This document shows positions 1-64,000 of a stretch of 64,000 bases of DNA, one piece after another. The stretch is from Arthrobacter woluwensis (GTDB taxonomy: Bacteria; Actinomycetota; Actinomycetes; Actinomycetales; Micrococcaceae): the NCBI RefSeq assembly GCF_030816155.1, contig NZ_JAUSXR010000001.1, forward strand, positions 2,480,001 to 2,544,000, given 5' to 3'. The notes under the pieces are model-generated. The model was not told the origin of the DNA. It saw only the letters and a list, made by a program, of their open reading frames with translations, and searched no databases. Within the stretch, counting starts at the first letter, position 1; each line of letters starts with the position of its first letter. Made by a program: the position numbers and the translations under genes.

Positions 1-254
1 TCGAGGTAGCGGAGACCGCCGTGGATGAGCTTCGACGAGCGGGAACTAGTGCCGGAGGCCCAGTCACGCTGCTCGACGATGCCGACCTTGAGACCGCGGG
101 TGACGGCGTCGAGGGCGGCGCCGGCCCCGACCACACCACCGCCCACGATCAGGATGTCGAGTTCCTGACCCGGCTCCGTGGTCTTCTTGAGTGCCTCGAT
201 GGACAACTCGCGCTGTTCCGGACCGAGGACCTTGCTGCTGGCATTCTGGCTCAT
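1..254 (-). CDS. glpD: Glycerol-3-phosphate dehydrogenase, N-terminal part (runs off the window)
   Basis: Only the first 84 or so residues are present; the gene continues past base 1. The reading frame starts at the ATG complementary to 252-254. After about 30 residues it shows an FAD-binding Rossmann motif ([13 protein letters not shown]), then a basic and serine-rich stretch with [12 protein letters not shown], typical of FAD-dependent glycerol-3-phosphate dehydrogenases. The enzyme oxidises sn-glycerol-3-phosphate to dihydroxyacetone phosphate at the membrane. Other FAD-dependent oxidoreductases share the Rossmann motif, but the HGGLRYL signature is characteristic of GlpD. No downstream context is visible. 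Confidence 0.85.
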
Positions 255-392
255 GGAAGACTCCCGATATGCGTGGCTAAGACTTGGTTCCACCCTAGTC
301 TTTCGGGGGCTCCTTGGGCAGGGGCGAAAGCGGTCCGTTCGACACCGCTCGCCGCGAGCCGCGGTCCTGCCTCCTGAGGTTAGATTGGCACC

Positions 393-878
393 ATGCCATG
401 GTTCAGATCGAAGACGAACGGCCCTTCCGACGTGCCGTCGCTGTTCACCGTCCGGAATTCACGGGCGATCGCCGCGGACCCTCCCGCCGTCTGGAACCTG
501 ATCCGTCCGGCGGAGAAGGCGCGGCTCCTGAATCCGGACATCGTCCGGACCTTCTCGGCCCCCGCCCAGCCCGAGGTCGGCGGAGCGATCGAGTGTTTCC
601 TCGCCGTGGTCGACGGCGAGGAGCAGCTCAGCGCCATCGTCGTTGTCGAGGAGGTGGAAAACCGTCTGGCGGTCGTCCGGGGCTGGGGCAGCCACGATCC
701 GCTGTCCCGACAGGAATATCATCTGGCGCCTTCGGGCGAAGGGACGGAGCTGACACTCATCTCCTTCTTCAGCCATGGCCCTGACGCCCCGGTCAGCCTC
801 GAGAAGTATCAGGCCGGACATCACGTGTGGAACGAGGAGTACCTGACGGCCGTCGAGCGGTACTTCACCCGGGTCTGA
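393..878 (+). CDS. SRPBCC-family protein (START/polyketide-cyclase fold)
   Basis: 161 residues. The early segment ([20 protein letters not shown]) is the usual helix-grip opening in which a ligand-binding cavity forms, and the rest alternates strands and ends in a long helix, as in SRPBCC proteins. No ligand or partner is evident. The next gene downstream is a paralogue that begins with the same MPW residues and shares the LIRPAE/LLRPAE and GWG/SWGQ segments. A TAGATT element at 381-386 lies six bases before the ATG, so the mRNA may be leaderless. Function unknown; the family assignment rests on sequence pattern only. Confidence 0.7.
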
Positions 879-963
879 TGTTCCCGGGCCCCGGGGCGTC
901 TACTTTCCGGTTCGCTGTGGCATCCGGTTCGCCGCGGCATCCGGGAGTGGATACGCTGGCCCC

Positions 964-1467
964 ATGCCGTGGTGGACCTCAGGACCAGACCGTGACGCCG
1001 GAAAGCACCGCGTCGTGGAGATGCGCGACAGCGCCGAGATCTTCGCTCCCGTCGAACTGATCTGGGGCCTGCTCCGGCCCGCCGAATATGCGCCGCTGCT
1101 GGTTCCCGGAGCCGTTCGCGGGTATGCGGATCCGCCGGCGGAGGGTGTCGGCGAAGTCCGCCACCTGGTGGCCAAGCGTGCGGGGAAGGAGTTCCACGCC
1201 GCGGTCGAGATCCTCGAAGAAGTCCCGTTCCGGAAGATCGTGGCCCGCAGCTGGGGTCAGAGCGGACCCGAGGAACGATTCGAACTCCGCCTCGAACCGA
1301 CGGAGAAGGGCGCCCTGGTGGAGCGGATCTGCACTCATCACCCCCGCAAGTGGTCCCTGGTCCCCGCGAGCGCGTGCCGGAAGCAGCACGCGCAATGGCA
1401 TCGGCGGGAGTTCGTCCGGATCCAGGAATTGCTCGACGGCGGCTGGACGCCCGGAGCGAGCACCTGA
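964..1467 (+). CDS. SRPBCC-family protein, paralogue of the upstream gene
   Basis: 167 residues with the same order of features as the protein encoded at 393-878: a short polar N-terminus, then EIFAPVELIWGLLRPAEYA, a strand-rich middle and a C-terminal helix. The two look like an old tandem duplication, since only scattered motifs are still shared. A TACGCT element (952-957) six bases before the ATG again suggests a leaderless transcript, so each copy may have its own promoter. Ligand and role are unknown. A long hairpin follows the stop codon. Confidence 0.68.
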   Translation: MPWWTSGPDRDAGKHRVVEMRDSAEIFAPVELIWGLLRPAEYAPLLVPGAVRGYADPPAEGVGEVRHLVAKRAGKEFHAAVEILEEVPFRKIVARSWGQSGPEERFELRLEPTEKGALVERICTHHPRKWSLVPASACRKQHAQWHRREFVRIQELLDGGWTPGAST

Positions 1468-1473
1468 AACCCG

Positions 1474-1546
1474 GCTGAGTTCGCTATCGGGGGTCTGAGT
1501 CCGCTACATGTTGTAGCGGACTCAGACCCCCGATAGCGTTCTCAGC
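1474..1546. repeat. Long perfect intergenic palindrome
   Basis: Two 27-bp arms (1482-1508 and 1512-1538) are exactly complementary around a 3-base loop. An outer GCTGAG/CTCAGC pair (1474-1479, 1541-1546) extends the stem across a TT/TT mismatch. Each arm holds two near copies of CTGAGTYCGCTA in direct orientation. No T-run follows. It sits between convergent genes and could act as a bidirectional terminator, but it is longer and more perfect than that needs. Confidence 0.8.
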
Positions 1547-1602
1547 GGCAGGGCACGGCGGGGTGACGATCTCAGCTCACCCAGCCCGAAACAGCCCCGA
1601 AC

Positions 1603-1646
1603 ACGACGACGGCGCGGCCCCCATCCGGGGGCCGCGCCGTCGTCGT
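1603..1646. terminator. Bidirectional terminator hairpin
   Basis: Perfect 20-bp stem beginning ACGACGACGGCG with an ATCC loop, between the SRPBCC gene on the plus strand and the lipoprotein gene on the minus strand. It belongs to a 79-bp segment (1568-1646) repeated at 2649-2727 with about 8 differences. Confidence 0.8.
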
Positions 1647-1662
1647 CGCTGGAGGGAGCCCT

Positions 1663-2448
1663 CTATTCGCAGCCGACTCCGTCGCCGTCGCGGTCCAGTT
1701 TCGGGCTGTATCCCGGCTGACCGATATGAATCGGAGCCGCACCTGCCGCCCTCACCGCAGCACAGTTGGCGTAGTACACCGAGCCCGGATCCGGGGCTGC
1801 GGGAGCCACCGGTGCGGGCGGGTTCTGGGGTGCTTCCGGCACGAACCGGCGAGGCGTCTGCTCCGCCGGCGCCTGGGGTTTCTGCGCCTCAGCGGCGGCC
1901 TGCTGGGCCGCTGCTGCAGCCTTCTGCAGCTCTGCCGCCGCAGCTTTCTGCCGGGCCGCCTCCTGGGCCTTCTTGCGCGCAGCCTCTGCCACGGCCTTCG
2001 CCTTGGCGACATCCGCCTGAGTCTGACGCACCTGGGCGGCTGTCATCCACAGTGCTTTGCCGGCCTTGTCTTTGAAACACAGAAGCGCGGGCTCAACGGC
2101 AAGGTACTTTTCACCAGTTTTCGCGCACACTTCGCCGGACCGGTGAAGAGCCACGGTGATGGTCTCGGTGGCGGTCGGACAGGGCGCTGGGGCGTCATCG
2201 GTGGGTGCCGAGGTCGCCACCGTCGACGGTTCGACGCCCGCCGTGGCCGTGACTCTCACCGTGGGCTCCGGGCTGGGACATGTCTCCGTGGGCGAAGCAG
2301 ACGATGATGCAGTCGGCGCACCACCGGCCCGCTGCACCGTGACGGAGCATCCCGTCAGCGCGAGAGCCGCTCCCACGACGAGAGCCGCCAGCCGCGCGGA
2401 ACTCGCCGACTGCGGAAATGTCCGGCGATTGCTGACAGAAGAATTCAT
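1663..2448 (-). CDS. Secreted lipoprotein with C-terminal excalibur calcium-binding domain
   Basis: 261 residues from the ATG at 2448; an in-frame upstream extension is unlikely because the signal peptide starts here. There is a basic N-terminus, a hydrophobic stretch and a lipobox (LALTGC) giving a lipidated Cys near residue 35. A Ser/Thr/Pro linker follows, then a region with conserved Cys, then an Ala/Gln/Lys-rich probable coiled coil, a Pro-rich stretch and a C-terminal excalibur motif (DRDGDGVGCE). Excalibur domains are calcium-binding modules on actinobacterial and bacillus surface proteins. The gene lies between two copies of a palindrome-terminator module. Exact role unknown. Confidence 0.8.
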   Translation of the reverse strand: MNSSVSNRRTFPQSASSARLAALVVGAALALTGCSVTVQRAGGAPTASSSASPTETCPSPEPTVRVTATAGVEPSTVATSAPTDDAPAPCPTATETITVALHRSGEVCAKTGEKYLAVEPALLCFKDKAGKALWMTAAQVRQTQADVAKAKAVAEAARKKAQEAARQKAAAAELQKAAAAAQQAAAEAQKPQAPAEQTPRRFVPEAPQNPPAPVAPAAPDPGSVYYANCAAVRAAGAAPIHIGQPGYSPKLDRDGDGVGCE

Positions 2449-2585
2449 GATGACTCGATCCCCCCAGGAACGTGCGATATCCCTGGAACGTACTCCCTTG
2501 CCGGGAATTCCCGAAATTCCGCCAGTCACCACTCCGTCACGAACGGCCGGCACGCCGGAGATCGGCCCTTCACCGCGAGCGTGAG

Positions 2586-2657
2586 CTGAACTCGCTATTC
2601 CGAGGTTGACCTCGCTGCGTCCGACAGCGAGCTCAGACCTTGGGTAGCGATCTCGGC
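2586..2657. repeat. Degenerate copy of the 1474-1546 palindrome
   Basis: An imperfect palindrome running from GCTGAACTCGCTA to TAGCGATCTCGGC around a CGTCCGA loop. It keeps the outer ends and the internal doubled TGAnCTCGCT motif of the palindrome at 1474-1546, and it is followed by the same terminator. It lies in the 303-base gap 2449-2751, which otherwise holds only the lipoprotein gene's upstream region and the terminator. Confidence 0.6.
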
Positions 2658-2683
2658 GCACCCGGCAGGGAACAGCCCCGAAG

Positions 2684-2727
2684 ACGACGACGGCGCGGTC
2701 CCCATCCGGGGGCCGCGCCGTCGTCGT
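2684..2727. terminator. Terminator hairpin downstream of guaB3
   Basis: 20-bp stem with one G-T pair, ATCC loop, opening ACGACGACGGCG. It is nearly identical to the hairpin at 1603-1646 and sits 24 bases past the guaB3 stop codon on the minus strand. Confidence 0.8.
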
Positions 2728-2751
2728 GTGGAGCAGCGGGTGCGGGGCGGC

Positions 2752-3882
2752 TCAGTGCCGCGGGCGCACCACGACATCCACGCGCTGGAACTCCTTGAGG
2801 TCCGAGTAGCCCGTGGTCGCCATGGACCGGCGCAGGGCGCCGATCAGGTTGGAGGTGCCGTCGGTGTGGTGGCCCGGCCCGAAGAGGACCTCCTCCATCG
2901 GCCCGACGGTGCCCATCTGGACGCGGTCGCCGCGCGGGATCTCCGGGTGGTGTGCCTCGGCGCCCCAGTGCCAGCCCTTGCCCGGGGCCTCTTCGGCGCG
3001 TGCCAGAGCGGAGCCGAGCATGACGGCGTCGGCGCCCATGGCGATGGCCTTCACGATGTCGCCCGAGGTGCCCATCCCGCCGTCGGCGATCACGTGCACG
3101 TAACGACCGCCGGACTCATCAAGGTAGTCGCGACGTGCGGCGGCGACGTCCGAGATGGCCGAGGCCAGCGGCGAGTGGATGCCGAGAGCGCGGCGCGTCG
3201 TGGTGGTGGCGCCACCACCGAAGCCCACGAGGACGCCGGCCGCACCGGTGCGCATGAGGTGCAGCGCCGGGGTGTACCCGGCGGCGCCGCCCACGATCAC
3301 CGGGACGTCCAGCTCGTAGATGAACTGCTTGAGATTGAGAGGCTCCGTGGTCTTGGAGACATGCTCGGCCGACACGGTGGTGCCGCGGATGACGAAGATG
3401 TCGACGCCGGCGGCCACGACGGTCTTGTAGAACTCCTGAGTGCGCTGCGGCGTGAGCGAACCCGCCACGGTGACACCGGCGGCACGGATCTCGGCAAGAC
3501 GCTGCGTGATGAGCTCGGCCTGGATCGGAGCCTGGTAGATCTCCTGCAGGGTGCGGGTCACGAGCTCGCTCGGGGACTCCTGCTGCAGTTCTGCGATGCG
3601 GTCCAGCTGGGCCTGCGGGTCCTTAAAACGGGTCCAGAGACCTTCGAGGTCCAGCACGCCGAGGCCGCCGAGCTCGCCGAGGCGGATGGCCGTGGTCGGG
3701 GACATGACCGAGTCCATCGGAGCGGCGATCACCGGCATGTCGAACTTGTAGGCGTCGATCTGCCAGGACACGCTCACGTCCTGCGGGTCACGGGTCCGGC
3801 GGTTGGGGATGATCGCGATGTCATCGAGTCCATACGCACGGCGTCCGCGCTTCCCACGGCCAATCTCAATCTCGTAAGTCAC
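2752..3882 (-). CDS. guaB3: GuaB3-family IMP dehydrogenase-related protein
   Basis: 376 residues, a TIM-barrel IMPDH-like protein without CBS domains. The N-terminus (EIEIGRGKRGRRAY, then LDDIAIIPNRRTRDP) and APMDSVMSP are diagnostic of the GuaB3 group found beside classical GuaB in actinobacteria. The phosphate-binding IADGGMGTSGDI is present. In the active-site loop, where GuaB has GSICTTR, this protein reads GGGATTTTRR and therefore lacks the catalytic Cys. A true guaB lies at 13251-14762. Whether this paralogue dehydrogenates IMP, reduces GMP or does something else cannot be settled from sequence. Confidence 0.88.
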   Translation of the reverse strand: MTYEIEIGRGKRGRRAYGLDDIAIIPNRRTRDPQDVSVSWQIDAYKFDMPVIAAPMDSVMSPTTAIRLGELGGLGVLDLEGLWTRFKDPQAQLDRIAELQQESPSELVTRTLQEIYQAPIQAELITQRLAEIRAAGVTVAGSLTPQRTQEFYKTVVAAGVDIFVIRGTTVSAEHVSKTTEPLNLKQFIYELDVPVIVGGAAGYTPALHLMRTGAAGVLVGFGGGATTTTRRALGIHSPLASAISDVAAARRDYLDESGGRYVHVIADGGMGTSGDIVKAIAMGADAVMLGSALARAEEAPGKGWHWGAEAHHPEIPRGDRVQMGTVGPMEEVLFGPGHHTDGTSNLIGALRRSMATTGYSDLKEFQRVDVVVRPRH

Positions 3883-3927
3883 GCGTCCAACTCTATCGTG
3901 AAGCGGGTTCCGGACGGATTGCGTCGC

Positions 3928-4728
3928 TCAGGCGAGGACGATCGCGGCCTCCGGCGTCGCCACGCGGAAGCTGAAGGTCTCCTGGAGATACAGCTCCACG
4001 CTCGCGGCGGAGTGGTCCGCATAGCCGACGGCCAGGTCCTCACCGCTCTCCAGGATGAAGTCCCCGCCGCGCAGGCTCAGCACCACGGAGGAGTTGATTC
4101 CCGGGGTCCACTGCACGGGACCCTCCAGGATGCGCTGCAGGTGCGTGAGGAGCGGCGAACCGCCCATGTCATTGCCGCCCGTCGCGTTCACCCAGGCGTC
4201 GTAGCCGAGGGCGAGCCCGTAGGGGCCGCCGATCCCGGAGTTCTTGAGCGCGGCCACCGCGGCGGCGACATGGACGGCGAGACGGCGGGGGTCATCACCC
4301 GTCTGGATCGGGGTGTGCGGAGAGGCCGCGGCGATGCCGGTCATGCCGAGTTCGTCCCAGCCGTCGAAGACCGCGGAGTTCTCGACTTCTGCGATCTTCC
4401 GGGCGGCAGCGTCCAGGGTCGCGAAGTCCACGTCCACGGCCCCGCGCGTGGCGGCGTCGAGCTCTTCGCGGGACATCGAGAAGCCGGCCCGGACCTCGGC
4501 GAGCGGCAGCACCTTACGCGGCCGGGCGATCACACCCTCCGCCGGCGCGGACACGACCGGACCGACCCGGCCCGTCGACGTCGCGGAGTGCTGCCAGCCC
4601 AGAGGGCCGGCGAAGTCGACCAGACGACGGGCGCCCAGGGCCGCGGACAGCCGGGTCTTCGCCTCGTCGTCGATCATCGCCCAGGTGTCCCGGGTGATGG
4701 GAGCGTGTTCGCGCAGCAGGTGATTCAT
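3928..4728 (-). CDS. Type 1 encapsulin shell protein (linocin M18 / HK97 fold)
   Basis: 266 residues, the normal size for a family 1 encapsulin. The N-terminus MNHLLREHAPIT and the WAMIDDEAKTRL helix match the conserved N-terminal arm that lines the shell interior and binds cargo peptides; LPLAEVRAGFSMSREELD and the C-terminal YLQETFSFRV are also typical. Subunits should assemble into an icosahedral protein compartment. The gene starts 26 bases after the DyP peroxidase stop with a good AAGGA ribosome site, so the two form an operon and the peroxidase is the expected cargo. Phage capsid ancestry is a family property; no other phage gene is nearby. Confidence 0.93.
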   Translation of the reverse strand: MNHLLREHAPITRDTWAMIDDEAKTRLSAALGARRLVDFAGPLGWQHSATSTGRVGPVVSAPAEGVIARPRKVLPLAEVRAGFSMSREELDAATRGAVDVDFATLDAAARKIAEVENSAVFDGWDELGMTGIAAASPHTPIQTGDDPRRLAVHVAAAVAALKNSGIGGPYGLALGYDAWVNATGGNDMGGSPLLTHLQRILEGPVQWTPGINSSVVLSLRGGDFILESGEDLAVGYADHSAASVELYLQETFSFRVATPEAAIVLA

Positions 4729-4754
4729 GGCTGGTCCTTTCGACGGGCGGGCGT

Positions 4755-5894
4755 TCAGGGGCGATCAGGAAGTGGGACGTTCCGGAGGGAACCGATCCCC
4801 AGGGAACCGGCGGCAGGTGCGGTCGCCGGGGCGGGAGCGGCCGCCTCCGGCGCGACGACGGCGGGCTCCGCCACCGCGGGCACGTCCTCCTCGGCGGGCG
4901 GCGCCGGAGCTTCCGCGGCAGCGGCGGTATCGCCCAGGCCGGCGAGCATCTCGGCGGTGGGGACGAAGAACGTGGTGCCGGTCTCCGCCGTCGAGAAGTC
5001 CAGCAGCCGGTCATGCAGTCCGGGAGGGTCGCCGATGAACATGCGTTCGAGCATCTTCTCGATCACCCAGAGGTGCCGGGAGTACCCGATGAAGTAGGTT
5101 CCGAAGGCGCCGGCGCCCGGAGTGCCGAACGGCATGTTGTCCCGCACGATGTCGTGCTCGCCGTTCTCATCCGTGATGGTGGCGAGGGTCTTGTGGGACT
5201 TCTGGCCGTGCACGGCATCGTCGAGTTCGACGTTGTCGGCCTTGGTGCGGCCGATGATCTTCTCCTGCTGCTCCGTGGTGAGGCCCTGCCAGGCGCTGAT
5301 CGGGTGCAGGTACTTCTGGACCACCACGTAGCTGCCGCCGGCGAACTGAGGGTCCTCCTCTCCCACCAGGGCGGACTCAGGGAGGTCAGGGCCTACGGGA
5401 TTGGCGGTGCCGTCGATGAAGCCGAGCAGATCACGGGCGTCGAAGTACCGGAATCCTGAGACCTCGTCCACGGTGCTCACGGACGTCCCGAGGGCGGCCA
5501 GCAGGAGGCGTTCGAATTCGAAGCAGAGGTCCTGGCGGTCCGAGCGGATATGGAAGAGCAGGTCACCCGGAGTCGAGACGGCGGTGTGGGTGCTGCCCAC
5601 GATCTCGCGGAAGGGATGGAGTTCTGCGGGCCGGGGCAGGCCGGACAGTGGCGCCCAGACGCGATCCCCGATTCCGACGGTGCAGGACAGGCGGCCGTTC
5701 AGGTCACGGAATCCCACGGTCTTGACGAGGCCGTCCAGGTCCGAGAGGACGTCGCGGACGGTGTCCAGCGCGCCCGGATCGTCCGCGACGGACAGCACCA
5801 GGAAGACGGCGGAGCGGGTCAACGGACCGGACACGTTCTGGGTGATGGACCCCGCCGTGTAGCCGCCTCCCGGCGGCAGGCTGTGCGCCGTCAC
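4755..5894 (-). CDS. DyP-type haem peroxidase, encapsulin cargo
   Basis: 379 residues from the GTG at 5894, chosen because GAGGGA precedes it by five bases; a longer form from 5954 is possible. The distal motif GFIDGTANP is at 158-166 (Asp161). The likely proximal haem ligand is His234 in QKSHK, and the distal Arg251 lies in IVRDNMPFG. After the catalytic domain come about 60 residues of Ala/Pro/Glu linker ending in GSLGIGSLRNVPLPDRP. The LGIGSL core matches the encapsulin targeting peptide of known DyP cargos. First gene of a two-gene operon with encapsulin. It should oxidise dyes or phenolics with peroxide inside the shell. Confidence 0.93.
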   Translation of the reverse strand: MTAHSLPPGGGYTAGSITQNVSGPLTRSAVFLVLSVADDPGALDTVRDVLSDLDGLVKTVGFRDLNGRLSCTVGIGDRVWAPLSGLPRPAELHPFREIVGSTHTAVSTPGDLLFHIRSDRQDLCFEFERLLLAALGTSVSTVDEVSGFRYFDARDLLGFIDGTANPVGPDLPESALVGEEDPQFAGGSYVVVQKYLHPISAWQGLTTEQQEKIIGRTKADNVELDDAVHGQKSHKTLATITDENGEHDIVRDNMPFGTPGAGAFGTYFIGYSRHLWVIEKMLERMFIGDPPGLHDRLLDFSTAETGTTFFVPTAEMLAGLGDTAAAAEAPAPPAEEDVPAVAEPAVVAPEAAAPAPATAPAAGSLGIGSLRNVPLPDRP

Positions 5895-6093
5895 CGGCGT
5901 CCCTCGCTCTGCCGGACGGTCGTTGCGGAGAGGGGTTCGACAGCCGTGATCCACACCGTGAGTGACATGCCCTCACAGTAACAGCGTGCCTGGTCACGGC
6001 GGCACTGTTCTCGCCGGCGTCGAACGACCGGCGTCACGTTCGAAGACCACGCCGCACACCCGGCCACCGATGGGCGCCGGCGCCACGCTTTCC

Positions 6094-6099
6094 TAGACT
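6094..6099 (+). promoter_or_regulatory. Possible -10 element for the small ORF and membrane gene
   Basis: TAGACT, a common actinobacterial -10, lies 46 bases before the ATG at 6146. No convincing -35 was seen. It sits in the 251-base gap between the divergent DyP operon and this operon. Confidence 0.3.
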
Positions 6100-6145
6100 G
6101 AGACCGGAGACACCGAGACGACGACGCACCCGAGAAAGGGGCCCG

Positions 6146-6277
6146 ATGACCCCGCAGAACGACGATGCCCCCTCGTTCCCCGTGAACGGACACGAACCCG
6201 CGGCCGTGTCCGTGCCCACACCCGCGTCCTTGTCCGCCACGACCGGCAGCACGGACATTCCGGGAGCCGGCGTCTGA
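6146..6277 (+). CDS. Small ORF (43 residues) translationally coupled to the next gene
   Basis: An ATG follows a good ribosome site (GAGAAAGGGG). The product is polar and Pro/Ala/Ser/Thr-rich (MTPQNDDAPSFPVNG at the start), with no signal peptide, membrane segment or known motif. Its TGA overlaps the ATG of the membrane-protein gene by one base (TGATG), an arrangement used for translational coupling. It may be a real microprotein or a leader peptide controlling the next gene. The frame is supported by the ribosome site and the overlap only. Confidence 0.5.
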   Translation: MTPQNDDAPSFPVNGHEPAAVSVPTPASLSATTGSTDIPGAGV

Positions 6278-6924
6278 TGGCCAGCGTGCATCCCGCCCCG
6301 CTGCCGCAGCCCTCCCATCCGCTGGACCACTGGCTGGATCCGGAGCTCGCCCGGGTCAGCCCGCCGAACGCGCCCTCCCGGCTCCGTCAGCTGGCCGATG
6401 CCCAGGGGACGCTGTCGGCGGCGTGGAGCAGTGCGATCGGCATGGGCCCCGTCCTCATCCTCGCCGGCGCCTTCATCACGGCCATGACGGGCGCCGTGGC
6501 AGCAGTGCTGGTGCCCGGCCTCCTGGGTGCGGTCCTGCTGGTCCTGGGGCTCGTCTTCTGGAAGCGGGTCCGTTCGGCGTTGCCCGACACCTCCCGCACG
6601 CTGATCTCCCGTGGGCCGGGCTCCGCGCGAGGAGGGCTGATCATGGCGGGGTTCCTCGCCGCAGTGCTGGGAGCGGTCCTCGCCGCGATCATCCCCGGCG
6701 CGGCGCCCCGCGGCCCCACCACCGTGACCGGCCTCGTCGGCGCCTATGTCCTCTTCGTCCTGCTGCTCGTCGCCTGCATCGTGGTCCCTTCGACCGTCCA
6801 GGGCCGCGCGCGGGAATCCTTCCGGAAGCGGGCCACCGCCGACCCGGAGCTCCGCTCCCTCCTGGAACAGGACTTGGCCACGTGGCGCGATCCCGTCGGC
6901 AACGCGAGCTACGGGCCTCTCTGA
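6277..6924 (+). CDS. Four-helix membrane protein of unknown function
   Basis: 215 residues. A cytoplasmic N-terminus of about 50 residues is followed by four hydrophobic segments: IGMGPVLILAGAFI, VLVPGLLGAVLLVLGLVF, GFLAAVLGAVLAAIIPG and YVLFVLLLVACIVV. A basic linker separates helices 2 and 3 and a charged C-terminal tail follows. No family is recognised. Its start overlaps the stop of the 43-codon ORF. The gene ends just before a perfect 30-bp palindrome shared with the convergent MFS gene. Confidence 0.65.
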   Translation: MASVHPAPLPQPSHPLDHWLDPELARVSPPNAPSRLRQLADAQGTLSAAWSSAIGMGPVLILAGAFITAMTGAVAAVLVPGLLGAVLLVLGLVFWKRVRSALPDTSRTLISRGPGSARGGLIMAGFLAAVLGAVLAAIIPGAAPRGPTTVTGLVGAYVLFVLLLVACIVVPSTVQGRARESFRKRATADPELRSLLEQDLATWRDPVGNASYGPL

Positions 6925-6939
6925 GCGCCCCCTCTCCCA

Positions 6940-7000
6940 CGCGAAGTAACAGTTGATGCCCCCAAAACCGGGTTTTGGGGGCATCAACTGTTACTTCGCG
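6940..7000. repeat. Perfect 30-bp-arm palindrome between convergent genes
   Basis: Arms 6940-6969 and 6971-7000 are exactly complementary around a single central base. The stem opens CGCGAAGTAACAG and its centre is CCAAAACCGGGTTTTGG. It separates the convergent membrane-protein and MFS genes and probably terminates both, though there is no T-tract. Confidence 0.85.
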
Positions 7001-7036
7001 GGTAAGACCGGCGCGGGTAAGACGGGCGCGCCTGGG

Positions 7037-8512
7037 TCAGACGCGCGACCGGCGGCGCTGCGGGAAGAGCGCGATGGCGAGACCGACCACCGCGATCACC
7101 ATGCTGAGCACGAGGCCCGGGCGGAACTGGGCGAGCATCGCGGAGGCGTCATGGGTCGGGGAACCGCCGTGCGAGCCCGAGGTGACGATCGCCGTCGTCA
7201 CGGCGAGGACGAGCGCCGCGCCCACCTGGGTGCTCGATTGGATGAGGCCTGCGGCGAGGCCCTGCTCGTCGTCGTGGATGCCCGCCGTCGCCTGCACGTT
7301 GATGGCCGGGAAACCGAGGGCGAAGCCGACGCCGAGCAGGAGGACCGACGGCAAGACGTCGACCACGTAGTTGATGTCCGGGCCGATGCGCAGGAACCAG
7401 GCGTACCCGGCCGTCAGGGCGGTCAGCCCGACCACGATCAGGCGGGTGGCGCCGAAGCGGTCGATGAGCTTGTCCGCGAACGGGGCGCTGCTGACCACCA
7501 GGAGTCCGGCGGGCAGGAGAGCCAGTGCCATCGAGAGCGGTGCCCAGCCGAGAACTGACTGCAGGAACAGCGTGACGATGAACTGGAAGCTCAGGTAGGA
7601 GCCGAAGAGCGCGACGGCGGCGAGGTTGGCGCGTGCCACCCAGCCCTCCCGGAGGATTCCGAAGCGGATGAGGGGGTGACGCGTGCGGGTCTCGATGAGT
7701 CCGAACAGCGCCAGGATCACGGCGGAGAGGACGAAACCACCGATGGTGAACGGCGAGGTCCAGCCGGAATCGGGCGCCTGGACCACGGTGAACACGAGGC
7801 CGAGCATGCCGACGGCCAGCGTGAGGGCGCCCCAGATGTCGTGTCCGCCTTCGGCCGCAGGACGGTCACGCGGGATGAACCGCAGGGCCATGAGCAGGAC
7901 CACCGCTGCGACCGGGACAGAGACCAGGAAGGTCCAGCGCCAGCTCAGTTCGGTCATGAAGCCGCCCACCACGAGGCCCAGCGAATAGCCACTGGCGCCG
8001 AAGGTCGCGTAGATGGAGATCGCCTTGTTGCGGGCGGGGCCCTCGACGAAGTTGGTGGTGATGATCGAGAAACCGGCCGGGGCCGTGAACGCGGCGGCCA
8101 GTCCCTTGATGAAACGGGTGGCGATCAGCAGGGTGGGGTCGCTGACCAGGCCGCCCAGCAGGGAGGCGAGGCCGAAGACGCTCAGGGCCACCAGGAACAC
8201 CCGGCGGCGGCCGAGGAGGTCCGCCATGCGGCCGCCGAGCAGCAGCAGGGCGCCGTAGCCGAGGACGTAGGCCGAGACGATCCACTGGAGGGAGCCGGTT
8301 CCGAGTCCGAGTTCCTGGCCGATGGAGGGAAGGGCGACGCCCACCATGGAGACGTCGAGGCCGTCGAGGGCGAGAACGATGCAAAGGGTCACGAGGAGCA
8401 GCCAGGTGCGGCGGCTCCAGAGAAGGTCGGAGACAGCCAGGCCGGATGCCGGGGAGGTCCGGGGGCCGGCCCCTGTCACGGGGGCTGCGGTCAGTGTGCT
8501 TCCTGAATCCAT
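7037..8512 (-). CDS. MFS drug-type transporter, DHA2 (EmrB/QacA) family
   Basis: 491 residues with about 14 hydrophobic segments, the DHA2 layout. Visible motifs are LDGLDVSMVGVALPSIG in helix 1, LQWIVSAYVLGYGALLL in helix 2, and the motif A loop GGRMADLLGRRRVF between helices 2 and 3. Proteins of this type expel drugs or other toxic compounds using the proton gradient. The gene is divergent from a MarR regulator across 84 bases. On the minus strand TTGTCA and TATAAG lie so close to the ATG that the mRNA is probably leaderless, and no ribosome site is seen. Substrate unknown. Confidence 0.88.
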   Translation of the reverse strand: MDSGSTLTAAPVTGAGPRTSPASGLAVSDLLWSRRTWLLLVTLCIVLALDGLDVSMVGVALPSIGQELGLGTGSLQWIVSAYVLGYGALLLLGGRMADLLGRRRVFLVALSVFGLASLLGGLVSDPTLLIATRFIKGLAAAFTAPAGFSIITTNFVEGPARNKAISIYATFGASGYSLGLVVGGFMTELSWRWTFLVSVPVAAVVLLMALRFIPRDRPAAEGGHDIWGALTLAVGMLGLVFTVVQAPDSGWTSPFTIGGFVLSAVILALFGLIETRTRHPLIRFGILREGWVARANLAAVALFGSYLSFQFIVTLFLQSVLGWAPLSMALALLPAGLLVVSSAPFADKLIDRFGATRLIVVGLTALTAGYAWFLRIGPDINYVVDVLPSVLLLGVGFALGFPAINVQATAGIHDDEQGLAAGLIQSSTQVGAALVLAVTTAIVTSGSHGGSPTHDASAMLAQFRPGLVLSMVIAVVGLAIALFPQRRRSRV

Positions 8513-8520
8513 GGCAACAA

Positions 8521-8590
8521 CTTATATGACACATCATCGAATGACAAGGAAAATGTTTCCGTGGAAAAATATTCCGTCATGGACTAAAAT
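8521..8590. promoter_or_regulatory. Divergent MFS/marR promoter region with MarR-type dyad
   Basis: Plus strand: TGGAAA (8562-8567), a 17-base spacer and TAAAAT (8585-8590), six bases before the marR ATG. Minus strand: TTGTCA (8542-8547) and TATAAG (8521-8526), eight bases before the MFS ATG, with a short 15-base spacer. A dyad ATTTTTCCACGGAAACATT (complement of 8552-8570) overlaps the marR -35 and lies just upstream of the MFS -35. That is where a MarR autorepressor would be expected to bind both promoters. Confidence 0.55.
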
Positions 8591-8596
8591 GGCGAC

Positions 8597-8986
8597 ATGT
8601 CAACTACAGACGCCACGGCCCTCGTGGAGCAATGGCGCTCCGTGCAGAGCTGCTATCTCAAGACCTCCAACACCTTGGACCGCGAGCTGGCCTCGCACTT
8701 CGGGATCGGGCTCAACGACTTCGAGACCCTGGACCTCCTCGCCGAATACGGGGACGCCGAGTGCCGGATGAAGGACCTCACCCAGGTCTCCCCCATGACA
8801 CAGAGCGCCCTGAGCAAGATCGTCGACCGGCTCGAGAAGGCCGGCTATGTCCACCGCTCGGCATGCAGCGAGGACCGGCGCTCGCTCGTGGTCGGGCTCA
8901 CCGACGCCGGGGTCCGCATGCATGAGGACGCCGCGAAGATCCACCGCGAGGTCCTGCAGAGCGCACTCTCCACGACGGAGTCCTGA
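8597..8986 (+). CDS. MarR-family transcriptional regulator
   Basis: 129 residues. It has the MarR winged-helix arrangement: an N-terminal dimerisation helix, LASHFGIGLNDFETLDLLAE, the recognition region LTQVSPMTQSALSKIVDRLEKAGYV, and the wing HRSACSEDRRSLVVGLTDAG with the usual DRR. It probably represses itself and the divergent MFS exporter and is released by a small ligand. The transcript appears leaderless. Confidence 0.9.
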   Translation: MSTTDATALVEQWRSVQSCYLKTSNTLDRELASHFGIGLNDFETLDLLAEYGDAECRMKDLTQVSPMTQSALSKIVDRLEKAGYVHRSACSEDRRSLVVGLTDAGVRMHEDAAKIHREVLQSALSTTES

Positions 8987-9024
8987 GCCGGCGGTCTCAG
9001 ACCGGGAGTGTCAGACCGGGAGTG

Positions 9025-9843
9025 TCAGGCCGCCCCGAGACGCGAGGCGTCGTCCGCGCCGGCGCCGAGTGGGATGACATGCGGCCGACCTTCGGATGGC
9101 TCCGACACCACCTGCGCCCGCAATCCGAAGACGGACCACAGCAGTTCCGGTGTGACGACGTCCACCGGCTCGCCCTGCGCCTCAACGCGGCCGCCCCTGA
9201 GGGCGACGATGCGGTCCGAGTACCGTGCGGCCAGCGAGATGTCGTGCAGCACCATGACCACGGTCCGGCCCAGTTCGCGGTTGAGCCGCCGCACGAGTTC
9301 CAGCACCTCCACCTGATGCGCCAGGTCCAGGTAGGTGGTCGGTTCGTCGAGCAGGAGGATGTCGCTCTCCTGAGCCAGCGCCAAGGAGATCCAGGCACGC
9401 TGCCGCTGTCCGCCCGAGAGATCGTCGAGCGCCATGTCCGCCAGATCCGTGATGTCGGTGGCCGCGAGGGCCGCAGCCACGGCCGCCTCATCCCCCGCCG
9501 AGAACTGCTGATACCACTTCTGCCGGGGATGACGGCCGCGTGTGACGAGCTCGGTGACGGTGAGCCCTGAAGGCGCCTGCGGTGTCTGCGGCAGGACCGC
9601 CACGCGCCGGGCGAGCTCCCGCTGCGAGAACGACAGGACGTCGCGGCCCTCCAGGAGCACCCGTCCGGCGGTGGGCTTCAGCAGCCGGGAAAGGCCCTTG
9701 AGCAGCGTCGACTTGCCGCAGCCGTTCGGCCCGATGATGGTGGTGACGCTCCCCTGCTCGAACTGCAGGCTCAGCTCCTCCACCACGGTCCGTCCCTCGA
9801 AACCCAGGCTCAGCCGCTCGGCGGCCAGGATGGAGTGGGTCAT
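9025..9843 (-). CDS. Iron-siderophore ABC transporter ATP-binding protein (FecE/FepC type)
   Basis: 272 residues from the ATG at 9843, which overlaps the preceding permease stop by four bases. Walker A is GPNGCGKST, the signature is DDLSGGQRQRAWI, Walker B is DILLLDEPTTYLDL and the H-loop is VMVLHDIS. The TTYLDL variant and the RGRHP segment in the Q-loop region are typical of FecCDE/FepDGC-type iron importers. Last gene of a three-gene operon (permease, permease, ATPase). It powers uptake of ferric siderophores delivered by the lipoprotein encoded divergently at 12134. Confidence 0.93.
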   Translation of the reverse strand: MTHSILAAERLSLGFEGRTVVEELSLQFEQGSVTTIIGPNGCGKSTLLKGLSRLLKPTAGRVLLEGRDVLSFSQRELARRVAVLPQTPQAPSGLTVTELVTRGRHPRQKWYQQFSAGDEAAVAAALAATDITDLADMALDDLSGGQRQRAWISLALAQESDILLLDEPTTYLDLAHQVEVLELVRRLNRELGRTVVMVLHDISLAARYSDRIVALRGGRVEAQGEPVDVVTPELLWSVFGLRAQVVSEPSEGRPHVIPLGAGADDASRLGAA

Positions 9844-10946
9844 GAGGTCCTCCTCTGTGAGCGGAGCACCAGGGCGATGAGCACCGGGGCGCCGAGAACG
9901 GTCGTGAGCACGCCCACCGGGAGGGTATGCGGAAGCAGGAAGCCGGCCACCAGATCGGCGACGACGACGAACGCGGCCCCCAGGAGCGCGGTCACTCCCA
10001 GCGGGGGCACCACGGCGCCGGTCACGTGGCGTGCGGCGAGCGGGCAGACGAGCGCCACGAACGCCACGGGCCCGGCAAGAACCGTGCCCGCGGCGGCCAG
10101 CAGCACGGCCAGCAGCAGGAGAGCGGGGCGGGTGACGCGCAGCGGCAGCCCGAGGCTCCGTGCCGTGTTGTCGTCGAAGGACCCCAGCAGGAGCCAGCGG
10201 CCTGCCATGGCGCTGAGCAGGAGCAACGGAAGTGCGACGGCGACGACCGGGATCACCGCGTCCCAGTCCCGGCCGTTGAGCGAGCCACTCATCCACGTCA
10301 GGGCCTGAGCCGCATTGCTCACGTCCCCCAGCGTCAGCATCCAGGTCACCAGGCTCGTGGCGACGGCCGTGGCACCCAGACCGACCAGCACCATCCGGTT
10401 GCTGTCCAGAAGGTCCTGACTGCGGCGGAATGCCAGGAGGAACACGGCCCCCCCGAAGAGCACGGCCCCGGCGGCGGCCGCGAGCGGCAGACCCAATGCC
10501 GCAGCCACGCCGCTCAGTCCACCGGCCCCGCCACCGGCGAGCACCAGGACGGAAACCGCGCCCAGGGAAGCTCCGGAGGTCACGCCGAGGATTTCGGGCG
10601 TCGCCAGCGGATTGCGCGCAACATTCTGCGTGAGCGCGCCGGACACGGCCAGGCAGGCGCCCGCCAGGGCCCCGGCGACGGTCCGCGGCAGCCGGAACTC
10701 CTGCACCTGCAGAGTGAGACGCGGTGGCGTCCCGGCCGGGGTGGTCAAGCCGCGGAGGACGTCGCCCAGCGACAGCGGCCGGCCCGCGAACATGAGGTGG
10801 GCGAGCACCGCGAGGAGCAGGACGGCCACGGCGAGCAGCCCCACCAGAAGCACACGCGGCCGGAGGACGAAGGAGGCCCGGCCTGCCCGGAGCACCTGGG
10901 GACGCAGGCGAGGGCGAGTGCGAGCCGAGGTCGCCGCGGCGCTCAC
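9840..10946 (-). CDS. FecCD-family iron-siderophore permease (FepG type)
   Basis: 368 residues with a GTG start that overlaps the upstream stop by four bases. About 40 polar N-terminal residues precede roughly ten hydrophobic segments. LPRTVAGALAGACLAVSGALTQNVARNPLATPEILGVTSGA is condensed here to its hallmarks LPRT, GALTQ, NPLA and ILGVTSGA, which mark BtuC/FecCD permeases. It forms the membrane channel with the paralogous permease at 10943-11983. Confidence 0.92.
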   Translation of the reverse strand: MSAAATSARTRPRLRPQVLRAGRASFVLRPRVLLVGLLAVAVLLLAVLAHLMFAGRPLSLGDVLRGLTTPAGTPPRLTLQVQEFRLPRTVAGALAGACLAVSGALTQNVARNPLATPEILGVTSGASLGAVSVLVLAGGGAGGLSGVAAALGLPLAAAAGAVLFGGAVFLLAFRRSQDLLDSNRMVLVGLGATAVATSLVTWMLTLGDVSNAAQALTWMSGSLNGRDWDAVIPVVAVALPLLLLSAMAGRWLLLGSFDDNTARSLGLPLRVTRPALLLLAVLLAAAGTVLAGPVAFVALVCPLAARHVTGAVVPPLGVTALLGAAFVVVADLVAGFLLPHTLPVGVLTTVLGAPVLIALVLRSQRRTS

Positions 10947-11983
10947 AGGGACATCAGCTTCCGCCGACGGGCCAGGTGAATGAAGAAGGGTCCGCCGATC
11001 ACGGCGAGGAGGACGCCCACGGGGAGTTCACCGGGCCGCGCCACGACACGCCCCGCCGTATCGGCGAGAAGCAGCACCGCGGCGCCGAGCACGGCGCTGC
11101 AGGGGACCTGCCAGCGGTAGTCGAGCCCCACGAGACGACGGGCCAGGTGCGGTACCAGAAGTCCCGCGAAGGCGATGGGCCCCGCCAGAGTCACGGCGAC
11201 GGCAGCCAGCACCGCGATCGCCGCCACTCCCACGGTCCGGGAGCGCCTGACGTCGACGCCGAGGGAGGCAGCTGTCTCCTCCCCCAGAGCCAGGGCATTG
11301 AGCGAACCGATGTTCAGGGCCGCGAGCAGCAAACCGACCACGAGGAACGGCAACACCCCGGGGATCATGCCTCCCCGCACGGCGATCGAGCCGAGCTGCC
11401 AGAAGCGCAAGGTGTCCAGAGCGGCGTCACTGCTCAGCACGATGACGGAGACCAGCCCGCCGGCGAGCGCCGTGACGGCGGCACCGGCGAGGACGAGCGT
11501 CACAGTCGTGACGCCGTGCCGGCTGGCCGATCCGACAGCGAACACGAGAGCACTTGCTGCGACGGCTCCCACGAACGCCAGCACGGCCTGCGGACCGGAG
11601 GCTTCCAGCGCGGCGCCGCCGAGCAGGGAGCCGGTGACGATGGCGAGCGCGGCGCCGGAGTAGATTCCGAGGAGTCCGGGGTCTGCGATGGGGTTCCGGG
11701 TGTGGGCTTGAGTCAGGCAGCCCGCGATGCCCAGGCACGCGCCGACCACCAGACCGTTGAGGGTTCGGGGCCAGCGCAGCTCTCTGATGGCCACATCCGC
11801 CACGGAGCCGTCGGGGGTCGCCAGCGCGTGCCAGACGTCCGCGAGGCTCGATTCGAGCCCGCCGATCAGCACACTGCCCAGCAGCGCGGCGAGCAGCAGC
11901 ACGACCGCGGCGCCCAGGCCCCGGGTGGGCGCGCGCCGTCGTCGTCCCTCCGCGAGTGGCACGCGGGGAAGCACAGCAGTCAC
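10943..11983 (-). CDS. FecCD-family iron-siderophore permease (FepD type)
   Basis: 346 residues from the GTG at 11983, chosen because GGGGG precedes it and the FecCD fold begins here. The frame stays open far upstream, but that part is antisense to the substrate-binding gene. It carries LRWPRTLNG, GCLTQAHTRNPIADPGLLGIYSGA and VPHLARRLVG, all FecCD hallmarks, over about ten membrane segments. First gene of the importer operon, divergent from the binding lipoprotein across an iron-box promoter region. Confidence 0.92.
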   Translation of the reverse strand: MTAVLPRVPLAEGRRRRAPTRGLGAAVVLLLAALLGSVLIGGLESSLADVWHALATPDGSVADVAIRELRWPRTLNGLVVGACLGIAGCLTQAHTRNPIADPGLLGIYSGAALAIVTGSLLGGAALEASGPQAVLAFVGAVAASALVFAVGSASRHGVTTVTLVLAGAAVTALAGGLVSVIVLSSDAALDTLRFWQLGSIAVRGGMIPGVLPFLVVGLLLAALNIGSLNALALGEETAASLGVDVRRSRTVGVAAIAVLAAVAVTLAGPIAFAGLLVPHLARRLVGLDYRWQVPCSAVLGAAVLLLADTAGRVVARPGELPVGVLLAVIGGPFFIHLARRRKLMSL

Positions 11984-12015
11984 AGCAGACCCCCAAGGGT
12001 AATACGCAAGGAAAA

Positions 12016-12045
12016 TTGCACGTAATCGATGCGTGCCGCTACAGT
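12016..12045 (+). promoter_or_regulatory. Promoter of the siderophore-binding lipoprotein gene
   Basis: TTGCAC (12016-12021), an 18-base spacer and TACAGT (12040-12045). On the minus strand TAGACT (12048 down to 12043) could be the -10 of the divergent permease operon. Confidence 0.5.
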
Positions 12046-12058
12046 CTAGCAACATGGC

Positions 12059-12077
12059 TAAAGCAAGCCTTGCCTTA
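12059..12077. promoter_or_regulatory. Iron box (IdeR/DmdR operator)
   Basis: The 19-base site TAAAGCAAGCCTTGCCTTA fits the degenerate consensus TWAGGTWAGSCTWACCTWA at 16 positions. It lies just past the predicted start of the lipoprotein transcript and over the probable -35 region of the divergent permease operon. One bound repressor could therefore shut both units when iron is plentiful. Confidence 0.75.
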
Positions 12078-12133
12078 GTCCGGGCGTGCGCGCTCCGGCC
12101 GCCCGTCCCCCACCTCAGTAAGTGAAAGCACTC

Positions 12134-13144
12134 ATGATCCGCACCCGATTCACCCGCGCGGCCTTCGGCGCCGCCGCTGCCACCGCCCTTCTGGCCCTCA
12201 CCGCCTGCGGCGGCTCCACGAGCGCGGCCCCCTCTCCGTCCTCCGCCGGCGACGGGCAGTTCCCCAAGACCATCGAGCACGCCATGGGCAAGACCACCCT
12301 GGAGGGCAAGCCGCTGCGGGTCGCCACCCTCGACGCGAGCTACACGGATGCCGCGCTCGCTCTCGGGGCCGAAGTGGCCGCCTACACGACGTACCGCAAG
12401 GGCGACGAGAGCTTCCCGTCCTACCTGGGCGACGTCTCCGCGCTGACCAAGAACGCCGTCAACGTCGGAGCCCTGGCCGAGCCGAGCCTGGACAAGATCC
12501 TGGAGGCGCAGCCCGATCTCATCGTCTCCGCCAAGGTCCGCCACGAAGCCCTCTACGGTCAGCTGTCCAAGATCGCGCCGACCATCTTCTCCAAGTCCAC
12601 CGGCCCCACGTGGAAGCAGAACATCGTGATGCTCGGCGACGCGCTCGGCAAGAAGAGCCTCGCGGACCAGCTCATCAAGGAGTACCAGGACCGGGCCAAG
12701 AAGGTCGGTGCGGCCATCCTGTCCAAGAAGCCGGGGCTGACGTACTCCTACGTCCGTTTCGCGGGTGAGGACACGGCCCGCCTGTACTCCAGCACGTCCT
12801 TCCTGGGCGAGATCATGAAGGATGCGGGCATTCCCCGCCCCGCCGGGCAGCCGGACTCTCAGGACAAGATCATGGTGGAGCTCGGCCAGGAGAAGATCAC
12901 CCAGGCTGACGCCGGACTCATCATCACCTCCGCCTTCGGTCAGGACACCGCGGTAGGCGCCAAGTCCCGCGCTCAGATGGACAAGTTCCTGAGCAACCCC
13001 CTGTGGAAGTCGCTCAAGGGCCAGGTCCTGAAGGCCGATGACCGCGTCTTCGCCACTTCCGTGAGCCTGCAGGGTGCCCACGGTGTGCTCACCAAGCTCG
13101 CGGAGACCTTCGGCGTGGACCCGCAGCTGCCCGCGAAGAAGTAG
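12134..13144 (+). CDS. Iron-siderophore ABC transporter substrate-binding lipoprotein
   Basis: 336 residues from the ATG at 12134; a GTG at 12122 would add four residues and is also possible. The signal peptide ends in the lipobox LTAC. The mature part has the type III binding-protein pattern of FecB/FepB proteins: GKPLRVATLD, then NVGALAEPSLDKILEAQPDLIV, then a long central helix and a C-terminal lobe. It captures the ferric siderophore outside the membrane for the FecCD permeases encoded divergently. Regulated by the iron box at 12059-12077. Confidence 0.92.
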   Translation: MIRTRFTRAAFGAAAATALLALTACGGSTSAAPSPSSAGDGQFPKTIEHAMGKTTLEGKPLRVATLDASYTDAALALGAEVAAYTTYRKGDESFPSYLGDVSALTKNAVNVGALAEPSLDKILEAQPDLIVSAKVRHEALYGQLSKIAPTIFSKSTGPTWKQNIVMLGDALGKKSLADQLIKEYQDRAKKVGAAILSKKPGLTYSYVRFAGEDTARLYSSTSFLGEIMKDAGIPRPAGQPDSQDKIMVELGQEKITQADAGLIITSAFGQDTAVGAKSRAQMDKFLSNPLWKSLKGQVLKADDRVFATSVSLQGAHGVLTKLAETFGVDPQLPAKK

Positions 13145-13163
13145 CCCGGCAGCCCTCGCAGGG

Positions 13164-13217
13164 GAACGACGACGGCGGCGGGTCACCTTCACAGGTGACC
13201 CGCCGCCGTCGTCGTTC
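13164..13217. terminator. Bidirectional terminator, 25-bp perfect stem
   Basis: Arms 13164-13188 and 13193-13217 around a TCAC loop, containing ACGACGACGGCGGC. It lies between the convergent lipoprotein and guaB genes. Confidence 0.85.
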
Positions 13218-13250
13218 AGCGAGAGGTGCCGCTGAGCGCGGCACGGGAAC

Positions 13251-16998
<3,748 letters not shown>

Positions 16999-17093
16999 AC
17001 CTATCCAGCCGTCGGAGCGTTATCTCATCGTTACATTCTAGCCTGTGCGCCGGCTATGTGCCTCCTCGGGACCCGCTGGTCTACTCCGCACTC

Positions 17094-17121
17094 TTGACTA
17101 GTGTGCATTGCGTAGTAGTGT
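17094..17121 (+). promoter_or_regulatory. Promoter of the padR operon
   Basis: TTGACT (17094-17099), a 16-base spacer and TAGTGT (17116-17121). ACTA and TAGT half-sites (17097-17100, 17113-17116) form a small dyad over the promoter and could be the PadR operator, but this is weak. Confidence 0.5.
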
Positions 17122-17171
17122 CGTGTGCAGAAGATCCGTGGACGATCCATGAGGTCGGAAAGGGGGAATCC

Positions 17172-17537
17172 GTGGAAACCACGCAGTTGCTCAAAGGCGT
17201 CCTGGACCTGGCGGTCCTGGCCGTGCTGGACCGTGAGGACGGCTACGGGTACGACGTCGTCCGACGGCTCCGTGCGGCGGGACTCGAAGAGGTCGGGGAC
17301 GCCTCGGTGTACGGCACGCTGCGCCGCCTCTACAACGGGGGCGCGCTCAGCAGCTATGTCGTGCCCTCCGACGGGGGCCCGCACCGGAAGTACTACGGCA
17401 TCAATGCGCAGGGCAAAGCCCTGCTGGAGGTCCAGGCCAAAGGATGGCAGGACTTCTCGCGCAGCATGGACCTGCTGATCTCCGGGGGTCCGCTCCCCGG
17501 CACCCGCACCACCGAAACCACCCAGGAGACGGAATGA
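17172..17537 (+). CDS. PadR-family transcriptional regulator
   Basis: 121 residues from the GTG at 17172, which has an AAAGGGGG ribosome site. It shows the PadR winged helix: LLKGVLDLAVLAVLDREDGYGYDVVRRL is summarised by GYGYDVVRRL, then SVYGTLRRLYNGGAL, and the wing YVVPSDGGPHRKYYGINAQG. Such small PadR proteins repress the operon they sit in. Its stop overlaps the next start by four bases (ATGA), so the membrane protein is its likely target and sensor partner. Confidence 0.9.
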   Translation: METTQLLKGVLDLAVLAVLDREDGYGYDVVRRLRAAGLEEVGDASVYGTLRRLYNGGALSSYVVPSDGGPHRKYYGINAQGKALLEVQAKGWQDFSRSMDLLISGGPLPGTRTTETTQETE

Positions 17538-18535
17538 GCACCACAGGAATCACGGGCGTTCCGGCAGCCATCGCCGACTACGCCGCGGCCGTCCGCCGCG
17601 AGCTCGGCGACCTGCCGAAGCACGACGTCGACGAGCTGACCGAAGGCCTCGACGCCGACCTCCTGGAGCAGTTCCGTGAGTCCGGGACGGCGCCGCTGGA
17701 GTCGCCGGCCTCGTACGCGGCGGAGCTGCGGACGTCCGCCGGACTCGCCCCCAGGACCGAGGGCCGGTCCGGCGCGGCGCGTGGCTTCACCGCCACATAC
17801 CGCGAGGCCGTCACCAAGCTCCGCCTCGCCGCGGACCGATACCCCCTCGTCCGGGCCACCTGGGATTTCCTCGTCCTGCTGCGACCGCTCTGGTGGGTGG
17901 TCCGGGCCTGGACGGTGTATCAGATCATCGCATCGGCGTGGGGATCGGGCATCCCCCGTTTCGTCTTCCCGCACGGGCCGCTGACGTGGGCGTTCTTCAT
18001 CCTCTGCGTGGTGCTGAGCGTCAGTTGGAGCACCAGGGTCCTCCGGCCCGGGCACTGGCCTGCCCGGCTGCGGACGATCACCAATGTGGTCACGGTCATC
18101 GCGTCTCTCCTGACGGTCCCCATGGCGATCTCGGTGGCGAACAGCACCGAAGAGTACACCGGGTACATCCCCGCCGGCGGACCGTGCACCCTGTTCGACG
18201 GGGTCTGCCACAACGGCTCGGTCGTGGGACCGTTCTTCGTCTACGGCCCGGACGGCACGCGCCTGGAGAACGTCCGGTTCTTCACCAACGACGGGTCCAG
18301 CATCCCGATCGATCTGGCGCCGGCGGAGGATCCCGGTCCGTGGGTCGTGGCGCCGCGGAGCACGTCCGGAGCCGCGGCCCCGGGCATGAGCCCCGCGCCC
18401 AGCCCAACTGCGCCCGGCCCGACAACACCGGGCGGCACCGTGCCCGGCACCGGCGCGACGTCCGCGCCGCACTCCCCCGCGCCGTCGTCGGCGGTCACTC
18501 CAGGTCCGAAGCCGAGCGCCACATCCGGCCGCTGA
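17534..18535 (+). CDS. Membrane protein with HAAS-like N-terminus, paired with PadR
   Basis: 333 residues. The first 60 form a soluble helical module (AAAVRRELGDLPKHDVDELTEGL) resembling HAAS/DUF1700 domains that usually follow PadR genes. A hydrophobic region has three or four membrane segments (around FLVLLRPLWWVV, WAFFILCVVLSV and NVVTVIASLLTVPMAI). An exported segment with two Cys precedes a long Pro/Thr/Ser/Ala tail ending PSATSGR. The pair probably forms an envelope-sensing unit. The last 25 bases are duplicated after the next gene, at 19218-19242. Confidence 0.75.
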   Translation: MSTTGITGVPAAIADYAAAVRRELGDLPKHDVDELTEGLDADLLEQFRESGTAPLESPASYAAELRTSAGLAPRTEGRSGAARGFTATYREAVTKLRLAADRYPLVRATWDFLVLLRPLWWVVRAWTVYQIIASAWGSGIPRFVFPHGPLTWAFFILCVVLSVSWSTRVLRPGHWPARLRTITNVVTVIASLLTVPMAISVANSTEEYTGYIPAGGPCTLFDGVCHNGSVVGPFFVYGPDGTRLENVRFFTNDGSSIPIDLAPAEDPGPWVVAPRSTSGAAAPGMSPAPSPTAPGPTTPGGTVPGTGATSAPHSPAPSSAVTPGPKPSATSGR

Positions 18536-18536
18536 G
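18512..18536 (+). repeat. 25-bp direct repeat, left copy
   Basis: The repeat begins CCGAGCGCCACA and ends CCGGCCGCTGAG. It spans the last codons and stop of the HAAS-type gene and matches 19218-19242 at 24 of 25 positions. Confidence 0.85.
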
Positions 18537-18626
18537 GCCCGACCCCTGAACCGAACGCAGACCCCTCAAGCCGAAATCATGGTGTGATCGTGGAGTGCGC
18601 TCTCTGTAACCGCCAAGGAGAAAACA

Positions 18627-19241
18627 ATGACGCTTGATTCAGGCCCTGCCGTCCCTGGTCTCATCGGACATTTTGAGCGCACTCTGGGCATGATCGAGGC
18701 AGGATGGTCCGTCGATCCAGACGGGGCTGAGATGCCCTATCAGATCGCTCAGTTCACCGGCGGGTCTGACGAAGATTCTGTCGGCTATTCGACAATCGGC
18801 TTGAGCAGACACTCGTTGGCAACAACGTCGTCCGACCAGACGATCCGTCAAGAACTCTTGATGCTTGCCCCAAAGTCTATGCAGCCGGATCTTCCAGCTG
18901 GTTTTATTCACCAGGTTGCTTCGATGGTACTTACGACTCATCAAGCGCTGCTGCGAGGATCGGTGATAGGTCCGGCGGGGGCACTCGTACCAGGGTCAGA
19001 GCTGACCGCACTGTACGTCACCATGCCAAGCTACTTCCCTGTCGATTTCGCGACGTACCCCGGCGATGACGGCGACATTGCAATTGTCTGGCTGGTACCC
19101 ATCACCTCCAACGAGGCAAACTTCGTGGCGAAGTACGGATGGGACCCCTTTGAAGACGCACTCGTTGAACAAGACCCTGATCTGGTCGACTTCCACCGGC
19201 CTGAAATGGAGCTATATCCGAGCGCCACACCCGGCCGCTGA
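18627..19241 (+). CDS. Suppressor-of-fused (SUFU) domain protein, probable orphan immunity-like protein
   Basis: 204 residues, ATG preceded by AAGGAG. The middle and C-terminal parts (YSTIGLSRHSL, RQELLMLAP, LTALYVTMPSYFP, IAIVWLVPITSNEANFVAKYG) match bacterial SUFU-domain proteins, many of which are immunity proteins in polymorphic-toxin systems. Base composition is visibly lower in G+C than its neighbours. Its C-terminus PSATPGR copies the PSATSGR end of the preceding gene because of the flanking 25-bp repeat. No toxin gene is nearby, so an immunity role is inference from the family only. Confidence 0.8.
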   Translation: MTLDSGPAVPGLIGHFERTLGMIEAGWSVDPDGAEMPYQIAQFTGGSDEDSVGYSTIGLSRHSLATTSSDQTIRQELLMLAPKSMQPDLPAGFIHQVASMVLTTHQALLRGSVIGPAGALVPGSELTALYVTMPSYFPVDFATYPGDDGDIAIVWLVPITSNEANFVAKYGWDPFEDALVEQDPDLVDFHRPEMELYPSATPGR

Positions 19242-19242
19242 G
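19218..19242 (+). repeat. 25-bp direct repeat, right copy
   Basis: Second copy of the repeat at 18512-18536, placed exactly over the end and stop codon of the SUFU gene. The two copies are 706 bases apart, start to start. Confidence 0.85.
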
Positions 19243-19278
19243 TCCGGCCGCCGGCGCCGAGCCTGCCCTGAAAACACG

Positions 19279-19313
19279 AAAGGCCCGGATCCATTGGGGG
19301 GATCCGGGCCTTT
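19279..19313. terminator. Bidirectional terminator (SUFU gene / groEL)
   Basis: 14-bp stem AAAGGCCCGGATCC with a 7-base loop, extended outward by ACACG/CGTGT with a mismatch. It lies between convergent genes. Confidence 0.85.
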
Positions 19314-19329
19314 CCGTGTCAGAGACGGG

Positions 19330-20967
<1,638 letters not shown>

Positions 20968-21044
20968 TCACCGACAGGGAGCACCGGCCAGGCCGGGCAC
21001 CCGGTCATGGTGCGGGGATCTGCGCTACATGAGCTGTAGGGGCG

Positions 21045-21341
21045 TTACTTGACGATGATCGCCAGGACATCGCGGGAGGACAGCACGAGGTACTCCTCAC
21101 CGCCGGCCTTGACCTCGGTGCCGCCGTACTTGGAGTACAGCACGACATCGCCCACGGCAACGTCGATCGGAACACGGTTGCCATTGTCGTCCACGCGGCC
21201 GGGGCCAACGGCCACGACTTCGCCTTCCTGCGGCTTCTCCTGAGCGGAGTCCGGGATGACCAGGCCGGAAGCGGTGGTCACTTCAGCGGCGAGCTGGCGG
21301 ATGACAATACGATCCTCAAGAGGCTTGATGGAGACCGACAC
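21045..21341 (-). CDS. groES: 10-kDa co-chaperonin GroES
   Basis: 98 residues from a GTG with a strong AAGGAGAG site. The sequence [11 protein letters not shown], the mobile-loop segment [19 protein letters not shown] and the dome motif [13 protein letters not shown] are all standard. It caps the GroEL ring. First gene of the groES-groEL operon, with an HrcA-type promoter region upstream. Confidence 0.97.
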
Positions 21342-21421
21342 GATCTCTCCTTTGCATGAGATTTCTTACGTCTTCAGCCGCGGTGCCAACCGTCGTCGCG
21401 GTGCCGGCAGCAACCTTGGGC

Positions 21422-21448
21422 TTAGCACCCGAGGGGTACGAGTGCTAA
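21422..21448. promoter_or_regulatory. CIRCE element 1
   Basis: TTAGCACCC, nine bases, GAGTGCTAA: the HrcA operator with one changed base in an arm. It lies at and just after the predicted groES transcription start. Confidence 0.92.
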
Positions 21449-21453
21449 TAGCA

Positions 21454-21482
21454 ACTGTAGGGATGCGTTAGCACTCGGTCAA
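21454..21482 (-). promoter_or_regulatory. groES-groEL promoter
   Basis: On the minus strand TTGACC (21482-21477), a 17-base spacer and TACAGT (21459-21454). The -35 lies inside CIRCE 2 and the start falls at the edge of CIRCE 1. Confidence 0.8.
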
Positions 21483-21494
21483 GGCGAGTGCCAA
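21468..21494. promoter_or_regulatory. CIRCE element 2
   Basis: TTAGCACTC, nine bases, GAGTGCCAA: one mismatch to consensus. It covers the -35 of the groES promoter. The hrcA gene is not in this window. Confidence 0.9.
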
Positions 21495-21564
21495 CTATTC
21501 GTCATCGGCGGAACACATCCGCCTCGACGTTCGGCGCTACGTTCGGCGCTACGCCGGGACACGG

Positions 21565-21951
21565 TCAGTCGAGGATGTCCTCGACGCCCAGGTCGCCCTG
21601 CTCCGGATCCTGGCCCTTGGGACGGTTGTCCCGGTTGAGATAGAGACCGACGGCGCCGAGCGCGGCGAACACGGCGGCGAGGATGAGGACCACCCAGGCC
21701 CCGGCACGTACCGGCGAGTAGATCTCCCGCAAACCCTTCGCTTCCTCGGTGGCGTCGGCGATGTTCTTGCCGTCCACGGAGTACACGGCGGCATTGAACG
21801 TGTCGAGGACCCACAGCACGCCCAGGACGGCGAAGGCCACCAGGAGCACCACGACACCCACGATCAGCAGGGCCCGCGAATACTCGCCGAGCAGGGCCAC
21901 CAGCACCTTCCGGGAGCTCGAGGCGGATGATCTGGGCTGGTGGGCGCTCAT
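21565..21951 (-). CDS. Small two-helix membrane protein, function unknown
   Basis: 128 residues. A Ser-rich cytoplasmic start leads into a first membrane helix (ALLIVGVVVLLVAFAVLGVL), an external segment of about 35 residues (FNAAVYSVDGKNIADATEEAK), a second helix (AGAWVVLILAAVFAALGAVGLYL) and an acidic tail ending GVEDILD. No family is recognised. It stands alone between the groES control region and a divergent methyltransferase gene. Confidence 0.7.
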   Translation of the reverse strand: MSAHQPRSSASSSRKVLVALLGEYSRALLIVGVVVLLVAFAVLGVLWVLDTFNAAVYSVDGKNIADATEEAKGLREIYSPVRAGAWVVLILAAVFAALGAVGLYLNRDNRPKGQDPEQGDLGVEDILD

Positions 21952-22032
21952 ACTGCCAGCCTACCGGCCATGGCTGGACGCCCGCTCCGCTCCCTGCTCT
22001 TCCGCCGTCGGCCCGCGCACTAGGCTGGAACC

Positions 22033-23256
22033 ATGCCCACCCCCGACGGCCAGATCGCGCCCCTGCTCACTGCCGAGGCCTTCTCCCTGCTGAACTCACT
22101 GGAACCTTACTCCGAGAAGGACGCTCTGGCGCAGAACCTCCGGCTCCGTAAAGAGGGACATGATCCGGCCCTGGTCGCCGCCCTGCTGACCCAGAGCCGG
22201 CTGCGGGCGAAGGCCGAGGCGAAGTTCGGGCCGTTCGCGCAGGACATGCTCTTCACCCAGGCCGGGCTGGAACAGGCCACGCGGCTCAATGTCGCGGCCT
22301 TGCACGCCGAACGGTACCGCCGGGCCGGAGTGGCGCGCGTGATCGACCTCGGCTGCGGCCTCGGCTCCGACGCGCTGGCCCTGGCGTCCCTGGACCTCGA
22401 CGTCACCGCCGTCGAGCGGGACGAGGAGACCGCCGCCTGCGCCGCCGTGAACCTGCGGTCCTTCCCGGAGGCGCGCGTGCTGCACACGGACGCCACCACG
22501 CTGGACCTGGCGGAGTACGACGGCGTGTGGCTGGATCCCGCGCGCCGGGAGGTCTCTACGTCCGGCTCGGCCAGGCTGTGGGACCCCGAAGCGTTCTCCC
22601 CTCCCCTGTCCTTCGTGGAGCGCCTCGCCGCGGAGGGGAAGGCCGTGGGCGTGAAGTTCGGCCCGGGCATGCCCCACGAATCGATCCCGGCGGGCTGCGA
22701 GGCCGAGTGGGTGTCCGTGGACGGCGACGTCACGGAGGTCACCCTCTGGTTCAACACCCTCGCGCGGGAGGGCGTCCGGCGCTCGGCGCTCCTGATGACA
22801 CCCGCGGGCCGGGTGGAGCTCACCTCCGGGACGGAGTTCGGCGAGAGCCCGGAGGCGCAGACCGGCCCGGTGGAGGGCTTCCTCCACGAACCAGATGGGG
22901 CCGTCATCCGTGCCGGACTCGTCTCGGACCTGGCGGAACAGGTCGGGGCACACTTCCTCGATCCCCAGATCGCCTACCTTGCAAGTGAGCAGGCTCTTGC
23001 AACGCCGTTCGCTCGGAGCTACCGCATCCTCGAGACCATGCCGTACAACGTCAAGGCGCTCCGGAACTGGGTCAAGGCCCACGACGTGAGCAGCCTCGAC
23101 ATCAAGAAGCGCGGCACCGCCGTCACGCCCGAGGAACTCCGGAAGCTCCTCCTGCCGGGCAAGCCGCGCAAGGGCGGGAACCACGCCACGCTGGTCCTGA
23201 CCAGGATCGGCCAGGACCGCGTGGTGATCGTGGTGGAACCGGTCGAACGGGGCTGA
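22033..23256 (+). CDS. SAM-dependent methyltransferase with C-terminal THUMP-like domain
   Basis: 407 residues. A helical N-terminal region of about 95 residues precedes a Rossmann methyltransferase core with motif I VIDLGCGLGSDALAL, the acidic end of strand 2 in VTAVERDEET, and YDGVWLDPARRE in the catalytic position. The C-terminus (MPYNVKALRNWVKAHDV, KKRGTAVTPEELRKLL, GNHATLVLTRI) is the THUMP-like module of this actinobacterial family. The target is probably RNA, but this is inferred. TAGGCT (22021-22026) lies six bases before the ATG, suggesting a leaderless mRNA. Confidence 0.85.
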   Translation: MPTPDGQIAPLLTAEAFSLLNSLEPYSEKDALAQNLRLRKEGHDPALVAALLTQSRLRAKAEAKFGPFAQDMLFTQAGLEQATRLNVAALHAERYRRAGVARVIDLGCGLGSDALALASLDLDVTAVERDEETAACAAVNLRSFPEARVLHTDATTLDLAEYDGVWLDPARREVSTSGSARLWDPEAFSPPLSFVERLAAEGKAVGVKFGPGMPHESIPAGCEAEWVSVDGDVTEVTLWFNTLAREGVRRSALLMTPAGRVELTSGTEFGESPEAQTGPVEGFLHEPDGAVIRAGLVSDLAEQVGAHFLDPQIAYLASEQALATPFARSYRILETMPYNVKALRNWVKAHDVSSLDIKKRGTAVTPEELRKLLLPGKPRKGGNHATLVLTRIGQDRVVIVVEPVERG

Positions 23257-23302
23257 GCGGGCGGACGGCGGGCCCGGCACCCGGTCCGAAACGACGGGCC
23301 GG

Positions 23303-23352
23303 CCCTGACGCGCTGTCCACGGGTCGCCGTGCCCGCGAACAGCGCATCAGGG
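23303..23352. terminator. Imperfect bidirectional hairpin
   Basis: The stem is made of CCCTGA, GCGCTGT and CGGG paired with CCCG, ACAGCGC and TCAGGG, interrupted by symmetric mismatches. It lies between the convergent methyltransferase and GH85 genes. Confidence 0.65.
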
Positions 23353-23359
23353 CACCGAA

Positions 23360-25459
23360 TCACGCGAGTGTGACCCGAGTGGCCGGCCCGCGGACTCCCG
23401 CAGAGGAGATCGGCACCACGGAGAACGTCCGGCCCGAAGCCAGGTCCACCGCCGGAGAGAAGAACGCGTCCCGGTGCGTCCGCCCGAGCCACAAGTCCCC
23501 CTGGAACACGTCATACGCGGTCGCGCCGCTGCCGAGGGTCCAGGTGAGTTCCACGTCCGTGCCGCCACCGACCGTCCGGACCGCCAGGCCACGCACCGCG
23601 GCGGGCGCCGTCGCAGCCCCCGACTCGCGGAAGCTCAGGCGTCCGAGTCGTCCCGTGCCGCTGATCCGCAGCGAGAGCCGCACGACGGCGTCGCGGTCGG
23701 CCGGGATGACACCGCGGTGCGGCGCCCACGGAGTGGAGGCACCGCCGTCGCGCGTGAGAGGCCGCCACTCGATGCGGCCCGGCCGCGACCGGCGGGTGAC
23801 ACCCACCTCCAGTGAGAGGCCGGGGCTCGCGACGACTTCCACCTGCACTGCACGGCTCTGGCGAAGATCGGTCTTGAAGAGATGCAGCACGCCCGTGCCG
23901 GAGACGGAGAGGCTGTGGCCGCTGTCGTAGGAGGCGGTCTCGTCCAGCGCGACGGCGAGCCGGCCCTCCGTCCAGTACTGCCAGCTGAGCGAGGGGTCGG
24001 CGATGCCCTGGTTGTCCCAGCCCCGCGAGCTGACCGTCCGTCCCCCGACGCTGAACGACGACCCGACGCCCACGTTGAACGAGTGCACGATCGGCAGCGC
24101 ACCGTACGGTGACCGCTCGACCACGGAATGGGCGATGCCGTCCCATTGCCGGTAGTTCAGCACATCGTTGCGGTACGGAGGCTTCCGCGGCTCCAGCCGG
24201 CCCGATTCCGCCGGATTCCCGGTGGGTCCGGACCAGAACTTCTGCTCCAGATCGCGGTACCGCGCCCGGCCCTCCGGGTCATGGACCTCGCCGCGATGGG
24301 CGGCGTCCAGCCAGAACTCGCTGTCCACGAAGAGCGCGACCGACAGCGGGCCGGGCTTCCCCGGCGCTGCCAGGTCCCCGAAGCACTCCATCGGTCGGAA
24401 GCCGCCCTTCTGGTGCTCCACCCCGGCGAAACCGACCTCGCGGGGGTCGAATCCGGCGGCCTTGACCGCTGCTGCGCTGTTCCGCAGGCCCGGGTCCACG
24501 CGCGGCCAGTCGTAGTTGATGAAGATGGAGTCGACGGCGCGGTCCCCCGGCGTGCCGAGCGAGGGCAGGTTCCGGGCGTTGAGTTCGTTCTGGTAGTCCA
24601 GGACGCCGCTGTCCGGCAGCACCGCATCGTAGTACTGCAGATAGAAGTCCGGGTCGATCGACTTGATGTACCGGAAGAGCTCGAACAGCTTGCCCACCTG
24701 GGCCTTGGTGATCGAGGCCTCCTGGTTGATGAAGAGCCCGTCGAAGCCGAAGTACTGCTTCAGCTCCACGATCTTGTCCCCCACCGGGAAACCGCCGTCG
24801 GCGCGCTGCACGAGGAACTCGTCGAACGCCGTGGTGCTGCGGGGCCAGAACCAGCCGCCGATGGCGCGGGCGCCATTCTTGTGCGCAGCCTCGGTCCATC
24901 CGGGGTTCGGGATGTCGATGACGCCGTAATCGCGGCCCGGGGCGGACGGGTTCTTCACCACGTCATCCGGCACGGAGGCGAGCACCTGCCCGTGCCAGGT
25001 CCCCCAGATGTCGATGTACGGCCAGTACCGCTGCGTGTACACATACGGTTCCTGGCCGATCGCCTGGTTCCGCCCTTCGTAGACCGAGCCGGCGTCGTCG
25101 ATCGTCAGGGTGGACAGCTGGACGGCCGGGTCGAGGTCGGGGTGGGCCTGCGTCGGCGCGAACGGCGCGATGCGTTCAGCCCGCGGCAGGAGACACCGCA
25201 GATGCCGCCCCCAGGGGGTGGTCGCGGGGTCGAAGTCGAGCAGGTCCCGGGGATTCCACCCGAAGGTGGACGGCCCGGCCGGGATGCCCCCGCTGCCCGG
25301 CACGGGGGCGCCCGCCGGTGCCATGGCGGGATGGACCCCCGCCGAGGCACCACCTGCTGCCGAGGCCGCGGGAGCCGTTGCGAGGCCGAGCACTCCGGCC
25401 AGGCCCGCTCCGCCCACGGTGAGGAAGGTTCGCCTGCTGGTCATGCTGGAACTGGACAT
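23360..25459 (-). CDS. Secreted endo-beta-N-acetylglucosaminidase, GH85
   Basis: 699 residues. A Tat-type signal (SRRTFLTVGG, residues 8-17) is followed by a hydrophobic stretch and an Ala-rich cleavage region. The GH85 barrel contains QRYWPYIDIWGTWHG and the catalytic FDGLFINQE, with Asn245 and Glu247 as the substrate-assisted pair known in this family. A beta-rich region and a C-terminal fibronectin-III-like domain (RGLAVRTVGGGTDVELTWT, condensed) complete it. It should cleave the chitobiose core of N-glycans outside the cell. Single-gene unit with its own promoter; no glycan transporter is adjacent. Confidence 0.92.
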   Translation of the reverse strand: MSSSSMTSRRTFLTVGGAGLAGVLGLATAPAASAAGGASAGVHPAMAPAGAPVPGSGGIPAGPSTFGWNPRDLLDFDPATTPWGRHLRCLLPRAERIAPFAPTQAHPDLDPAVQLSTLTIDDAGSVYEGRNQAIGQEPYVYTQRYWPYIDIWGTWHGQVLASVPDDVVKNPSAPGRDYGVIDIPNPGWTEAAHKNGARAIGGWFWPRSTTAFDEFLVQRADGGFPVGDKIVELKQYFGFDGLFINQEASITKAQVGKLFELFRYIKSIDPDFYLQYYDAVLPDSGVLDYQNELNARNLPSLGTPGDRAVDSIFINYDWPRVDPGLRNSAAAVKAAGFDPREVGFAGVEHQKGGFRPMECFGDLAAPGKPGPLSVALFVDSEFWLDAAHRGEVHDPEGRARYRDLEQKFWSGPTGNPAESGRLEPRKPPYRNDVLNYRQWDGIAHSVVERSPYGALPIVHSFNVGVGSSFSVGGRTVSSRGWDNQGIADPSLSWQYWTEGRLAVALDETASYDSGHSLSVSGTGVLHLFKTDLRQSRAVQVEVVASPGLSLEVGVTRRSRPGRIEWRPLTRDGGASTPWAPHRGVIPADRDAVVRLSLRISGTGRLGRLSFRESGAATAPAAVRGLAVRTVGGGTDVELTWTLGSGATAYDVFQGDLWLGRTHRDAFFSPAVDLASGRTFSVVPISSAGVRGPATRVTLA

Positions 25460-25512
25460 TCAGATACCGCCCTTCAGGTCGCTGGCGGCGCAGCGCTGCG
25501 CCGCTGCCAGGA

Positions 25513-25541
25513 ACTATAACGGTTTAGTGATGAGCCGCCAA
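25513..25541 (-). promoter_or_regulatory. Promoter of the GH85 gene
   Basis: On the minus strand TTGGCG, a 17-base spacer and TATAGT, about 55 bases before the start codon. CTAAACCGTTATAG overlapping the -10 is a partial dyad that could bind a sugar-responsive repressor. Confidence 0.5.
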
Positions 25542-25595
25542 GGGTTCCGGACAGGACTGCACAGGAGTTTTGAAGGGCTTGCGGCAGGCGGCTTG

Positions 25596-26432
25596 TCAGG
25601 CCTCGCGGCGGGAGAACTCGCTCGCCTCGCGGACCAGCTCCGCATCCGGACGCACGCCGGTGTACAGCACGAACTGCTCCTCCGCCTGGATCGACGCCAC
25701 CTCAGCGCCCGTGATCACGGGCTTGCCGGCGGCGCGGGCAGCCTTCAGCAAAGGCGTGTCGGACGGCATGGCGACGACGTCGAACACCAGCTCGGCCGCT
25801 TCGATCGCCGACTGCGGGAAGGACAGCGCGTCCTCCTCGGCGCCGCTCATGCCGAGCGGGGTGACGTTGACCAGCACCTGGGCCTGCGTCCCGTCCGCGA
25901 GGCGGCCGCCGTCGTCGTCGGCCTGCCAGGCGAAGCCGTACAGCCCGGCGAGGGCGCGGCCCTTCTCCTCGTTGCGCGCGACGACGGTGACCTTGCGGAA
26001 GCCGGCGTCCCGGAAGGCGGCGACCACGGCTTTCGCCATGCCGCCGGAGCCGCGGAGCATGACGGACAGCCCGCTGTCGACGCGGTTCTCAGCGAGGAGC
26101 CGCTCCACGGCCTGGTAGTCGGTGTTGTAGGCGGTCAGGACGCCGCCGTCATTGACGATCGTGTTGACCGAGTCGATCGCGGCGGCCGACGGCGCAAGGT
26201 GATCGACCAGCGGGATCACGGCCTCCTTGTACGGCATGGACACGGCGGCGCCACGGATCGGCAGGCCACGGATACCCTGCACCGCGGCAGCCAGATCGGC
26301 CGGGGCGAACGCCTTGTAGACGAAGTTCAGCCCGAGCTTCTCGTAGAGGTAGTTGTGGAAACGGGTCCCGATGTTGCTGGGCCGTGCCGCCAGGGAGATG
26401 CAGAGGGTCATGTCCTTGTTCAAGATCGCCAT
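25596..26432 (-). CDS. Shikimate/quinate dehydrogenase-like protein (AroE family)
   Basis: 278 residues from the ATG at 26432; no strong ribosome site is seen and a GTG twelve bases upstream is an alternative. The N-terminal domain has SMPYKEAVIPLVDHL with the catalytic Lys and NTDYQAVERLL with the catalytic Asp. The nucleotide-binding loop reads RGSGGMAKAV, replacing the usual GAGGAA pattern. It ends in a normal AroE C-terminus. No other aromatic-pathway gene is adjacent, so this may be one of the AroE-like paralogues acting on quinate or another substrate. Confidence 0.82.
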   Translation of the reverse strand: MAILNKDMTLCISLAARPSNIGTRFHNYLYEKLGLNFVYKAFAPADLAAAVQGIRGLPIRGAAVSMPYKEAVIPLVDHLAPSAAAIDSVNTIVNDGGVLTAYNTDYQAVERLLAENRVDSGLSVMLRGSGGMAKAVVAAFRDAGFRKVTVVARNEEKGRALAGLYGFAWQADDDGGRLADGTQAQVLVNVTPLGMSGAEEDALSFPQSAIEAAELVFDVVAMPSDTPLLKAARAAGKPVITGAEVASIQAEEQFVLYTGVRPDAELVREASEFSRREA

Positions 26433-26447
26433 GCGCTCATTAAACTG

Positions 26448-26479
26448 CACGGCCTGGCGTCCATGGACGCCAGGCCGTG
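26448..26479. terminator. Perfect 16-bp-arm terminator after rpmJ
   Basis: CACGGCCTGGCGTCCA is followed directly by its complement, then on the minus strand by GTTTAAT. It begins six bases past the rpmJ stop, and its downstream edge lies 15 bases before the AroE-like gene, which it separates from the zinc pair. Confidence 0.8.
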
Positions 26480-26485
26480 GCGGAG

Positions 26486-26608
26486 TCAGCCCTGCCGGGC
26501 CTTGAACCGCGGATTCTTCTTGTTGATCACGAACGTCCTGCCGCGCCGCCGGACCACCTGGGCTCCGGGGATCTTCTTCAGGGCGCGCAGCGAATTGCGG
26601 ACTTTCAT
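26486..26608 (-). CDS. rpmJ: 50S ribosomal protein L36, zinc-independent (C-minus) paralogue
   Basis: 40 residues with a clear AAGGAA ribosome site. [40 protein letters not shown] in sequence is the longer L36 variant that lacks the Cys/His zinc ribbon; no Cys is present. Such paralogues replace the zinc-containing L36 when zinc is short. It follows a COG0523 gene by 50 bases, behind a Zur-type operator, which fits that role. L36 is too short for most gene finders, but the match is clear. Confidence 0.93.
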
Positions 26609-26658
26609 GGCTGTTCCTTTCGGGAGGGTGGTGATGGAAGCCTGGGGGCCCGCCGCGG

Positions 26659-27864
26659 TCAGAGGCCGGGCCAGGCCGTCGGATCGCGGTCCGGCAGACC
26701 GAAGGGGTCCGGGAAGCGTGCGGGGTTGAGGGCGAGCTCGGCGTCACTGAGCTGGCAGGAATCGAGCAGCCGCGCGACCGTGGCCGGGTCGATGTCCTCG
26801 GCGCGCCCCGTCACGGCGACGACGGCGGCCTCCGCCGTGCGCGGACCCCCTCCCCAGCGCGTGGGGAACGGTTCTGGGCGGGCGCCGGGCGCGGGCCGCT
26901 CGGCCAGTTCCATCCACACCCGCGGGCCGACGCCCTGAAGCGCCACGCTCCGATAGCCGGACGACGCCAGACGGAGCGTGCCCCGCAGCCAGTGCGCCCC
27001 CTGGGCCAGTTCCGGGAGATTCAGATGAAGCCGGAGCGGATGCAGGGGCCGGGCGAGACGGTGCACCACAGTGCGGAACGCGCCCGGGCCATCGGCCGGG
27101 CCCTGCTCCCGCGGAGCGAGCACCACCCCCGGGCGTGAGCGGGTCAGCGCCTCCGCCCGGTCGTGGCATCCGGGCCGGAACTCGTCTCCGGCGGCGAGCA
27201 CCGCGGCATGGGGCGCCAGGTGCCCCAGCAGGCGCACGCCCTCGGTCCACGACGGTCCGGTGAGGGCCGGCGCAGAGGGCGCGTCGGCGTCGCGGTCGGC
27301 GCCAGGGTTCGAGGCGGCGTCCATAGCGAGGTCGGCGGCGAGGGAGCCCGACAGCCCAGGAACGGTCAGCACGGTGTCGCCGAGCGCGAACTCGCCCACC
27401 AGGAACTCGCCGCTCACGCGGTCATCTGCCTGCATCGGGGTGAACCCCGCGTCATGCAGGGTCCGCGGATCCCAGATCTGGTCATCGAGTTCGGACGGAT
27501 CTACGGCCACGAGGAGGTTGTCGATCACCAGATCCTCGGGTCCGTTGATCCGCAGTTCCTCCAGCACCTGTCCCGCGGCCACACCGGGCGGAAGGCCGAG
27601 CACCAGATGGGGACAGCCGGCCCGGGCGAACTCCCGCACGGTCGGCACGACGTCGAGGCGGACGGTGCAGGCCAGGCAGCCGTGTTCCAGGAGCTTCTCC
27701 TGGCGGTCGATGATCCGGTCGCGGAAGTGCACCCGGCGCAGGACGCGGGAGTCGGGAAGCAGGTCGTGGAGCACGAGCACCGAATCGCGGTGACCTCGGC
27801 CCACCAGCTTCACGGCCTCCGCGCGGCAGTGGCTGTCCAGGGAGCTGACCATGGTGAGATGCAT
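26659..27864 (-). CDS. COG0523 (CobW/YciC-like) zinc-starvation protein with degenerate GTPase motifs
   Basis: 401 residues from the ATG at 27864. The C-terminal half matches CobW-C ([33 protein letters not shown]). The N-terminal half keeps HGCLACTVR, with Cys63 and Cys66 at the place of the family's CxCC metal site. It does not show a Walker A motif: where GxxGxGKT is expected it reads [11 protein letters not shown]. The EST-G-xxP switch is replaced by GLPPGVAAG. It may therefore bind metal without hydrolysing GTP. Co-transcribed with rpmJ and directly under a Zur-type box. Confidence 0.85.
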
Positions 27865-27872
27865 GGAGAGAG

Positions 27873-27900
27873 CTTATCTGAGAATGATTCTCATTAGCAA
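27873..27900 (-). promoter_or_regulatory. Promoter with embedded Zur box
   Basis: On the minus strand TTGCTA (27900-27895), a 16-base spacer and GATAAG (27878-27873). The spacer holds a perfect 7-1-7 palindrome, TGAGAATGATTCTCA (27879-27893), close to the Zur consensus TGAAAATGATTTTCA. Transcription should start within a few bases of the ATG, so the mRNA is leaderless or nearly so. Confidence 0.8.
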
Positions 27901-28084
27901 TTCCGGCGCCCGGCCGAGTCCCCTGACGACGCGCGGCGTCATGTGTCAGCGAGTGACGCATCTCCCGCCGTCACGCAGTATTCACCAGCTCGGCCAAGGC
28001 CCCTCGCATATTAGACTTACGCAAGCATCGGCAAGGTCTCCTGACCGCCACTCAGAGGAAGCCGAGCGAGAAGGAGGGGACCAG

Positions 28085-29239
28085 GTGCAGATCGACTTCG
28101 CAGACTCGGAGCAGTCCACACTCGGCATTGAATGGGAGCTCGCTCTCGTCGACGGCCACACCGGAGAGCTCGCGTCCGTGGCCCAGGAAGTCCTGGACCA
28201 GGTCACCGCGAACCACCCCGGGCTCCAGGATGGCGAAGAACACCCGCACATCAAGCAGGAACTCCTCCTGAACACCGTGGAACTCGTCACCGGCGTGCAC
28301 CACACCGTGTCCGAGGCCAAGGCCGATCTGCAGCGCTCCCTCGACGCGGTCCGCGAAGTCACCGACCCCATGGACGTCGAGGTCTTCTGCGCCGGCAGCC
28401 ACCCCTTCAGCCCCCCGCAGCTCCAGCCCGTCACCGACAAGGAGCGCTACGCCAAGCTGATCGACCGCACCCAGTGGTGGGGCCGCCAGATGGTGATCTA
28501 CGGCGTCCACGTGCACGTCGGCCTCGATCACCGCAACAAGGCGCTTCCCGTCATGGACGCGCTGCTGAACTACATGCCGCACTTCCAGGCGCTCTCCGCC
28601 TCCAGCCCGTACTGGGGCGCGGAAGACACCGGTTACGCCTCCCAGCGGGCGCTCATGTTCCAGCAGCTTCCCACCGCGGGCCTGCCGTTCACCTTCCAGT
28701 CCTGGGGCCAGTACGAGGACTACGTCTACGACATGTTCACCACCGGGGTGATCGACACCGGCAGCGAAATCCGCTGGGACATCCGCCCCGTGCCCGCTCT
28801 CGGCACCATCGAGATGCGCGTCTGCGACGGGCTCGCCACCCTCGAAGAGGTCGGCGCCATCGCCGCGCTGACCCAGTGCCTGGTCGAGGAGGCGTCTCAG
28901 CAGCTCGACGCCGGCTGGGCCATCCCCACCATGCCCCGCTGGTTCCTCAAGGAGAACAAGTGGCGTGCGGCCCGCTACGGCCTGGACGCCATCATCATCC
29001 TGAACCGCGCCGGCGACGAGCTCCTGGTCACCGACCACCTGCGCAACAACGTGCTGAACCGCCTCGAGCCCATCGCGGCCAAGCTCGGCTGCTCCGAGGA
29101 ACTCGCCCACGTGGACAGGATCATCGAGCGGGGCGCCGGCTACCAGCGGCAGCGCACGGTGGCGGCAGCGAACGACGGCGACCTGCACGCCGTCGTGCTC
29201 GACCTCATCCAGCAGATGCGCAAGGGCCCCGACGCCTGA
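28085..29239 (+). CDS. ATP-dependent carboxylate-amine ligase, YbdK/GCS2 family
   Basis: 384 residues from the GTG at 28085, preceded by GGAGGGG. Family marks are LGIEWELALVD near the start, HPHIKQELLLNTVELVTG, CAGSHPFSPP, YGVHVHVGLDHRNKALP and IEMRVCDG. These proteins make a gamma-glutamyl-cysteine-type bond in vitro. Because mycothiol rather than glutathione is expected here, the true substrate is uncertain. Divergent from the COG0523 gene across 220 bases that hold the Zur promoter and a possible -10 (TAGACT at 28012-28017). Confidence 0.9.
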   Translation: MQIDFADSEQSTLGIEWELALVDGHTGELASVAQEVLDQVTANHPGLQDGEEHPHIKQELLLNTVELVTGVHHTVSEAKADLQRSLDAVREVTDPMDVEVFCAGSHPFSPPQLQPVTDKERYAKLIDRTQWWGRQMVIYGVHVHVGLDHRNKALPVMDALLNYMPHFQALSASSPYWGAEDTGYASQRALMFQQLPTAGLPFTFQSWGQYEDYVYDMFTTGVIDTGSEIRWDIRPVPALGTIEMRVCDGLATLEEVGAIAALTQCLVEEASQQLDAGWAIPTMPRWFLKENKWRAARYGLDAIIILNRAGDELLVTDHLRNNVLNRLEPIAAKLGCSEELAHVDRIIERGAGYQRQRTVAAANDGDLHAVVLDLIQQMRKGPDA

Positions 29240-29256
29240 TCGCACCTCCCCCACCC

Positions 29257-29317
29257 CGCGAGGGAACACTTCGTGCCCCTTCCGTGGGGTTTTCCGGGCG
29301 TGAGCTGTTCCTTCGCG
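29257..29317. repeat. Imperfect intergenic palindrome
   Basis: CGCGAGGGAACA (29257-29268) pairs with TGTTCCTTCGCG (29306-29317) with one G-T pair, and an inner CCCC/GGGG hairpin lies between. Its edge resembles the palindrome at 6940 (CGCGAAGTAACA). Confidence 0.55.
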
Positions 29318-29375
29318 ACTCCGTCGCGACGGGGAAGCCATTGCCGCTCCCCCGTCCCGGTGCGACGATGAGGGC

Positions 29376-29708
29376 GTGGCATACGACGAGGAACTCGCGG
29401 CCCGGATCCGTCATCTGCTGACGGGCACCGTGGACTTCACCGAGAAGAAGATGTTCGGCGGGCTCGCCTTCCTGGTGGGCGGCAACATGGCCGTGAGCGC
29501 GAGCGGACAGGGCGGCCTCATGCTCCGCGCCGACCCCACCGCGAGCGATGAACTCTGCTCCCACCCTGGCGTCGAGCGCGCGATCATGCGAGGCAGAGCC
29601 ATGGACGGCTGGCTGCGCGTGGCCGATGACGTGACCCGCGACGACGACGGGCTGGCCCGCTGGGTGCGCGTCGGCGTCGACTACGCGCGTTCGCTGCCGC
29701 CGAAATAA
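29376..29708 (+). CDS. TfoX N-terminal domain protein
   Basis: 110 residues from a GTG. The sequence MFGGLAFLVGGNMAVSASG after a short helical start is the TfoX/Sxy N-terminal domain, followed by LRADP and a helical C-terminal part (HPGVERAIMRGRAMDGWLRV). The C-terminal TfoX domain is absent, as in most actinobacterial members. TfoX regulates competence in gamma-proteobacteria, but stand-alone domains have no settled role. It is convergent with the LysR gene, with only 10 bases between them. Confidence 0.85.
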   Translation: MAYDEELAARIRHLLTGTVDFTEKKMFGGLAFLVGGNMAVSASGQGGLMLRADPTASDELCSHPGVERAIMRGRAMDGWLRVADDVTRDDDGLARWVRVGVDYARSLPPK

Positions 29709-29718
29709 AAAGCTCTCG

Positions 29719-30618
29719 TCAGAGATCGCCCCAGGACGCGGCCAGCTCCCGGAGCCGGCGGGCCACCCGCGATGCCGCCGGAGTCGGAGGCACCCCGCCT
29801 TGGCGTGCCAGATGAAGCGTGTTGAGCGGAGCCACCACCGGCTCGTGAAGCACCTCGGCCTGCCCCACGCTGACGGCGGGACCGGCGAGATAGCGCGGGA
29901 GGACGGACGCCCCCACACCCGCGACGACGGCGGCCAGCACCGCCCGCAGGTCCGGAACCAGGAGCGCCACGGGGTTACCCGGCCGCTGCCCGAACTCGCT
30001 GCGCCAGTACCGACGGATGATGGGGAGTTCCTCGGAGTACGCGACGAGAGGCAGTGACGCCAGCGCCTTCAGGGGCGAGGAGCTCAAGAGCTCCGGATCC
30101 ACTCGCCGTGCGATCCCCGGGGCAGCGATCAGGACGAACTCCTCATCGATGAGCGGCACGGCCTCCACCCCGGGCATCCGCGGCCGGACCGAGGACACCA
30201 CCAGGTCCAGCCGGCCCTCGACGAGCTCTGGAAGCAGCGCCTCCGGATGTCCGGTGGTGAATCGCAGCTGCAGCCCCGGGCCGGCCAACGATGACAGCCC
30301 GGGGACCAGCCGGGCCGCGGTGATCTCGGCAGCGGCTCCGATCCTCACCGTGCCCGTCCACCCCTCCTCATCGCTCTCCCGGAGTGCCGCCTTCACTTCA
30401 TCCAGGTGGCTTCCGAGCCGGTGGGCCAGCAGGTCGGCACGGGCGGTGGGCGTCACTCCCTGGCCGGTCCGCTGAAAGAGGCTCTCGCCCAGGTGCTCTT
30501 CGAGGCGCCGGAGGTGTCCGCTGACCGCGGGCTGGCTGAGTCCCCGTGCGGTCGCCGCCGCCGTCAGGGACCCTCTCCGGTAGATCTCCAGGAAACTCTG
30601 CACCACATCGAGATTCAT
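29719..30618 (-). CDS. LysR-family transcriptional regulator
   Basis: 299 residues, standard length. The winged helix is at residues 1-60 (VVQSFLEIYRRGSLTAAATARGLSQPAVSGHLRRLEEHLG, abbreviated SLTAAATARGLSQPAVS). The co-inducer domain starts at VRIGAAAEITAARLVPGL. Divergent from a DJ-1/PfpI-type gene across 123 bases, the usual arrangement for a LysR regulator and its target. The ligand is unknown. Confidence 0.9.
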   Translation of the reverse strand: MNLDVVQSFLEIYRRGSLTAAATARGLSQPAVSGHLRRLEEHLGESLFQRTGQGVTPTARADLLAHRLGSHLDEVKAALRESDEEGWTGTVRIGAAAEITAARLVPGLSSLAGPGLQLRFTTGHPEALLPELVEGRLDLVVSSVRPRMPGVEAVPLIDEEFVLIAAPGIARRVDPELLSSSPLKALASLPLVAYSEELPIIRRYWRSEFGQRPGNPVALLVPDLRAVLAAVVAGVGASVLPRYLAGPAVSVGQAEVLHEPVVAPLNTLHLARQGGVPPTPAASRVARRLRELAASWGDL

Positions 30619-30741
30619 TCCGCCACCCTTCTGTCATCAGAAATCTTATGGCTTACCGACAGGACACGGAAGAATCACGATGGTCCAGGGCTTCACTCCA
30701 TAGCGGCCGATCGTCGGCCGGCTCATCGAACGGAGCCCTTC

Positions 30742-31440
30742 ATGTCAAGCATCCTCATGGTCCTCAGTGCGGCCACCGAACTCCGCCTCTCGGACGGCAC
30801 CCTGCATCCCACCGGCTTCTGGGCGGAGGAGGTCGCGGAGCCTCACCGGCTCTTCAGCGAGGCCGGCCTGACGGTCATCTTCGCGACTCCGGGAGGCGTC
30901 GTCCCCACCGTCGATCCCGCCAGCCTGTCGGAGCAGGGCGGTGTGGAGCCCGAGGCCGCCGCACGGTTCCGCGCCTATCTCGACGGAATCGCCCCTGCTC
31001 TCGAGAACCCCGTGGCGCTGGAAGACACGAGCCTGGAACACATCGACGCGCTCTTCCTGCCGGGCGGCCATGCGCCCATGGCGGATCTCGTGGACCATCC
31101 CGGGTTGGGGGCGCTCCTCGCCGACGCGGACCGGGACGGCCTGCCCATCACGGCCCTGTGCCACGGGTTGGCGGGTCTGCTGTCCGCACGGAATGACGAC
31201 GGTTTCCTCTTCGCCGGACGTCGCCTCACCTCGTTCAGCGATGTGGAGGAGCAGCAGGGCGGCCTCGGTGAGCTCTCCCCGTTCCTGCTCGAATCCCGTC
31301 TACGGGAGAGCGGAGCCGTGGTGGCCACGGATGCCCCGTGGTCCTCGCACCTCGTGATCGACGGGAACCTGCTCACCGGACAGAACCCTCAGTCCAGTGC
31401 CGTCACCGCCAACGCGCTGATCGATCTGCTGTCCGCCTGA
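30742..31440 (+). CDS. DJ-1/PfpI (type 1 glutamine amidotransferase-like) protein
   Basis: 232 residues. The fold is shown by SSILMVLSAATELRLSDG, HRLFSEAGLTVIFATPGG, IDALFLPGGHAPMADL and the nucleophile elbow ITALCHGLAGLL, where Cys sits in the conserved AxCHG motif of the Hsp31-like group. Such proteins act as glyoxalase III/deglycase-like stress enzymes. Probably controlled by the divergent LysR protein. The start at 30742 follows a CGGAG site; the longer open frame upstream is antisense to lysR. Confidence 0.88.
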   Translation: MSSILMVLSAATELRLSDGTLHPTGFWAEEVAEPHRLFSEAGLTVIFATPGGVVPTVDPASLSEQGGVEPEAAARFRAYLDGIAPALENPVALEDTSLEHIDALFLPGGHAPMADLVDHPGLGALLADADRDGLPITALCHGLAGLLSARNDDGFLFAGRRLTSFSDVEEQQGGLGELSPFLLESRLRESGAVVATDAPWSSHLVIDGNLLTGQNPQSSAVTANALIDLLSA

Positions 31441-31458
31441 CCGCCCCGCTCCCCTGCA

Positions 31459-31515
31459 CGAACCGCCAGTAGGTGCCCGTATCCGCGAGGAATACGGGCA
31501 CCTCGTGGCGGTTCG
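31459..31515. repeat. Intergenic palindrome between convergent genes
   Basis: Arms CGAACCGCCA and AGGTGCCCGTAT pair fully with the right side across one symmetric 2x2 mismatch, with a 9-base loop. It lies between the DJ-1-like gene and tsaD and is probably a bidirectional terminator. Confidence 0.75.
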
Positions 31516-31524
31516 GGGGCGAAA

Positions 31525-32622
31525 CTACGGCAGCAGGACCGTCGACACCGGCAGCGACGAGTCCGGGGCGAAGCCGAGGCTGGACGGCTCCGCGCCGTCC
31601 ATCACGAGCCGCGACGCCAGCGCCGCGACCATCGCGCCGTTGTCCGTGCACAGGCTGATCGGCGGCACGTGCAGGCTGATCCCGTGCGACGCGCAGCGCT
31701 TGGCGGTTAGTTCCCGCAGCCGCGCGTTCGCGGCCACCCCGCCGCCGAGCAGCAGTTCCGTGATGCCGTGCTCCTTGCAGGCGAGCATCGCCTTCGCGGT
31801 CACCACGTCCACCACGGCCTCCTGGAAGCTCGCGGCGATGTCCGCCACGGGAGGCTCCTCGCCGCGCGCTTCGAACTGCTCCACGCAGCGCGCGACGGCG
31901 GTCTTCAGGCCGCTGAACGACCAGTCGTAGCGGTGCGGGCCGGGTTCCTCCGCGGTCCCCATGTACTTCGGCTGGGTCAGGCCGCGCGGGAACCGGATGG
32001 CCTTCGGATCACCCTCGCGGGCCAGCCGGTCGATCACCGGCCCGCCGGGGTACCCCAGCCCCAGCAGACGCGCCACCTTGTCGTAAGCCTCGCCCGCGGC
32101 GTCGTCGATCGTGCTGCCGAGCAGTTCGACGTCGTGGATGCTCCGCACGCGCAGCACTTCCGTGTGCCCGCCGGACACCAGGAGGGCGCCGAGGTTCTCC
32201 GGCAGCGCGGCGGAGCCTTCGGGGCCGGGTGCGAAGACCTGCTGGTCGAGGAGCCCGACCGCGACGTGCGCCACGAGGTGGTTGATCGCGAAGAGCGGCT
32301 TGCCGGTGGCCACCGAGAGCGCCTTCGCGGCGCTCACGCCCACCATGAGCGCGCCCGCGAGACCCGGGCCCGCCGTCACGGCGATGCCGTCGAGCTCGTC
32401 GAGGGTGACATCGGCCTCCATCAGTGCCGCGTCGAGGGCGGGGACGATCGCCTCGAGGTGGGCGCGGGACGCGATCTCGGGGATCACCCCGCCGAAGCGC
32501 ACATGCTCGTCCATGGAGGAGGACACCGTGTTGCTCAGCAGCGTGCTGCCGCGCACGATCCCGACCCCGGTCTCATCGCACGAGGATTCGATGCCGAGGA
32601 TCAGCGGTTCGGTTCGGTTCAT
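31525..32622 (-). CDS. tsaD: tRNA N6-adenosine threonylcarbamoyltransferase
   Basis: 365 residues. [16 protein letters not shown] at the N-terminus, [14 protein letters not shown], the metal-binding [21 protein letters not shown] and the C-terminal [13 protein letters not shown] are TsaD hallmarks. It transfers threonylcarbamoyl to A37 of ANN-decoding tRNAs to form t6A, with TsaB and TsaE encoded in the same operon. It overlaps rimI by four bases and is the last gene of the operon. Confidence 0.97.
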
Positions 32623-33161
32623 GGCTTGCCTCCGTCGTCCTGCACGGCGTCCGGTCCCTGTCCGGGGTCCAGCACCCGCCGCATGATGAGCGCGTTGACC
32701 CCGCCCTTGTAGTAGTTCTTACGCACGGCGATCTGCTCGAAGCCGAATCGCTTGTAGAGCTCCTGCGCGCGGGGGTTGTCCTCCCGGACCTCCAGCAGCA
32801 TGTCGTCGGCCTTGCCGTGCGCCGCCCGCTGGAGCAGCGTCCGCAGCAGCGCGGAGCCGATCCCCCGGCCTTCGAATTCGGGGATCACGGCGATGGTCTG
32901 CACATCGGCGATCGGCGGGATGCACATGAGCCCCGCGTACCCCACCACCGTGCCGCCGATGGTCGCCACGAAGTACTCGCGGGTGTCCCGCTGCATCAGC
33001 TCGGCCTCGAACATGTCCAGGGGCCAGGCGTCCTCCGGGAACAGCCGCTCCTCCAGGCCGTGCACCACGGGGAGGTCCTCCGGGGTCATCGCCCGCAGGC
33101 TGAACCCGGGATCCCGCTCATCCACCACATACCTCCGGGGCGATTCGTCGTTCCCGCTCAC
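32619..33161 (-). CDS. rimI: Ribosomal-protein-alanine N-acetyltransferase
   Basis: 180 residues from a GTG. A GNAT fold: [30 protein letters not shown] is typical of Rim[40 protein letters not shown] contains the acetyl-CoA loop (here GRGIGSALL), and [24 protein letters not shown] closes the domain. It sits between tsaB and tsaD, overlapping both by four bases, the usual position in actinobacteria. Confidence 0.93.
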
Positions 33162-33862
33162 AGAGCCCGCTTCCTCGGGCCGGGCACTTGGGCGTCGGAT
33201 TCCCGCAGGTACAGCGGTTCGGTGTCCAGGAGCTGCTCGCCGCGGGCCAGCCGCTGCAGGGCCAGCTTTCCGAGCGCGACGGCGCCGGGCTGGGTGTGCG
33301 CGAAGCCCTCCACCGGGGGCAGGGCTTCGGGGTACAGGCCCGCGCCCGCGCCGTACACGGCGGTGCCACGCGCCGCGGCGTCGCTCAGCAGCTCGCCGAG
33401 CGGGACCTCGGCCGGGAGTTGCACGTGCGGGCCGTCGAGCAGGACCGGGGCGCCGGCGTCGTGCGTGTAGAGAGCCCAGTAGACCTCCTTGCGGCGCGCG
33501 TCGGTGGCGACCAGGAAACGCTCCGGCGCCCCGGCGTCGACCGCCTCCGCGGCGATGGCGTCCAGGCTCATGACGCCGTGCACGGGGAGGCCCCAGGCGA
33601 AGCCGAGCGTGCGCGCGACCGTGAGCCCGGCGCGCAGCCCGGTGAACGGGCCCGGCCCGACGCCCACGATGATCGCGTCCAGGTCCTTGCCGGTCAGGCC
33701 GGTCTCCTCGAGGAGCTCTGCGACGGCCGGGGCGGTGACCTCGGCGTGGCTGCGGGTGTCCTCGGTGGCGAAGCGTGCCAGGACCTCGACGCCGTCGGGC
33801 GCGGTCCGGAGGATGGCGGCGCCGGCGATGGCCGAGGTGTCGATGGACAGGACTGTCGTCAC
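33158..33862 (-). CDS. tsaB: t6A biosynthesis protein TsaB
   Basis: 234 residues from a GTG. It shows the ASKHA-fold start LSIDTSAIAGAAIL, HAEVTAPAVAELL, and GPGPFTGLRAGLTVARTLGFA, typical of TsaB. It is a TsaD paralogue without the metal-binding His pair and scaffolds the TsaD-TsaE complex. It overlaps both neighbours by four bases. Confidence 0.95.
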   Translation of the reverse strand: MTTVLSIDTSAIAGAAILRTAPDGVEVLARFATEDTRSHAEVTAPAVAELLEETGLTGKDLDAIIVGVGPGPFTGLRAGLTVARTLGFAWGLPVHGVMSLDAIAAEAVDAGAPERFLVATDARRKEVYWALYTHDAGAPVLLDGPHVQLPAEVPLGELLSDAAARGTAVYGAGAGLYPEALPPVEGFAHTQPGAVALGKLALQRLARGEQLLDTEPLYLRESDAQVPGPRKRAL

Positions 33863-34434
33863 TGTTTCCCTTCCTGCGGGGTGGCTGATGCGTCCGCGGT
33901 CCGGGCCCAGGCCGGGCGCTCGGCCCAGCGGTCCCCGTACGCGGTCACGGTGAGGGTGCGCGGTTCGTCCTCATCCTCGAAATCCAGGATGATCTGCTCC
34001 CCGGCCTCCTGGCCGGTGGCGCGCTCGAGGTCGATCTCCAGGCGGCTGGCGGACAGCTGCTCGGCGCGGTCACGGCCCCACTCCACCACGGTGACCGAGG
34101 TGTCCAGGGTCTCCTCGAGGTCGATGTCCTCGAGTTCCTCCGCGCTGCCCAGCCGGTACGCATCCACGTGCACCAGGTCCGGGCCGCCCGGGCGCGGCCC
34201 GTCGGGCAGATTGGGGTGCCGGCGGGCCAGGACGAAGGTGGGCGAGATGATGCCTTCACGGACGCCGAGGCCGCGGCCCAGTCCCTGGGTGAAGGTCGTC
34301 TTCCCGGCGCCGAGGCCGCCGCTGAGGATGAGCAGGTCACCGGCGTCCAGGGTGGTGCCGATGGTCTCGGCGAGCGCCTGCGTCTCCTCCACATCGGCCA
34401 CATGGAACGTCGCGGTCCAGAGGGCTTCGCTCAT
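33859..34434 (-). CDS. tsaE: t6A biosynthesis ATPase TsaE
   Basis: 191 residues. Walker A in LILSGGLGAGKTTFTQGLG, followed by ISPTFVLARRHP, VHVDAYRLGSAEELEDIDLEE and VVEWGRDRAEQL, are the TsaE family marks. The C-terminal extension (about 40 residues beyond the core) is polar and variable. It resets the TsaBD complex by ATP hydrolysis. It overlaps alr and tsaB by four bases each. Confidence 0.95.
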   Translation of the reverse strand: MSEALWTATFHVADVEETQALAETIGTTLDAGDLLILSGGLGAGKTTFTQGLGRGLGVREGIISPTFVLARRHPNLPDGPRPGGPDLVHVDAYRLGSAEELEDIDLEETLDTSVTVVEWGRDRAEQLSASRLEIDLERATGQEAGEQIILDFEDEDEPRTLTVTAYGDRWAERPAWARTADASATPQEGKQ

Positions 34435-35717
34435 GCGTCCGTCTCCTGCCGGGTGTCGGTCTCCTGCCGGGCTTCCGGGCCGTCCTCGGCGGGCGCCGCA
34501 TCCGGGCGGGCCTCGCTGTCCACATAGACGCGCGGGACCCTGCCGCTGATCCGGGTCACGATCTCATAGTTGATGGTGCCCGCCGCGGCGGCCCAGTCAT
34601 CGGCGAGCGGCCCGCCGTCGCGGCCCGAGCCGAAGAGCACCGCGGGGGTGCCCACCAGGGCGAGCCGTTCCGCGCCGTCCAGTGCGGCGTCCAGGTCCAC
34701 CACCATCTGATCCATCGCGATCCGGCCGACCACGGGGTAGGTGCGCCCGGCGAGCCGGACCGGCCCGCCCGTGGCGATGCGCGGCACGCCGTCCGCGTAG
34801 CCGAGCGGGATCAGGGCGAGGGTGCTGGGCGCCTTGGTCTTGTAGTGCAGCCCGTAGGAGACGCCCTGCCCCTCTGGGACGGCCTTGCAGTTCGCCACCC
34901 GGGTCTGAAGGGTCATGGCGGGGATGAGGCCGAGGTCGTCGCTGCGCTGATCGGCGAACGGCGAGAGTCCGTACACACCGATGCCCACGCGGACCAGGTC
35001 GAAATGCGCGTCCGGCCGGGTGAATGTGGCGGGGGTGTTGGCGAGGTGCCGGACCTCCGGGTCGATCCCGGCGTCCTCCGCGAGCGCGATCGCCTCACGG
35101 AACACGTCCAGCTGGTGATCCGTCTCCGGGCGGTGCGGCTCATCGGCCACGGCCAGGTGGGAGAAGATGCCGACCACGCGCAGCAGACCCTGATCCTGGT
35201 AGTCGATGGCCTCGCCGATGAGCTGGTCCCAGGACTCGACCGTGGACCCGTTGCGGCCCAGGCCGGTGTCGACCTTGAGGTGGACACGTGCGGGGTGCTC
35301 CACGGAGCGCGCCGCGGCCACGATGTGCTCCAGTTCCCAGCCCGAGCAGCCCAGGTCGATGCCGGCTTCGATAGCGGCGGTGAAGTCGGTGTCCGGAGTG
35401 TGCAGCCACGCGAGCAGCGGCGCGTCGATCCCGGCGTTCCGGAGAGCCAGCGCCTCGCTCACGTGGGCCGTGCCGAGCCAGCTCGCGCCGCCGTCGAGCG
35501 CCGCCTGGGCAGTACGCAGAGCACCGTGACCGTACCCGTCGGCCTTGACCACGGCCATGACCTTCGCCGGCGCCGCGATCTCCGCCATCCGGCGGACGTT
35601 GTGGCGGATGGCGGCCAGATCGATGATCGCGGCCCGCTCCGGGAGGGCGGCGCCGTCCTGCGCTGTCACCGGGTGGCTGTGCGGCACGGTCGGGGAGGTC
35701 GGGATCTCGGAAGTCAC
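34431..35717 (-). CDS. alr: Alanine racemase
   Basis: 428 residues from a GTG. The PLP lysine is Lys58 in VMAVVKADGYGHG. Further marks are LKVDTGLGRNG, VRVGIGVYGLSP and GRIAMDQMVVDL, and the catalytic Tyr is in KAVPEGQGVSYGLHY. It makes D-Ala for peptidoglycan. About 25 polar N-terminal residues precede the domain, and the last 30 form a Glu/Asp/Thr-rich tail. First gene of the alr-tsaE-tsaB-rimI-tsaD operon; the -10 lies six bases from the GTG. Confidence 0.95.
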   Translation of the reverse strand: MTSEIPTSPTVPHSHPVTAQDGAALPERAAIIDLAAIRHNVRRMAEIAAPAKVMAVVKADGYGHGALRTAQAALDGGASWLGTAHVSEALALRNAGIDAPLLAWLHTPDTDFTAAIEAGIDLGCSGWELEHIVAAARSVEHPARVHLKVDTGLGRNGSTVESWDQLIGEAIDYQDQGLLRVVGIFSHLAVADEPHRPETDHQLDVFREAIALAEDAGIDPEVRHLANTPATFTRPDAHFDLVRVGIGVYGLSPFADQRSDDLGLIPAMTLQTRVANCKAVPEGQGVSYGLHYKTKAPSTLALIPLGYADGVPRIATGGPVRLAGRTYPVVGRIAMDQMVVDLDAALDGAERLALVGTPAVLFGSGRDGGPLADDWAAAAGTINYEIVTRISGRVPRVYVDSEARPDAAPAEDGPEARQETDTRQETDA

Positions 35718-35723
35718 CCGTTA

Positions 35724-35729
35724 AGTCTA
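35724..35729 (-). promoter_or_regulatory. -10 element of the alr operon, leaderless start
   Basis: TAGACT on the minus strand, six bases before the alr GTG, with no ribosome site between. This implies the mRNA begins at the start codon. The -35 is poor. Confidence 0.5.
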
Positions 35730-35894
35730 GGTGCGTGGCCCATCTCTTTCCCGGCGCCACCGCGTAGCCCTCGTCACGGGGCCGGTGTCACCCCTCCGGC
35801 GTCGCGGGCGTGACACCGCGGAGCGGTAAAGTCTCTGAGGGACGTCAGCATCCTCCGTCCCTGCCGAATCAGCCCCGCGAACCAGGGAGGGATC

Positions 35895-37106
35895 ATGCCG
35901 CCGGTCAGCCGCGTCGCGCTCCTCTCGCTCCACACCTCACCGCTGGAACAGCCCGGCTCCGGGGACGCGGGAGGCATGAACGTCTACGTGCGGTCCCTGG
36001 CGTCCGCCCTGGCGCGCTCTGGCGTGGAGGTGGAGATCTTCACGCGCGCGGTGGCTCCCGGCCAGCCCGACGTCGAGCATCCCGAGGCCGGCATCTGCGT
36101 GCACAACATCCAGGCCGGCCCGAAGCGGCGGATCCCCAAGGAGCAGCTGCCCGCCCTGGTCCACCGGATGGCCGACGAGGTGGACGCCATCCGTTCCCGC
36201 CAGGCGCAGGGCCATTACCAGCTCATCCACTCCCACTACTGGCTCTCCGGGGTCGCCGGGCTGCATCTGGCCCGGGCCTGGGACGTGCCGCTGGTCCACA
36301 CCATGCACACCATGGCGCGGGTCAAGAACCAGCATCTGCACTCCGGGGAGCACGCCGAACCGGCGAACCGGGAAGAGGGCGAGCAGTGCGTGGTCGACGG
36401 CGCCGCGCGGCTCATCGCCAACACCCGGGCCGAGGCACTCGAACTCCAGTCCCACTACGACGCCTCCCCCGCCGCGATCGACGTGGTGGCGCCGGGCGTG
36501 GACCTGGACGTCTTCTCCCCCTCCGGTCCCGTGGCGCCCGCTCCCCCGGGGTTCCATGTGGTCTTCGCCGGCCGGATGCAGCGGCTCAAGGGCCCGCATG
36601 TCCTGGTCCAGGCGGCCGCCGTGCTCCGGGCCCGGCGCCCGGACATCCCGTTGGGCCTGACCCTGCTGGGTGAGCAGAGCGGCAGCCGTCAGTACGACAT
36701 CGACGCCGTCATCGCCGCGAGCGGCATGAGCGACGTGGTGACCCGCCGGAACGCGGTGCCCCGCGAAGAGCTCGCGGCCTGGTTCCGCGCGGCGGACGTG
36801 GTGGCGATGCCCTCCTACAGCGAGTCGTTCGGGCTCGTCGCGCTCGAGGCGCAGGCCTGTGGCACACCCGTGCTGGCAACCCGCGTGGGCGGGCTCGCCG
36901 ACGCCGTGGATGACGGCGTCAGCGGCCTGCTCGTGGACGGTCACCGGATCACCGCCTGGGCCGCCGCCCTGGAACGCCTCCACGACGACGCCGCCCTCCG
37001 CACCGCCCTCAGCCTCGGGGCCGTGCGCCACGCCTCCGCTTTCGGCTGGGACAGCGCGGCCCGCGCCACCTTGGCGTCCTACCGCAAGGCACTGGACGCC
37101 GGCTGA
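35895..37106 (+). CDS. mshA: D-inositol-3-phosphate glycosyltransferase
   Basis: 403 residues, GT4 family. VALLSLHTSPLEQPGSGDAGGMNVYVRSLA is the MshA signature (note SGDAGGMNVYV). HSHYWLSGVAG, HTMHTMARVKN, VVAPGVDLDVF, FAGRMQRLKGPHVL and SYSESFGLVALEAQACGTPV complete the nucleotide-sugar site. It joins N-acetylglucosamine from UDP-GlcNAc to inositol-3-phosphate, the first step of mycothiol synthesis. AGGGAGG precedes the ATG; a TAAAGT element at 35827-35832 may be the -10. Stands alone, convergent with the GH32 pseudogene. Confidence 0.96.
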   Translation: MPPVSRVALLSLHTSPLEQPGSGDAGGMNVYVRSLASALARSGVEVEIFTRAVAPGQPDVEHPEAGICVHNIQAGPKRRIPKEQLPALVHRMADEVDAIRSRQAQGHYQLIHSHYWLSGVAGLHLARAWDVPLVHTMHTMARVKNQHLHSGEHAEPANREEGEQCVVDGAARLIANTRAEALELQSHYDASPAAIDVVAPGVDLDVFSPSGPVAPAPPGFHVVFAGRMQRLKGPHVLVQAAAVLRARRPDIPLGLTLLGEQSGSRQYDIDAVIAASGMSDVVTRRNAVPREELAAWFRAADVVAMPSYSESFGLVALEAQACGTPVLATRVGGLADAVDDGVSGLLVDGHRITAWAAALERLHDDAALRTALSLGAVRHASAFGWDSAARATLASYRKALDAG

Positions 37107-37183
37107 CGGACCGGGCCGCCGGCGTCGTCGTCATCCACCCGAGTCACCCGACGCGAAGCCCCCGGACCACGAGCTCCCGGTCT

Positions 37184-37244
37184 CCCCTCCGACCCACCCT
37201 TGTGTGGAATACCCACGGAAATGTCCGTGGGCATTCCACAAAGC
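37184..37244. repeat. Dispersed palindromic repeat, copy 1
   Basis: A stem of TGTGGAAT and CCCACGGA (37203-37219) pairs with 37224-37240 around AATG, preceded by CCCTCCGACCCACCC. Copy 2 lies 132 bases on and copy 3 at 48271. Confidence 0.8.
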
Positions 37245-37315
37245 CGGCGGCAAAGCCGGGTTAACCCGACCGCCAGGCCGCCCGTCCACCTGGTGCCCGC
37301 CTGCCGGCCACCCGT

Positions 37316-37376
37316 CCCCTCCGACCCACCCTTGTGTGAAATACCCACGGAAATTTCGGTGGGTGTTCCACAATGC
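37316..37376. repeat. Dispersed palindromic repeat, copy 2
   Basis: Same 61-base unit as copy 1 with about seven differences, several of them compensatory or near-compensatory in the stem. Between the copies lies CG-rich DNA without features. Both sit in the 294-base gap between convergent mshA and the GH32 pseudogene. Confidence 0.8.
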
Positions 37377-37400
37377 TGGGGGTCGATCCGGGTGGCCCGC

Positions 37401-39000
37401 CTACCTGACCCGGAGCTCCCGGACCGTGAGCCCGCGGAAGGTGGCGTCGCCGTCGTTCGCATAGAGCCGGATGCCGTCGTCGCCCTCCAGGGGGAAGACC
37501 CGGTGCGAATGGACGACCGTGCCGTCCCCGACGAAGAGCTCGACGCTCGTCCGGTCCACCAGGACGCGGATCGCCAGCCGTCCCGTCGAAGGATCGATGG
37601 GGGTCTGGGACTCACCGCCCGTCGGATTGATCGTGGGTCGGCGGTTGACGTAGCTGAACGGGCCACGGAGGTAGGCGCCCACGGCCACGTGCCGTCCGCC
37701 GCCCGGAGCACGGCACAGCTCGAGCCCGATATTGGACGGCGGCGCCGATGGATCCCACACCAGTTCGCAGTTGAGGTCGTAGGCGCCGGAGCGGATTGCG
37801 AGGTCCTGGGTGCCCCGGACCCGGACGTCGCCGAGCCGGTGCGTGCGCGTCACGTACGAGGCGAGCGCGGCGGGCGGCCTCGACGCGAGCTGGTAACCGC
37901 TCCCGGTGCGGACCAGGCGGAGTTCCCGGACGATCATGTCGTCCCCGTTGTACCCGTCCGTCGCGAGCGTGGGAGTGTTGTGCGGGTAGTCCCAGAAGTT
38001 GGCCCAGCCGATGGCACGCCGGAGAGCGGGATTCTCCGCGCCGGAGGCCAGGTGATCCGGATAGGTGACGGCCCCGTAGAAGTCGAAACCCCAGTCCAGC
38101 CAGTGAGGTTCGTCGTGGTCCGTGGCGAAGGACGCTCCATCGAACGTCCCGGTCCAGTACGCGTAGGTGGCGGGCAGCCCGCGACCCTTGCCGTTCGCGC
38201 TGGTGCCGAGAACCCAGTGAGCGCTCCCGTCGTCCGCGGTCATCCGGAAGAGGTCCGGGCATTCCAGCAGCCCGATGTCGGTCCGGACGAACTCCCCCAC
38301 CCTCGCCCAGGACCGCAGATCGGACGAGGCGTAGAAGCCCAGCCGGTGACCTTCGGCGTTGACGAGGATCCAGCGCCGCCGCTCGGCATCCCAGACCACT
38401 TTCGGGTCCCGGAAGTCGGGGACCCCGGGGTTCGGCAGCACCGGCTCCGTCCCACCCGGCTGGAAGGTGCGCCCGCCGTCGGTTGGAGTACCAGAGGTAC
38501 TGGGCCTGCTTGCCCTCCGGGGCCTGGGTGACGACGGCGATCACCGCGCCCCTGCCGTAGCCCGCGGTGTTCTCCTCATCCACCACGAGACTCCCCGACC
38601 AGCAGTCCCCGTTGGCGTTGGTGAACTTCGGGATGGCGACGCCCCGGTCCCGGAAGGACACGTGGTCCAGCGTGGTGGCGAGCCGCCAGGAGGTGCCGCC
38701 ACCGCCTGCGAGATAGTCCCCGTTGTAGAGGTAGTAGTACAGATACTCGCCGTTGACGTAGACCGGCCGCTGGGGGTCGTTCTTCCAGTTGTCCGGGACG
38801 CTGAGATGGAATTCGGGCCGCTGACGCATTCGTCCTCCGTTCGTTGCCGGCGCCGCCTCCGCGTGCGAGCCGGTGAGAGGAACCGCCAGCGCCGCGACTG
38901 CGGCTGCCCCGGCTCCCGTGACGAGGGATCGCCTGGTCATCCCTGGTCCCTCGCCCGTGCCGGCGGCCGGGCTGCGGTCCTTGCTGATGGATCTCCTCAT
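37401..39000 (-). pseudogene. Secreted GH32 fructan hydrolase (levanase-like), frameshifted
   Basis: The frame from the ATG at 39000 (AGGAG site) gives a Tat-like signal (MTRRSLVTGAGAAAV), WKNDPQRPVYVNGEY at the nucleophile site, and CWSGSLVVDEE, down to KQAQYLWYS. An extra base in the TT at 38483-38484 then shifts the frame. The other frame continues at once with TDGGRTFQPGG, VPDFRDPKVVWD (RDP motif), LLECPDLF (EC motif) and a complete beta-sandwich domain to 37401. Removing one base restores 532 residues. All three catalytic motifs are otherwise intact, so the break is recent or a sequencing error. Confidence 0.85.
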
Positions 39001-39104
39001 GTCTCCTGTTCCTTTCTCGGAATGATGCTGGTCTCGGGATGATGCTGGGATGGTGCTGCGCTCGGGGCGATGCTGCTCCCGGGTGTCTCTCGTGGTCACG
39101 CTGC

Positions 39105-39295
39105 TCAGAGCGGCGTGACGACCACGTCCTGGTAGGCGGCCCTGCCCCCGAAGGAGTTCAGGCCCACCCGCCCGGACGTCAGGCGGGAGTCCGTCACGTC
39201 GATCAGCGGCGAACCGTCGAAGGAGACGGTGATCCGGTTGCCCACGATCGAGGCGTCCACCCGGCCGGAAGTCCGGCCGCGAGAATCTTGCGCAT
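39105..39295 (-). pseudogene. Remnant of a second GH32-associated gene
   Basis: An ATG at 39295 with an AAAGGTGATCCC site begins MRKILAAG, but that frame soon stops. A neighbouring frame, without a start, reads RTSGRVDASIVGNRITVS, FDGSPLIDVTDSRLTSG and RVGLNSFGGRAAYQDVVV to a stop at 39105. This is the LamG/concanavalin-like end often found at the C-terminus of levanases and related enzymes. The layout suggests an internal deletion joined the start of a gene to its last 60 codons out of frame. It lies between the two GH32 genes. Confidence 0.65.
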
Positions 39296-39404
39296 GGGAT
39301 CACCTTTGATCGGGACGTTCTCGGTGGACGTTCTCGGAGGTCTGGGGCTCCGCCGGGCCGGGTCTTTCCTGAGGAGCCGGCCCGGCGGAGCACCCGGGTG
39401 GGGG

Positions 39405-40970
39405 TCACGGACGGAGCGTGCGGCCGTCCGGGGTGCTGTCCGCCATGGTCCAGGCGTCGAAGGACAGGAGACGGACGGTCCCGCTCATCGCGCCGAGGGT
39501 GACTTGGCCCCCGCCGAGCGTCGGGTGAACCCGAGCCGTCAGGGGCTTGCCGTTGGCGAACACCTCGATGGCGGATCGGTCGACCAGGACGCGCAGCCGA
39601 ACCCGGCCGGACGGGAGCGGGACCGGGCCGGCGAGGCCGGAGCGGTCCAGCCCGGAGGTGGTGCCCATACTGCTCAGGCTCCGGTCCAGGGACAGGGCGC
39701 CATTGCCGTCGACGTCCCTGGACACCGAGACGGCCGTCTCTTCCACCGCCCGGCCCGCGGCACGGACCGCCAGCACTCCGAGTCGCAGCTCGGAGCCGGG
39801 GGCCAGTTCGGCGTCGAGTTCCAGGTCCAGCTGGACCCCCTCCACGGGCAGCACGACGGTGGCGAGATCCCCGGGACGCTCCGGCCCCACCAGGACCCGG
39901 GGCTCCACGGTCCGGTGATCCCGGCGCAGCGCCTCCAGCTCCGGGACCGGCGCGAAGTCGAGGGACCCGTCGGCAGCCGGAAGGACCAGGCGGGGAACGC
40001 TCAGGACACCCGCCCAACCCGCCTCCGCCGCGGCCGGCTCGCTCTGTGCTTCCTGGAGCCAGCCGAACATGATCCGGCGGCCGGCGTCGTCCCGGAAGGA
40101 CTGCGGGGCGTAGAAGTGGCGCCCGCCGTAGTCGAGGCGGTGGAGCGCCTCCGGGAGAAACGAGTCGTCCTCATACCGTCCGGTCCAGTACAGCGGATGG
40201 TGCGTGACGCCCTCGTCCCAGGCTGAGAACACCAGGACGTCCCGGGCCTCCGGATCACCGGCGGCCCCGCTCCCCGCGCTGAACAGGTCCACGCACTCCC
40301 ACATCGTGCCGGTCCAGTCGTCGTCCCCGGACGTGCCGTCCGCCGCGGACCCCACCAGCAGCGGGCCGAGGAGCTCCCAGCGCCGCAGATCCGCGGACTC
40401 GTACAGGAACGCCGTCCCTCCCTGGCCACGGATCCCGGAACCGACGAGCTGCCGCCAGCGTCCGTTCTCCTTCCAGACGCAATGGTCCCGGAACGCGGTC
40501 ACGTCCACCCCTGCGGGCGGGGCGGCGATCACGGGATTGCGCGGATCCTTCGTCCAGTTGAGGAGGTCCGGGCTCCCGACCGCCACACAAGGAAGCTCGC
40601 GCTCGCCGTGCCGGCCGGAGTAGACCAGGGTGGGCGTGCCGCCGTCGTCGACCAGCACCCCCGACCAGCAGCCGTCCCGGTCCGGTTCGTCAGGTCCGTC
40701 CCCGGGGACCAGGGCCACGGGGCGGTCGGTCCAGTGGACCAGGTCGGTCGAGGTGGCGTGGCCCCACTGGATCCGGTGGTGGAAGGCCCCCTCCGGGTTG
40801 TACTGGTAGAAGAGGTGGTACTCCCCGTTCCACTGGCTGACGCCGTTGGGATCGTTGAGCCAGCCGGCCGGCGAAGCGAAGTGGAAGCGCGGCCGGAGCG
40901 GATCGGATTCCGCGCGGGCCACCAGCTCGTCCTCCGGGACGAGGGCGAGCGGGTGCAGGGTTTCGGTCAT
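39405..40970 (-). CDS. GH32 beta-fructosidase (sucrose/fructo-oligosaccharide hydrolase)
   Basis: 521 residues from the ATG at 40970, which overlaps the upstream ABC gene stop by one base. No signal peptide, so cytoplasmic. The nucleophile motif WLNDPNG is at 37-43 (Asp40) and FHFASPAG precedes it. The acid/base motif WECVDLF has Glu225. The transition-state Asp lies in FRDHCVW (161-163 RDH) where RDP is usual. A C-terminal beta-sandwich follows. Last gene of the ABC operon, so it probably hydrolyses the imported sugar. Sucrose, fructo-oligosaccharides or levan pieces are the likely substrates. Confidence 0.93.
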   Translation of the reverse strand: MTETLHPLALVPEDELVARAESDPLRPRFHFASPAGWLNDPNGVSQWNGEYHLFYQYNPEGAFHHRIQWGHATSTDLVHWTDRPVALVPGDGPDEPDRDGCWSGVLVDDGGTPTLVYSGRHGERELPCVAVGSPDLLNWTKDPRNPVIAAPPAGVDVTAFRDHCVWKENGRWRQLVGSGIRGQGGTAFLYESADLRRWELLGPLLVGSAADGTSGDDDWTGTMWECVDLFSAGSGAAGDPEARDVLVFSAWDEGVTHHPLYWTGRYEDDSFLPEALHRLDYGGRHFYAPQSFRDDAGRRIMFGWLQEAQSEPAAAEAGWAGVLSVPRLVLPAADGSLDFAPVPELEALRRDHRTVEPRVLVGPERPGDLATVVLPVEGVQLDLELDAELAPGSELRLGVLAVRAAGRAVEETAVSVSRDVDGNGALSLDRSLSSMGTTSGLDRSGLAGPVPLPSGRVRLRVLVDRSAIEVFANGKPLTARVHPTLGGGQVTLGAMSGTVRLLSFDAWTMADSTPDGRTLRP

Positions 40971-42019
40971 CAGTGCCCCTTGGTTTCTGCGAGTGCGTGG
41001 CCGGCCGAGGATGCGGCCGGGCGGTAGAGATGGCAGCGGACCCAGTGCCGCTGTGCGGGGTCGCCCACGTGGTGGCGCACGGGACGCTCGGCGGAACAGG
41101 CCTGCTCGGGGTCGCCGTCGAACGGGCACGACGCCGCGTGCATCACGGCCGCCCGCAGCTCCGCCCTCAGCGCGGGATCGTAGGAGCCCGCACGCGCCGG
41201 GTCGGGCACGGCCGAGACGAGCAGCCGGGTGTAGGGATGCCGGGGGTCCGCCAGAAGATCCAGCGACTCCCCCTCCTCCACCAGCTCCCCCGCGAACATC
41301 ACGGCGATCCGGTCCGCCAGGTAGCGGGCGGAGGCGAGGTCATGGGTGATGTAGAGCATGGAGATGCCGCGCTCGTCACGCAGCGATCGCATGAGGTTCA
41401 GGATCCCGATCCGCACCGAGACGTCCAGCATCGAGGTGGGCTCGTCGGCGAGGATCACCTCCGGCTCCACGGCGAGCGCCCGGGCGATCGCCACGCGCTG
41501 CCGCTGCCCTCCGGACAGCTCGTGCGGATACGACTGCAGCATTGCCGCCTCGAGCCCCACCACGGCCATGAGCTCTTCGAGACGCTCGCGGGTCTCCTTC
41601 TCCGAGCCAGCCCGGCCGTGCAGCGCCAGGGAGCGCCGGAGGAAGTGTTCGATCCGGTGGACGGGGTTGAGGGAGCCGAAGGGGTCCTGGAACACCATCT
41701 GGACCTGGGAGCGGTATGCCCGCGCGGCCTGGAAGCGGTTTCTGGCCAGCACGTCCGTGCCCTCGAGGAGGATCCGGCCTGAGCTGGGCGTCTCCAGCCG
41801 GGCGACGCAGCGGGCCAGGGTGCTCTTGCCAGAGCCCGACTCCCCCACCAGGGCGACGATCTCGCCCCGCCCCAGAGTCAGGTCCACCTCGTGGAGGGCC
41901 CGCGTGGATTTCCGGGAGAACAGCCCGCCCAGGGGGAACGTCTTGCTGAGTCCCTGCAGTTCCAGGACCGTCTCCGTGGGGGTGACGGGGGCCAGTGAGG
42001 TCACGTCGGTGATGCTCAT
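40970..42019 (-). CDS. Opp/Dpp-type ABC transporter ATP-binding protein (second)
   Basis: 349 residues. Walker A GESGSGKST, Q-loop VFQDPFGSLNPVHRIEHFL, signature ELSGGQRQRVAIARAL, Walker B VILADEPTSMLDVS and H-loop YITHDLASARYLAD. The C-terminal DppF/OppF-type extension carries a Cys-containing segment (CPFDGDPEQACSAERPVRH) that in this family can hold an iron-sulfur cluster. It pairs with the ATPase encoded at 42016-42945, and the starts and stops overlap by four bases. Part of a transporter whose neighbours point to a sugar substrate. Confidence 0.93.
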   Translation of the reverse strand: MSITDVTSLAPVTPTETVLELQGLSKTFPLGGLFSRKSTRALHEVDLTLGRGEIVALVGESGSGKSTLARCVARLETPSSGRILLEGTDVLARNRFQAARAYRSQVQMVFQDPFGSLNPVHRIEHFLRRSLALHGRAGSEKETRERLEELMAVVGLEAAMLQSYPHELSGGQRQRVAIARALAVEPEVILADEPTSMLDVSVRIGILNLMRSLRDERGISMLYITHDLASARYLADRIAVMFAGELVEEGESLDLLADPRHPYTRLLVSAVPDPARAGSYDPALRAELRAAVMHAASCPFDGDPEQACSAERPVRHHVGDPAQRHWVRCHLYRPAASSAGHALAETKGH

Positions 42020-42945
42020 CGGAGCGCTCCTTCCAGGACGGGTGCCACGAAGTGGCCCGGGGAGACCTCCTCCAGGTCCGGGATGTCCCGGAATTTCACT
42101 CCGTCGGCGAGGCCGGTGAGCGGCACGCGCGGGCCGCTCAGGGGTGGGAAGGCGCCCATGAGCGCCTGGGTGTAGGGGTGCCGCGGCTGCTGGTGGATGT
42201 CCGCGGCCCGTGCGGTCTCCACGATCCGCCCGCCGTACATGACGGCCATCCGGTGCGAGAGCTCCACCATGAGGGACATGTCATGCGTGATGAACAGGAC
42301 CGAGAACCCGAGTTCGTGCTGGAGCTCTTTGATCTGCGCCATGATCTCCTGCTGCACCACCACGTCCAGGGCGGTAGTCGGTTCGTCCAGGATCAGCAGG
42401 GACGGTTTGAGCGCCACAGCCATCGCGATGACCACGCGCTGCCGCATGCCGCCGGAGAGCTGGTGTGGGTAGGACTTCAGACGGACCGGATCGATGCGGA
42501 CCAGTTCCAGGAGCTGGGCCGCCCGGCGCAGGGATTCCTTGCGGGAGTAGCCGACGTGGGTGGTGTAGATGTCCACGATCTGCTCCCCGATGGTGAGCAC
42601 CGGGTTGAGCGAGTTCATGGCCGACTGGAACACCATCGCCACGTCCTGCCAGCGGAACCGGCGGAGCTCCTCGGGACTCATGGCCAGGACGTCGCGGCCG
42701 CCGAACCGGATGGAGCCGCCCGCGATCCGGGCCGGGCCTTTGAGCAGCCGCATGAGCGTGTTGGCGATGGTCGACTTACCGCAGCCGGATTCCCCGGCCA
42801 GCCCGAACACCTCCCCCGCCCCGATGCTGAAGGACACGCGGTCCACGGCCGTGGTTGAGCGAGCCTCGCCCACGTACTGAACCGTGAGGTCGGTGACTTC
42901 CAGGACGGACTCGTGAGATCCGAAGGACACCTGGGAGACGGTCAT
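42016..42945 (-). CDS. Opp/Dpp-type ABC transporter ATP-binding protein (first)
   Basis: 309 residues from the ATG at 42945, with AAGGAGCG upstream and a four-base overlap with the permease stop. Walker A GESGCGKST, Q-loop VFQSAMNSLNPVLTIGEQI, signature QLSGGMRQRVVIAMA, Walker B LLILDEPTTALDVV and H-loop FITHDMSLM. The C-terminal oligopeptide-type domain has QQPRHPYTQALMGAFPPL. DppD/OppD-like. Confidence 0.93.
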   Translation of the reverse strand: MTVSQVSFGSHESVLEVTDLTVQYVGEARSTTAVDRVSFSIGAGEVFGLAGESGCGKSTIANTLMRLLKGPARIAGGSIRFGGRDVLAMSPEELRRFRWQDVAMVFQSAMNSLNPVLTIGEQIVDIYTTHVGYSRKESLRRAAQLLELVRIDPVRLKSYPHQLSGGMRQRVVIAMAVALKPSLLILDEPTTALDVVVQQEIMAQIKELQHELGFSVLFITHDMSLMVELSHRMAVMYGGRIVETARAADIHQQPRHPYTQALMGAFPPLSGPRVPLTGLADGVKFRDIPDLEEVSPGHFVAPVLEGALR

Positions 42946-43943
42946 GACGCGCTCCTTCCAGAACGACGCGCGACGGCGGCCGGCCGCGCTGCCTTGATCG
43001 TGCGCAGGCGAGGGTTGGTGACCTCGTCCACGGCGTAGTTGATGAGGGCGAGGGCGAAGGCGACGAGGGCGATGCAGAGCCCGGAGGGCACGAACACCCA
43101 CCAGCTACCGGTCAGCAACGCACCTTCATTGCCGGCCCAGAAGAGGTTGTTGCCCCAGGAGACCGTGCTGATGTCCCCGAGGCCCAGGAATTCGAGGCCC
43201 GCCTGGGCGCCGATGCCGTAGATGACGCAGCCGAGCAGGGTGCCCATCACGATCGAAGCCATGTTGGGCAGGATCTCCGCGAACATGATCCGCAGGGTCC
43301 CTTCGCCGGAGACGATGGACGCCGCCACGAAGTCCTTGGACCGGATGGACAGGGCCTGCGAGCGCAGCACGCGCGCGGATCCCGCCCAGCCCGTGACGAT
43401 GAGGACCAGGATCACGGTCCCGAGCCCGGGTGGGAGGAACGCGGCCAGGATCACCAGGAGCGGCAGGCCGGGCAGGAGCAGGAAGACGTTGGTGACGAGG
43501 GAGAGGGTCTCGTCGATCGCCTTGCCGAAATAGGCCGACGCCAGGCCGACCAGGATGCCCACGAGGGTCGAGGCGAGCCCCACCGTGAACCCCACGAGCA
43601 GGGAGCTGCGGGCGCCGTGGACGGTCAGGGCCAGGACGTCCTGGCCCTTGGCGGTGGTGCCGAGCCAGTGCTCGGGCGACGGTTCCAGGCTGGCCAGGTC
43701 CGTGATGCGGGAGGGGTCCTCCGGGAAGAGGACCGGGGCCAGGAGGGCCAGCAGGACGAAGACCAGGAGGATGGTGACGCCCACCAGGGCCTTGGTGTTG
43801 CGCAGGAATCCCAGCCGCGGCTTCCGCGTGCCCCGCGGCGCGGTCGGGGCCGCGCCGGCGACGGGCGCCGTCGTCGTGCCGGGGTTCGGCGCCGGCTCGT
43901 GCTCAGCCGTGGCGTCCACGGAGGGGTCGGTGAAGATGCTCAT
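42942..43943 (-). CDS. Opp/Dpp-type ABC permease (DppC-like)
   Basis: 333 residues. A long Pro/Ala/Thr N-terminus precedes the first helix (ALVGVTILLVFVLLALLAPVLF), then HWLGTTAKGQDVLALTVHGARSSLLVGF, the standard DppC entry. Five more helices and the coupling loop VAASIVSGEGTLRIMFAEILPN follow. It forms the channel with the permease at 43953-44930, nine bases upstream. Confidence 0.92.
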   Translation of the reverse strand: MSIFTDPSVDATAEHEPAPNPGTTTAPVAGAAPTAPRGTRKPRLGFLRNTKALVGVTILLVFVLLALLAPVLFPEDPSRITDLASLEPSPEHWLGTTAKGQDVLALTVHGARSSLLVGFTVGLASTLVGILVGLASAYFGKAIDETLSLVTNVFLLLPGLPLLVILAAFLPPGLGTVILVLIVTGWAGSARVLRSQALSIRSKDFVAASIVSGEGTLRIMFAEILPNMASIVMGTLLGCVIYGIGAQAGLEFLGLGDISTVSWGNNLFWAGNEGALLTGSWWVFVPSGLCIALVAFALALINYAVDEVTNPRLRTIKAARPAAVARRSGRSAS

Positions 43944-43952
43944 GGTCGGCTC

Positions 43953-44930
43953 CTAGTTGCTGCGCACGCGCGGGTCGAGGCGGACGTAGAGGACGTCCAC
44001 CAGGAAGTTGGCCAGCAGGACCGCCGCCGTGATGGTCAGGAAGAGGCCCTGCATGAGCGGGTAGTCGAGGCCCTGCACGGCGTTGAGCAGCTGGTACCCG
44101 ACGCCGGGGTAGGCGAACACCACCTCGGTGAGCAGGGCGCCGCCCACCACGAAGCCGAGGCTCATGCCGAAACTGGTCACGGATGGCAGCATCGCGTTGC
44201 GGGCGGCGTAGCGGAACATGATGCGCCCCGGCCGCAGGCCCTTCGCCTCGGCCATGGTGATGTAGTCCTCGGCGTTCGTGGCGATCATGGTGTTGCGCAT
44301 CCCGAGCATCCAGCCGCCGATCGAGACGAGCACGATCGTCAGCGCCGGCAGCACCAGGTGCGCCCCGGCGTCGGAGAGGAACTCCCACGTGAACGCCGGT
44401 TCCAGCCCGTCACTGTAGGCGTGCCGCAGCGGAGCCCAGCCGAGCGTCACCCCGAAGAGGTACAGCGCGCCCATCGCGAGCCAGAAGTACGGGAACGAGC
44501 CGATGAAGATCAGGACCGGCGGGAGCGCCGAGTCCACCCAGCCGCCGCGTCGCCAGGCGGCGAGGATCCCCAGCAGATTGCCGACGACGGCGGCGATCAC
44601 CAGGGCGGTGGCCCCCAGCAGGAGGGTCCAGCCCACCTGGGACGCGATGACCTCGGTGACCGGCGTGGGGAAACGGGTGATGGAGATGCCCATGTTGCCG
44701 GTCAGGATGTTGTGCAGGTAGTCGGCGTACTGCTGCCAGAGCGGCCGGTCGTCCACACCGAGCATGGTGCGGAGCGCCTCGAGCTGCTCGGGCTGCATCT
44801 TGCCTTGCGACTTGGCGAACATGCGGGAGACGGGGTCTCCCGGCATGAAGCGTGGGAGCAGGAAGTTCAGGGTGATGGATGCCCAGAAGGCGATCAGGTA
44901 GAAACCCAGGCGGCGCAGGATGAAGCGCAC
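43953..44930 (-). CDS. Opp/Dpp-type ABC permease (DppB-like)
   Basis: 325 residues from the GTG at 44930, with GGAGGG at a good distance. FILRRLGFYLIAFWASITLNFLLPRFMPGDP is the DppB N-terminus (here LPRFMPGDP). The coupling loop ITMAEAKGLRPGRIMFRYAARNAMLP and the C-terminal YPGVGYQLLNAV are present. It is preceded by 322 bases that carry a hairpin and a short tandem repeat, which separates it from the binding-protein gene. Confidence 0.92.
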   Translation of the reverse strand: MRFILRRLGFYLIAFWASITLNFLLPRFMPGDPVSRMFAKSQGKMQPEQLEALRTMLGVDDRPLWQQYADYLHNILTGNMGISITRFPTPVTEVIASQVGWTLLLGATALVIAAVVGNLLGILAAWRRGGWVDSALPPVLIFIGSFPYFWLAMGALYLFGVTLGWAPLRHAYSDGLEPAFTWEFLSDAGAHLVLPALTIVLVSIGGWMLGMRNTMIATNAEDYITMAEAKGLRPGRIMFRYAARNAMLPSVTSFGMSLGFVVGGALLTEVVFAYPGVGYQLLNAVQGLDYPLMQGLFLTITAAVLLANFLVDVLYVRLDPRVRSN

Positions 44931-45015
44931 GGGATCCCTCCGTTCGGGATGGCTGATGGGGTTCCCTCCGGGTGCGCGGAGGGAGGGTGGGGCCCGACGG
45001 CGCGCGGGCGCCGCA

Positions 45016-45060
45016 GGACGGTGAGGTGCAGGACGGTGAGGTGCAGGACGGTGAGGTGCA
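45016..45060 (+). repeat. Tandem repeat, 3 x 15 bp
   Basis: Three exact head-to-tail copies of GGACGGTGAGGTGCA, followed by a partial fourth (GGAC). It lies in the gap 44931-45252 between the binding-protein and permease genes; no gene was found there. Confidence 0.9.
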
Positions 45061-45198
45061 GGACTCTCGTGCGCGGGGCGGCGGCGGGCGGCCGGAGCGG
45101 GCACGCCGCCGGGGTGGCGGAGTGGCGCCGCCGGAGCGCGGGACGCAGTGGCGCCGCCGTGGCGCCGCCGACACGGAGCCACGCGACGCACCGGGTGT

Positions 45199-45243
45199 CC
45201 TGACCGGCCGGGCGGGAGCTTCAGCAGCACCCGGCCGGTCAGG
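45199..45243 (-). terminator. Intercistronic hairpin after the binding-protein gene
   Basis: 14-bp perfect stem CCTGACCGGCCGGG with a 17-base loop, starting 9 bases past the stop codon. It could partly terminate transcription or protect the upstream message, so that binding protein is made in excess over permeases. Confidence 0.7.
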
Positions 45244-45252
45244 AACGCCGGG

Positions 45253-46926
45253 TCATTTCCGGGGTTCGAGGTTCGTGAGCACCAGGACGGTCGTGGCGGA
45301 GCGGACCGAGAGGGTCGCGTACGGATTCGCCTCGGTGGGCCAGCCCGTGAAGTGAGCGTCGGTGTAGGCCCCCCACTCCGGGCCGGAGAACAGCGGCACC
45401 ACCGGCGCGGCGTCGTTGTACTCGGCCTGCAGCTTCTTCGCCAGGCTCTTCTGCGCGGCGTCGTCACCGGCGGCGGCGAACTGGCTCAGCAGGGTGTCCG
45501 CCTTGGGGTCACCGAAGCGGTGGTAGTTGTCCGTGGTCTTGGTGCCGACCGGCTTGACGGTGTCGGTGCCCATGATGGTGTCGAAGTACTTGTAGGGGCT
45601 CGGGTCGTTGGCGCTCCAGACGATGCCGGAGTCGAAGGTCCCCTGCTCGTAGCCGGAGACCACGGAGGCCCAGTCCGGGGAGTCGACCTTGGCGGTCACA
45701 CCGACCGCCTGCAGGTTCTGGGAGATCACATTGGCCACGGAGAGCCAGTCGGAGGACGTGGCGCCCACGGAGATCTTGAACTCGAACGGCTTGCCGTTCT
45801 TCAGCGTCCGCTTACCGTCCGCGCCCTTCGGGTAGCCGGCGGCGTCGAGCGCCTTATTGGCCTCGTCCACGTTCAGCTTGGTCCAGGTGCAGCCCGCCGC
45901 GAGGTCCTGGTCCTTCCAGGTGCTGTAGTTCCCCGAGAGACCGGTGCAGTCGGCCGGCTGGGCGTAGCCGCTCATGCCGATCTTGGCCACCTGCTCGCGG
46001 TCCACGGCCATGCTGAGGGCCTTGCGCACCTGCGGGTCGTTGAAGGGCGCCTTGGTGGTGTTGAGCTGCCAGTTGATCATGGCGCCCGTGGGCGGGAACC
46101 AGTAGTGACGGTGCTCCTTGTCCTTGGAGACGTAGGTCTTCTCGATGTTCGGCATGTACTGCGGGGCCCAGTCGACGTCCCCATTGACCGCCGCGAGGTT
46201 GGCCGCGTCGTTGCCGGACATCGCCAGCATCTTGATGCCGGCGATCTTCTGCTTCTCCGGCTGCCAGTACTGCGGGTTCTTCTTCAGCACGTAGGACTGT
46301 GACTGGAAGCCGTCCACCTCGGTGTACGGACCGGTGCCCACGGGCTTGGTGTTGGGGTCCTTGGCCGGGTCGGAGATCTTGGACCACACGTGCTGCGGGA
46401 CGATCGGCAACTGCCCCACATCGTAGAGGGCCGGGGACCACGGCTTGGCGAAGGTGAAGACCACCTTGTTCTTGCCGTCCGCGGTGACGGACTTCAGGTA
46501 GTCGAAGCCGCCCTTGAGCTTCTTCTGGAGCTGGAAGGTGTACGCGACGTCCGCGGCGGTGAAGCCCTGACCGTCGGACCACTTGACCCTGTCCCGCAGG
46601 GTGAAGGTGATGGACCGGCCGTCCTTGGCCACATCCCAGGCGGTCGCGAGCCACGGGGTGGTATCGCCCTTGGCGGGGTTGAAGACGAGCAGCGGTTCGT
46701 AGATGGCCTGCTGCACCAGGGGGTTCACGGTGGGTGCGAACGGGTTGAAGTTGTTATCGAAGGTCGCCATGTCCTCCCGCGGGATGGTGAGCAGGGCGCT
46801 CACATCGGCCGCGGGGGCTTTGCCTGCCCCTCCGGGGTTGGCGGAACAGCCGGTGAGGAGCAGGGTCCCCAGGGCGAGGCCTGCGGCGGTGACCCGCGCA
46901 GCCCTCAGAAAACGAGGGTGTGTCAT
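45253..46926 (-). CDS. Family 5 (Opp/Dpp-type) extracellular solute-binding lipoprotein
   Basis: 557 residues. Signal peptide with lipobox LLTGC (Cys near 27). Family SBP_bac_5 marks are IYEPLLVFNPAKGDTTPWLATAW, ITFTLRDRVKWSDGQGFTAADVAYTF (signature region), VGTGPY and ALSMAVDREQVAKIGMSG. Most relatives bind peptides, but some bind oligosaccharides. Its position between a LacI-type repressor and a GH32 enzyme points to a fructo-oligosaccharide or similar sugar. First transport gene of the operon, 68 bases from lacI. Confidence 0.92.
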   Translation of the reverse strand: MTHPRFLRAARVTAAGLALGTLLLTGCSANPGGAGKAPAADVSALLTIPREDMATFDNNFNPFAPTVNPLVQQAIYEPLLVFNPAKGDTTPWLATAWDVAKDGRSITFTLRDRVKWSDGQGFTAADVAYTFQLQKKLKGGFDYLKSVTADGKNKVVFTFAKPWSPALYDVGQLPIVPQHVWSKISDPAKDPNTKPVGTGPYTEVDGFQSQSYVLKKNPQYWQPEKQKIAGIKMLAMSGNDAANLAAVNGDVDWAPQYMPNIEKTYVSKDKEHRHYWFPPTGAMINWQLNTTKAPFNDPQVRKALSMAVDREQVAKIGMSGYAQPADCTGLSGNYSTWKDQDLAAGCTWTKLNVDEANKALDAAGYPKGADGKRTLKNGKPFEFKISVGATSSDWLSVANVISQNLQAVGVTAKVDSPDWASVVSGYEQGTFDSGIVWSANDPSPYKYFDTIMGTDTVKPVGTKTTDNYHRFGDPKADTLLSQFAAAGDDAAQKSLAKKLQAEYNDAAPVVPLFSGPEWGAYTDAHFTGWPTEANPYATLSVRSATTVLVLTNLEPRK

Positions 46927-46971
46927 GATGGTGGTCTCATTCCTGTCTTACAGCAAAGGTGGGGTGGGATT

Positions 46972-47008
46972 GTTCTTCAGCGGTGATTTCGCGGTCAGAC
47001 TGAAGAAC
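46972..47008 (-). terminator. Inverted repeat at the lacI 3' end
   Basis: GTTCTTCAG (46972-46980) and CTGAAGAAC (47000-47008) form a 9-bp stem that begins inside the last codons of the lacI gene. A weak terminator or attenuator between the regulator and the transport genes is plausible. Confidence 0.4.
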
Positions 47009-48056
47009 GTTCAAGCAGCGGACAGCCGACCAGTTGCCGGTCGGCGGCGATCGGCTGTCCTGCTGTGAGCGCGGCCAGCGTTTTCACGCCGAGCGCGCCC
47101 ATGTCTTCGAAGGGCAGGGCAACCGTGGTGAGCTTCGGCCTGAGGTAGGCGGCGATGAGCTCCTGGTTGTCGAACCCGATCACGGCGATGTCCCCGGGGA
47201 TGGTCAGTCCCCGTTCCTTGATGGCGTCATAGGCGCCCATCGCCATCCGGTCGTTGAGGCAGAACAGGGCGGTGGGTCTGCCCCCTCCTGCCGGGAACCG
47301 GTCAAGAATCGTTGCGGCCGCTTCGTAGCCGCCGTCGGCCGTGGCGTGTCCGGAGACCACGAGCTCGTCGTCGAGCTCCAGCCCCGCGGCGGCGAGGGCT
47401 TCGCGGCACCCTTCCAGCCGTCCGACGGACGCCGGGATCCCGGGGTCCAGGTCGATCACGCCGATCCGGGTGTGGCCGGCGCGCAGCAGACGTTCGGTGG
47501 CCACGCGCCCGCCGCCCCGCTCATCGGGGACGATCGAGGGGAAGCGGCCGTCGGCGTCGTAGCAATTGATCAGGACGGTCGGCACCTCGCCGGCCGCGGC
47601 CGGGACGTGGAGGCCGCGGTGATAGGTGGCCGCATACAGCAGGCCCTCCACCCGCTGTTCGAGCAGCTTCTCCACCGCCGCGTCCTCGAGACCGCGGTTC
47701 GGGCCCGTGGAGTCCGCCTGGTCGGAAGGCGCGACCAGCAGGAACCGGCGGTCCTTCCAGGCCTGGTCCTGGGCTCCCTTGATGATGTCCACGGCGAAGG
47801 GGGCCGTCACGATCTCGGTGACGATCCCGTACCAGTCGCTGCGGCGCGCGGCCAGCGCCCGGGCCCCGGCGTTCGGACGGTAGCCGAGTTCCTGCACCGC
47901 CTCGGCGATACGCTGGCGGGTCTCCTCGGAGATGTTCGCGTCTTCCCGGTTGCTGAGGACGAAGGAGACGGTGGTGCGGGACACCCCTGCGCGACGCGCG
48001 ACGTCGGTCATGGTGACGCCTTGTCGCCGCTTCTTCGCGGGGGTGATGTTCGCCAT
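46995..48056 (-). CDS. LacI-family transcriptional regulator
   Basis: 353 residues from the ATG at 48056; an in-frame Met 12 codons upstream is less likely. The DNA-binding domain TMTDVARRAGVSRTTVSFVLS includes the recognition helix and is followed by the hinge helix region RPNAGARALAARRS. The periplasmic-binding-fold effector domain contains VPTVLINCYDADGRFPSIVPDE and VIGFDNQELIAAYLRPKLTTV. It probably represses itself and the downstream ABC/GH32 genes and is released by a fructose-containing sugar. Two operators lie 67-118 bases upstream of its start. Confidence 0.93.
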   Translation of the reverse strand: MANITPAKKRRQGVTMTDVARRAGVSRTTVSFVLSNREDANISEETRQRIAEAVQELGYRPNAGARALAARRSDWYGIVTEIVTAPFAVDIIKGAQDQAWKDRRFLLVAPSDQADSTGPNRGLEDAAVEKLLEQRVEGLLYAATYHRGLHVPAAAGEVPTVLINCYDADGRFPSIVPDERGGGRVATERLLRAGHTRIGVIDLDPGIPASVGRLEGCREALAAAGLELDDELVVSGHATADGGYEAAATILDRFPAGGGRPTALFCLNDRMAMGAYDAIKERGLTIPGDIAVIGFDNQELIAAYLRPKLTTVALPFEDMGALGVKTLAALTAGQPIAADRQLVGCPLLERSSV

Positions 48057-48122
48057 TGAATGCTCCGGTGCCTGTCCTCGCCCGCTCCGCACGGAGGCGG
48101 TGCGAGGCCGTGATGAAGTCCT

Positions 48123-48174
48123 TTAGTAACGCGCGTTACCTGCGCGATGTGATTTAGGTTACGCGCGTTACTAA
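48123..48174. promoter_or_regulatory. Paired LacI-type operators
   Basis: Site 1 contains the perfect palindrome GTAACGCGCGTTAC (48126-48139). Site 2 contains GTTACGCGCGTTAC (48158-48171) with TTAG/CTAA flanks. Both have the central CG of LacI-family operators, and their centres are 32 bases apart, about three helical turns. A minus-strand TACTAA -10 candidate (48128-48123) overlaps site 1. Confidence 0.8.
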
Positions 48175-48270
48175 TGCGTGTCAACGAGGTTGCCGGAACA
48201 TTCCCCACGGCCCGTTTCCTTGCCCACGCGACGCTCCTCCACCCCTGGCCGGTCGCTTCGTCCTCGACGC

Positions 48271-48332
48271 CACCCACGCTTTTGTGGATCACCCACGGAA
48301 ATGTCCGTGGGTGATCCACAAAAGAGTGGGTG
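48271..48332. repeat. Dispersed palindromic repeat, copy 3
   Basis: 29-bp arms (48271-48299, 48304-48332) with one mismatch and the loop AATG. It shares the core CCCACGGA/TCCGTGGG and the CACCCAC-TTTGTGG edge with the copies at 37184 and 37316. It lies in the 475-base gap 48057-48531 with the LacI operators and, at 48409-48414, a TAATAT that may be the -10 of the next gene. Confidence 0.85.
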
Positions 48333-48531
48333 AAGCCGCACGGGCAGTCACGAACCGTCGGAGAAGAGACCTGTGCCACGAGCGCTCCAAAAGAGTCTCG
48401 CGGCTTGCTAATATTGACAGTCTCACCGGCTTTCCGGTGGGCACCCCTCACCCCACTTTCCCGGCCAGGACCGGGCGCACTGTCTTGCGCCCTGAAACCG
48501 GCCCGCATGACCCGAGGAGAGCCCTGCCCTC

Positions 48532-49599
48532 ATGACCGCCCTGGCCGATACGGATTATTTCGAGGACGAGGACTACGACAGCCGTAGTTCCCGCTACGAC
48601 GAGGGCTTCGGCCACACCGATGAGCCCGACGACGAGTACGACAACGGCTTCGACGAGCTGGACAAGCTGCTGAGCGGCATTCTCGTCGACGAGGACGAGC
48701 TGGACGCCCCGGCCACTGAAGCGAAGAAGCCGGGCCGCAAGGCCGCCGTCAAGGCGGCGGCCACTCAGAAGGCTCCGGCCGCCGCCAAGAAGACCGTCAA
48801 GACTCCGCCGAAGGCGAGCGAGGTCATCACCCGCCGGATCGAGCCGGTCGTCGCCGAACCGGTCGCAGCGGCGTCCGCCGCCCAGCCCGCAGCCCCGGCC
48901 GAGGCTCTCGCCGCGGAAGCCGATGCCGAGCCCGCCGCCGTCGCAGTCGATGCCGATGCCGATGCCGAAGAGGCTCCGGCCGAAGAGCCTCGCACCCTGC
49001 CGGACAGCCCGTTCTTCGCCCCGCACATCGCGCCCGTGAACGAGCACATCGAGTTCCTCCGGAAGCTCCGACCCGGCTTCGAGGTGCCCTATGTGGACCC
49101 GATGCACTCGGTGGACGACTGCCGGATTCTGAGCCTGTTCTCCAACAACAGCGCGGCCTCTCCGCAGGGCGTGGTGTGGGCGGGCGACGACGCCGCGGCC
49201 ACCCGCCTGCTCGGCCTCCAGTTCCAGCTGGGCCTGCGCCCCGAGTGGATGATGCCGTGGAACACCCACCCGTGGTTCACCCCGGGCGAGCCCAATGCCA
49301 AGCTGACCCCCGAACAGGTCAGCGCGGGCCTCAAGCCCCTGATCGCCCTCCTGCGGATCCTGCCGCGCGTCTCGGCGATCGTCGCCCACGGCACCGAGGC
49401 CAACCGCCTCGCCCAGATGCTCCTCAAGACGGACAACCCGCTGATCTGGCGCCGCGGCCTCAAGGTCTACAAGGCCCGCTCCCTGCACGGCCGCTCCTTC
49501 GCCGGCTCGAAAGAACGCCAGACCGAGTGGCTGATCGACATGGGCCGTTCCTACGCGGACGCCATGGCGCGCGCCGGCCTCCAGGCCGGCCGCCGCTGA
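48532..49599 (+). CDS. UDG-superfamily-like protein with long low-complexity N-terminus
   Basis: 355 residues. Residues 1-50 are very acidic, 60-100 are Ala/Lys-rich, and 105-160 are Ala/Glu/Pro-rich, so about 160 residues are probably disordered. The C-terminal 190 residues (VNEHIEFLRKLRPGFEVPYVDP, condensed, then DCRILSLFSNNSAAS, MPWNTHPWF and IVAHGTEANRLA) follow the pattern of a uracil-DNA-glycosylase-like family. The usual SPG-type motif is changed to NNSAAS. DNA repair activity is unproven. Single gene on the plus strand. Confidence 0.6.
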   Translation: MTALADTDYFEDEDYDSRSSRYDEGFGHTDEPDDEYDNGFDELDKLLSGILVDEDELDAPATEAKKPGRKAAVKAAATQKAPAAAKKTVKTPPKASEVITRRIEPVVAEPVAAASAAQPAAPAEALAAEADAEPAAVAVDADADAEEAPAEEPRTLPDSPFFAPHIAPVNEHIEFLRKLRPGFEVPYVDPMHSVDDCRILSLFSNNSAASPQGVVWAGDDAAATRLLGLQFQLGLRPEWMMPWNTHPWFTPGEPNAKLTPEQVSAGLKPLIALLRILPRVSAIVAHGTEANRLAQMLLKTDNPLIWRRGLKVYKARSLHGRSFAGSKERQTEWLIDMGRSYADAMARAGLQAGRR

Positions 49600-49668
49600 C
49601 GGTCGACGCCGGCGGCTCCCGCTGACGGCGCACACTGCCTGCGCCACTGACGCCGCCCCGGCACCGGG

Positions 49669-49710
49669 CATGACGAAGGCCCCCTCCACGCGGAGGGGGC
49701 CTTCGTCATG
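49669..49710. terminator. Bidirectional terminator, 19-bp perfect stem
   Basis: CATGACGAAGGCCCCCTCC pairs with 49692-49710 around an ACGC loop. It lies between convergent genes. Confidence 0.88.
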
Positions 49711-49731
49711 TGCGGGTCAGAGCCCGGAGGC

Positions 49732-50817
49732 TCAGCGCTCGAGGTCGCCCCGGATGAACGCCTCGACGTTATCGCGTGCCGCGGAATCGTTGACCTGCTC
49801 CGGCGGGGACTTCATGAAGTAGCTGGAGGCGGACAGCAGCGGGCCGCCGATACCGCGGTCCAGGCCGATCTTGGCGGCACGGATCGCGTCGATGATCACA
49901 CCGGCCGAGTTGGGGGAATCCCACACCTCGAGCTTGTACTCCAGGGACACCGGAGCGTCGCCGAAGTTGCGGCCTTCCAGGCGGACGAAGGCCCACTTGC
50001 GGTCATCCAGCCAGGCCACGTAATCGGACGGGCCGATGTGCACGTCGTCGGCGTGGAGTTCGGCCTCGACGTTGGACGTCACGGCCTGGGTCTTCGAGAT
50101 CTTCTTGGACTCAAGGCGGTCGCGCTCCAGCATGTTCTTGAAGTCCATGTTGCCGCCGACGTTCAGCTGGTACGTGCGGTCCAGGGTCACACCGCGGTCC
50201 TCGAACAGCTTGGCCATGACGCGGTGCGTGATGGTGGCGCCGATCTGGCTCTTGATGTCGTCGCCGACGATCGGGAGCTTGGCGGCCTCGAACTTCGCGG
50301 CCCACTCCGGGGTGCCCGCGATGAAGACGGGCAGCGCGTTGACGAACGCCACGCCGGCGTCGATGGCGCACTGCGCGTAGAACTTGGCGGCTTCCTCGCT
50401 GCCGACGGGCAGGTAGCAGACCATGACGTCCGCGTCGGCGGCCTTGAGCGCGGCGACGACGTCGACCGGCTCCTCCGGCGACTCCACGATGGTCTCGCGG
50501 TAGTAGCGGCCCAGCCCGTCCAGGGTGTGGCCACGCTGGACTGTCACGCCCGTGCTGGGCACGTCGGCGATCTTGATCGTGTTGTTCTCGCTGGCACCGA
50601 TGGCGTCGGCCAGGTCAAGGCCCACCTTTTTGGAGTCGACGTCGAAGGCGGCCACGAACTGCACGTCGCGAACGTGATACTGCCCGAATTCCACGTGCAT
50701 GAGGCCGGGAATCGTACTGTTCGGATCAGCATCCTTGTAGTACTCGACGCCCTGCACCAGGGAAGCGGCACAGTTGCCTACGCCAACAATGGCAACGCGA
50801 ATGGGGTGTGACGGCAC
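49732..50817 (-). CDS. ino1: Inositol-3-phosphate synthase
   Basis: 361 residues from a GTG with an AAGGAG site. Rossmann motif [20 protein letters not shown], then [51 protein letters not shown] and [12 protein letters not shown] are typical of actinobacterial Ino1. It converts glucose-6-phosphate to L-myo-inositol-1-phosphate (D-3 numbering), which feeds MshA (mycothiol) and inositol lipids. TAGACT on the minus strand (complement of 50911-50916) may be its -10. Confidence 0.96.
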
Positions 50818-51002
50818 GGAACTCCTTAGTCAAAAACGTGAACTGCGGGCTCCACCCGGGGCCGGGGAGCGGCAGCGAGCGCCCGGCGGCGATGCCTCAG
50901 GCGCTCATGCAGTCTATCGAACACGCCGAAGTGGCCCTAAAACCCTCGGCAACACCTCACAACGCCCCCAGCCACGTTTTTAGTCCCGGCCCCGTGACGC
51001 GA

Positions 51003-51036
51003 GCGACGACGGCGGCCGGGCAGCCGCCGTCGTCGC
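51003..51036. terminator. Terminator hairpin after the aldo/keto reductase gene
   Basis: 14-bp stem GCGACGACGGCGGC with a 6-base loop, 17 bases past the stop. The gap 50818-51052 holds only this and the upstream region of ino1. Confidence 0.8.
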
Positions 51037-51052
51037 CCCCGTGTGAGGGGGG

Positions 51053-52105
<1,053 letters not shown>

Positions 52106-52679
52106 GTCACCATCCTGCCACTCGAGTAACCACGGGGCGAGGAGTGTCCCGCAGAGTGAAACCCGGTGCACACGGGCCGGGGCGGGGTCGGATCCACCTG
52201 TGACGCGCCGGAACATGGTCGACTTGCCTGCGCAGGAGGGCCCGATGGCGACGGCGATCAGCCCGACTGAGCACCCATCACTCGACCTTGCACTTTCTCG
52301 GGATTCGCGGCGCTGAGCCCCGAGAAAGTGCAAGGTGAACCACGGTTCCAGGCCTCCACTCCAGCCACCACGGGGGCTTCACCGGAGGATCTGTGGATAG
52401 CGCTTGGAAGGGGCCGGGGGCGGCGCCGCTCACCGTCAGGGGGATTCCTCTCCCCCACTGGGTTGATCCCCTGCCGATCGTTCTCTGCCGCGAGAAAACC
52501 CGGCTGGTTCAGCGCATCGAGGACAACCTGGCCCGGTACCTGACCACGGCTGTCGAGCAGCGCTCGGCAGAACTCGCGAAACTCAAAACCTTCCGCGAAG
52601 AGGCTGCAGTCCGGGCGTCGGCCCTGACGAAGTGGCAGTCCGCCTCCTGTGACGCGCCGGGTCACTCCACAGGTGCCCT
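52106..52679. other. Gene-free, apparently decayed region
   Basis: No intact gene is supported in these 574 bases. On the minus strand a short P-loop-like stretch (AVAIGPSCAGKSTMFRR) is encoded near 52205-52260, without the rest of a kinase. On the plus strand a coiled-coil-like stretch (RLVQRIEDNLARYLTTAVEQ) lies near 52495-52560, without a credible start. The 15-mer CCTGTGACGCGCCGG occurs at 52197-52211 and again at 52646-52660. These look like remnants, but none can be named. Confidence 0.4.
52286..52337. repeat. Perfect 18-bp-arm palindrome
   Basis: ACCTTGCACTTTCTCGGG (52286-52303) pairs exactly with 52320-52337 around a 16-base loop. It stands within the gene-free stretch between glgX and the aldo/keto reductase gene, both on the minus strand. 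Confidence 0.8.
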
Positions 52680-54800
52680 CTACCCCCGCCAGCCCTGCAG
52701 CACGAGCATCGACTTGGCCGGCACCGCGACCTTCGAACGCGCCGCGAGCGATCCCTTGCATTCACGGCCCGAGGTGTCCAGCACGGGGGTCCAGGAGGCG
52801 GAGTAGTTCTCGGCGGGGAGCGTGAACTCCACCTCGTCGTCGTGGGCGTTGAAGCAGAGGATGAAGTCGTCGTCCAGGATCTCCTCGCCGCGCTCCCCCG
52901 GCGCCTGGATGGCCCCGCCGTTGAGGAACATGGCGAGAGTCCGGGCGAAGCCGTTGTTCCAGTCCTCGTCCGTCATGGGCGTGCCGTCGGAATCGAGCCA
53001 GACGACGTCCGGGAGCCATTCGCCCTCGGACGTCTCCGCCGGGTGTCCGTCGAAGAAGCGGCGGCGCCGGAACACCGGGTGCTCCTGCCGCAGCTTGCTC
53101 AGCCGGCCGGTGAAGTCGATCAGGTCCTCGTCCACCTCGTCCCAGTGCACCCACGTCAGCGGCGCGTCCTGGCAGTAGGCATTGTTGTTGCCGTCCTGGG
53201 TCCGGCCCAGTTCGTCGCCGTGCAGGATCATCGGGACACCCTGGGACAGCAGCAGCGAGGCCAGGAGATTCCGCTGCTGCTGCGAGCGCAGTGCCAGCAC
53301 CTCCGGATCGTCGGTAGGACCTTCGACGCCGCAGTTCCAGGACCGGTTGTGGGACTCGCCGTCGCGATTGTCCTCACCGTTCGCCTCGTTGTGCTTCTCG
53401 TTGTACGAGACCAGATCGCGCAGGGTGAACCCGTCGTGGGCTGTGACGAAGTTGATCGAAGCCACCGGACGCCGCCCCGAGTGCTCGTACAGATCCGCCG
53501 AACCCGTCAGGCGCGAGGCGAACTCGCCCAGAGCGGCCGGCTCACCGCGCCAGAAGTCGCGGACGGTGTCCCGGTACTTGCCGTTCCATTCGGTCCACTG
53601 CGGCGGGAAGTTGCCCACCTGGTAGCCGCCCGGCCCCACATCCCACGGCTCGGCGATGAGCTTCACGCGGGACACCACCGGGTCCTGCTGCACGAGTTCG
53701 AAGAAGGAGGACAGCTTGTCCACGTCGTAGAACTCGCGGGCCAGGGTGGCCGCCAGGTCGAAGCGGAAGCCGTCCACATGCATCTCCGTCACCCAGTACC
53801 GCAGCGAGTCCATGATGAGCTGCAGCGAGTGCGGGTTCCGCGCGTTCAGGGAGTTCCCCGTCCCCGTGTAATCCATGTAGTACTGGGGATCGTCATCGGT
53901 CAGGCGGTAGTACGCGGCGTTGTCGATGCCCCTGAAGGACAGCGTCGGGCCGAGGTGGTTGCCCTCCGCGGTGTGGTTGTAGACCACGTCCAGGATGACC
54001 TCGATGCCGGCCCGGTGCAGATCCCGCACCATGGCCTTGAACTCCTGGACCTGCTCGCCCTGCTCCCCCGTGGAGGAGTACTTGTTGTGGGGCGCGAAGA
54101 AGCCGATCGTGTTGTAGCCCCAGTAGTTGGAGAGGCCCTTGTCCTGCAGCACCGAGTCGTTCACGAACTGGTGCACGGGCATGAGCTCGATAGCCGTGAC
54201 CCCGAGTTCCTGCAGGTGCTTGATCACCGACGGGTGCGCGATGCCCGCGTAGCTGCCCCGCTGATCCTCCGGCACATCGGGGTGGAGCTGGGTGAGGCCC
54301 TTGACGTGTGCCTCGTAGATGACGCTCTGGTGGTACGGGATGCCCGGCTGCTGATCGCCCGCCCAGTCGAAGTACGGGTTGATGACCACGCCCAGCATCA
54401 CATGCGGCGCCGAGTCGTCATCGTTGCGCTGCGTGGGGTCCTCGTGGTCGTAGCTGAACACGGCCGGGTCCCAGTCGACCTGTCCCGCCACGGCTTTGGC
54501 GTACGGGTCCAGGAGGAGCTTGTTCGGATTGAAGCGGTTGCCGTGCTCCGGCTCGTAGGGGCCGGACACCCGGTACCCGTACTTCTGGCCGGGGCGCACG
54601 GCCGGCAGGTACGCATGCCAGACGTAACCGTCCACCTCGGTGAGCGGGATGCGCTGCTCGCTGCCGTCGTCGTCCACCAGGCACAGCTCGACGGCCTCGG
54701 CCCGTTCGCTGAAGAGCGCGAAATTGGTGCCCGCGCCGTCATACGTCGCCCCGAGCGGGTACGGCTTGCCCGGCCAGACTTGCTGATTCACATTCTCCAC
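52680..54800 (-). CDS. glgX: Glycogen debranching enzyme GlgX
   Basis: 706 residues from a GTG with GGAGG nine bases upstream. An N-terminal CBM48/isoamylase domain ([23 protein letters not shown], condensed) is followed by the GH13 barrel with [28 protein letters not shown] (nucleophile Asp), [16 protein letters not shown] (acid Glu) and [22 protein letters not shown]-terminal beta domain completes it. It hydrolyses alpha-1,6 branches of limit dextrins from glycogen. No other glycogen gene is adjacent. Confidence 0.96.
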
Positions 54801-54884
54801 GCGGTGTGCCTCCTCAGGCGATAGTCCCGGTGCCCCTGCGGGCTCACCTTAGTGCACTCAGATGTCGATTCCGCTACGCGGAGG

Positions 54885-56525
54885 TCAAGGAGCATCCCAC
54901 ACGAGGCGTACGGCATGCGCGATGTCCCGTGCGGTGATCGGATGGCCCCGCCCGCCGTCGGCCTCCCCCGACGCGATCCGCCCCGCTCTGCCGTGCACCG
55001 CCGCGGCCAGAGCAGCGGTGGCCGCCCAGCGTCCGCCGTCGGGTTCCTCCCCGCACGACGACGGCGCCACGCCGCCTTGCGCGAGCAGCGCGCCGAAGAC
55101 TCCGGCCAGGACGTCCCCGCTGCCCGCCGTCGCGAGCCACGGTGTGCCGTCGGCCTGGGAAAAAAGGATCCCGCCGGGCTCGTGGCACAGGGTGTGTGGT
55201 CCCTTCAGTAGGATGGTCGTCCCGGTGAGCCGGACCGCCTCCCGCAGCGAAGCCCCTGCGGTCGCTTCGACCTGCGCACGGTCACGCTCCGTCCCCAGAC
55301 GGCTCAGGAGCCGGGCGAGTTCCCCGGCATGCGGGGTGAGGATGAGCTCCGGGCGGTCCGCGACCCGCTCCCCCACGAGGTCCAGCGCCCCTGCGTCCAC
55401 GACGGCGGGCTGTCCCAGGCTCAGAGCCTGTCGGCAGCGCTCCAGCTGTTCCTCGCCAGACACCCCGGAGCCGAGGACCCAGGCCTGGACCCGGCCCTGC
55501 AGTTCAGGACCGGTGTGGCAGACCACCTCCGGCAGCGCGGCGTTGACCAGAGCGGTCACCGACGGCGGGCCGAAGTAGCGGACCATGCCGGCCCCGGCGG
55601 CCAGGGCGCCGGTGCAGGCCAGGATGGCGGCGCCGGGGTATTCCTCCGAGCCGGCCACCACGCCGAGCACGCCGCGCGTGTATTTGTGGCCCTCGGCCGC
55701 GGGCCGTGGCAGAAGGCGGGAGACGTCCTCCGGCGCGAGCCGCAGCACGACGGGTTCCGGCAGGCGGTCCTCCACGCCGATCGGAACCTCTTCCACCCGG
55801 CCTGAGCACCCCGCTCCCGGGGGAAGGAACAGCCCGGTCTTGGCGGCGGCGAACGTGACGGTGGTCCCGGCCCGGAGCACCGGCCCGGCCACTTCACCAG
55901 TCGACGGATCGACGCCGCTGGGGATGTCGCAGGCCACGACGTACGGAACGTCGCGACCCTCGGAGCGCTCACGGAGCAGGAGTTCGACGAGCCCGGCCGC
56001 TGTTCCCCGCAGTCCACCGCGTGCGCCCGTGCCCAGGATCGCGTCGATCAGGAGGTCCGCCCGGACGCACTCATCCCGCGCCTCGGTGAGCGTGCACAGC
56101 GGGAGCCGGGCCGCGCCGTCGTGCGCGGGATCGTCAGGCGCCGAGCTTTCGCCTGCCGAATCGTCAGGCGCGCTCTCGGAGGGCGCGGTCTCGGAGGGTG
56201 CCAGACGCACCGCCCGGCCTCCCGCGGCCAGGAGCGCGGCGAGGCCCTCGGCATGGGCCGACGCGTCCACCAGGACGGCCGTGACCGCCACGCCGCGACG
56301 GGCCAGGAAGGCCAGGGCCCAGAGCCCGTCTCCCCCATTGTTCCCCTTGCCGATCAGCCCGGTCACACGGCTGCCGTACACCCGGCCACGCCGGGCCCGG
56401 AGTTCGCGGGTGACCGTCAGAGCCATTCCGTAAGAGGCCCTGCGCATGAGTTCGGCGCCCATCCCGGCGTCCAGGGCGGGCCGCTCAGCGGCCCGCACCT
56501 GATCCGCGGAATGAGCGCCGATCAT
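54885..56525 (-). CDS. nnr: Bifunctional NAD(P)H-hydrate epimerase/dehydratase
   Basis: 546 residues. The N-terminal epimerase half has GLIGKGNNGGDGLWALAFLARRG and CDIPSGVDPSTGEV. The C-terminal ribokinase-like dehydratase half has GVVAGSEEYPGAAILACTGALAAGAGMVRYF, LTPHAGELARLL, LLKGPHTLC and TAGSGDVLAGVFGALLAQG. It repairs hydrated NADH and NADPH using ADP. Starts 14 bases after the acpS stop, the usual acpS-nnr arrangement in actinobacteria. An Asp/Ser/Ala-rich insertion (around APSESAPDDSAGESS) lies in the epimerase half. Confidence 0.94.
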   Translation of the reverse strand: MIGAHSADQVRAAERPALDAGMGAELMRRASYGMALTVTRELRARRGRVYGSRVTGLIGKGNNGGDGLWALAFLARRGVAVTAVLVDASAHAEGLAALLAAGGRAVRLAPSETAPSESAPDDSAGESSAPDDPAHDGAARLPLCTLTEARDECVRADLLIDAILGTGARGGLRGTAAGLVELLLRERSEGRDVPYVVACDIPSGVDPSTGEVAGPVLRAGTTVTFAAAKTGLFLPPGAGCSGRVEEVPIGVEDRLPEPVVLRLAPEDVSRLLPRPAAEGHKYTRGVLGVVAGSEEYPGAAILACTGALAAGAGMVRYFGPPSVTALVNAALPEVVCHTGPELQGRVQAWVLGSGVSGEEQLERCRQALSLGQPAVVDAGALDLVGERVADRPELILTPHAGELARLLSRLGTERDRAQVEATAGASLREAVRLTGTTILLKGPHTLCHEPGGILFSQADGTPWLATAGSGDVLAGVFGALLAQGGVAPSSCGEEPDGGRWAATAALAAAVHGRAGRIASGEADGGRGHPITARDIAHAVRLVWDAP

Positions 56526-56539
56526 ATCTTGCTCGTCGT

Positions 56540-56887
56540 CTAGCGTTCCGCCACGACCATGGCGGTGGCGATCCCACCGTCGTGGCTCATCGACAGATGC
56601 CAGTGCTTGATGCCCTTGGAATCGGCCACGGCCTTGACCGTGCCTTTGACCTGGATGCTGGGCCCTTCAGAGGAGAGCCCGATCCAGCAGTCCTGCCAGT
56701 TCATGCCCGCCGGAGCGCCCAGAACCTTCGCCACCGCCTCCTTGGCGGCGAAACGCGCAGCCAGGGAGCGGTCGTTCAGTTCGCGCTCGGCAGGGACGAA
56801 GAGCCGGTCCCGCAGCGCCGGAGTGCCCTCCAGCTGCCGCTTGAAACGCTCGATGTCCACCACGTCAACGCCGATTCCAACAATCAT
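56540..56887 (-). CDS. acpS: Holo-[acyl-carrier-protein] synthase
   Basis: 115 residues. [18 protein letters not shown] with the Mg-binding Asp, [16 protein letters not shown] with the conserved Glu, and [18 protein letters not shown] are the phosphopantetheinyl-transferase motifs. It transfers 4'-phosphopantetheine from CoA to acyl carrier protein. It starts five bases after the glmS stop, so glmS-acpS-nnr form one operon. CoaA, which supplies the CoA pathway, is encoded divergently. Confidence 0.96.
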
Positions 56888-56892
56888 GGCGC

Positions 56893-58797
56893 CTATTCTA
56901 CGGTCACGCTCTTGGCGAGGTTACGCGGCTGATCCACGTCGTAGCCCTTCGCCTCGGCGAGTGCGGCGGCGAAGAGCTGCAGCGGCACCGTGGTCAGGAG
57001 CGGAGCCAGCAGCGGCGGGGTCTCCGGCACGTAGAAGACGTGCTCGGCGTAGTCCACCACGTCCGTGTCGCCTTCCTCGGCGATCACGATGGTCCTGGCG
57101 CCGCGGGCGCGGACTTCCTGGATGTTCGAGACCACCTTGGAGTGCAGCGAGTCGCGGCCGCGCGGGGACGGCACCACCACGAAGACCGGCTGGCCCTCCT
57201 CGATCAGCGCGATCGGGCCGTGCTTGAGCTCGCCGGCGGCGAAGCCCTCGGCGTGGATGTACGCCAGCTCCTTGAGCTTGAGCGCGCCTTCCATGGCGAC
57301 CGGGAAGCCCACGTGACGGCCCAGGAACAGGACGGACTTGGCTTCGGCCATGTCGCGGCCCAGGGACTTGATGTCCTCTTCACGCTCCAGGATCGCGGAG
57401 ATCTTGGCCGGGATCTTGCCGAGGTCGGACAGGATGTCCTTGATCTCGCCCTTGAACTTGTTACCGCGCAGCTGTGCCAGATAAAGGCCCAGCAGGTACG
57501 CGGCGGTGATCTGCGCCAGGAACGCCTTGGTGGAGGCGACGGCGATCTCTGGGCCGGCGTGCGTGTAGAGCACGGCGTCGGATTCGCGCGGGATCGTCGA
57601 GCCGTTGGTGTTGCAGATCGCCACGGTCTTGGCGCCCTGCTCGCGGGCGTACCGGACGGCCATGAGGGTGTCCATGGTCTCGCCCGACTGGGAGATGGAG
57701 ACGATCAGGGTGTTCTCGTCCACGATCGGATCGCGGTAGCGGAACTCGTGGCTCAGTTCCACCTCGGTGGGGATGCGGCACCAGTGCTCGATCGCGTACT
57801 TGGCCACCTGGCCGGCATAGGCGGACGTGCCACAGGCCAGCACAATGATCTTGTTGACGGACTTCAACAGCTCGGGGTCGATGCGGACCTCGTCGAGCGT
57901 CAGGTTGCCGTGGGAGTCGGAACGGCCCAGGAGCGTGTTGGCCACGGCCTCGGGCTGGTCGTGGATCTCCTTCTCCATGAAGGACGGGTAGCCGTCCTTC
58001 TCCGCGGATGCCGGGTCCCAGTCCACGTGGTACTCGCGGCCCTCGGCCGGGTTGCCGTGGAAGTCGGTGATCTCCACGGTGTCCGGGGTGATCGTGACGA
58101 TCTGGTCCTGGCCCAGTTCGACAGCGCGGCGCGTGTAGTCGATGAAGCCCGAGACGTCCGAACCCAGGAAGTTCTCGCCGTCGCCGAGTCCGACGACCAG
58201 CGGGGAGTTGCGGCGGGCCGCGACGACGGCCTCAGGGGCGTCGGCGTGGATCGCCAGCAGGGTGAAGGCGCCCTCGAAGCGCTGGCAGGCCTGGCGCATG
58301 GCCTCGGTCAGGATGGCGGTGCCGGAGTCGCCGGACATGGCGCCGCCCGCGAGCTTGCGGTACAGCTGGCCGAGCAGGGCCGCGGCCACCTCGGTGTCCG
58401 TCTGGGAGAGGAACTCGACACCCTGGGCGACGAGTTCCTGCTTGATCTCCGAGTAGTTCTCGATGATGCCGTTGTGGATCAGCGCCAGCTTGCCACCGTC
58501 GGCCAGGTGCGGATGCGCATTCTGGTCGGTCGGGCCGCCGTGGGTCGCCCACCGGGTGTGCCCGATCCCGGTCAGGGACTCAGGCAGCGGGTGCGCTTCG
58601 AGCTCGCTCAGCAGGTTCGCCAGCTTGCCGGACTTCTTCCGGGCGGCGACACCGCCTTCTTCGAGCACGGCGACGCCCGCGGAGTCGTATCCACGGTATT
58701 CCAGACGACGGAGGCCTTCCAGGACCACGCCGAGGGCTGAGCGCCCCGCTTCATCGGCAGTGGTGGTCCGGCCGGTGTATCCCACAATTCCACACAT
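56893..58797 (-). CDS. glmS: Glutamine--fructose-6-phosphate aminotransferase (isomerising)
   Basis: 634 residues from the ATG at 58797, which places the catalytic Cys at position 2 (MCGIVGYTG). The glutaminase domain has [31 protein letters not shown] and HNGIIENY. Two SIS domains follow ([33 protein letters not shown]), and the C-terminus ends [13 protein letters not shown]. It makes glucosamine-6-phosphate for UDP-GlcNAc, needed for peptidoglycan and mycothiol. First gene of glmS-acpS-nnr and divergent from coaA. Confidence 0.97.
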
Positions 58798-58865
58798 GCG
58801 CACAAGCCTACCGGCCCGGGCGTGTGCATTTCATTCTGGCCCCGCGGGCGGGCAGAATCTCTTAG

Positions 58866-59831
58866 GTGAGTTTGCACCGCATGGACAACCAGGGCGACGG
58901 CGCGTCCCCCTTCGTGGAGCTGGACCGCCAGACCTGGTCGCGGTTGGCCGCCCAGATGGAGCAGCCGCTCAATCAGGAGGACCTGGACCGCCTGCGCGGC
59001 CTCGGCGACCCCCTGGACATGGCGGAGGTCCGGGACGTGTATCTTCCCTTGTCACGCCTCCTTCACCTCTATGTGGAGGCCGCCGGTCAGCTGCACTCCG
59101 CCACCACCACCTTCCTGGGTGAGCGGACTCAGCGCACCCCGTTCGTGATCGGTGTCGCGGGCTCGGTCGCGGTGGGCAAATCGACCATCGCGCGCGTGCT
59201 CCGGGAGATGCTGCGGCGCTGGCCCGGCACCCCCAATGTCGAGTTGATCACCACCGACGGCTTCCTCTACCCCCTGGCCGAGCTCCGCCGTCGTCAGCTC
59301 CTGGACCGCAAGGGCTTCCCGGAGTCCTACGACCGCCGCGCCCTCCTGCGGTTCGTCGCGGCGATCAAGGGCGGCGCCGAGGAGGTGCGGGCGCCGTGGT
59401 ACTCGCACGTCACCTATGACATCGTCCCGGGCCGCGAAGTGGTCGTCCGCCGGCCGGACGTGCTGATCGTGGAGGGCCTCAACGTCCTCGCCCCCGCACA
59501 GATCCGCCAGGATGGCCGGCTCGGACTGGCCCTTTCGGACTTCTTCGATTTCTCCATCTACGTGGATGCGAAGACCCAGTACATTGAAGAGTGGTACGTG
59601 GATCGCTTCCGTAAGCTCCGCACCACGGCGTTCTCCCAGCCCGACTCCTATTTCCACCGCTACGCGTCGCTCAGTGACGCCGAGGCCGAGGAGACCGCGC
59701 GGGACATCTGGAAGCGCATCAACGAACCCAACCTCGTCCACAATGTGCTGCCAACCCGGGGCCGGGCACAGCTCGTGCTGACCAAGGACCCGGATCACTC
59801 GATCCGGCGCATGCTGCTCAGGAAGGTCTGA
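58866..59831 (+). CDS. coaA: Type I pantothenate kinase
   Basis: 321 residues from the GTG at 58866; an ATG at 58881 with AGGTGAG nine bases upstream is a good alternative. P-loop GSVAVGKST at 99-107, [41 protein letters not shown] and [19 protein letters not shown] are all family marks. It catalyses the first step of CoA synthesis. Its stop overlaps the next start by one base (TGATG). Confidence 0.96.
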
Positions 59832-60661
59832 TGGAACCACGACGGAGAGATCTTCTGCGGGCCGGTCTGCTCGGCGCCGGGGCACTCGGCCTCGCCGCCT
59901 GTTCGCCGACGACGCCGCCCCAGGGTTCCGCCTCGGCCTCACCGGCCGCGGCGGGCGGCATCTCCGCCTCCGGTTCGCGGTCGCCGTCGCCGACCGCTTC
60001 CGTCGCGCCGTCCCCGAAGCCCGCACCGGCCGCACCGTACTTGTCGCTGCGAGGCCCACGGCACTCGTTCGATGACCCCCGGAGCCCGTGGGTCGTGGTG
60101 AACAAGCACCGTCCGCTGCGACCCGTGGACTTCGCGCCGCAGGATCTGCGCGCCCCCGCGGTCGCGTGCACGGCACAGGGCGAACTGGCGCTCGTGAACG
60201 CGACCACCGCCACGGCGGCCGAGAAGATGTTCGCCGCCGCCTCTCAGGACGGCGTGGGCCTGGTCCTGGCGAGCGGTTACCGCTCCCACGCGACCCAGGT
60301 GGGCCTGTACCAGTCGTACGCGAACGCCCGCGGCACCGCCAGCGCGGACACCGCGTCGGCCCGTCCGGGCTACTCAGAGCACCAGACCGGCTGGGCGTTC
60401 GACATCGGGGACAGCGGCGGCTCCTGCGCGTTCGTCCCGTGCTTCGCTTCCACTCCGGCCGCCGTCTGGGCCGCCAAGAGGGCCCACGAGTTCGGCTTCA
60501 TCGTCCGGTACCAGATGGACCAGGAGGCCGTGACGGGGTACCTCGCGGAGTCATGGCACCTGCGGTACATCGGTCCGGAAGCCGCCCGGGACATGCATGC
60601 TCGCGGCATCAAGAACCTGGAGCAGTACTTCGGTCTGCCGTCCGCCCCTGGCTACCGCTAG
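59831..60661 (+). CDS. VanY-type D,D-carboxypeptidase lipoprotein
   Basis: 276 residues. The N-terminus RRRDLLRAGLLGAGALGLAAC combines a twin-arginine pattern with a lipobox (Cys24). A Ser/Pro/Ala linker reaches to about residue 65. The peptidase_M15 domain has ASGYRSHATQVGLY, the zinc motif SEHQTGWAFD (His184, Asp191) and ESWHLRYIG (His243). It trims D-Ala from muropeptides at the cell surface. Coupled to coaA by a one-base overlap. Nothing suggests vancomycin resistance genes nearby. Confidence 0.92.
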   Translation: MEPRRRDLLRAGLLGAGALGLAACSPTTPPQGSASASPAAAGGISASGSRSPSPTASVAPSPKPAPAAPYLSLRGPRHSFDDPRSPWVVVNKHRPLRPVDFAPQDLRAPAVACTAQGELALVNATTATAAEKMFAAASQDGVGLVLASGYRSHATQVGLYQSYANARGTASADTASARPGYSEHQTGWAFDIGDSGGSCAFVPCFASTPAAVWAAKRAHEFGFIVRYQMDQEAVTGYLAESWHLRYIGPEAARDMHARGIKNLEQYFGLPSAPGYR

Positions 60662-60784
60662 CCTGCGGAAACCGTGTCAAACGGCGGCCGTGGTGGTTGC
60701 AGCGGATGTGGAATTCTGTCACTTCCGGACACGCCGTTCGGAGAAAAGTAAGCTTTAAGCCACCTGATCGGGCGTTGGATGCGC

Positions 60785-60790
60785 TAGTTT
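60785..60790 (+). promoter_or_regulatory. -10 element of mscL
   Basis: TAGTTT lies seven bases before the mscL ATG, with no ribosome site, so the mRNA is probably leaderless. No clear -35 was seen. Confidence 0.4.
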
Positions 60791-60797
60791 GAAGCTT

Positions 60798-61172
60798 ATG
60801 CTCAAGGGTTTCAAAGAATTCATCATGAAGGGCAACGTCGTCGATCTGGCCGTTGCCGTCGTTATGGGCGCCGCCTTCGGTGCGGTCATCGACTCCATCG
60901 TCAAGGGGCTGCTCACTCCGCTGATCGCCCGTCTGTTCCAAGCCAAGGACCTCGCAGGCATGACCTGGGAGGGCTTCGCCTACGGCAGTGTCATCGCAGC
61001 CGTCATCAACTTCGTCCTCATCGCCGCCGCCATCTACTTCGTCGTCGTCGTGCCGATGAACCACATGATCGCCCGTCGCAATGCCAAGCTCGGCATCAAG
61101 GAAGAGGAAGAGGCGGTCGATCCGCAGATCGCCCTCCTCACCGAGATCCGCGACTCCCTCAAGAACCGCTGA
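60798..61172 (+). CDS. mscL: Large-conductance mechanosensitive channel
   Basis: 124 residues from the ATG at 60798. The N-terminal amphipathic helix LKGFKEFIMKGNVVDLAVAVVMGAAFGAVI merges into TM1 (motif KGNVVDLAVAVVMG). TM2 is INFVLIAAAIYFVVVVPMN, followed by the C-terminal helix (IALLTEIRDSLKNR) that forms the cytoplasmic bundle. It opens under membrane tension to release solutes in osmotic downshock. Single gene. Confidence 0.96.
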   Translation: MLKGFKEFIMKGNVVDLAVAVVMGAAFGAVIDSIVKGLLTPLIARLFQAKDLAGMTWEGFAYGSVIAAVINFVLIAAAIYFVVVVPMNHMIARRNAKLGIKEEEEAVDPQIALLTEIRDSLKNR

Positions 61173-61200
61173 CCCACAGACCCTTCTCCCCGGAACGACC

Positions 61201-61233
61201 GAAGGCCGCCACCCTTGCCGGGTGGCGGCCTTC
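61201..61233. terminator. Bidirectional terminator (mscL / glmM)
   Basis: 14-bp stem GAAGGCCGCCACCC with a TTGCC loop, extended by ACGAC/GTCGT with one bulged C. Confidence 0.88.
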
Positions 61234-61251
61234 GTCGTCGTGAAGCGGGAC

Positions 61252-62610
61252 TCAGGAGGTCGGCTCGAGGGCCAAGTGCTCCTTGACGATCGCCGCGAGG
61301 TCCTCGCACACGCGGGTGGCGGTCTCCATGTCCGCGGCCTCCACCATGACCCGGACCACGGGCTCGGTGCCGGAGGGGCGGAGGAGGACACGGCCGGTCT
61401 CGCCGAGCTCCTGTTCCGCGCGGGCCACGGCGGCGGCCACGTGGGGATCCTGAGTGGCGCGGGCCTTGTCGACGCCCTTGACGTTGATCATGAGCTGCGG
61501 GAGCTTGTTCATGGCCCCGGCCAGCTCCTTGAGGCTGCGGCCGGTGCGTGCCACCTGAGCGGCCAGCTGCAGGCCCGTGAGGAGGCCGTCACCGGTGGTG
61601 GCGTAGTCCGCGAAGATCACGTGGCCCGACTGCTCGCCGCCGAGGTTGAAGCCGCCCTCGCGCATGCCTTCCAAGACGTAACGGTCCCCGACCGCAGTCT
61701 CCTTGATGGTGATCCCGGCGTCGCGCAGGGCGATCTTAAGTCCGAGGTTGCTCATCACGGTGGCTACCAGGGTGTCCTGGCTGAGCTGGCCGGCCTCCTT
61801 GAGGGAGAGCGCCAGGATCGCCATGATCTGGTCGCCGTCGACCTCCTGACCCTCATGGTCGACCGCGAGGCAGCGGTCGGCGTCGCCGTCGTGAGCGATC
61901 CCGAGGTCCGCGCCGTGCTCCAGCACGGCTGCCTTGAGCGGGCCGAGGTGGGTGGAACCCACGCCGTCGTTGATGTTCAGGCCGTCCGGATCGGCGCCGA
62001 TGACCACGATGTCCGCGCCGGCGTCCTTGAAGAGTTCAGGGGAACAGCCGCTGGCGGCGCCGTTCGCGCAGTCCAGCACGACCTTGAGGCCTTCCAGGCG
62101 CTGGGGGGCGATCGACCGCAGGAGGTGCAGGATGTAGCGGTCCTCGGCGTCGGAGAAGCGGCGGATACGGCCCACGCCGGCGGCCTGGGGGCGTTCGAAG
62201 CCGAGTTCCATCTGGGCCTCGATCGCATCCTCCACCTCGTCCGGCAGCTTGTGGCCGCCGCGGGCGAAGAACTTGATGCCGTTGTCCGGCGCCGGGTTGT
62301 GGGAGGCGGAGATCATGACGCCGAAGTCGGCCTCCAGATCGGCCACCAGGAAGGCGGCGGCCGGGGTGGGCAGCACGCCCGCGTCGTAGACGTCCACGCC
62401 GGAGCTGGCGAGGCCGGCCTCGACGGCCGCCGAGATGAACTCGCCGCTGGCCCTCGGATCTCGTGCGACGACGGCGCGTGGCCGGCTCCCGTTGCTGTGG
62501 TTGTGCCCCAGCACCACGGCCGCGGCCTGGGCCAGCTGCAGGGACAGTTCAGCGGTCAGCAGTCCGTTCGCCAGGCCCCGGACACCATCGGTTCCAAATA
62601 ATCTAGACAT
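61252..62610 (-). CDS. glmM: Phosphoglucosamine mutase
   Basis: 452 residues from the ATG at 62610; the longer open frame upstream has no coding support. [15 protein letters not shown] at the start, the phosphoserine loop ISASHNP (Ser103), the metal-binding [20 protein letters not shown] and the C-terminal [12 protein letters not shown] are the family marks. It converts glucosamine-6-phosphate from GlmS to glucosamine-1-phosphate. Lies downstream of rplM-rpsI on the same strand but is insulated from them by the hairpin array. Confidence 0.97.
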
Positions 62611-62754
62611 CGGATCGATTCTAGCCGACGGGACCCCCGGCAGCGCAGACCGTTGTCCCCGGGCGCCTCTCCGCTCCCCCGTTTCCACCTCGTCGCGGCC
62701 AGGCCGCCGCAGGCCCGCGCTCAGGGCCGCCGTCATCGTTTTCCCCGCTCATCC

Positions 62755-62790
62755 GGACTTTCCCCGCCGCTCCAGCGCAGGGGAAAGTCC
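62755..62790. terminator. Hairpin at the glmM side of the array
   Basis: 11-bp perfect stem GGACTTTCCCC (62755-62765, 62780-62790) with a 14-base loop. The stretch 62611-62754 upstream of glmM shows no other feature. Confidence 0.6.
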
Positions 62791-62821
62791 ACAAGCCCGG
62801 GGAACTCCGACGGCCCCGAGA

Positions 62822-63182
62822 AATCTGCGCTTGTGGAGCCAAGCGCTGATTTCTGCCGAGGGACCCCAAAGGGCCGGTCGCTCTGCGACCGGCCCTTTGG
62901 GGGAAGACGACGCGCCCAGCGCTTGTGGAGCCAAGCGCTAAATCGCGCCGAGGCACCAAAAAAGCGGCTCGCGCTGCGAGCCGCTTTCTTGGTAGGCCGA
63001 GAATTCTGCGCTTGTGGAGCCAAGCCCTGATTTCTGCCGAGGGACCCGAAAGGGCCGGTCGCTCTGCGACCGGCCCTTGGGGGAAGACGACGCGCCCAGC
63101 GCTTGTGGAGCCAAGCCCTGAATCGCGCCGAGGCACCAAGAAAGCGGCTCGCGCTGCGAGCCGCTTTCTTGGTAGGCGCGAT
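62822..63182. repeat. Tandem array of four ~90-bp hairpin units downstream of rpsI
   Basis: Four units start at 62827, 62919, 63008 and 63099. Each opens with GCGCTTG-TGGAGC-CAAG, a small hairpin (perfect in units 1 and 2, GCGC changed to GCCC in 3 and 4), then GCCGAGG and ACC, then a larger hairpin. The larger hairpin alternates between GGGCCGGTCG-CTCTG-CGACCGGCCC (units 1, 3) and AAAGCGGCTCGC-GCTGCGAGCCGCTTT (units 2, 4). The whole is thus a 180-181-bp duplication of a two-unit block. On the minus strand it directly follows the rpsI stop. Confidence 0.85.
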
Positions 63183-63689
63183 TTAGCGCTTGGAGTACTG
63201 CTGAGCCTTACGGGCCTTCTTGAGACCGGCCTTCTTACGCTCGATGACGCGGGCGTCACGAGTCAGGAAGCCGGCCTTCTTGAGGGTCGGGCGGTTGTTC
63301 TCGACGTCGATCTCGTTCAGGGAACGAGCGATGCCGAGACGCAGCGCGCCGGCCTGGCCGGAGGGGCCACCACCGTGGATGCGGGCGATGACGTCGTAAG
63401 CGCCCTCGAGCTCGAGGATGCGGAACGGCTCGTTGACTTCCTGCTGGTGCAGCTTGTTCGGGAAGTAGTTGTCCAGCTCGCGGCCGTTGATGGTCCACTT
63501 GCCGGAACCCGGAACGACGCGCACGCGGGCGATGGCTTCCTTACGGCGGCCGACACCGGAGCCGGGCACCGTCAGGGCCGGGCGCTCCTTCTGCTCGGAA
63601 GCCTGCGCCGGGGCGCTCTCCGAGGTGTAGCTGGTGGGGATTTCCTCGGCCTCGACGGCCTCGGTGGTCAGTTCTTCGTTCTGAGCCAC
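63183..63689 (-). CDS. rpsI: 30S ribosomal protein S9
   Basis: 168 residues from a GTG with AAGGAGA upstream. An acidic N-terminal extension of about 45 residues, common in actinobacteria, precedes the S9 core: [26 protein letters not shown] (condensed), [47 protein letters not shown] and the C-terminal QYSKR that reaches the ribosomal P site. Co-transcribed with rplM, 37 bases upstream. Confidence 0.97.
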
Positions 63690-63726
63690 GATTCTCCTTG
63701 AAAAATAAGTTGGGTGGTGGCCAGGA

Positions 63727-64000
63727 CTACTGGGCGACCTGGGTGATTTCGAAAGTCTGGGGCTGCTGAGCGGCGTGCGGGTGCTCAGCACCGCGGTACA
63801 CCTTCAGCTTGGTCAGCTGAGCGGCAGCCAGGGAGTTCTTCGGCAGCATGCCCTTGACGGCCTTCTGCACGGCCAGAACCGGGTTCTTCTCCAGCAGTTC
63901 GGCGTAGTTGACGCTCTTGAGGCCGCCCGGGTAACCGGAGTGGCGGTAAGCGCGCTTCTGCTCGAGCTTGGCGCCGGTCAGGGCCACCTTCTCGGCGTTG
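63727..64000 (-). CDS. rplM: 50S ribosomal protein L13, C-terminal part (runs off the window)
   Basis: 91 residues are visible, from [28 protein letters not shown] to the stop; the N-terminus lies beyond base 64000. [34 protein letters not shown] is the L13 C-terminal signature (GMLPKNSL and YRGAEHPH). Standard rplM-rpsI operon. Confidence 0.96.

Follow-up and report, generated by a model that had tools for sequence, protein, structure and literature searches.

A SUFU-domain gene at the 3' end of a HAAS-type gene in Arthrobacter woluwensis: apparent single-gene acquisition with duplication of the target gene end

Organization of the locus

The window analysed is a stretch of 64,000 nucleotides from Arthrobacter woluwensis (contig NZ_JAUSXR010000001.1, positions 2,480,001 to 2,544,000). 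It carries a gene coding a HAAS-type membrane protein followed by a gene for a SUFU-domain protein and by groEL (Table 1). The first two genes terminate in the same 25-bp direct repeat, CCGAGCGCCACA(T/C)CCGGCCGCTGAG, whose copies are 706 bp apart and identical at 24 of 25 positions. Each copy comprises the last 24 coding bases of the respective ORF, stop codon included, and one base past the stop. A preliminary description of the locus had reported the recurrence of the HAAS gene end after the SUFU gene; the match stands, while the unit proves to reach one base beyond the gene that was thought to contain it.

Table 1. Features of the SUFU locus in the window.
Feature	Position	Strand	Basis
HAAS-type membrane protein gene (target)	17534..18535	+	ORF; sub-threshold Pfam HAAS; distant homologues with PF22564
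25-bp repeat, gene-proximal: HAAS 3' end, stop codon and one base	18512..18536	+	sequence match
681-bp insert, missing in sister species G001, G+C 0.564	18537..19217	+	comparison with G001
SUFU (Imm-SuFu type) gene, 204 aa; final 7 residues PSATPGR repeat-derived	18627..19241	+	ORF, Pfam, family alignment
25-bp repeat, distal: gives SUFU stop codon, meets original downstream sequence	19218..19242	+	sequence match, G001
Terminator-like hairpin past groEL, in G001 too; marks original downstream flank	19278..19314	-	comparison with G001
groEL, lying downstream in the window and also in G001 and G002	19330..20940	-	ORF; name read from translation

The two sites are the only ones in the whole 3.51-Mb genome that match the 25-mer within 3 mismatches. 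Given this uniqueness, and a pair with 24/25 identity being found in none of 100 dinucleotide shuffles of window positions 17001-20500, a chance repeat is ruled out. A longer repeat of 43 nt at 81% identity was also considered and rejected: the part added beyond the 25 bp is no better than in shuffled sequence, 28% and 45% of shuffles reaching its alignment score.

The DNA between the copies is lower in G+C than the window as a whole (0.689), as first described. The SUFU gene fills 591 of the 681 bp and the remaining listed ORFs of at least 80 aa in the insert overlap it. A search for terminal inverted repeats, as expected of a transposon, found no inverted pair of at least 10 nt linking the two insert ends, and a promoter scan over 18400-19400 returned no promoter.

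The locus in related genomes

The collection contains four genomes of the genus group, here G000 (the genome of the window) to G003. Three of them have the HAAS gene: G000, the sister species G001 (92% protein identity) and G002 (59%). G001 carries a single copy of the repeat (L009 2485-2509), followed directly by the sequence found after the distal copy in the window; 190 of 200 bases downstream are identical to G000 and lead into the groEL terminator. In a chain of BLAST matches between 804 kb of G000 and 800 kb of G001, this place appears as a 681-bp gap in G000 and an overlap of exactly 25 bp in G001. An empty site with one 25-bp copy, predicted in the preliminary description, is therefore present. 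The HAAS gene of G002 leads straight towards groEL, without the repeat. The SUFU gene is missing from this place in G001 and G002, the other genus genomes with the HAAS gene; its presence there in all relatives had been named beforehand as an observation that would speak against insertion. Relative to the sister species, the alignment shows an insert at the HAAS gene 3' end and a duplication of that end. At the one position where the two copies differ, the G001 copy agrees with the distal one (CCC, against TCC in the proximal copy).

The SUFU gene is accessory. In a search of 59 genomes at E<=0.001 it had no match in G001 and G003. G002 codes a homologue with 76% identity at another location, and G000 itself has a second SUFU gene (60%). 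Across the family, seven of 395 genomes, G000 included, have a match at E<=1e-15. None of the 62 SUFU proteins found in the database exceeds 76% identity; phages gave no match, and four plasmid records have SUFU proteins, all below 60% identity. Just short, imperfect repeats surround two other SUFU genes (L004 and L007).

Origin of the shared carboxyl terminus

The 62 database relatives and the paralogue from G000 were aligned with the SUFU protein of the window, in which Leu196 and Tyr197 precede the PSATPGR tail. In forty of these 63 sequences the last residue is the one aligned with Leu196, so that just Tyr197 separates this end from the repeat-encoded tail; five extend 5 to 20 residues further. 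The G002 homologue reads GAG CTG TAG CCG where the window gene reads GAG CTA TAT CCG. With TAT in place of TAG the usual stop of the family is missing, so that the repeat supplies a new end to the SUFU gene. The paralogue has a different 8-residue extension, SPDAPRLM, and extensions as such do occur. A SUFU family naturally ending in PSATPGR, which the preliminary description had set out as a finding that would count against insertion, was rejected: none of the 63 sequences ends in this tail, the nearest look-alike being ASATPRT in a distant protein (P0062, 32% identity).

Close homologues of the HAAS protein end in KPSATPGR (P0063), KPSATSGR (P0064, from Arthrobacter sp. RCC_34) and KASATAGR (P0065). 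The PSAT(S/P)GR tail is thus native to the HAAS protein and borrowed by the SUFU protein, which rules out copying from SUFU to HAAS. As read from these alignments, it is the HAAS gene end that has been duplicated and its stop that the SUFU gene has taken over. Together with the empty site in G001, this bears out the initial proposal that DNA was inserted at the 3' end of a gene and the target end regenerated.

Predicted function of the SUFU protein

The SUFU protein has a firm match to the Pfam SUFU domain (PF05076; 79.6 bits, cut-off 25). The HAAS domain is below threshold in the target protein (16.7 bits, cut-off 27); more distant homologues among those listed carry PF22564 and the nine closest have no Pfam label. 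The neighbours of the window SUFU gene are PadR, HAAS and groEL genes, and no recognised toxin adjoins it. A PADLOC search gave no match.

The SUFU paralogue of G000 follows an Imm33-like gene and a gene for an FtsK/SpoIIIE-type (type VII-like) ATPase, itself preceded by one for an FHA protein. The gene after it is presumably ligA, the name being read from its translation. The block formed by the Imm33-like and SUFU genes between the ATPase gene and ligA (L154 9974-11017; G000:C1:871974-873017) is missing at that place from G001 and G003, which have 143 bp there instead, and BLAST found no repeat overlap. Imm-SuFu and Imm33 appear side by side in a published list of immunity domains of polymorphic toxin systems, often coded in polyimmunity operons that are usually free of toxins (PMC3482391). 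With an Imm33-like gene and a type VII-like ATPase gene next to it, the paralogue points to an orphan immunity gene. The SUFU protein of the window is likely to be a putative orphan immunity protein, directed against toxins that rival actinobacteria produce.

Comparable inserts at other gene ends

The locus prompted a survey of species differences over the same 800-kb comparison of G000 and G001, from which HSPs of up to 120 bits and gaps shorter than 200 bp were left out. It yielded 38 gaps of at least 200 bp, eight of them with an overlap in the other genome. Six of these eight are inserts in G000 (25, 32, 68, 76, 56 and 6 bp of overlap) and two are inserts in G001 (84 and 14 bp). Three overlaps (76, 56 and 84 bp) are palindrome-like on inspection. 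Species differences of one gene with flanking palindrome-like repeats of 56-84 bp lie at G000:C1:2634853-2635341, G000:C1:2663599-2665460 and G001:C1:2722082-2722829. In the window, a terminator-like palindrome is found at 1590-1650 and again at 2671-2731, 1081 bp apart, flanking one ORF. A larger difference is at 8988-13165 of the window, where ~4.2 kb, which by eye resemble an iron-uptake transporter cluster, correspond to 103 bp in G001.

Repeat-bounded one-gene inserts came to light at two further gene 3' ends of G000. At ychF (L045, G000:C1:2432080-2434227) a DUF2971 gene lies within a 2084-bp insert that is flanked by a perfect 32-bp copy of the gene end. At the tmRNA gene (L119, G000:C1:2223323-2225209) a 1751-bp insert with a HIRAN-domain gene is flanked by a 68-bp direct repeat, identical at 68/68 positions and single-copy in G001. 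Five more inserts of low G+C have no repeat, and repeat-flanked insertion is therefore not the sole mode.

Inserts at ychF recur across the family. The ychF end was matched in 245 of 395 genomes, 23 of which have two to five copies on the same strand (counted by eye); neighbouring copies are ~0.7 to 7 kb apart in the nine of these 23 with positions. Eight arrays, from multi-copy genomes chosen for having positions, were read along with seven single-copy controls. At low stringency (up to 9/32 mismatches, where some copies may be chance matches) seven ychF ends were counted in G116 and in G007, six in G259 and five in G202, while six of the seven controls show one and G001 a second, weak one. 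The ychF end is thus a recurrent insertion site for repeat-bounded cargo with no recombinase inside, and forms tandem arrays in G116 (L088), G202 (L089), G259 (L090) and G007 (L093). The inserts include AbiD/Abi_2 (G202) and the DUF2971 gene of G000, which is PDC-S31-like; array genes with no family match were named, and palindromes assigned, by eye. Some of the later ychF repeats contain the inverted repeat CGGAACTC-GGTG-GAGTTCCG. The G116 genome has just two tyrosine recombinase matches.

A 20-base core of the ychF end is carried by nine viral contigs. In one of them (L143) it lies beside a Pfam-confirmed phage integrase gene, and in L147, L149 and L151 integrase-like ORFs, recognized by motif, are within ~1 kb of it. 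A comparable series of repeats with different ORFs in between was seen in the distant actinobacterium Nocardia farcinica (L153, NZ_LN868939.1:1759178-1783220). PMC8637289 describes a pneumococcal integration site between ychF and a DUF951 gene; among the papers listed in literature searches, no title concerns ychF in Actinobacteria or ychF arrays.

A speculative reading, to which little probability is attached, makes the SUFU insert one product of a cassette-like process that operates in actinobacteria, Micrococcaceae among them. An enzyme encoded elsewhere would set single foreign genes, in some cases defence- or immunity-like ones, at gene 3' ends and regenerate the end. The outcome at ychF would be tandem arrays without an internal recombinase (up to ~7 repeat copies in one genome), an integron-like store with the target gene end as attachment site.

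How the SUFU gene may have been inserted

The explanation rated first, to which about half of the confidence is given, is horizontal acquisition of one SUFU (Imm-SuFu) gene, its insertion at the HAAS gene 3' end by recombinase-independent short-homology recombination, and a role as an orphan immunity gene. Comparison with the sister species shows that the last 24 coding bases of the target and one more are duplicated; the upstream copy keeps the HAAS gene intact, and the downstream copy provides the SUFU gene with an in-frame end and stop not shared by its relatives. Joining may have been by short-homology (illegitimate) recombination with no dedicated recombinase. One option is a template switch, in which synthesis would leave the target after CTGAG, pass onto donor DNA and return 25 bp upstream at a shared CCG; another is Ku-type joining at a staggered break. 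A Ku gene elsewhere in G000 makes end-joining possible. Searches of nine genomes for tyrosine (PF00589) and large serine (PF07508) recombinases gave no match inside the window or within those ychF arrays that were read, which agrees with the recombinase-free insert of the preliminary description. Identity at the junction with the G002 homologue is just 3 bp (CCG). Wider similarity between the G002 sequence past the stop and the distal copy is equalled by 0.96% or 5% of random segments according to the gap penalty, which was chosen post hoc, and for the paralogue of G000 donor-target similarity is no better than chance; this dependence on the penalty and the result for the paralogue led to the similarity being counted as weak. 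The lack of a recombinase match and of an inverted pair, the presence of Ku and the 3-bp junction identity place short-homology insertion ahead of an integrase acting in trans. It is weakened by the repeat stopping one base past the stop codon, as an attachment site might, and by the two comparable inserts that the same chromosome carries at the 3' ends of ychF and the tmRNA gene, both of them plausible places for site-specific elements.

These last points feed the second explanation, tentative but with an appreciable chance of being correct, of an islet like a CIME: an integrase in trans, or one later lost, would have joined the 25-bp core of an element to the HAAS 3' end, bringing the SUFU gene. 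The repeat indeed takes in the 3' end of its target gene, which it restores, and within the same 800 kb the ychF (32-bp repeat) and tmRNA (68-bp) inserts are of similar build, the ychF core being found on viral contigs and, in L143, next to an integrase gene. HAAS is an unusual integrase target, however, being restricted at such similarity to its lineage (three of the four genus genomes), and no integrase-bearing occupant of the site was found. The same 25-mer with different cargo, suggested earlier as a thing to look for, did not turn up in G000 or in viral contigs: the 25-mer has just its two copies in G000, and the 22-base HAAS core has none in the viral contigs. On the latter ground, though absence from one collection is no proof, the 25-mer was set aside as a phage attachment site. 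Nor does the HAAS repeat clearly resemble the ychF site: when the better strand of the two is taken, 4% of shuffles equal its score. Two other histories appear improbable, to a similar degree. The insertion may be older and G001 may have lost the SUFU gene by recombination between the two repeats, which are able to recombine and of which the distal one shares CCC with G001 against TCC in the proximal one; the same insertion with end duplication is still needed, and no SUFU protein above 76% identity was found in a protein set that includes the HAAS proteins of Arthrobacter sp. RCC_34 and NPDC090010. Alternatively, homologous recombination spanning HAAS and groEL could have brought in a SUFU gene complete with its PSATPGR tail, from a strain that already had the gene joined to a HAAS end. 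The proximal copy is S-type as in RCC_34 and the distal one P-type as in P0063 and G001, but this depends on one base and just shifts the first insertion to another strain.

Significance and comparison with known systems

Judged from the two genomes side by side, the locus represents a real single-gene acquisition with target-end duplication, in which the site can be seen both empty and filled, along with the two junctions, and in which the cargo has taken over the stop codon of its target. It allows a concrete test of the way in which single immunity genes that have no mobile-element genes of their own spread between actinobacteria.

By the definition in PMC5704250, a CIME lies between direct repeats of the target gene end and has no integration or transfer genes; tandem accretion of CIMEs, as decayed elements, at gene 3' ends is known from the same source. 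The SUFU insert is alike in that direct repeats including the target gene end flank it, the empty site is single-copy, and DNA without integrase or transfer genes lies between (SUFU takes most of it; no PF00589 or PF07508 in the window). It differs in having one gene in 681 bp, cargo fused to the core, and no recombinase-bearing relative found at the site. With illegitimate short-homology insertions it shares a unique target, duplication of the target end, the lack of a recombinase gene and 3-bp junction identity with the sequence of a relative; the comparison here is with that relative in place of the donor. Unlike genes in polyimmunity loci, the window SUFU gene belongs to no immunity array and follows a PadR-HAAS gene pair by itself. 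It resembles the orphan immunity genes of the Imm-SuFu and Imm33 types in coding a SUFU domain with no recognised toxin adjoining, and in having a paralogue beside Imm33-like and FtsK/SpoIIIE genes.
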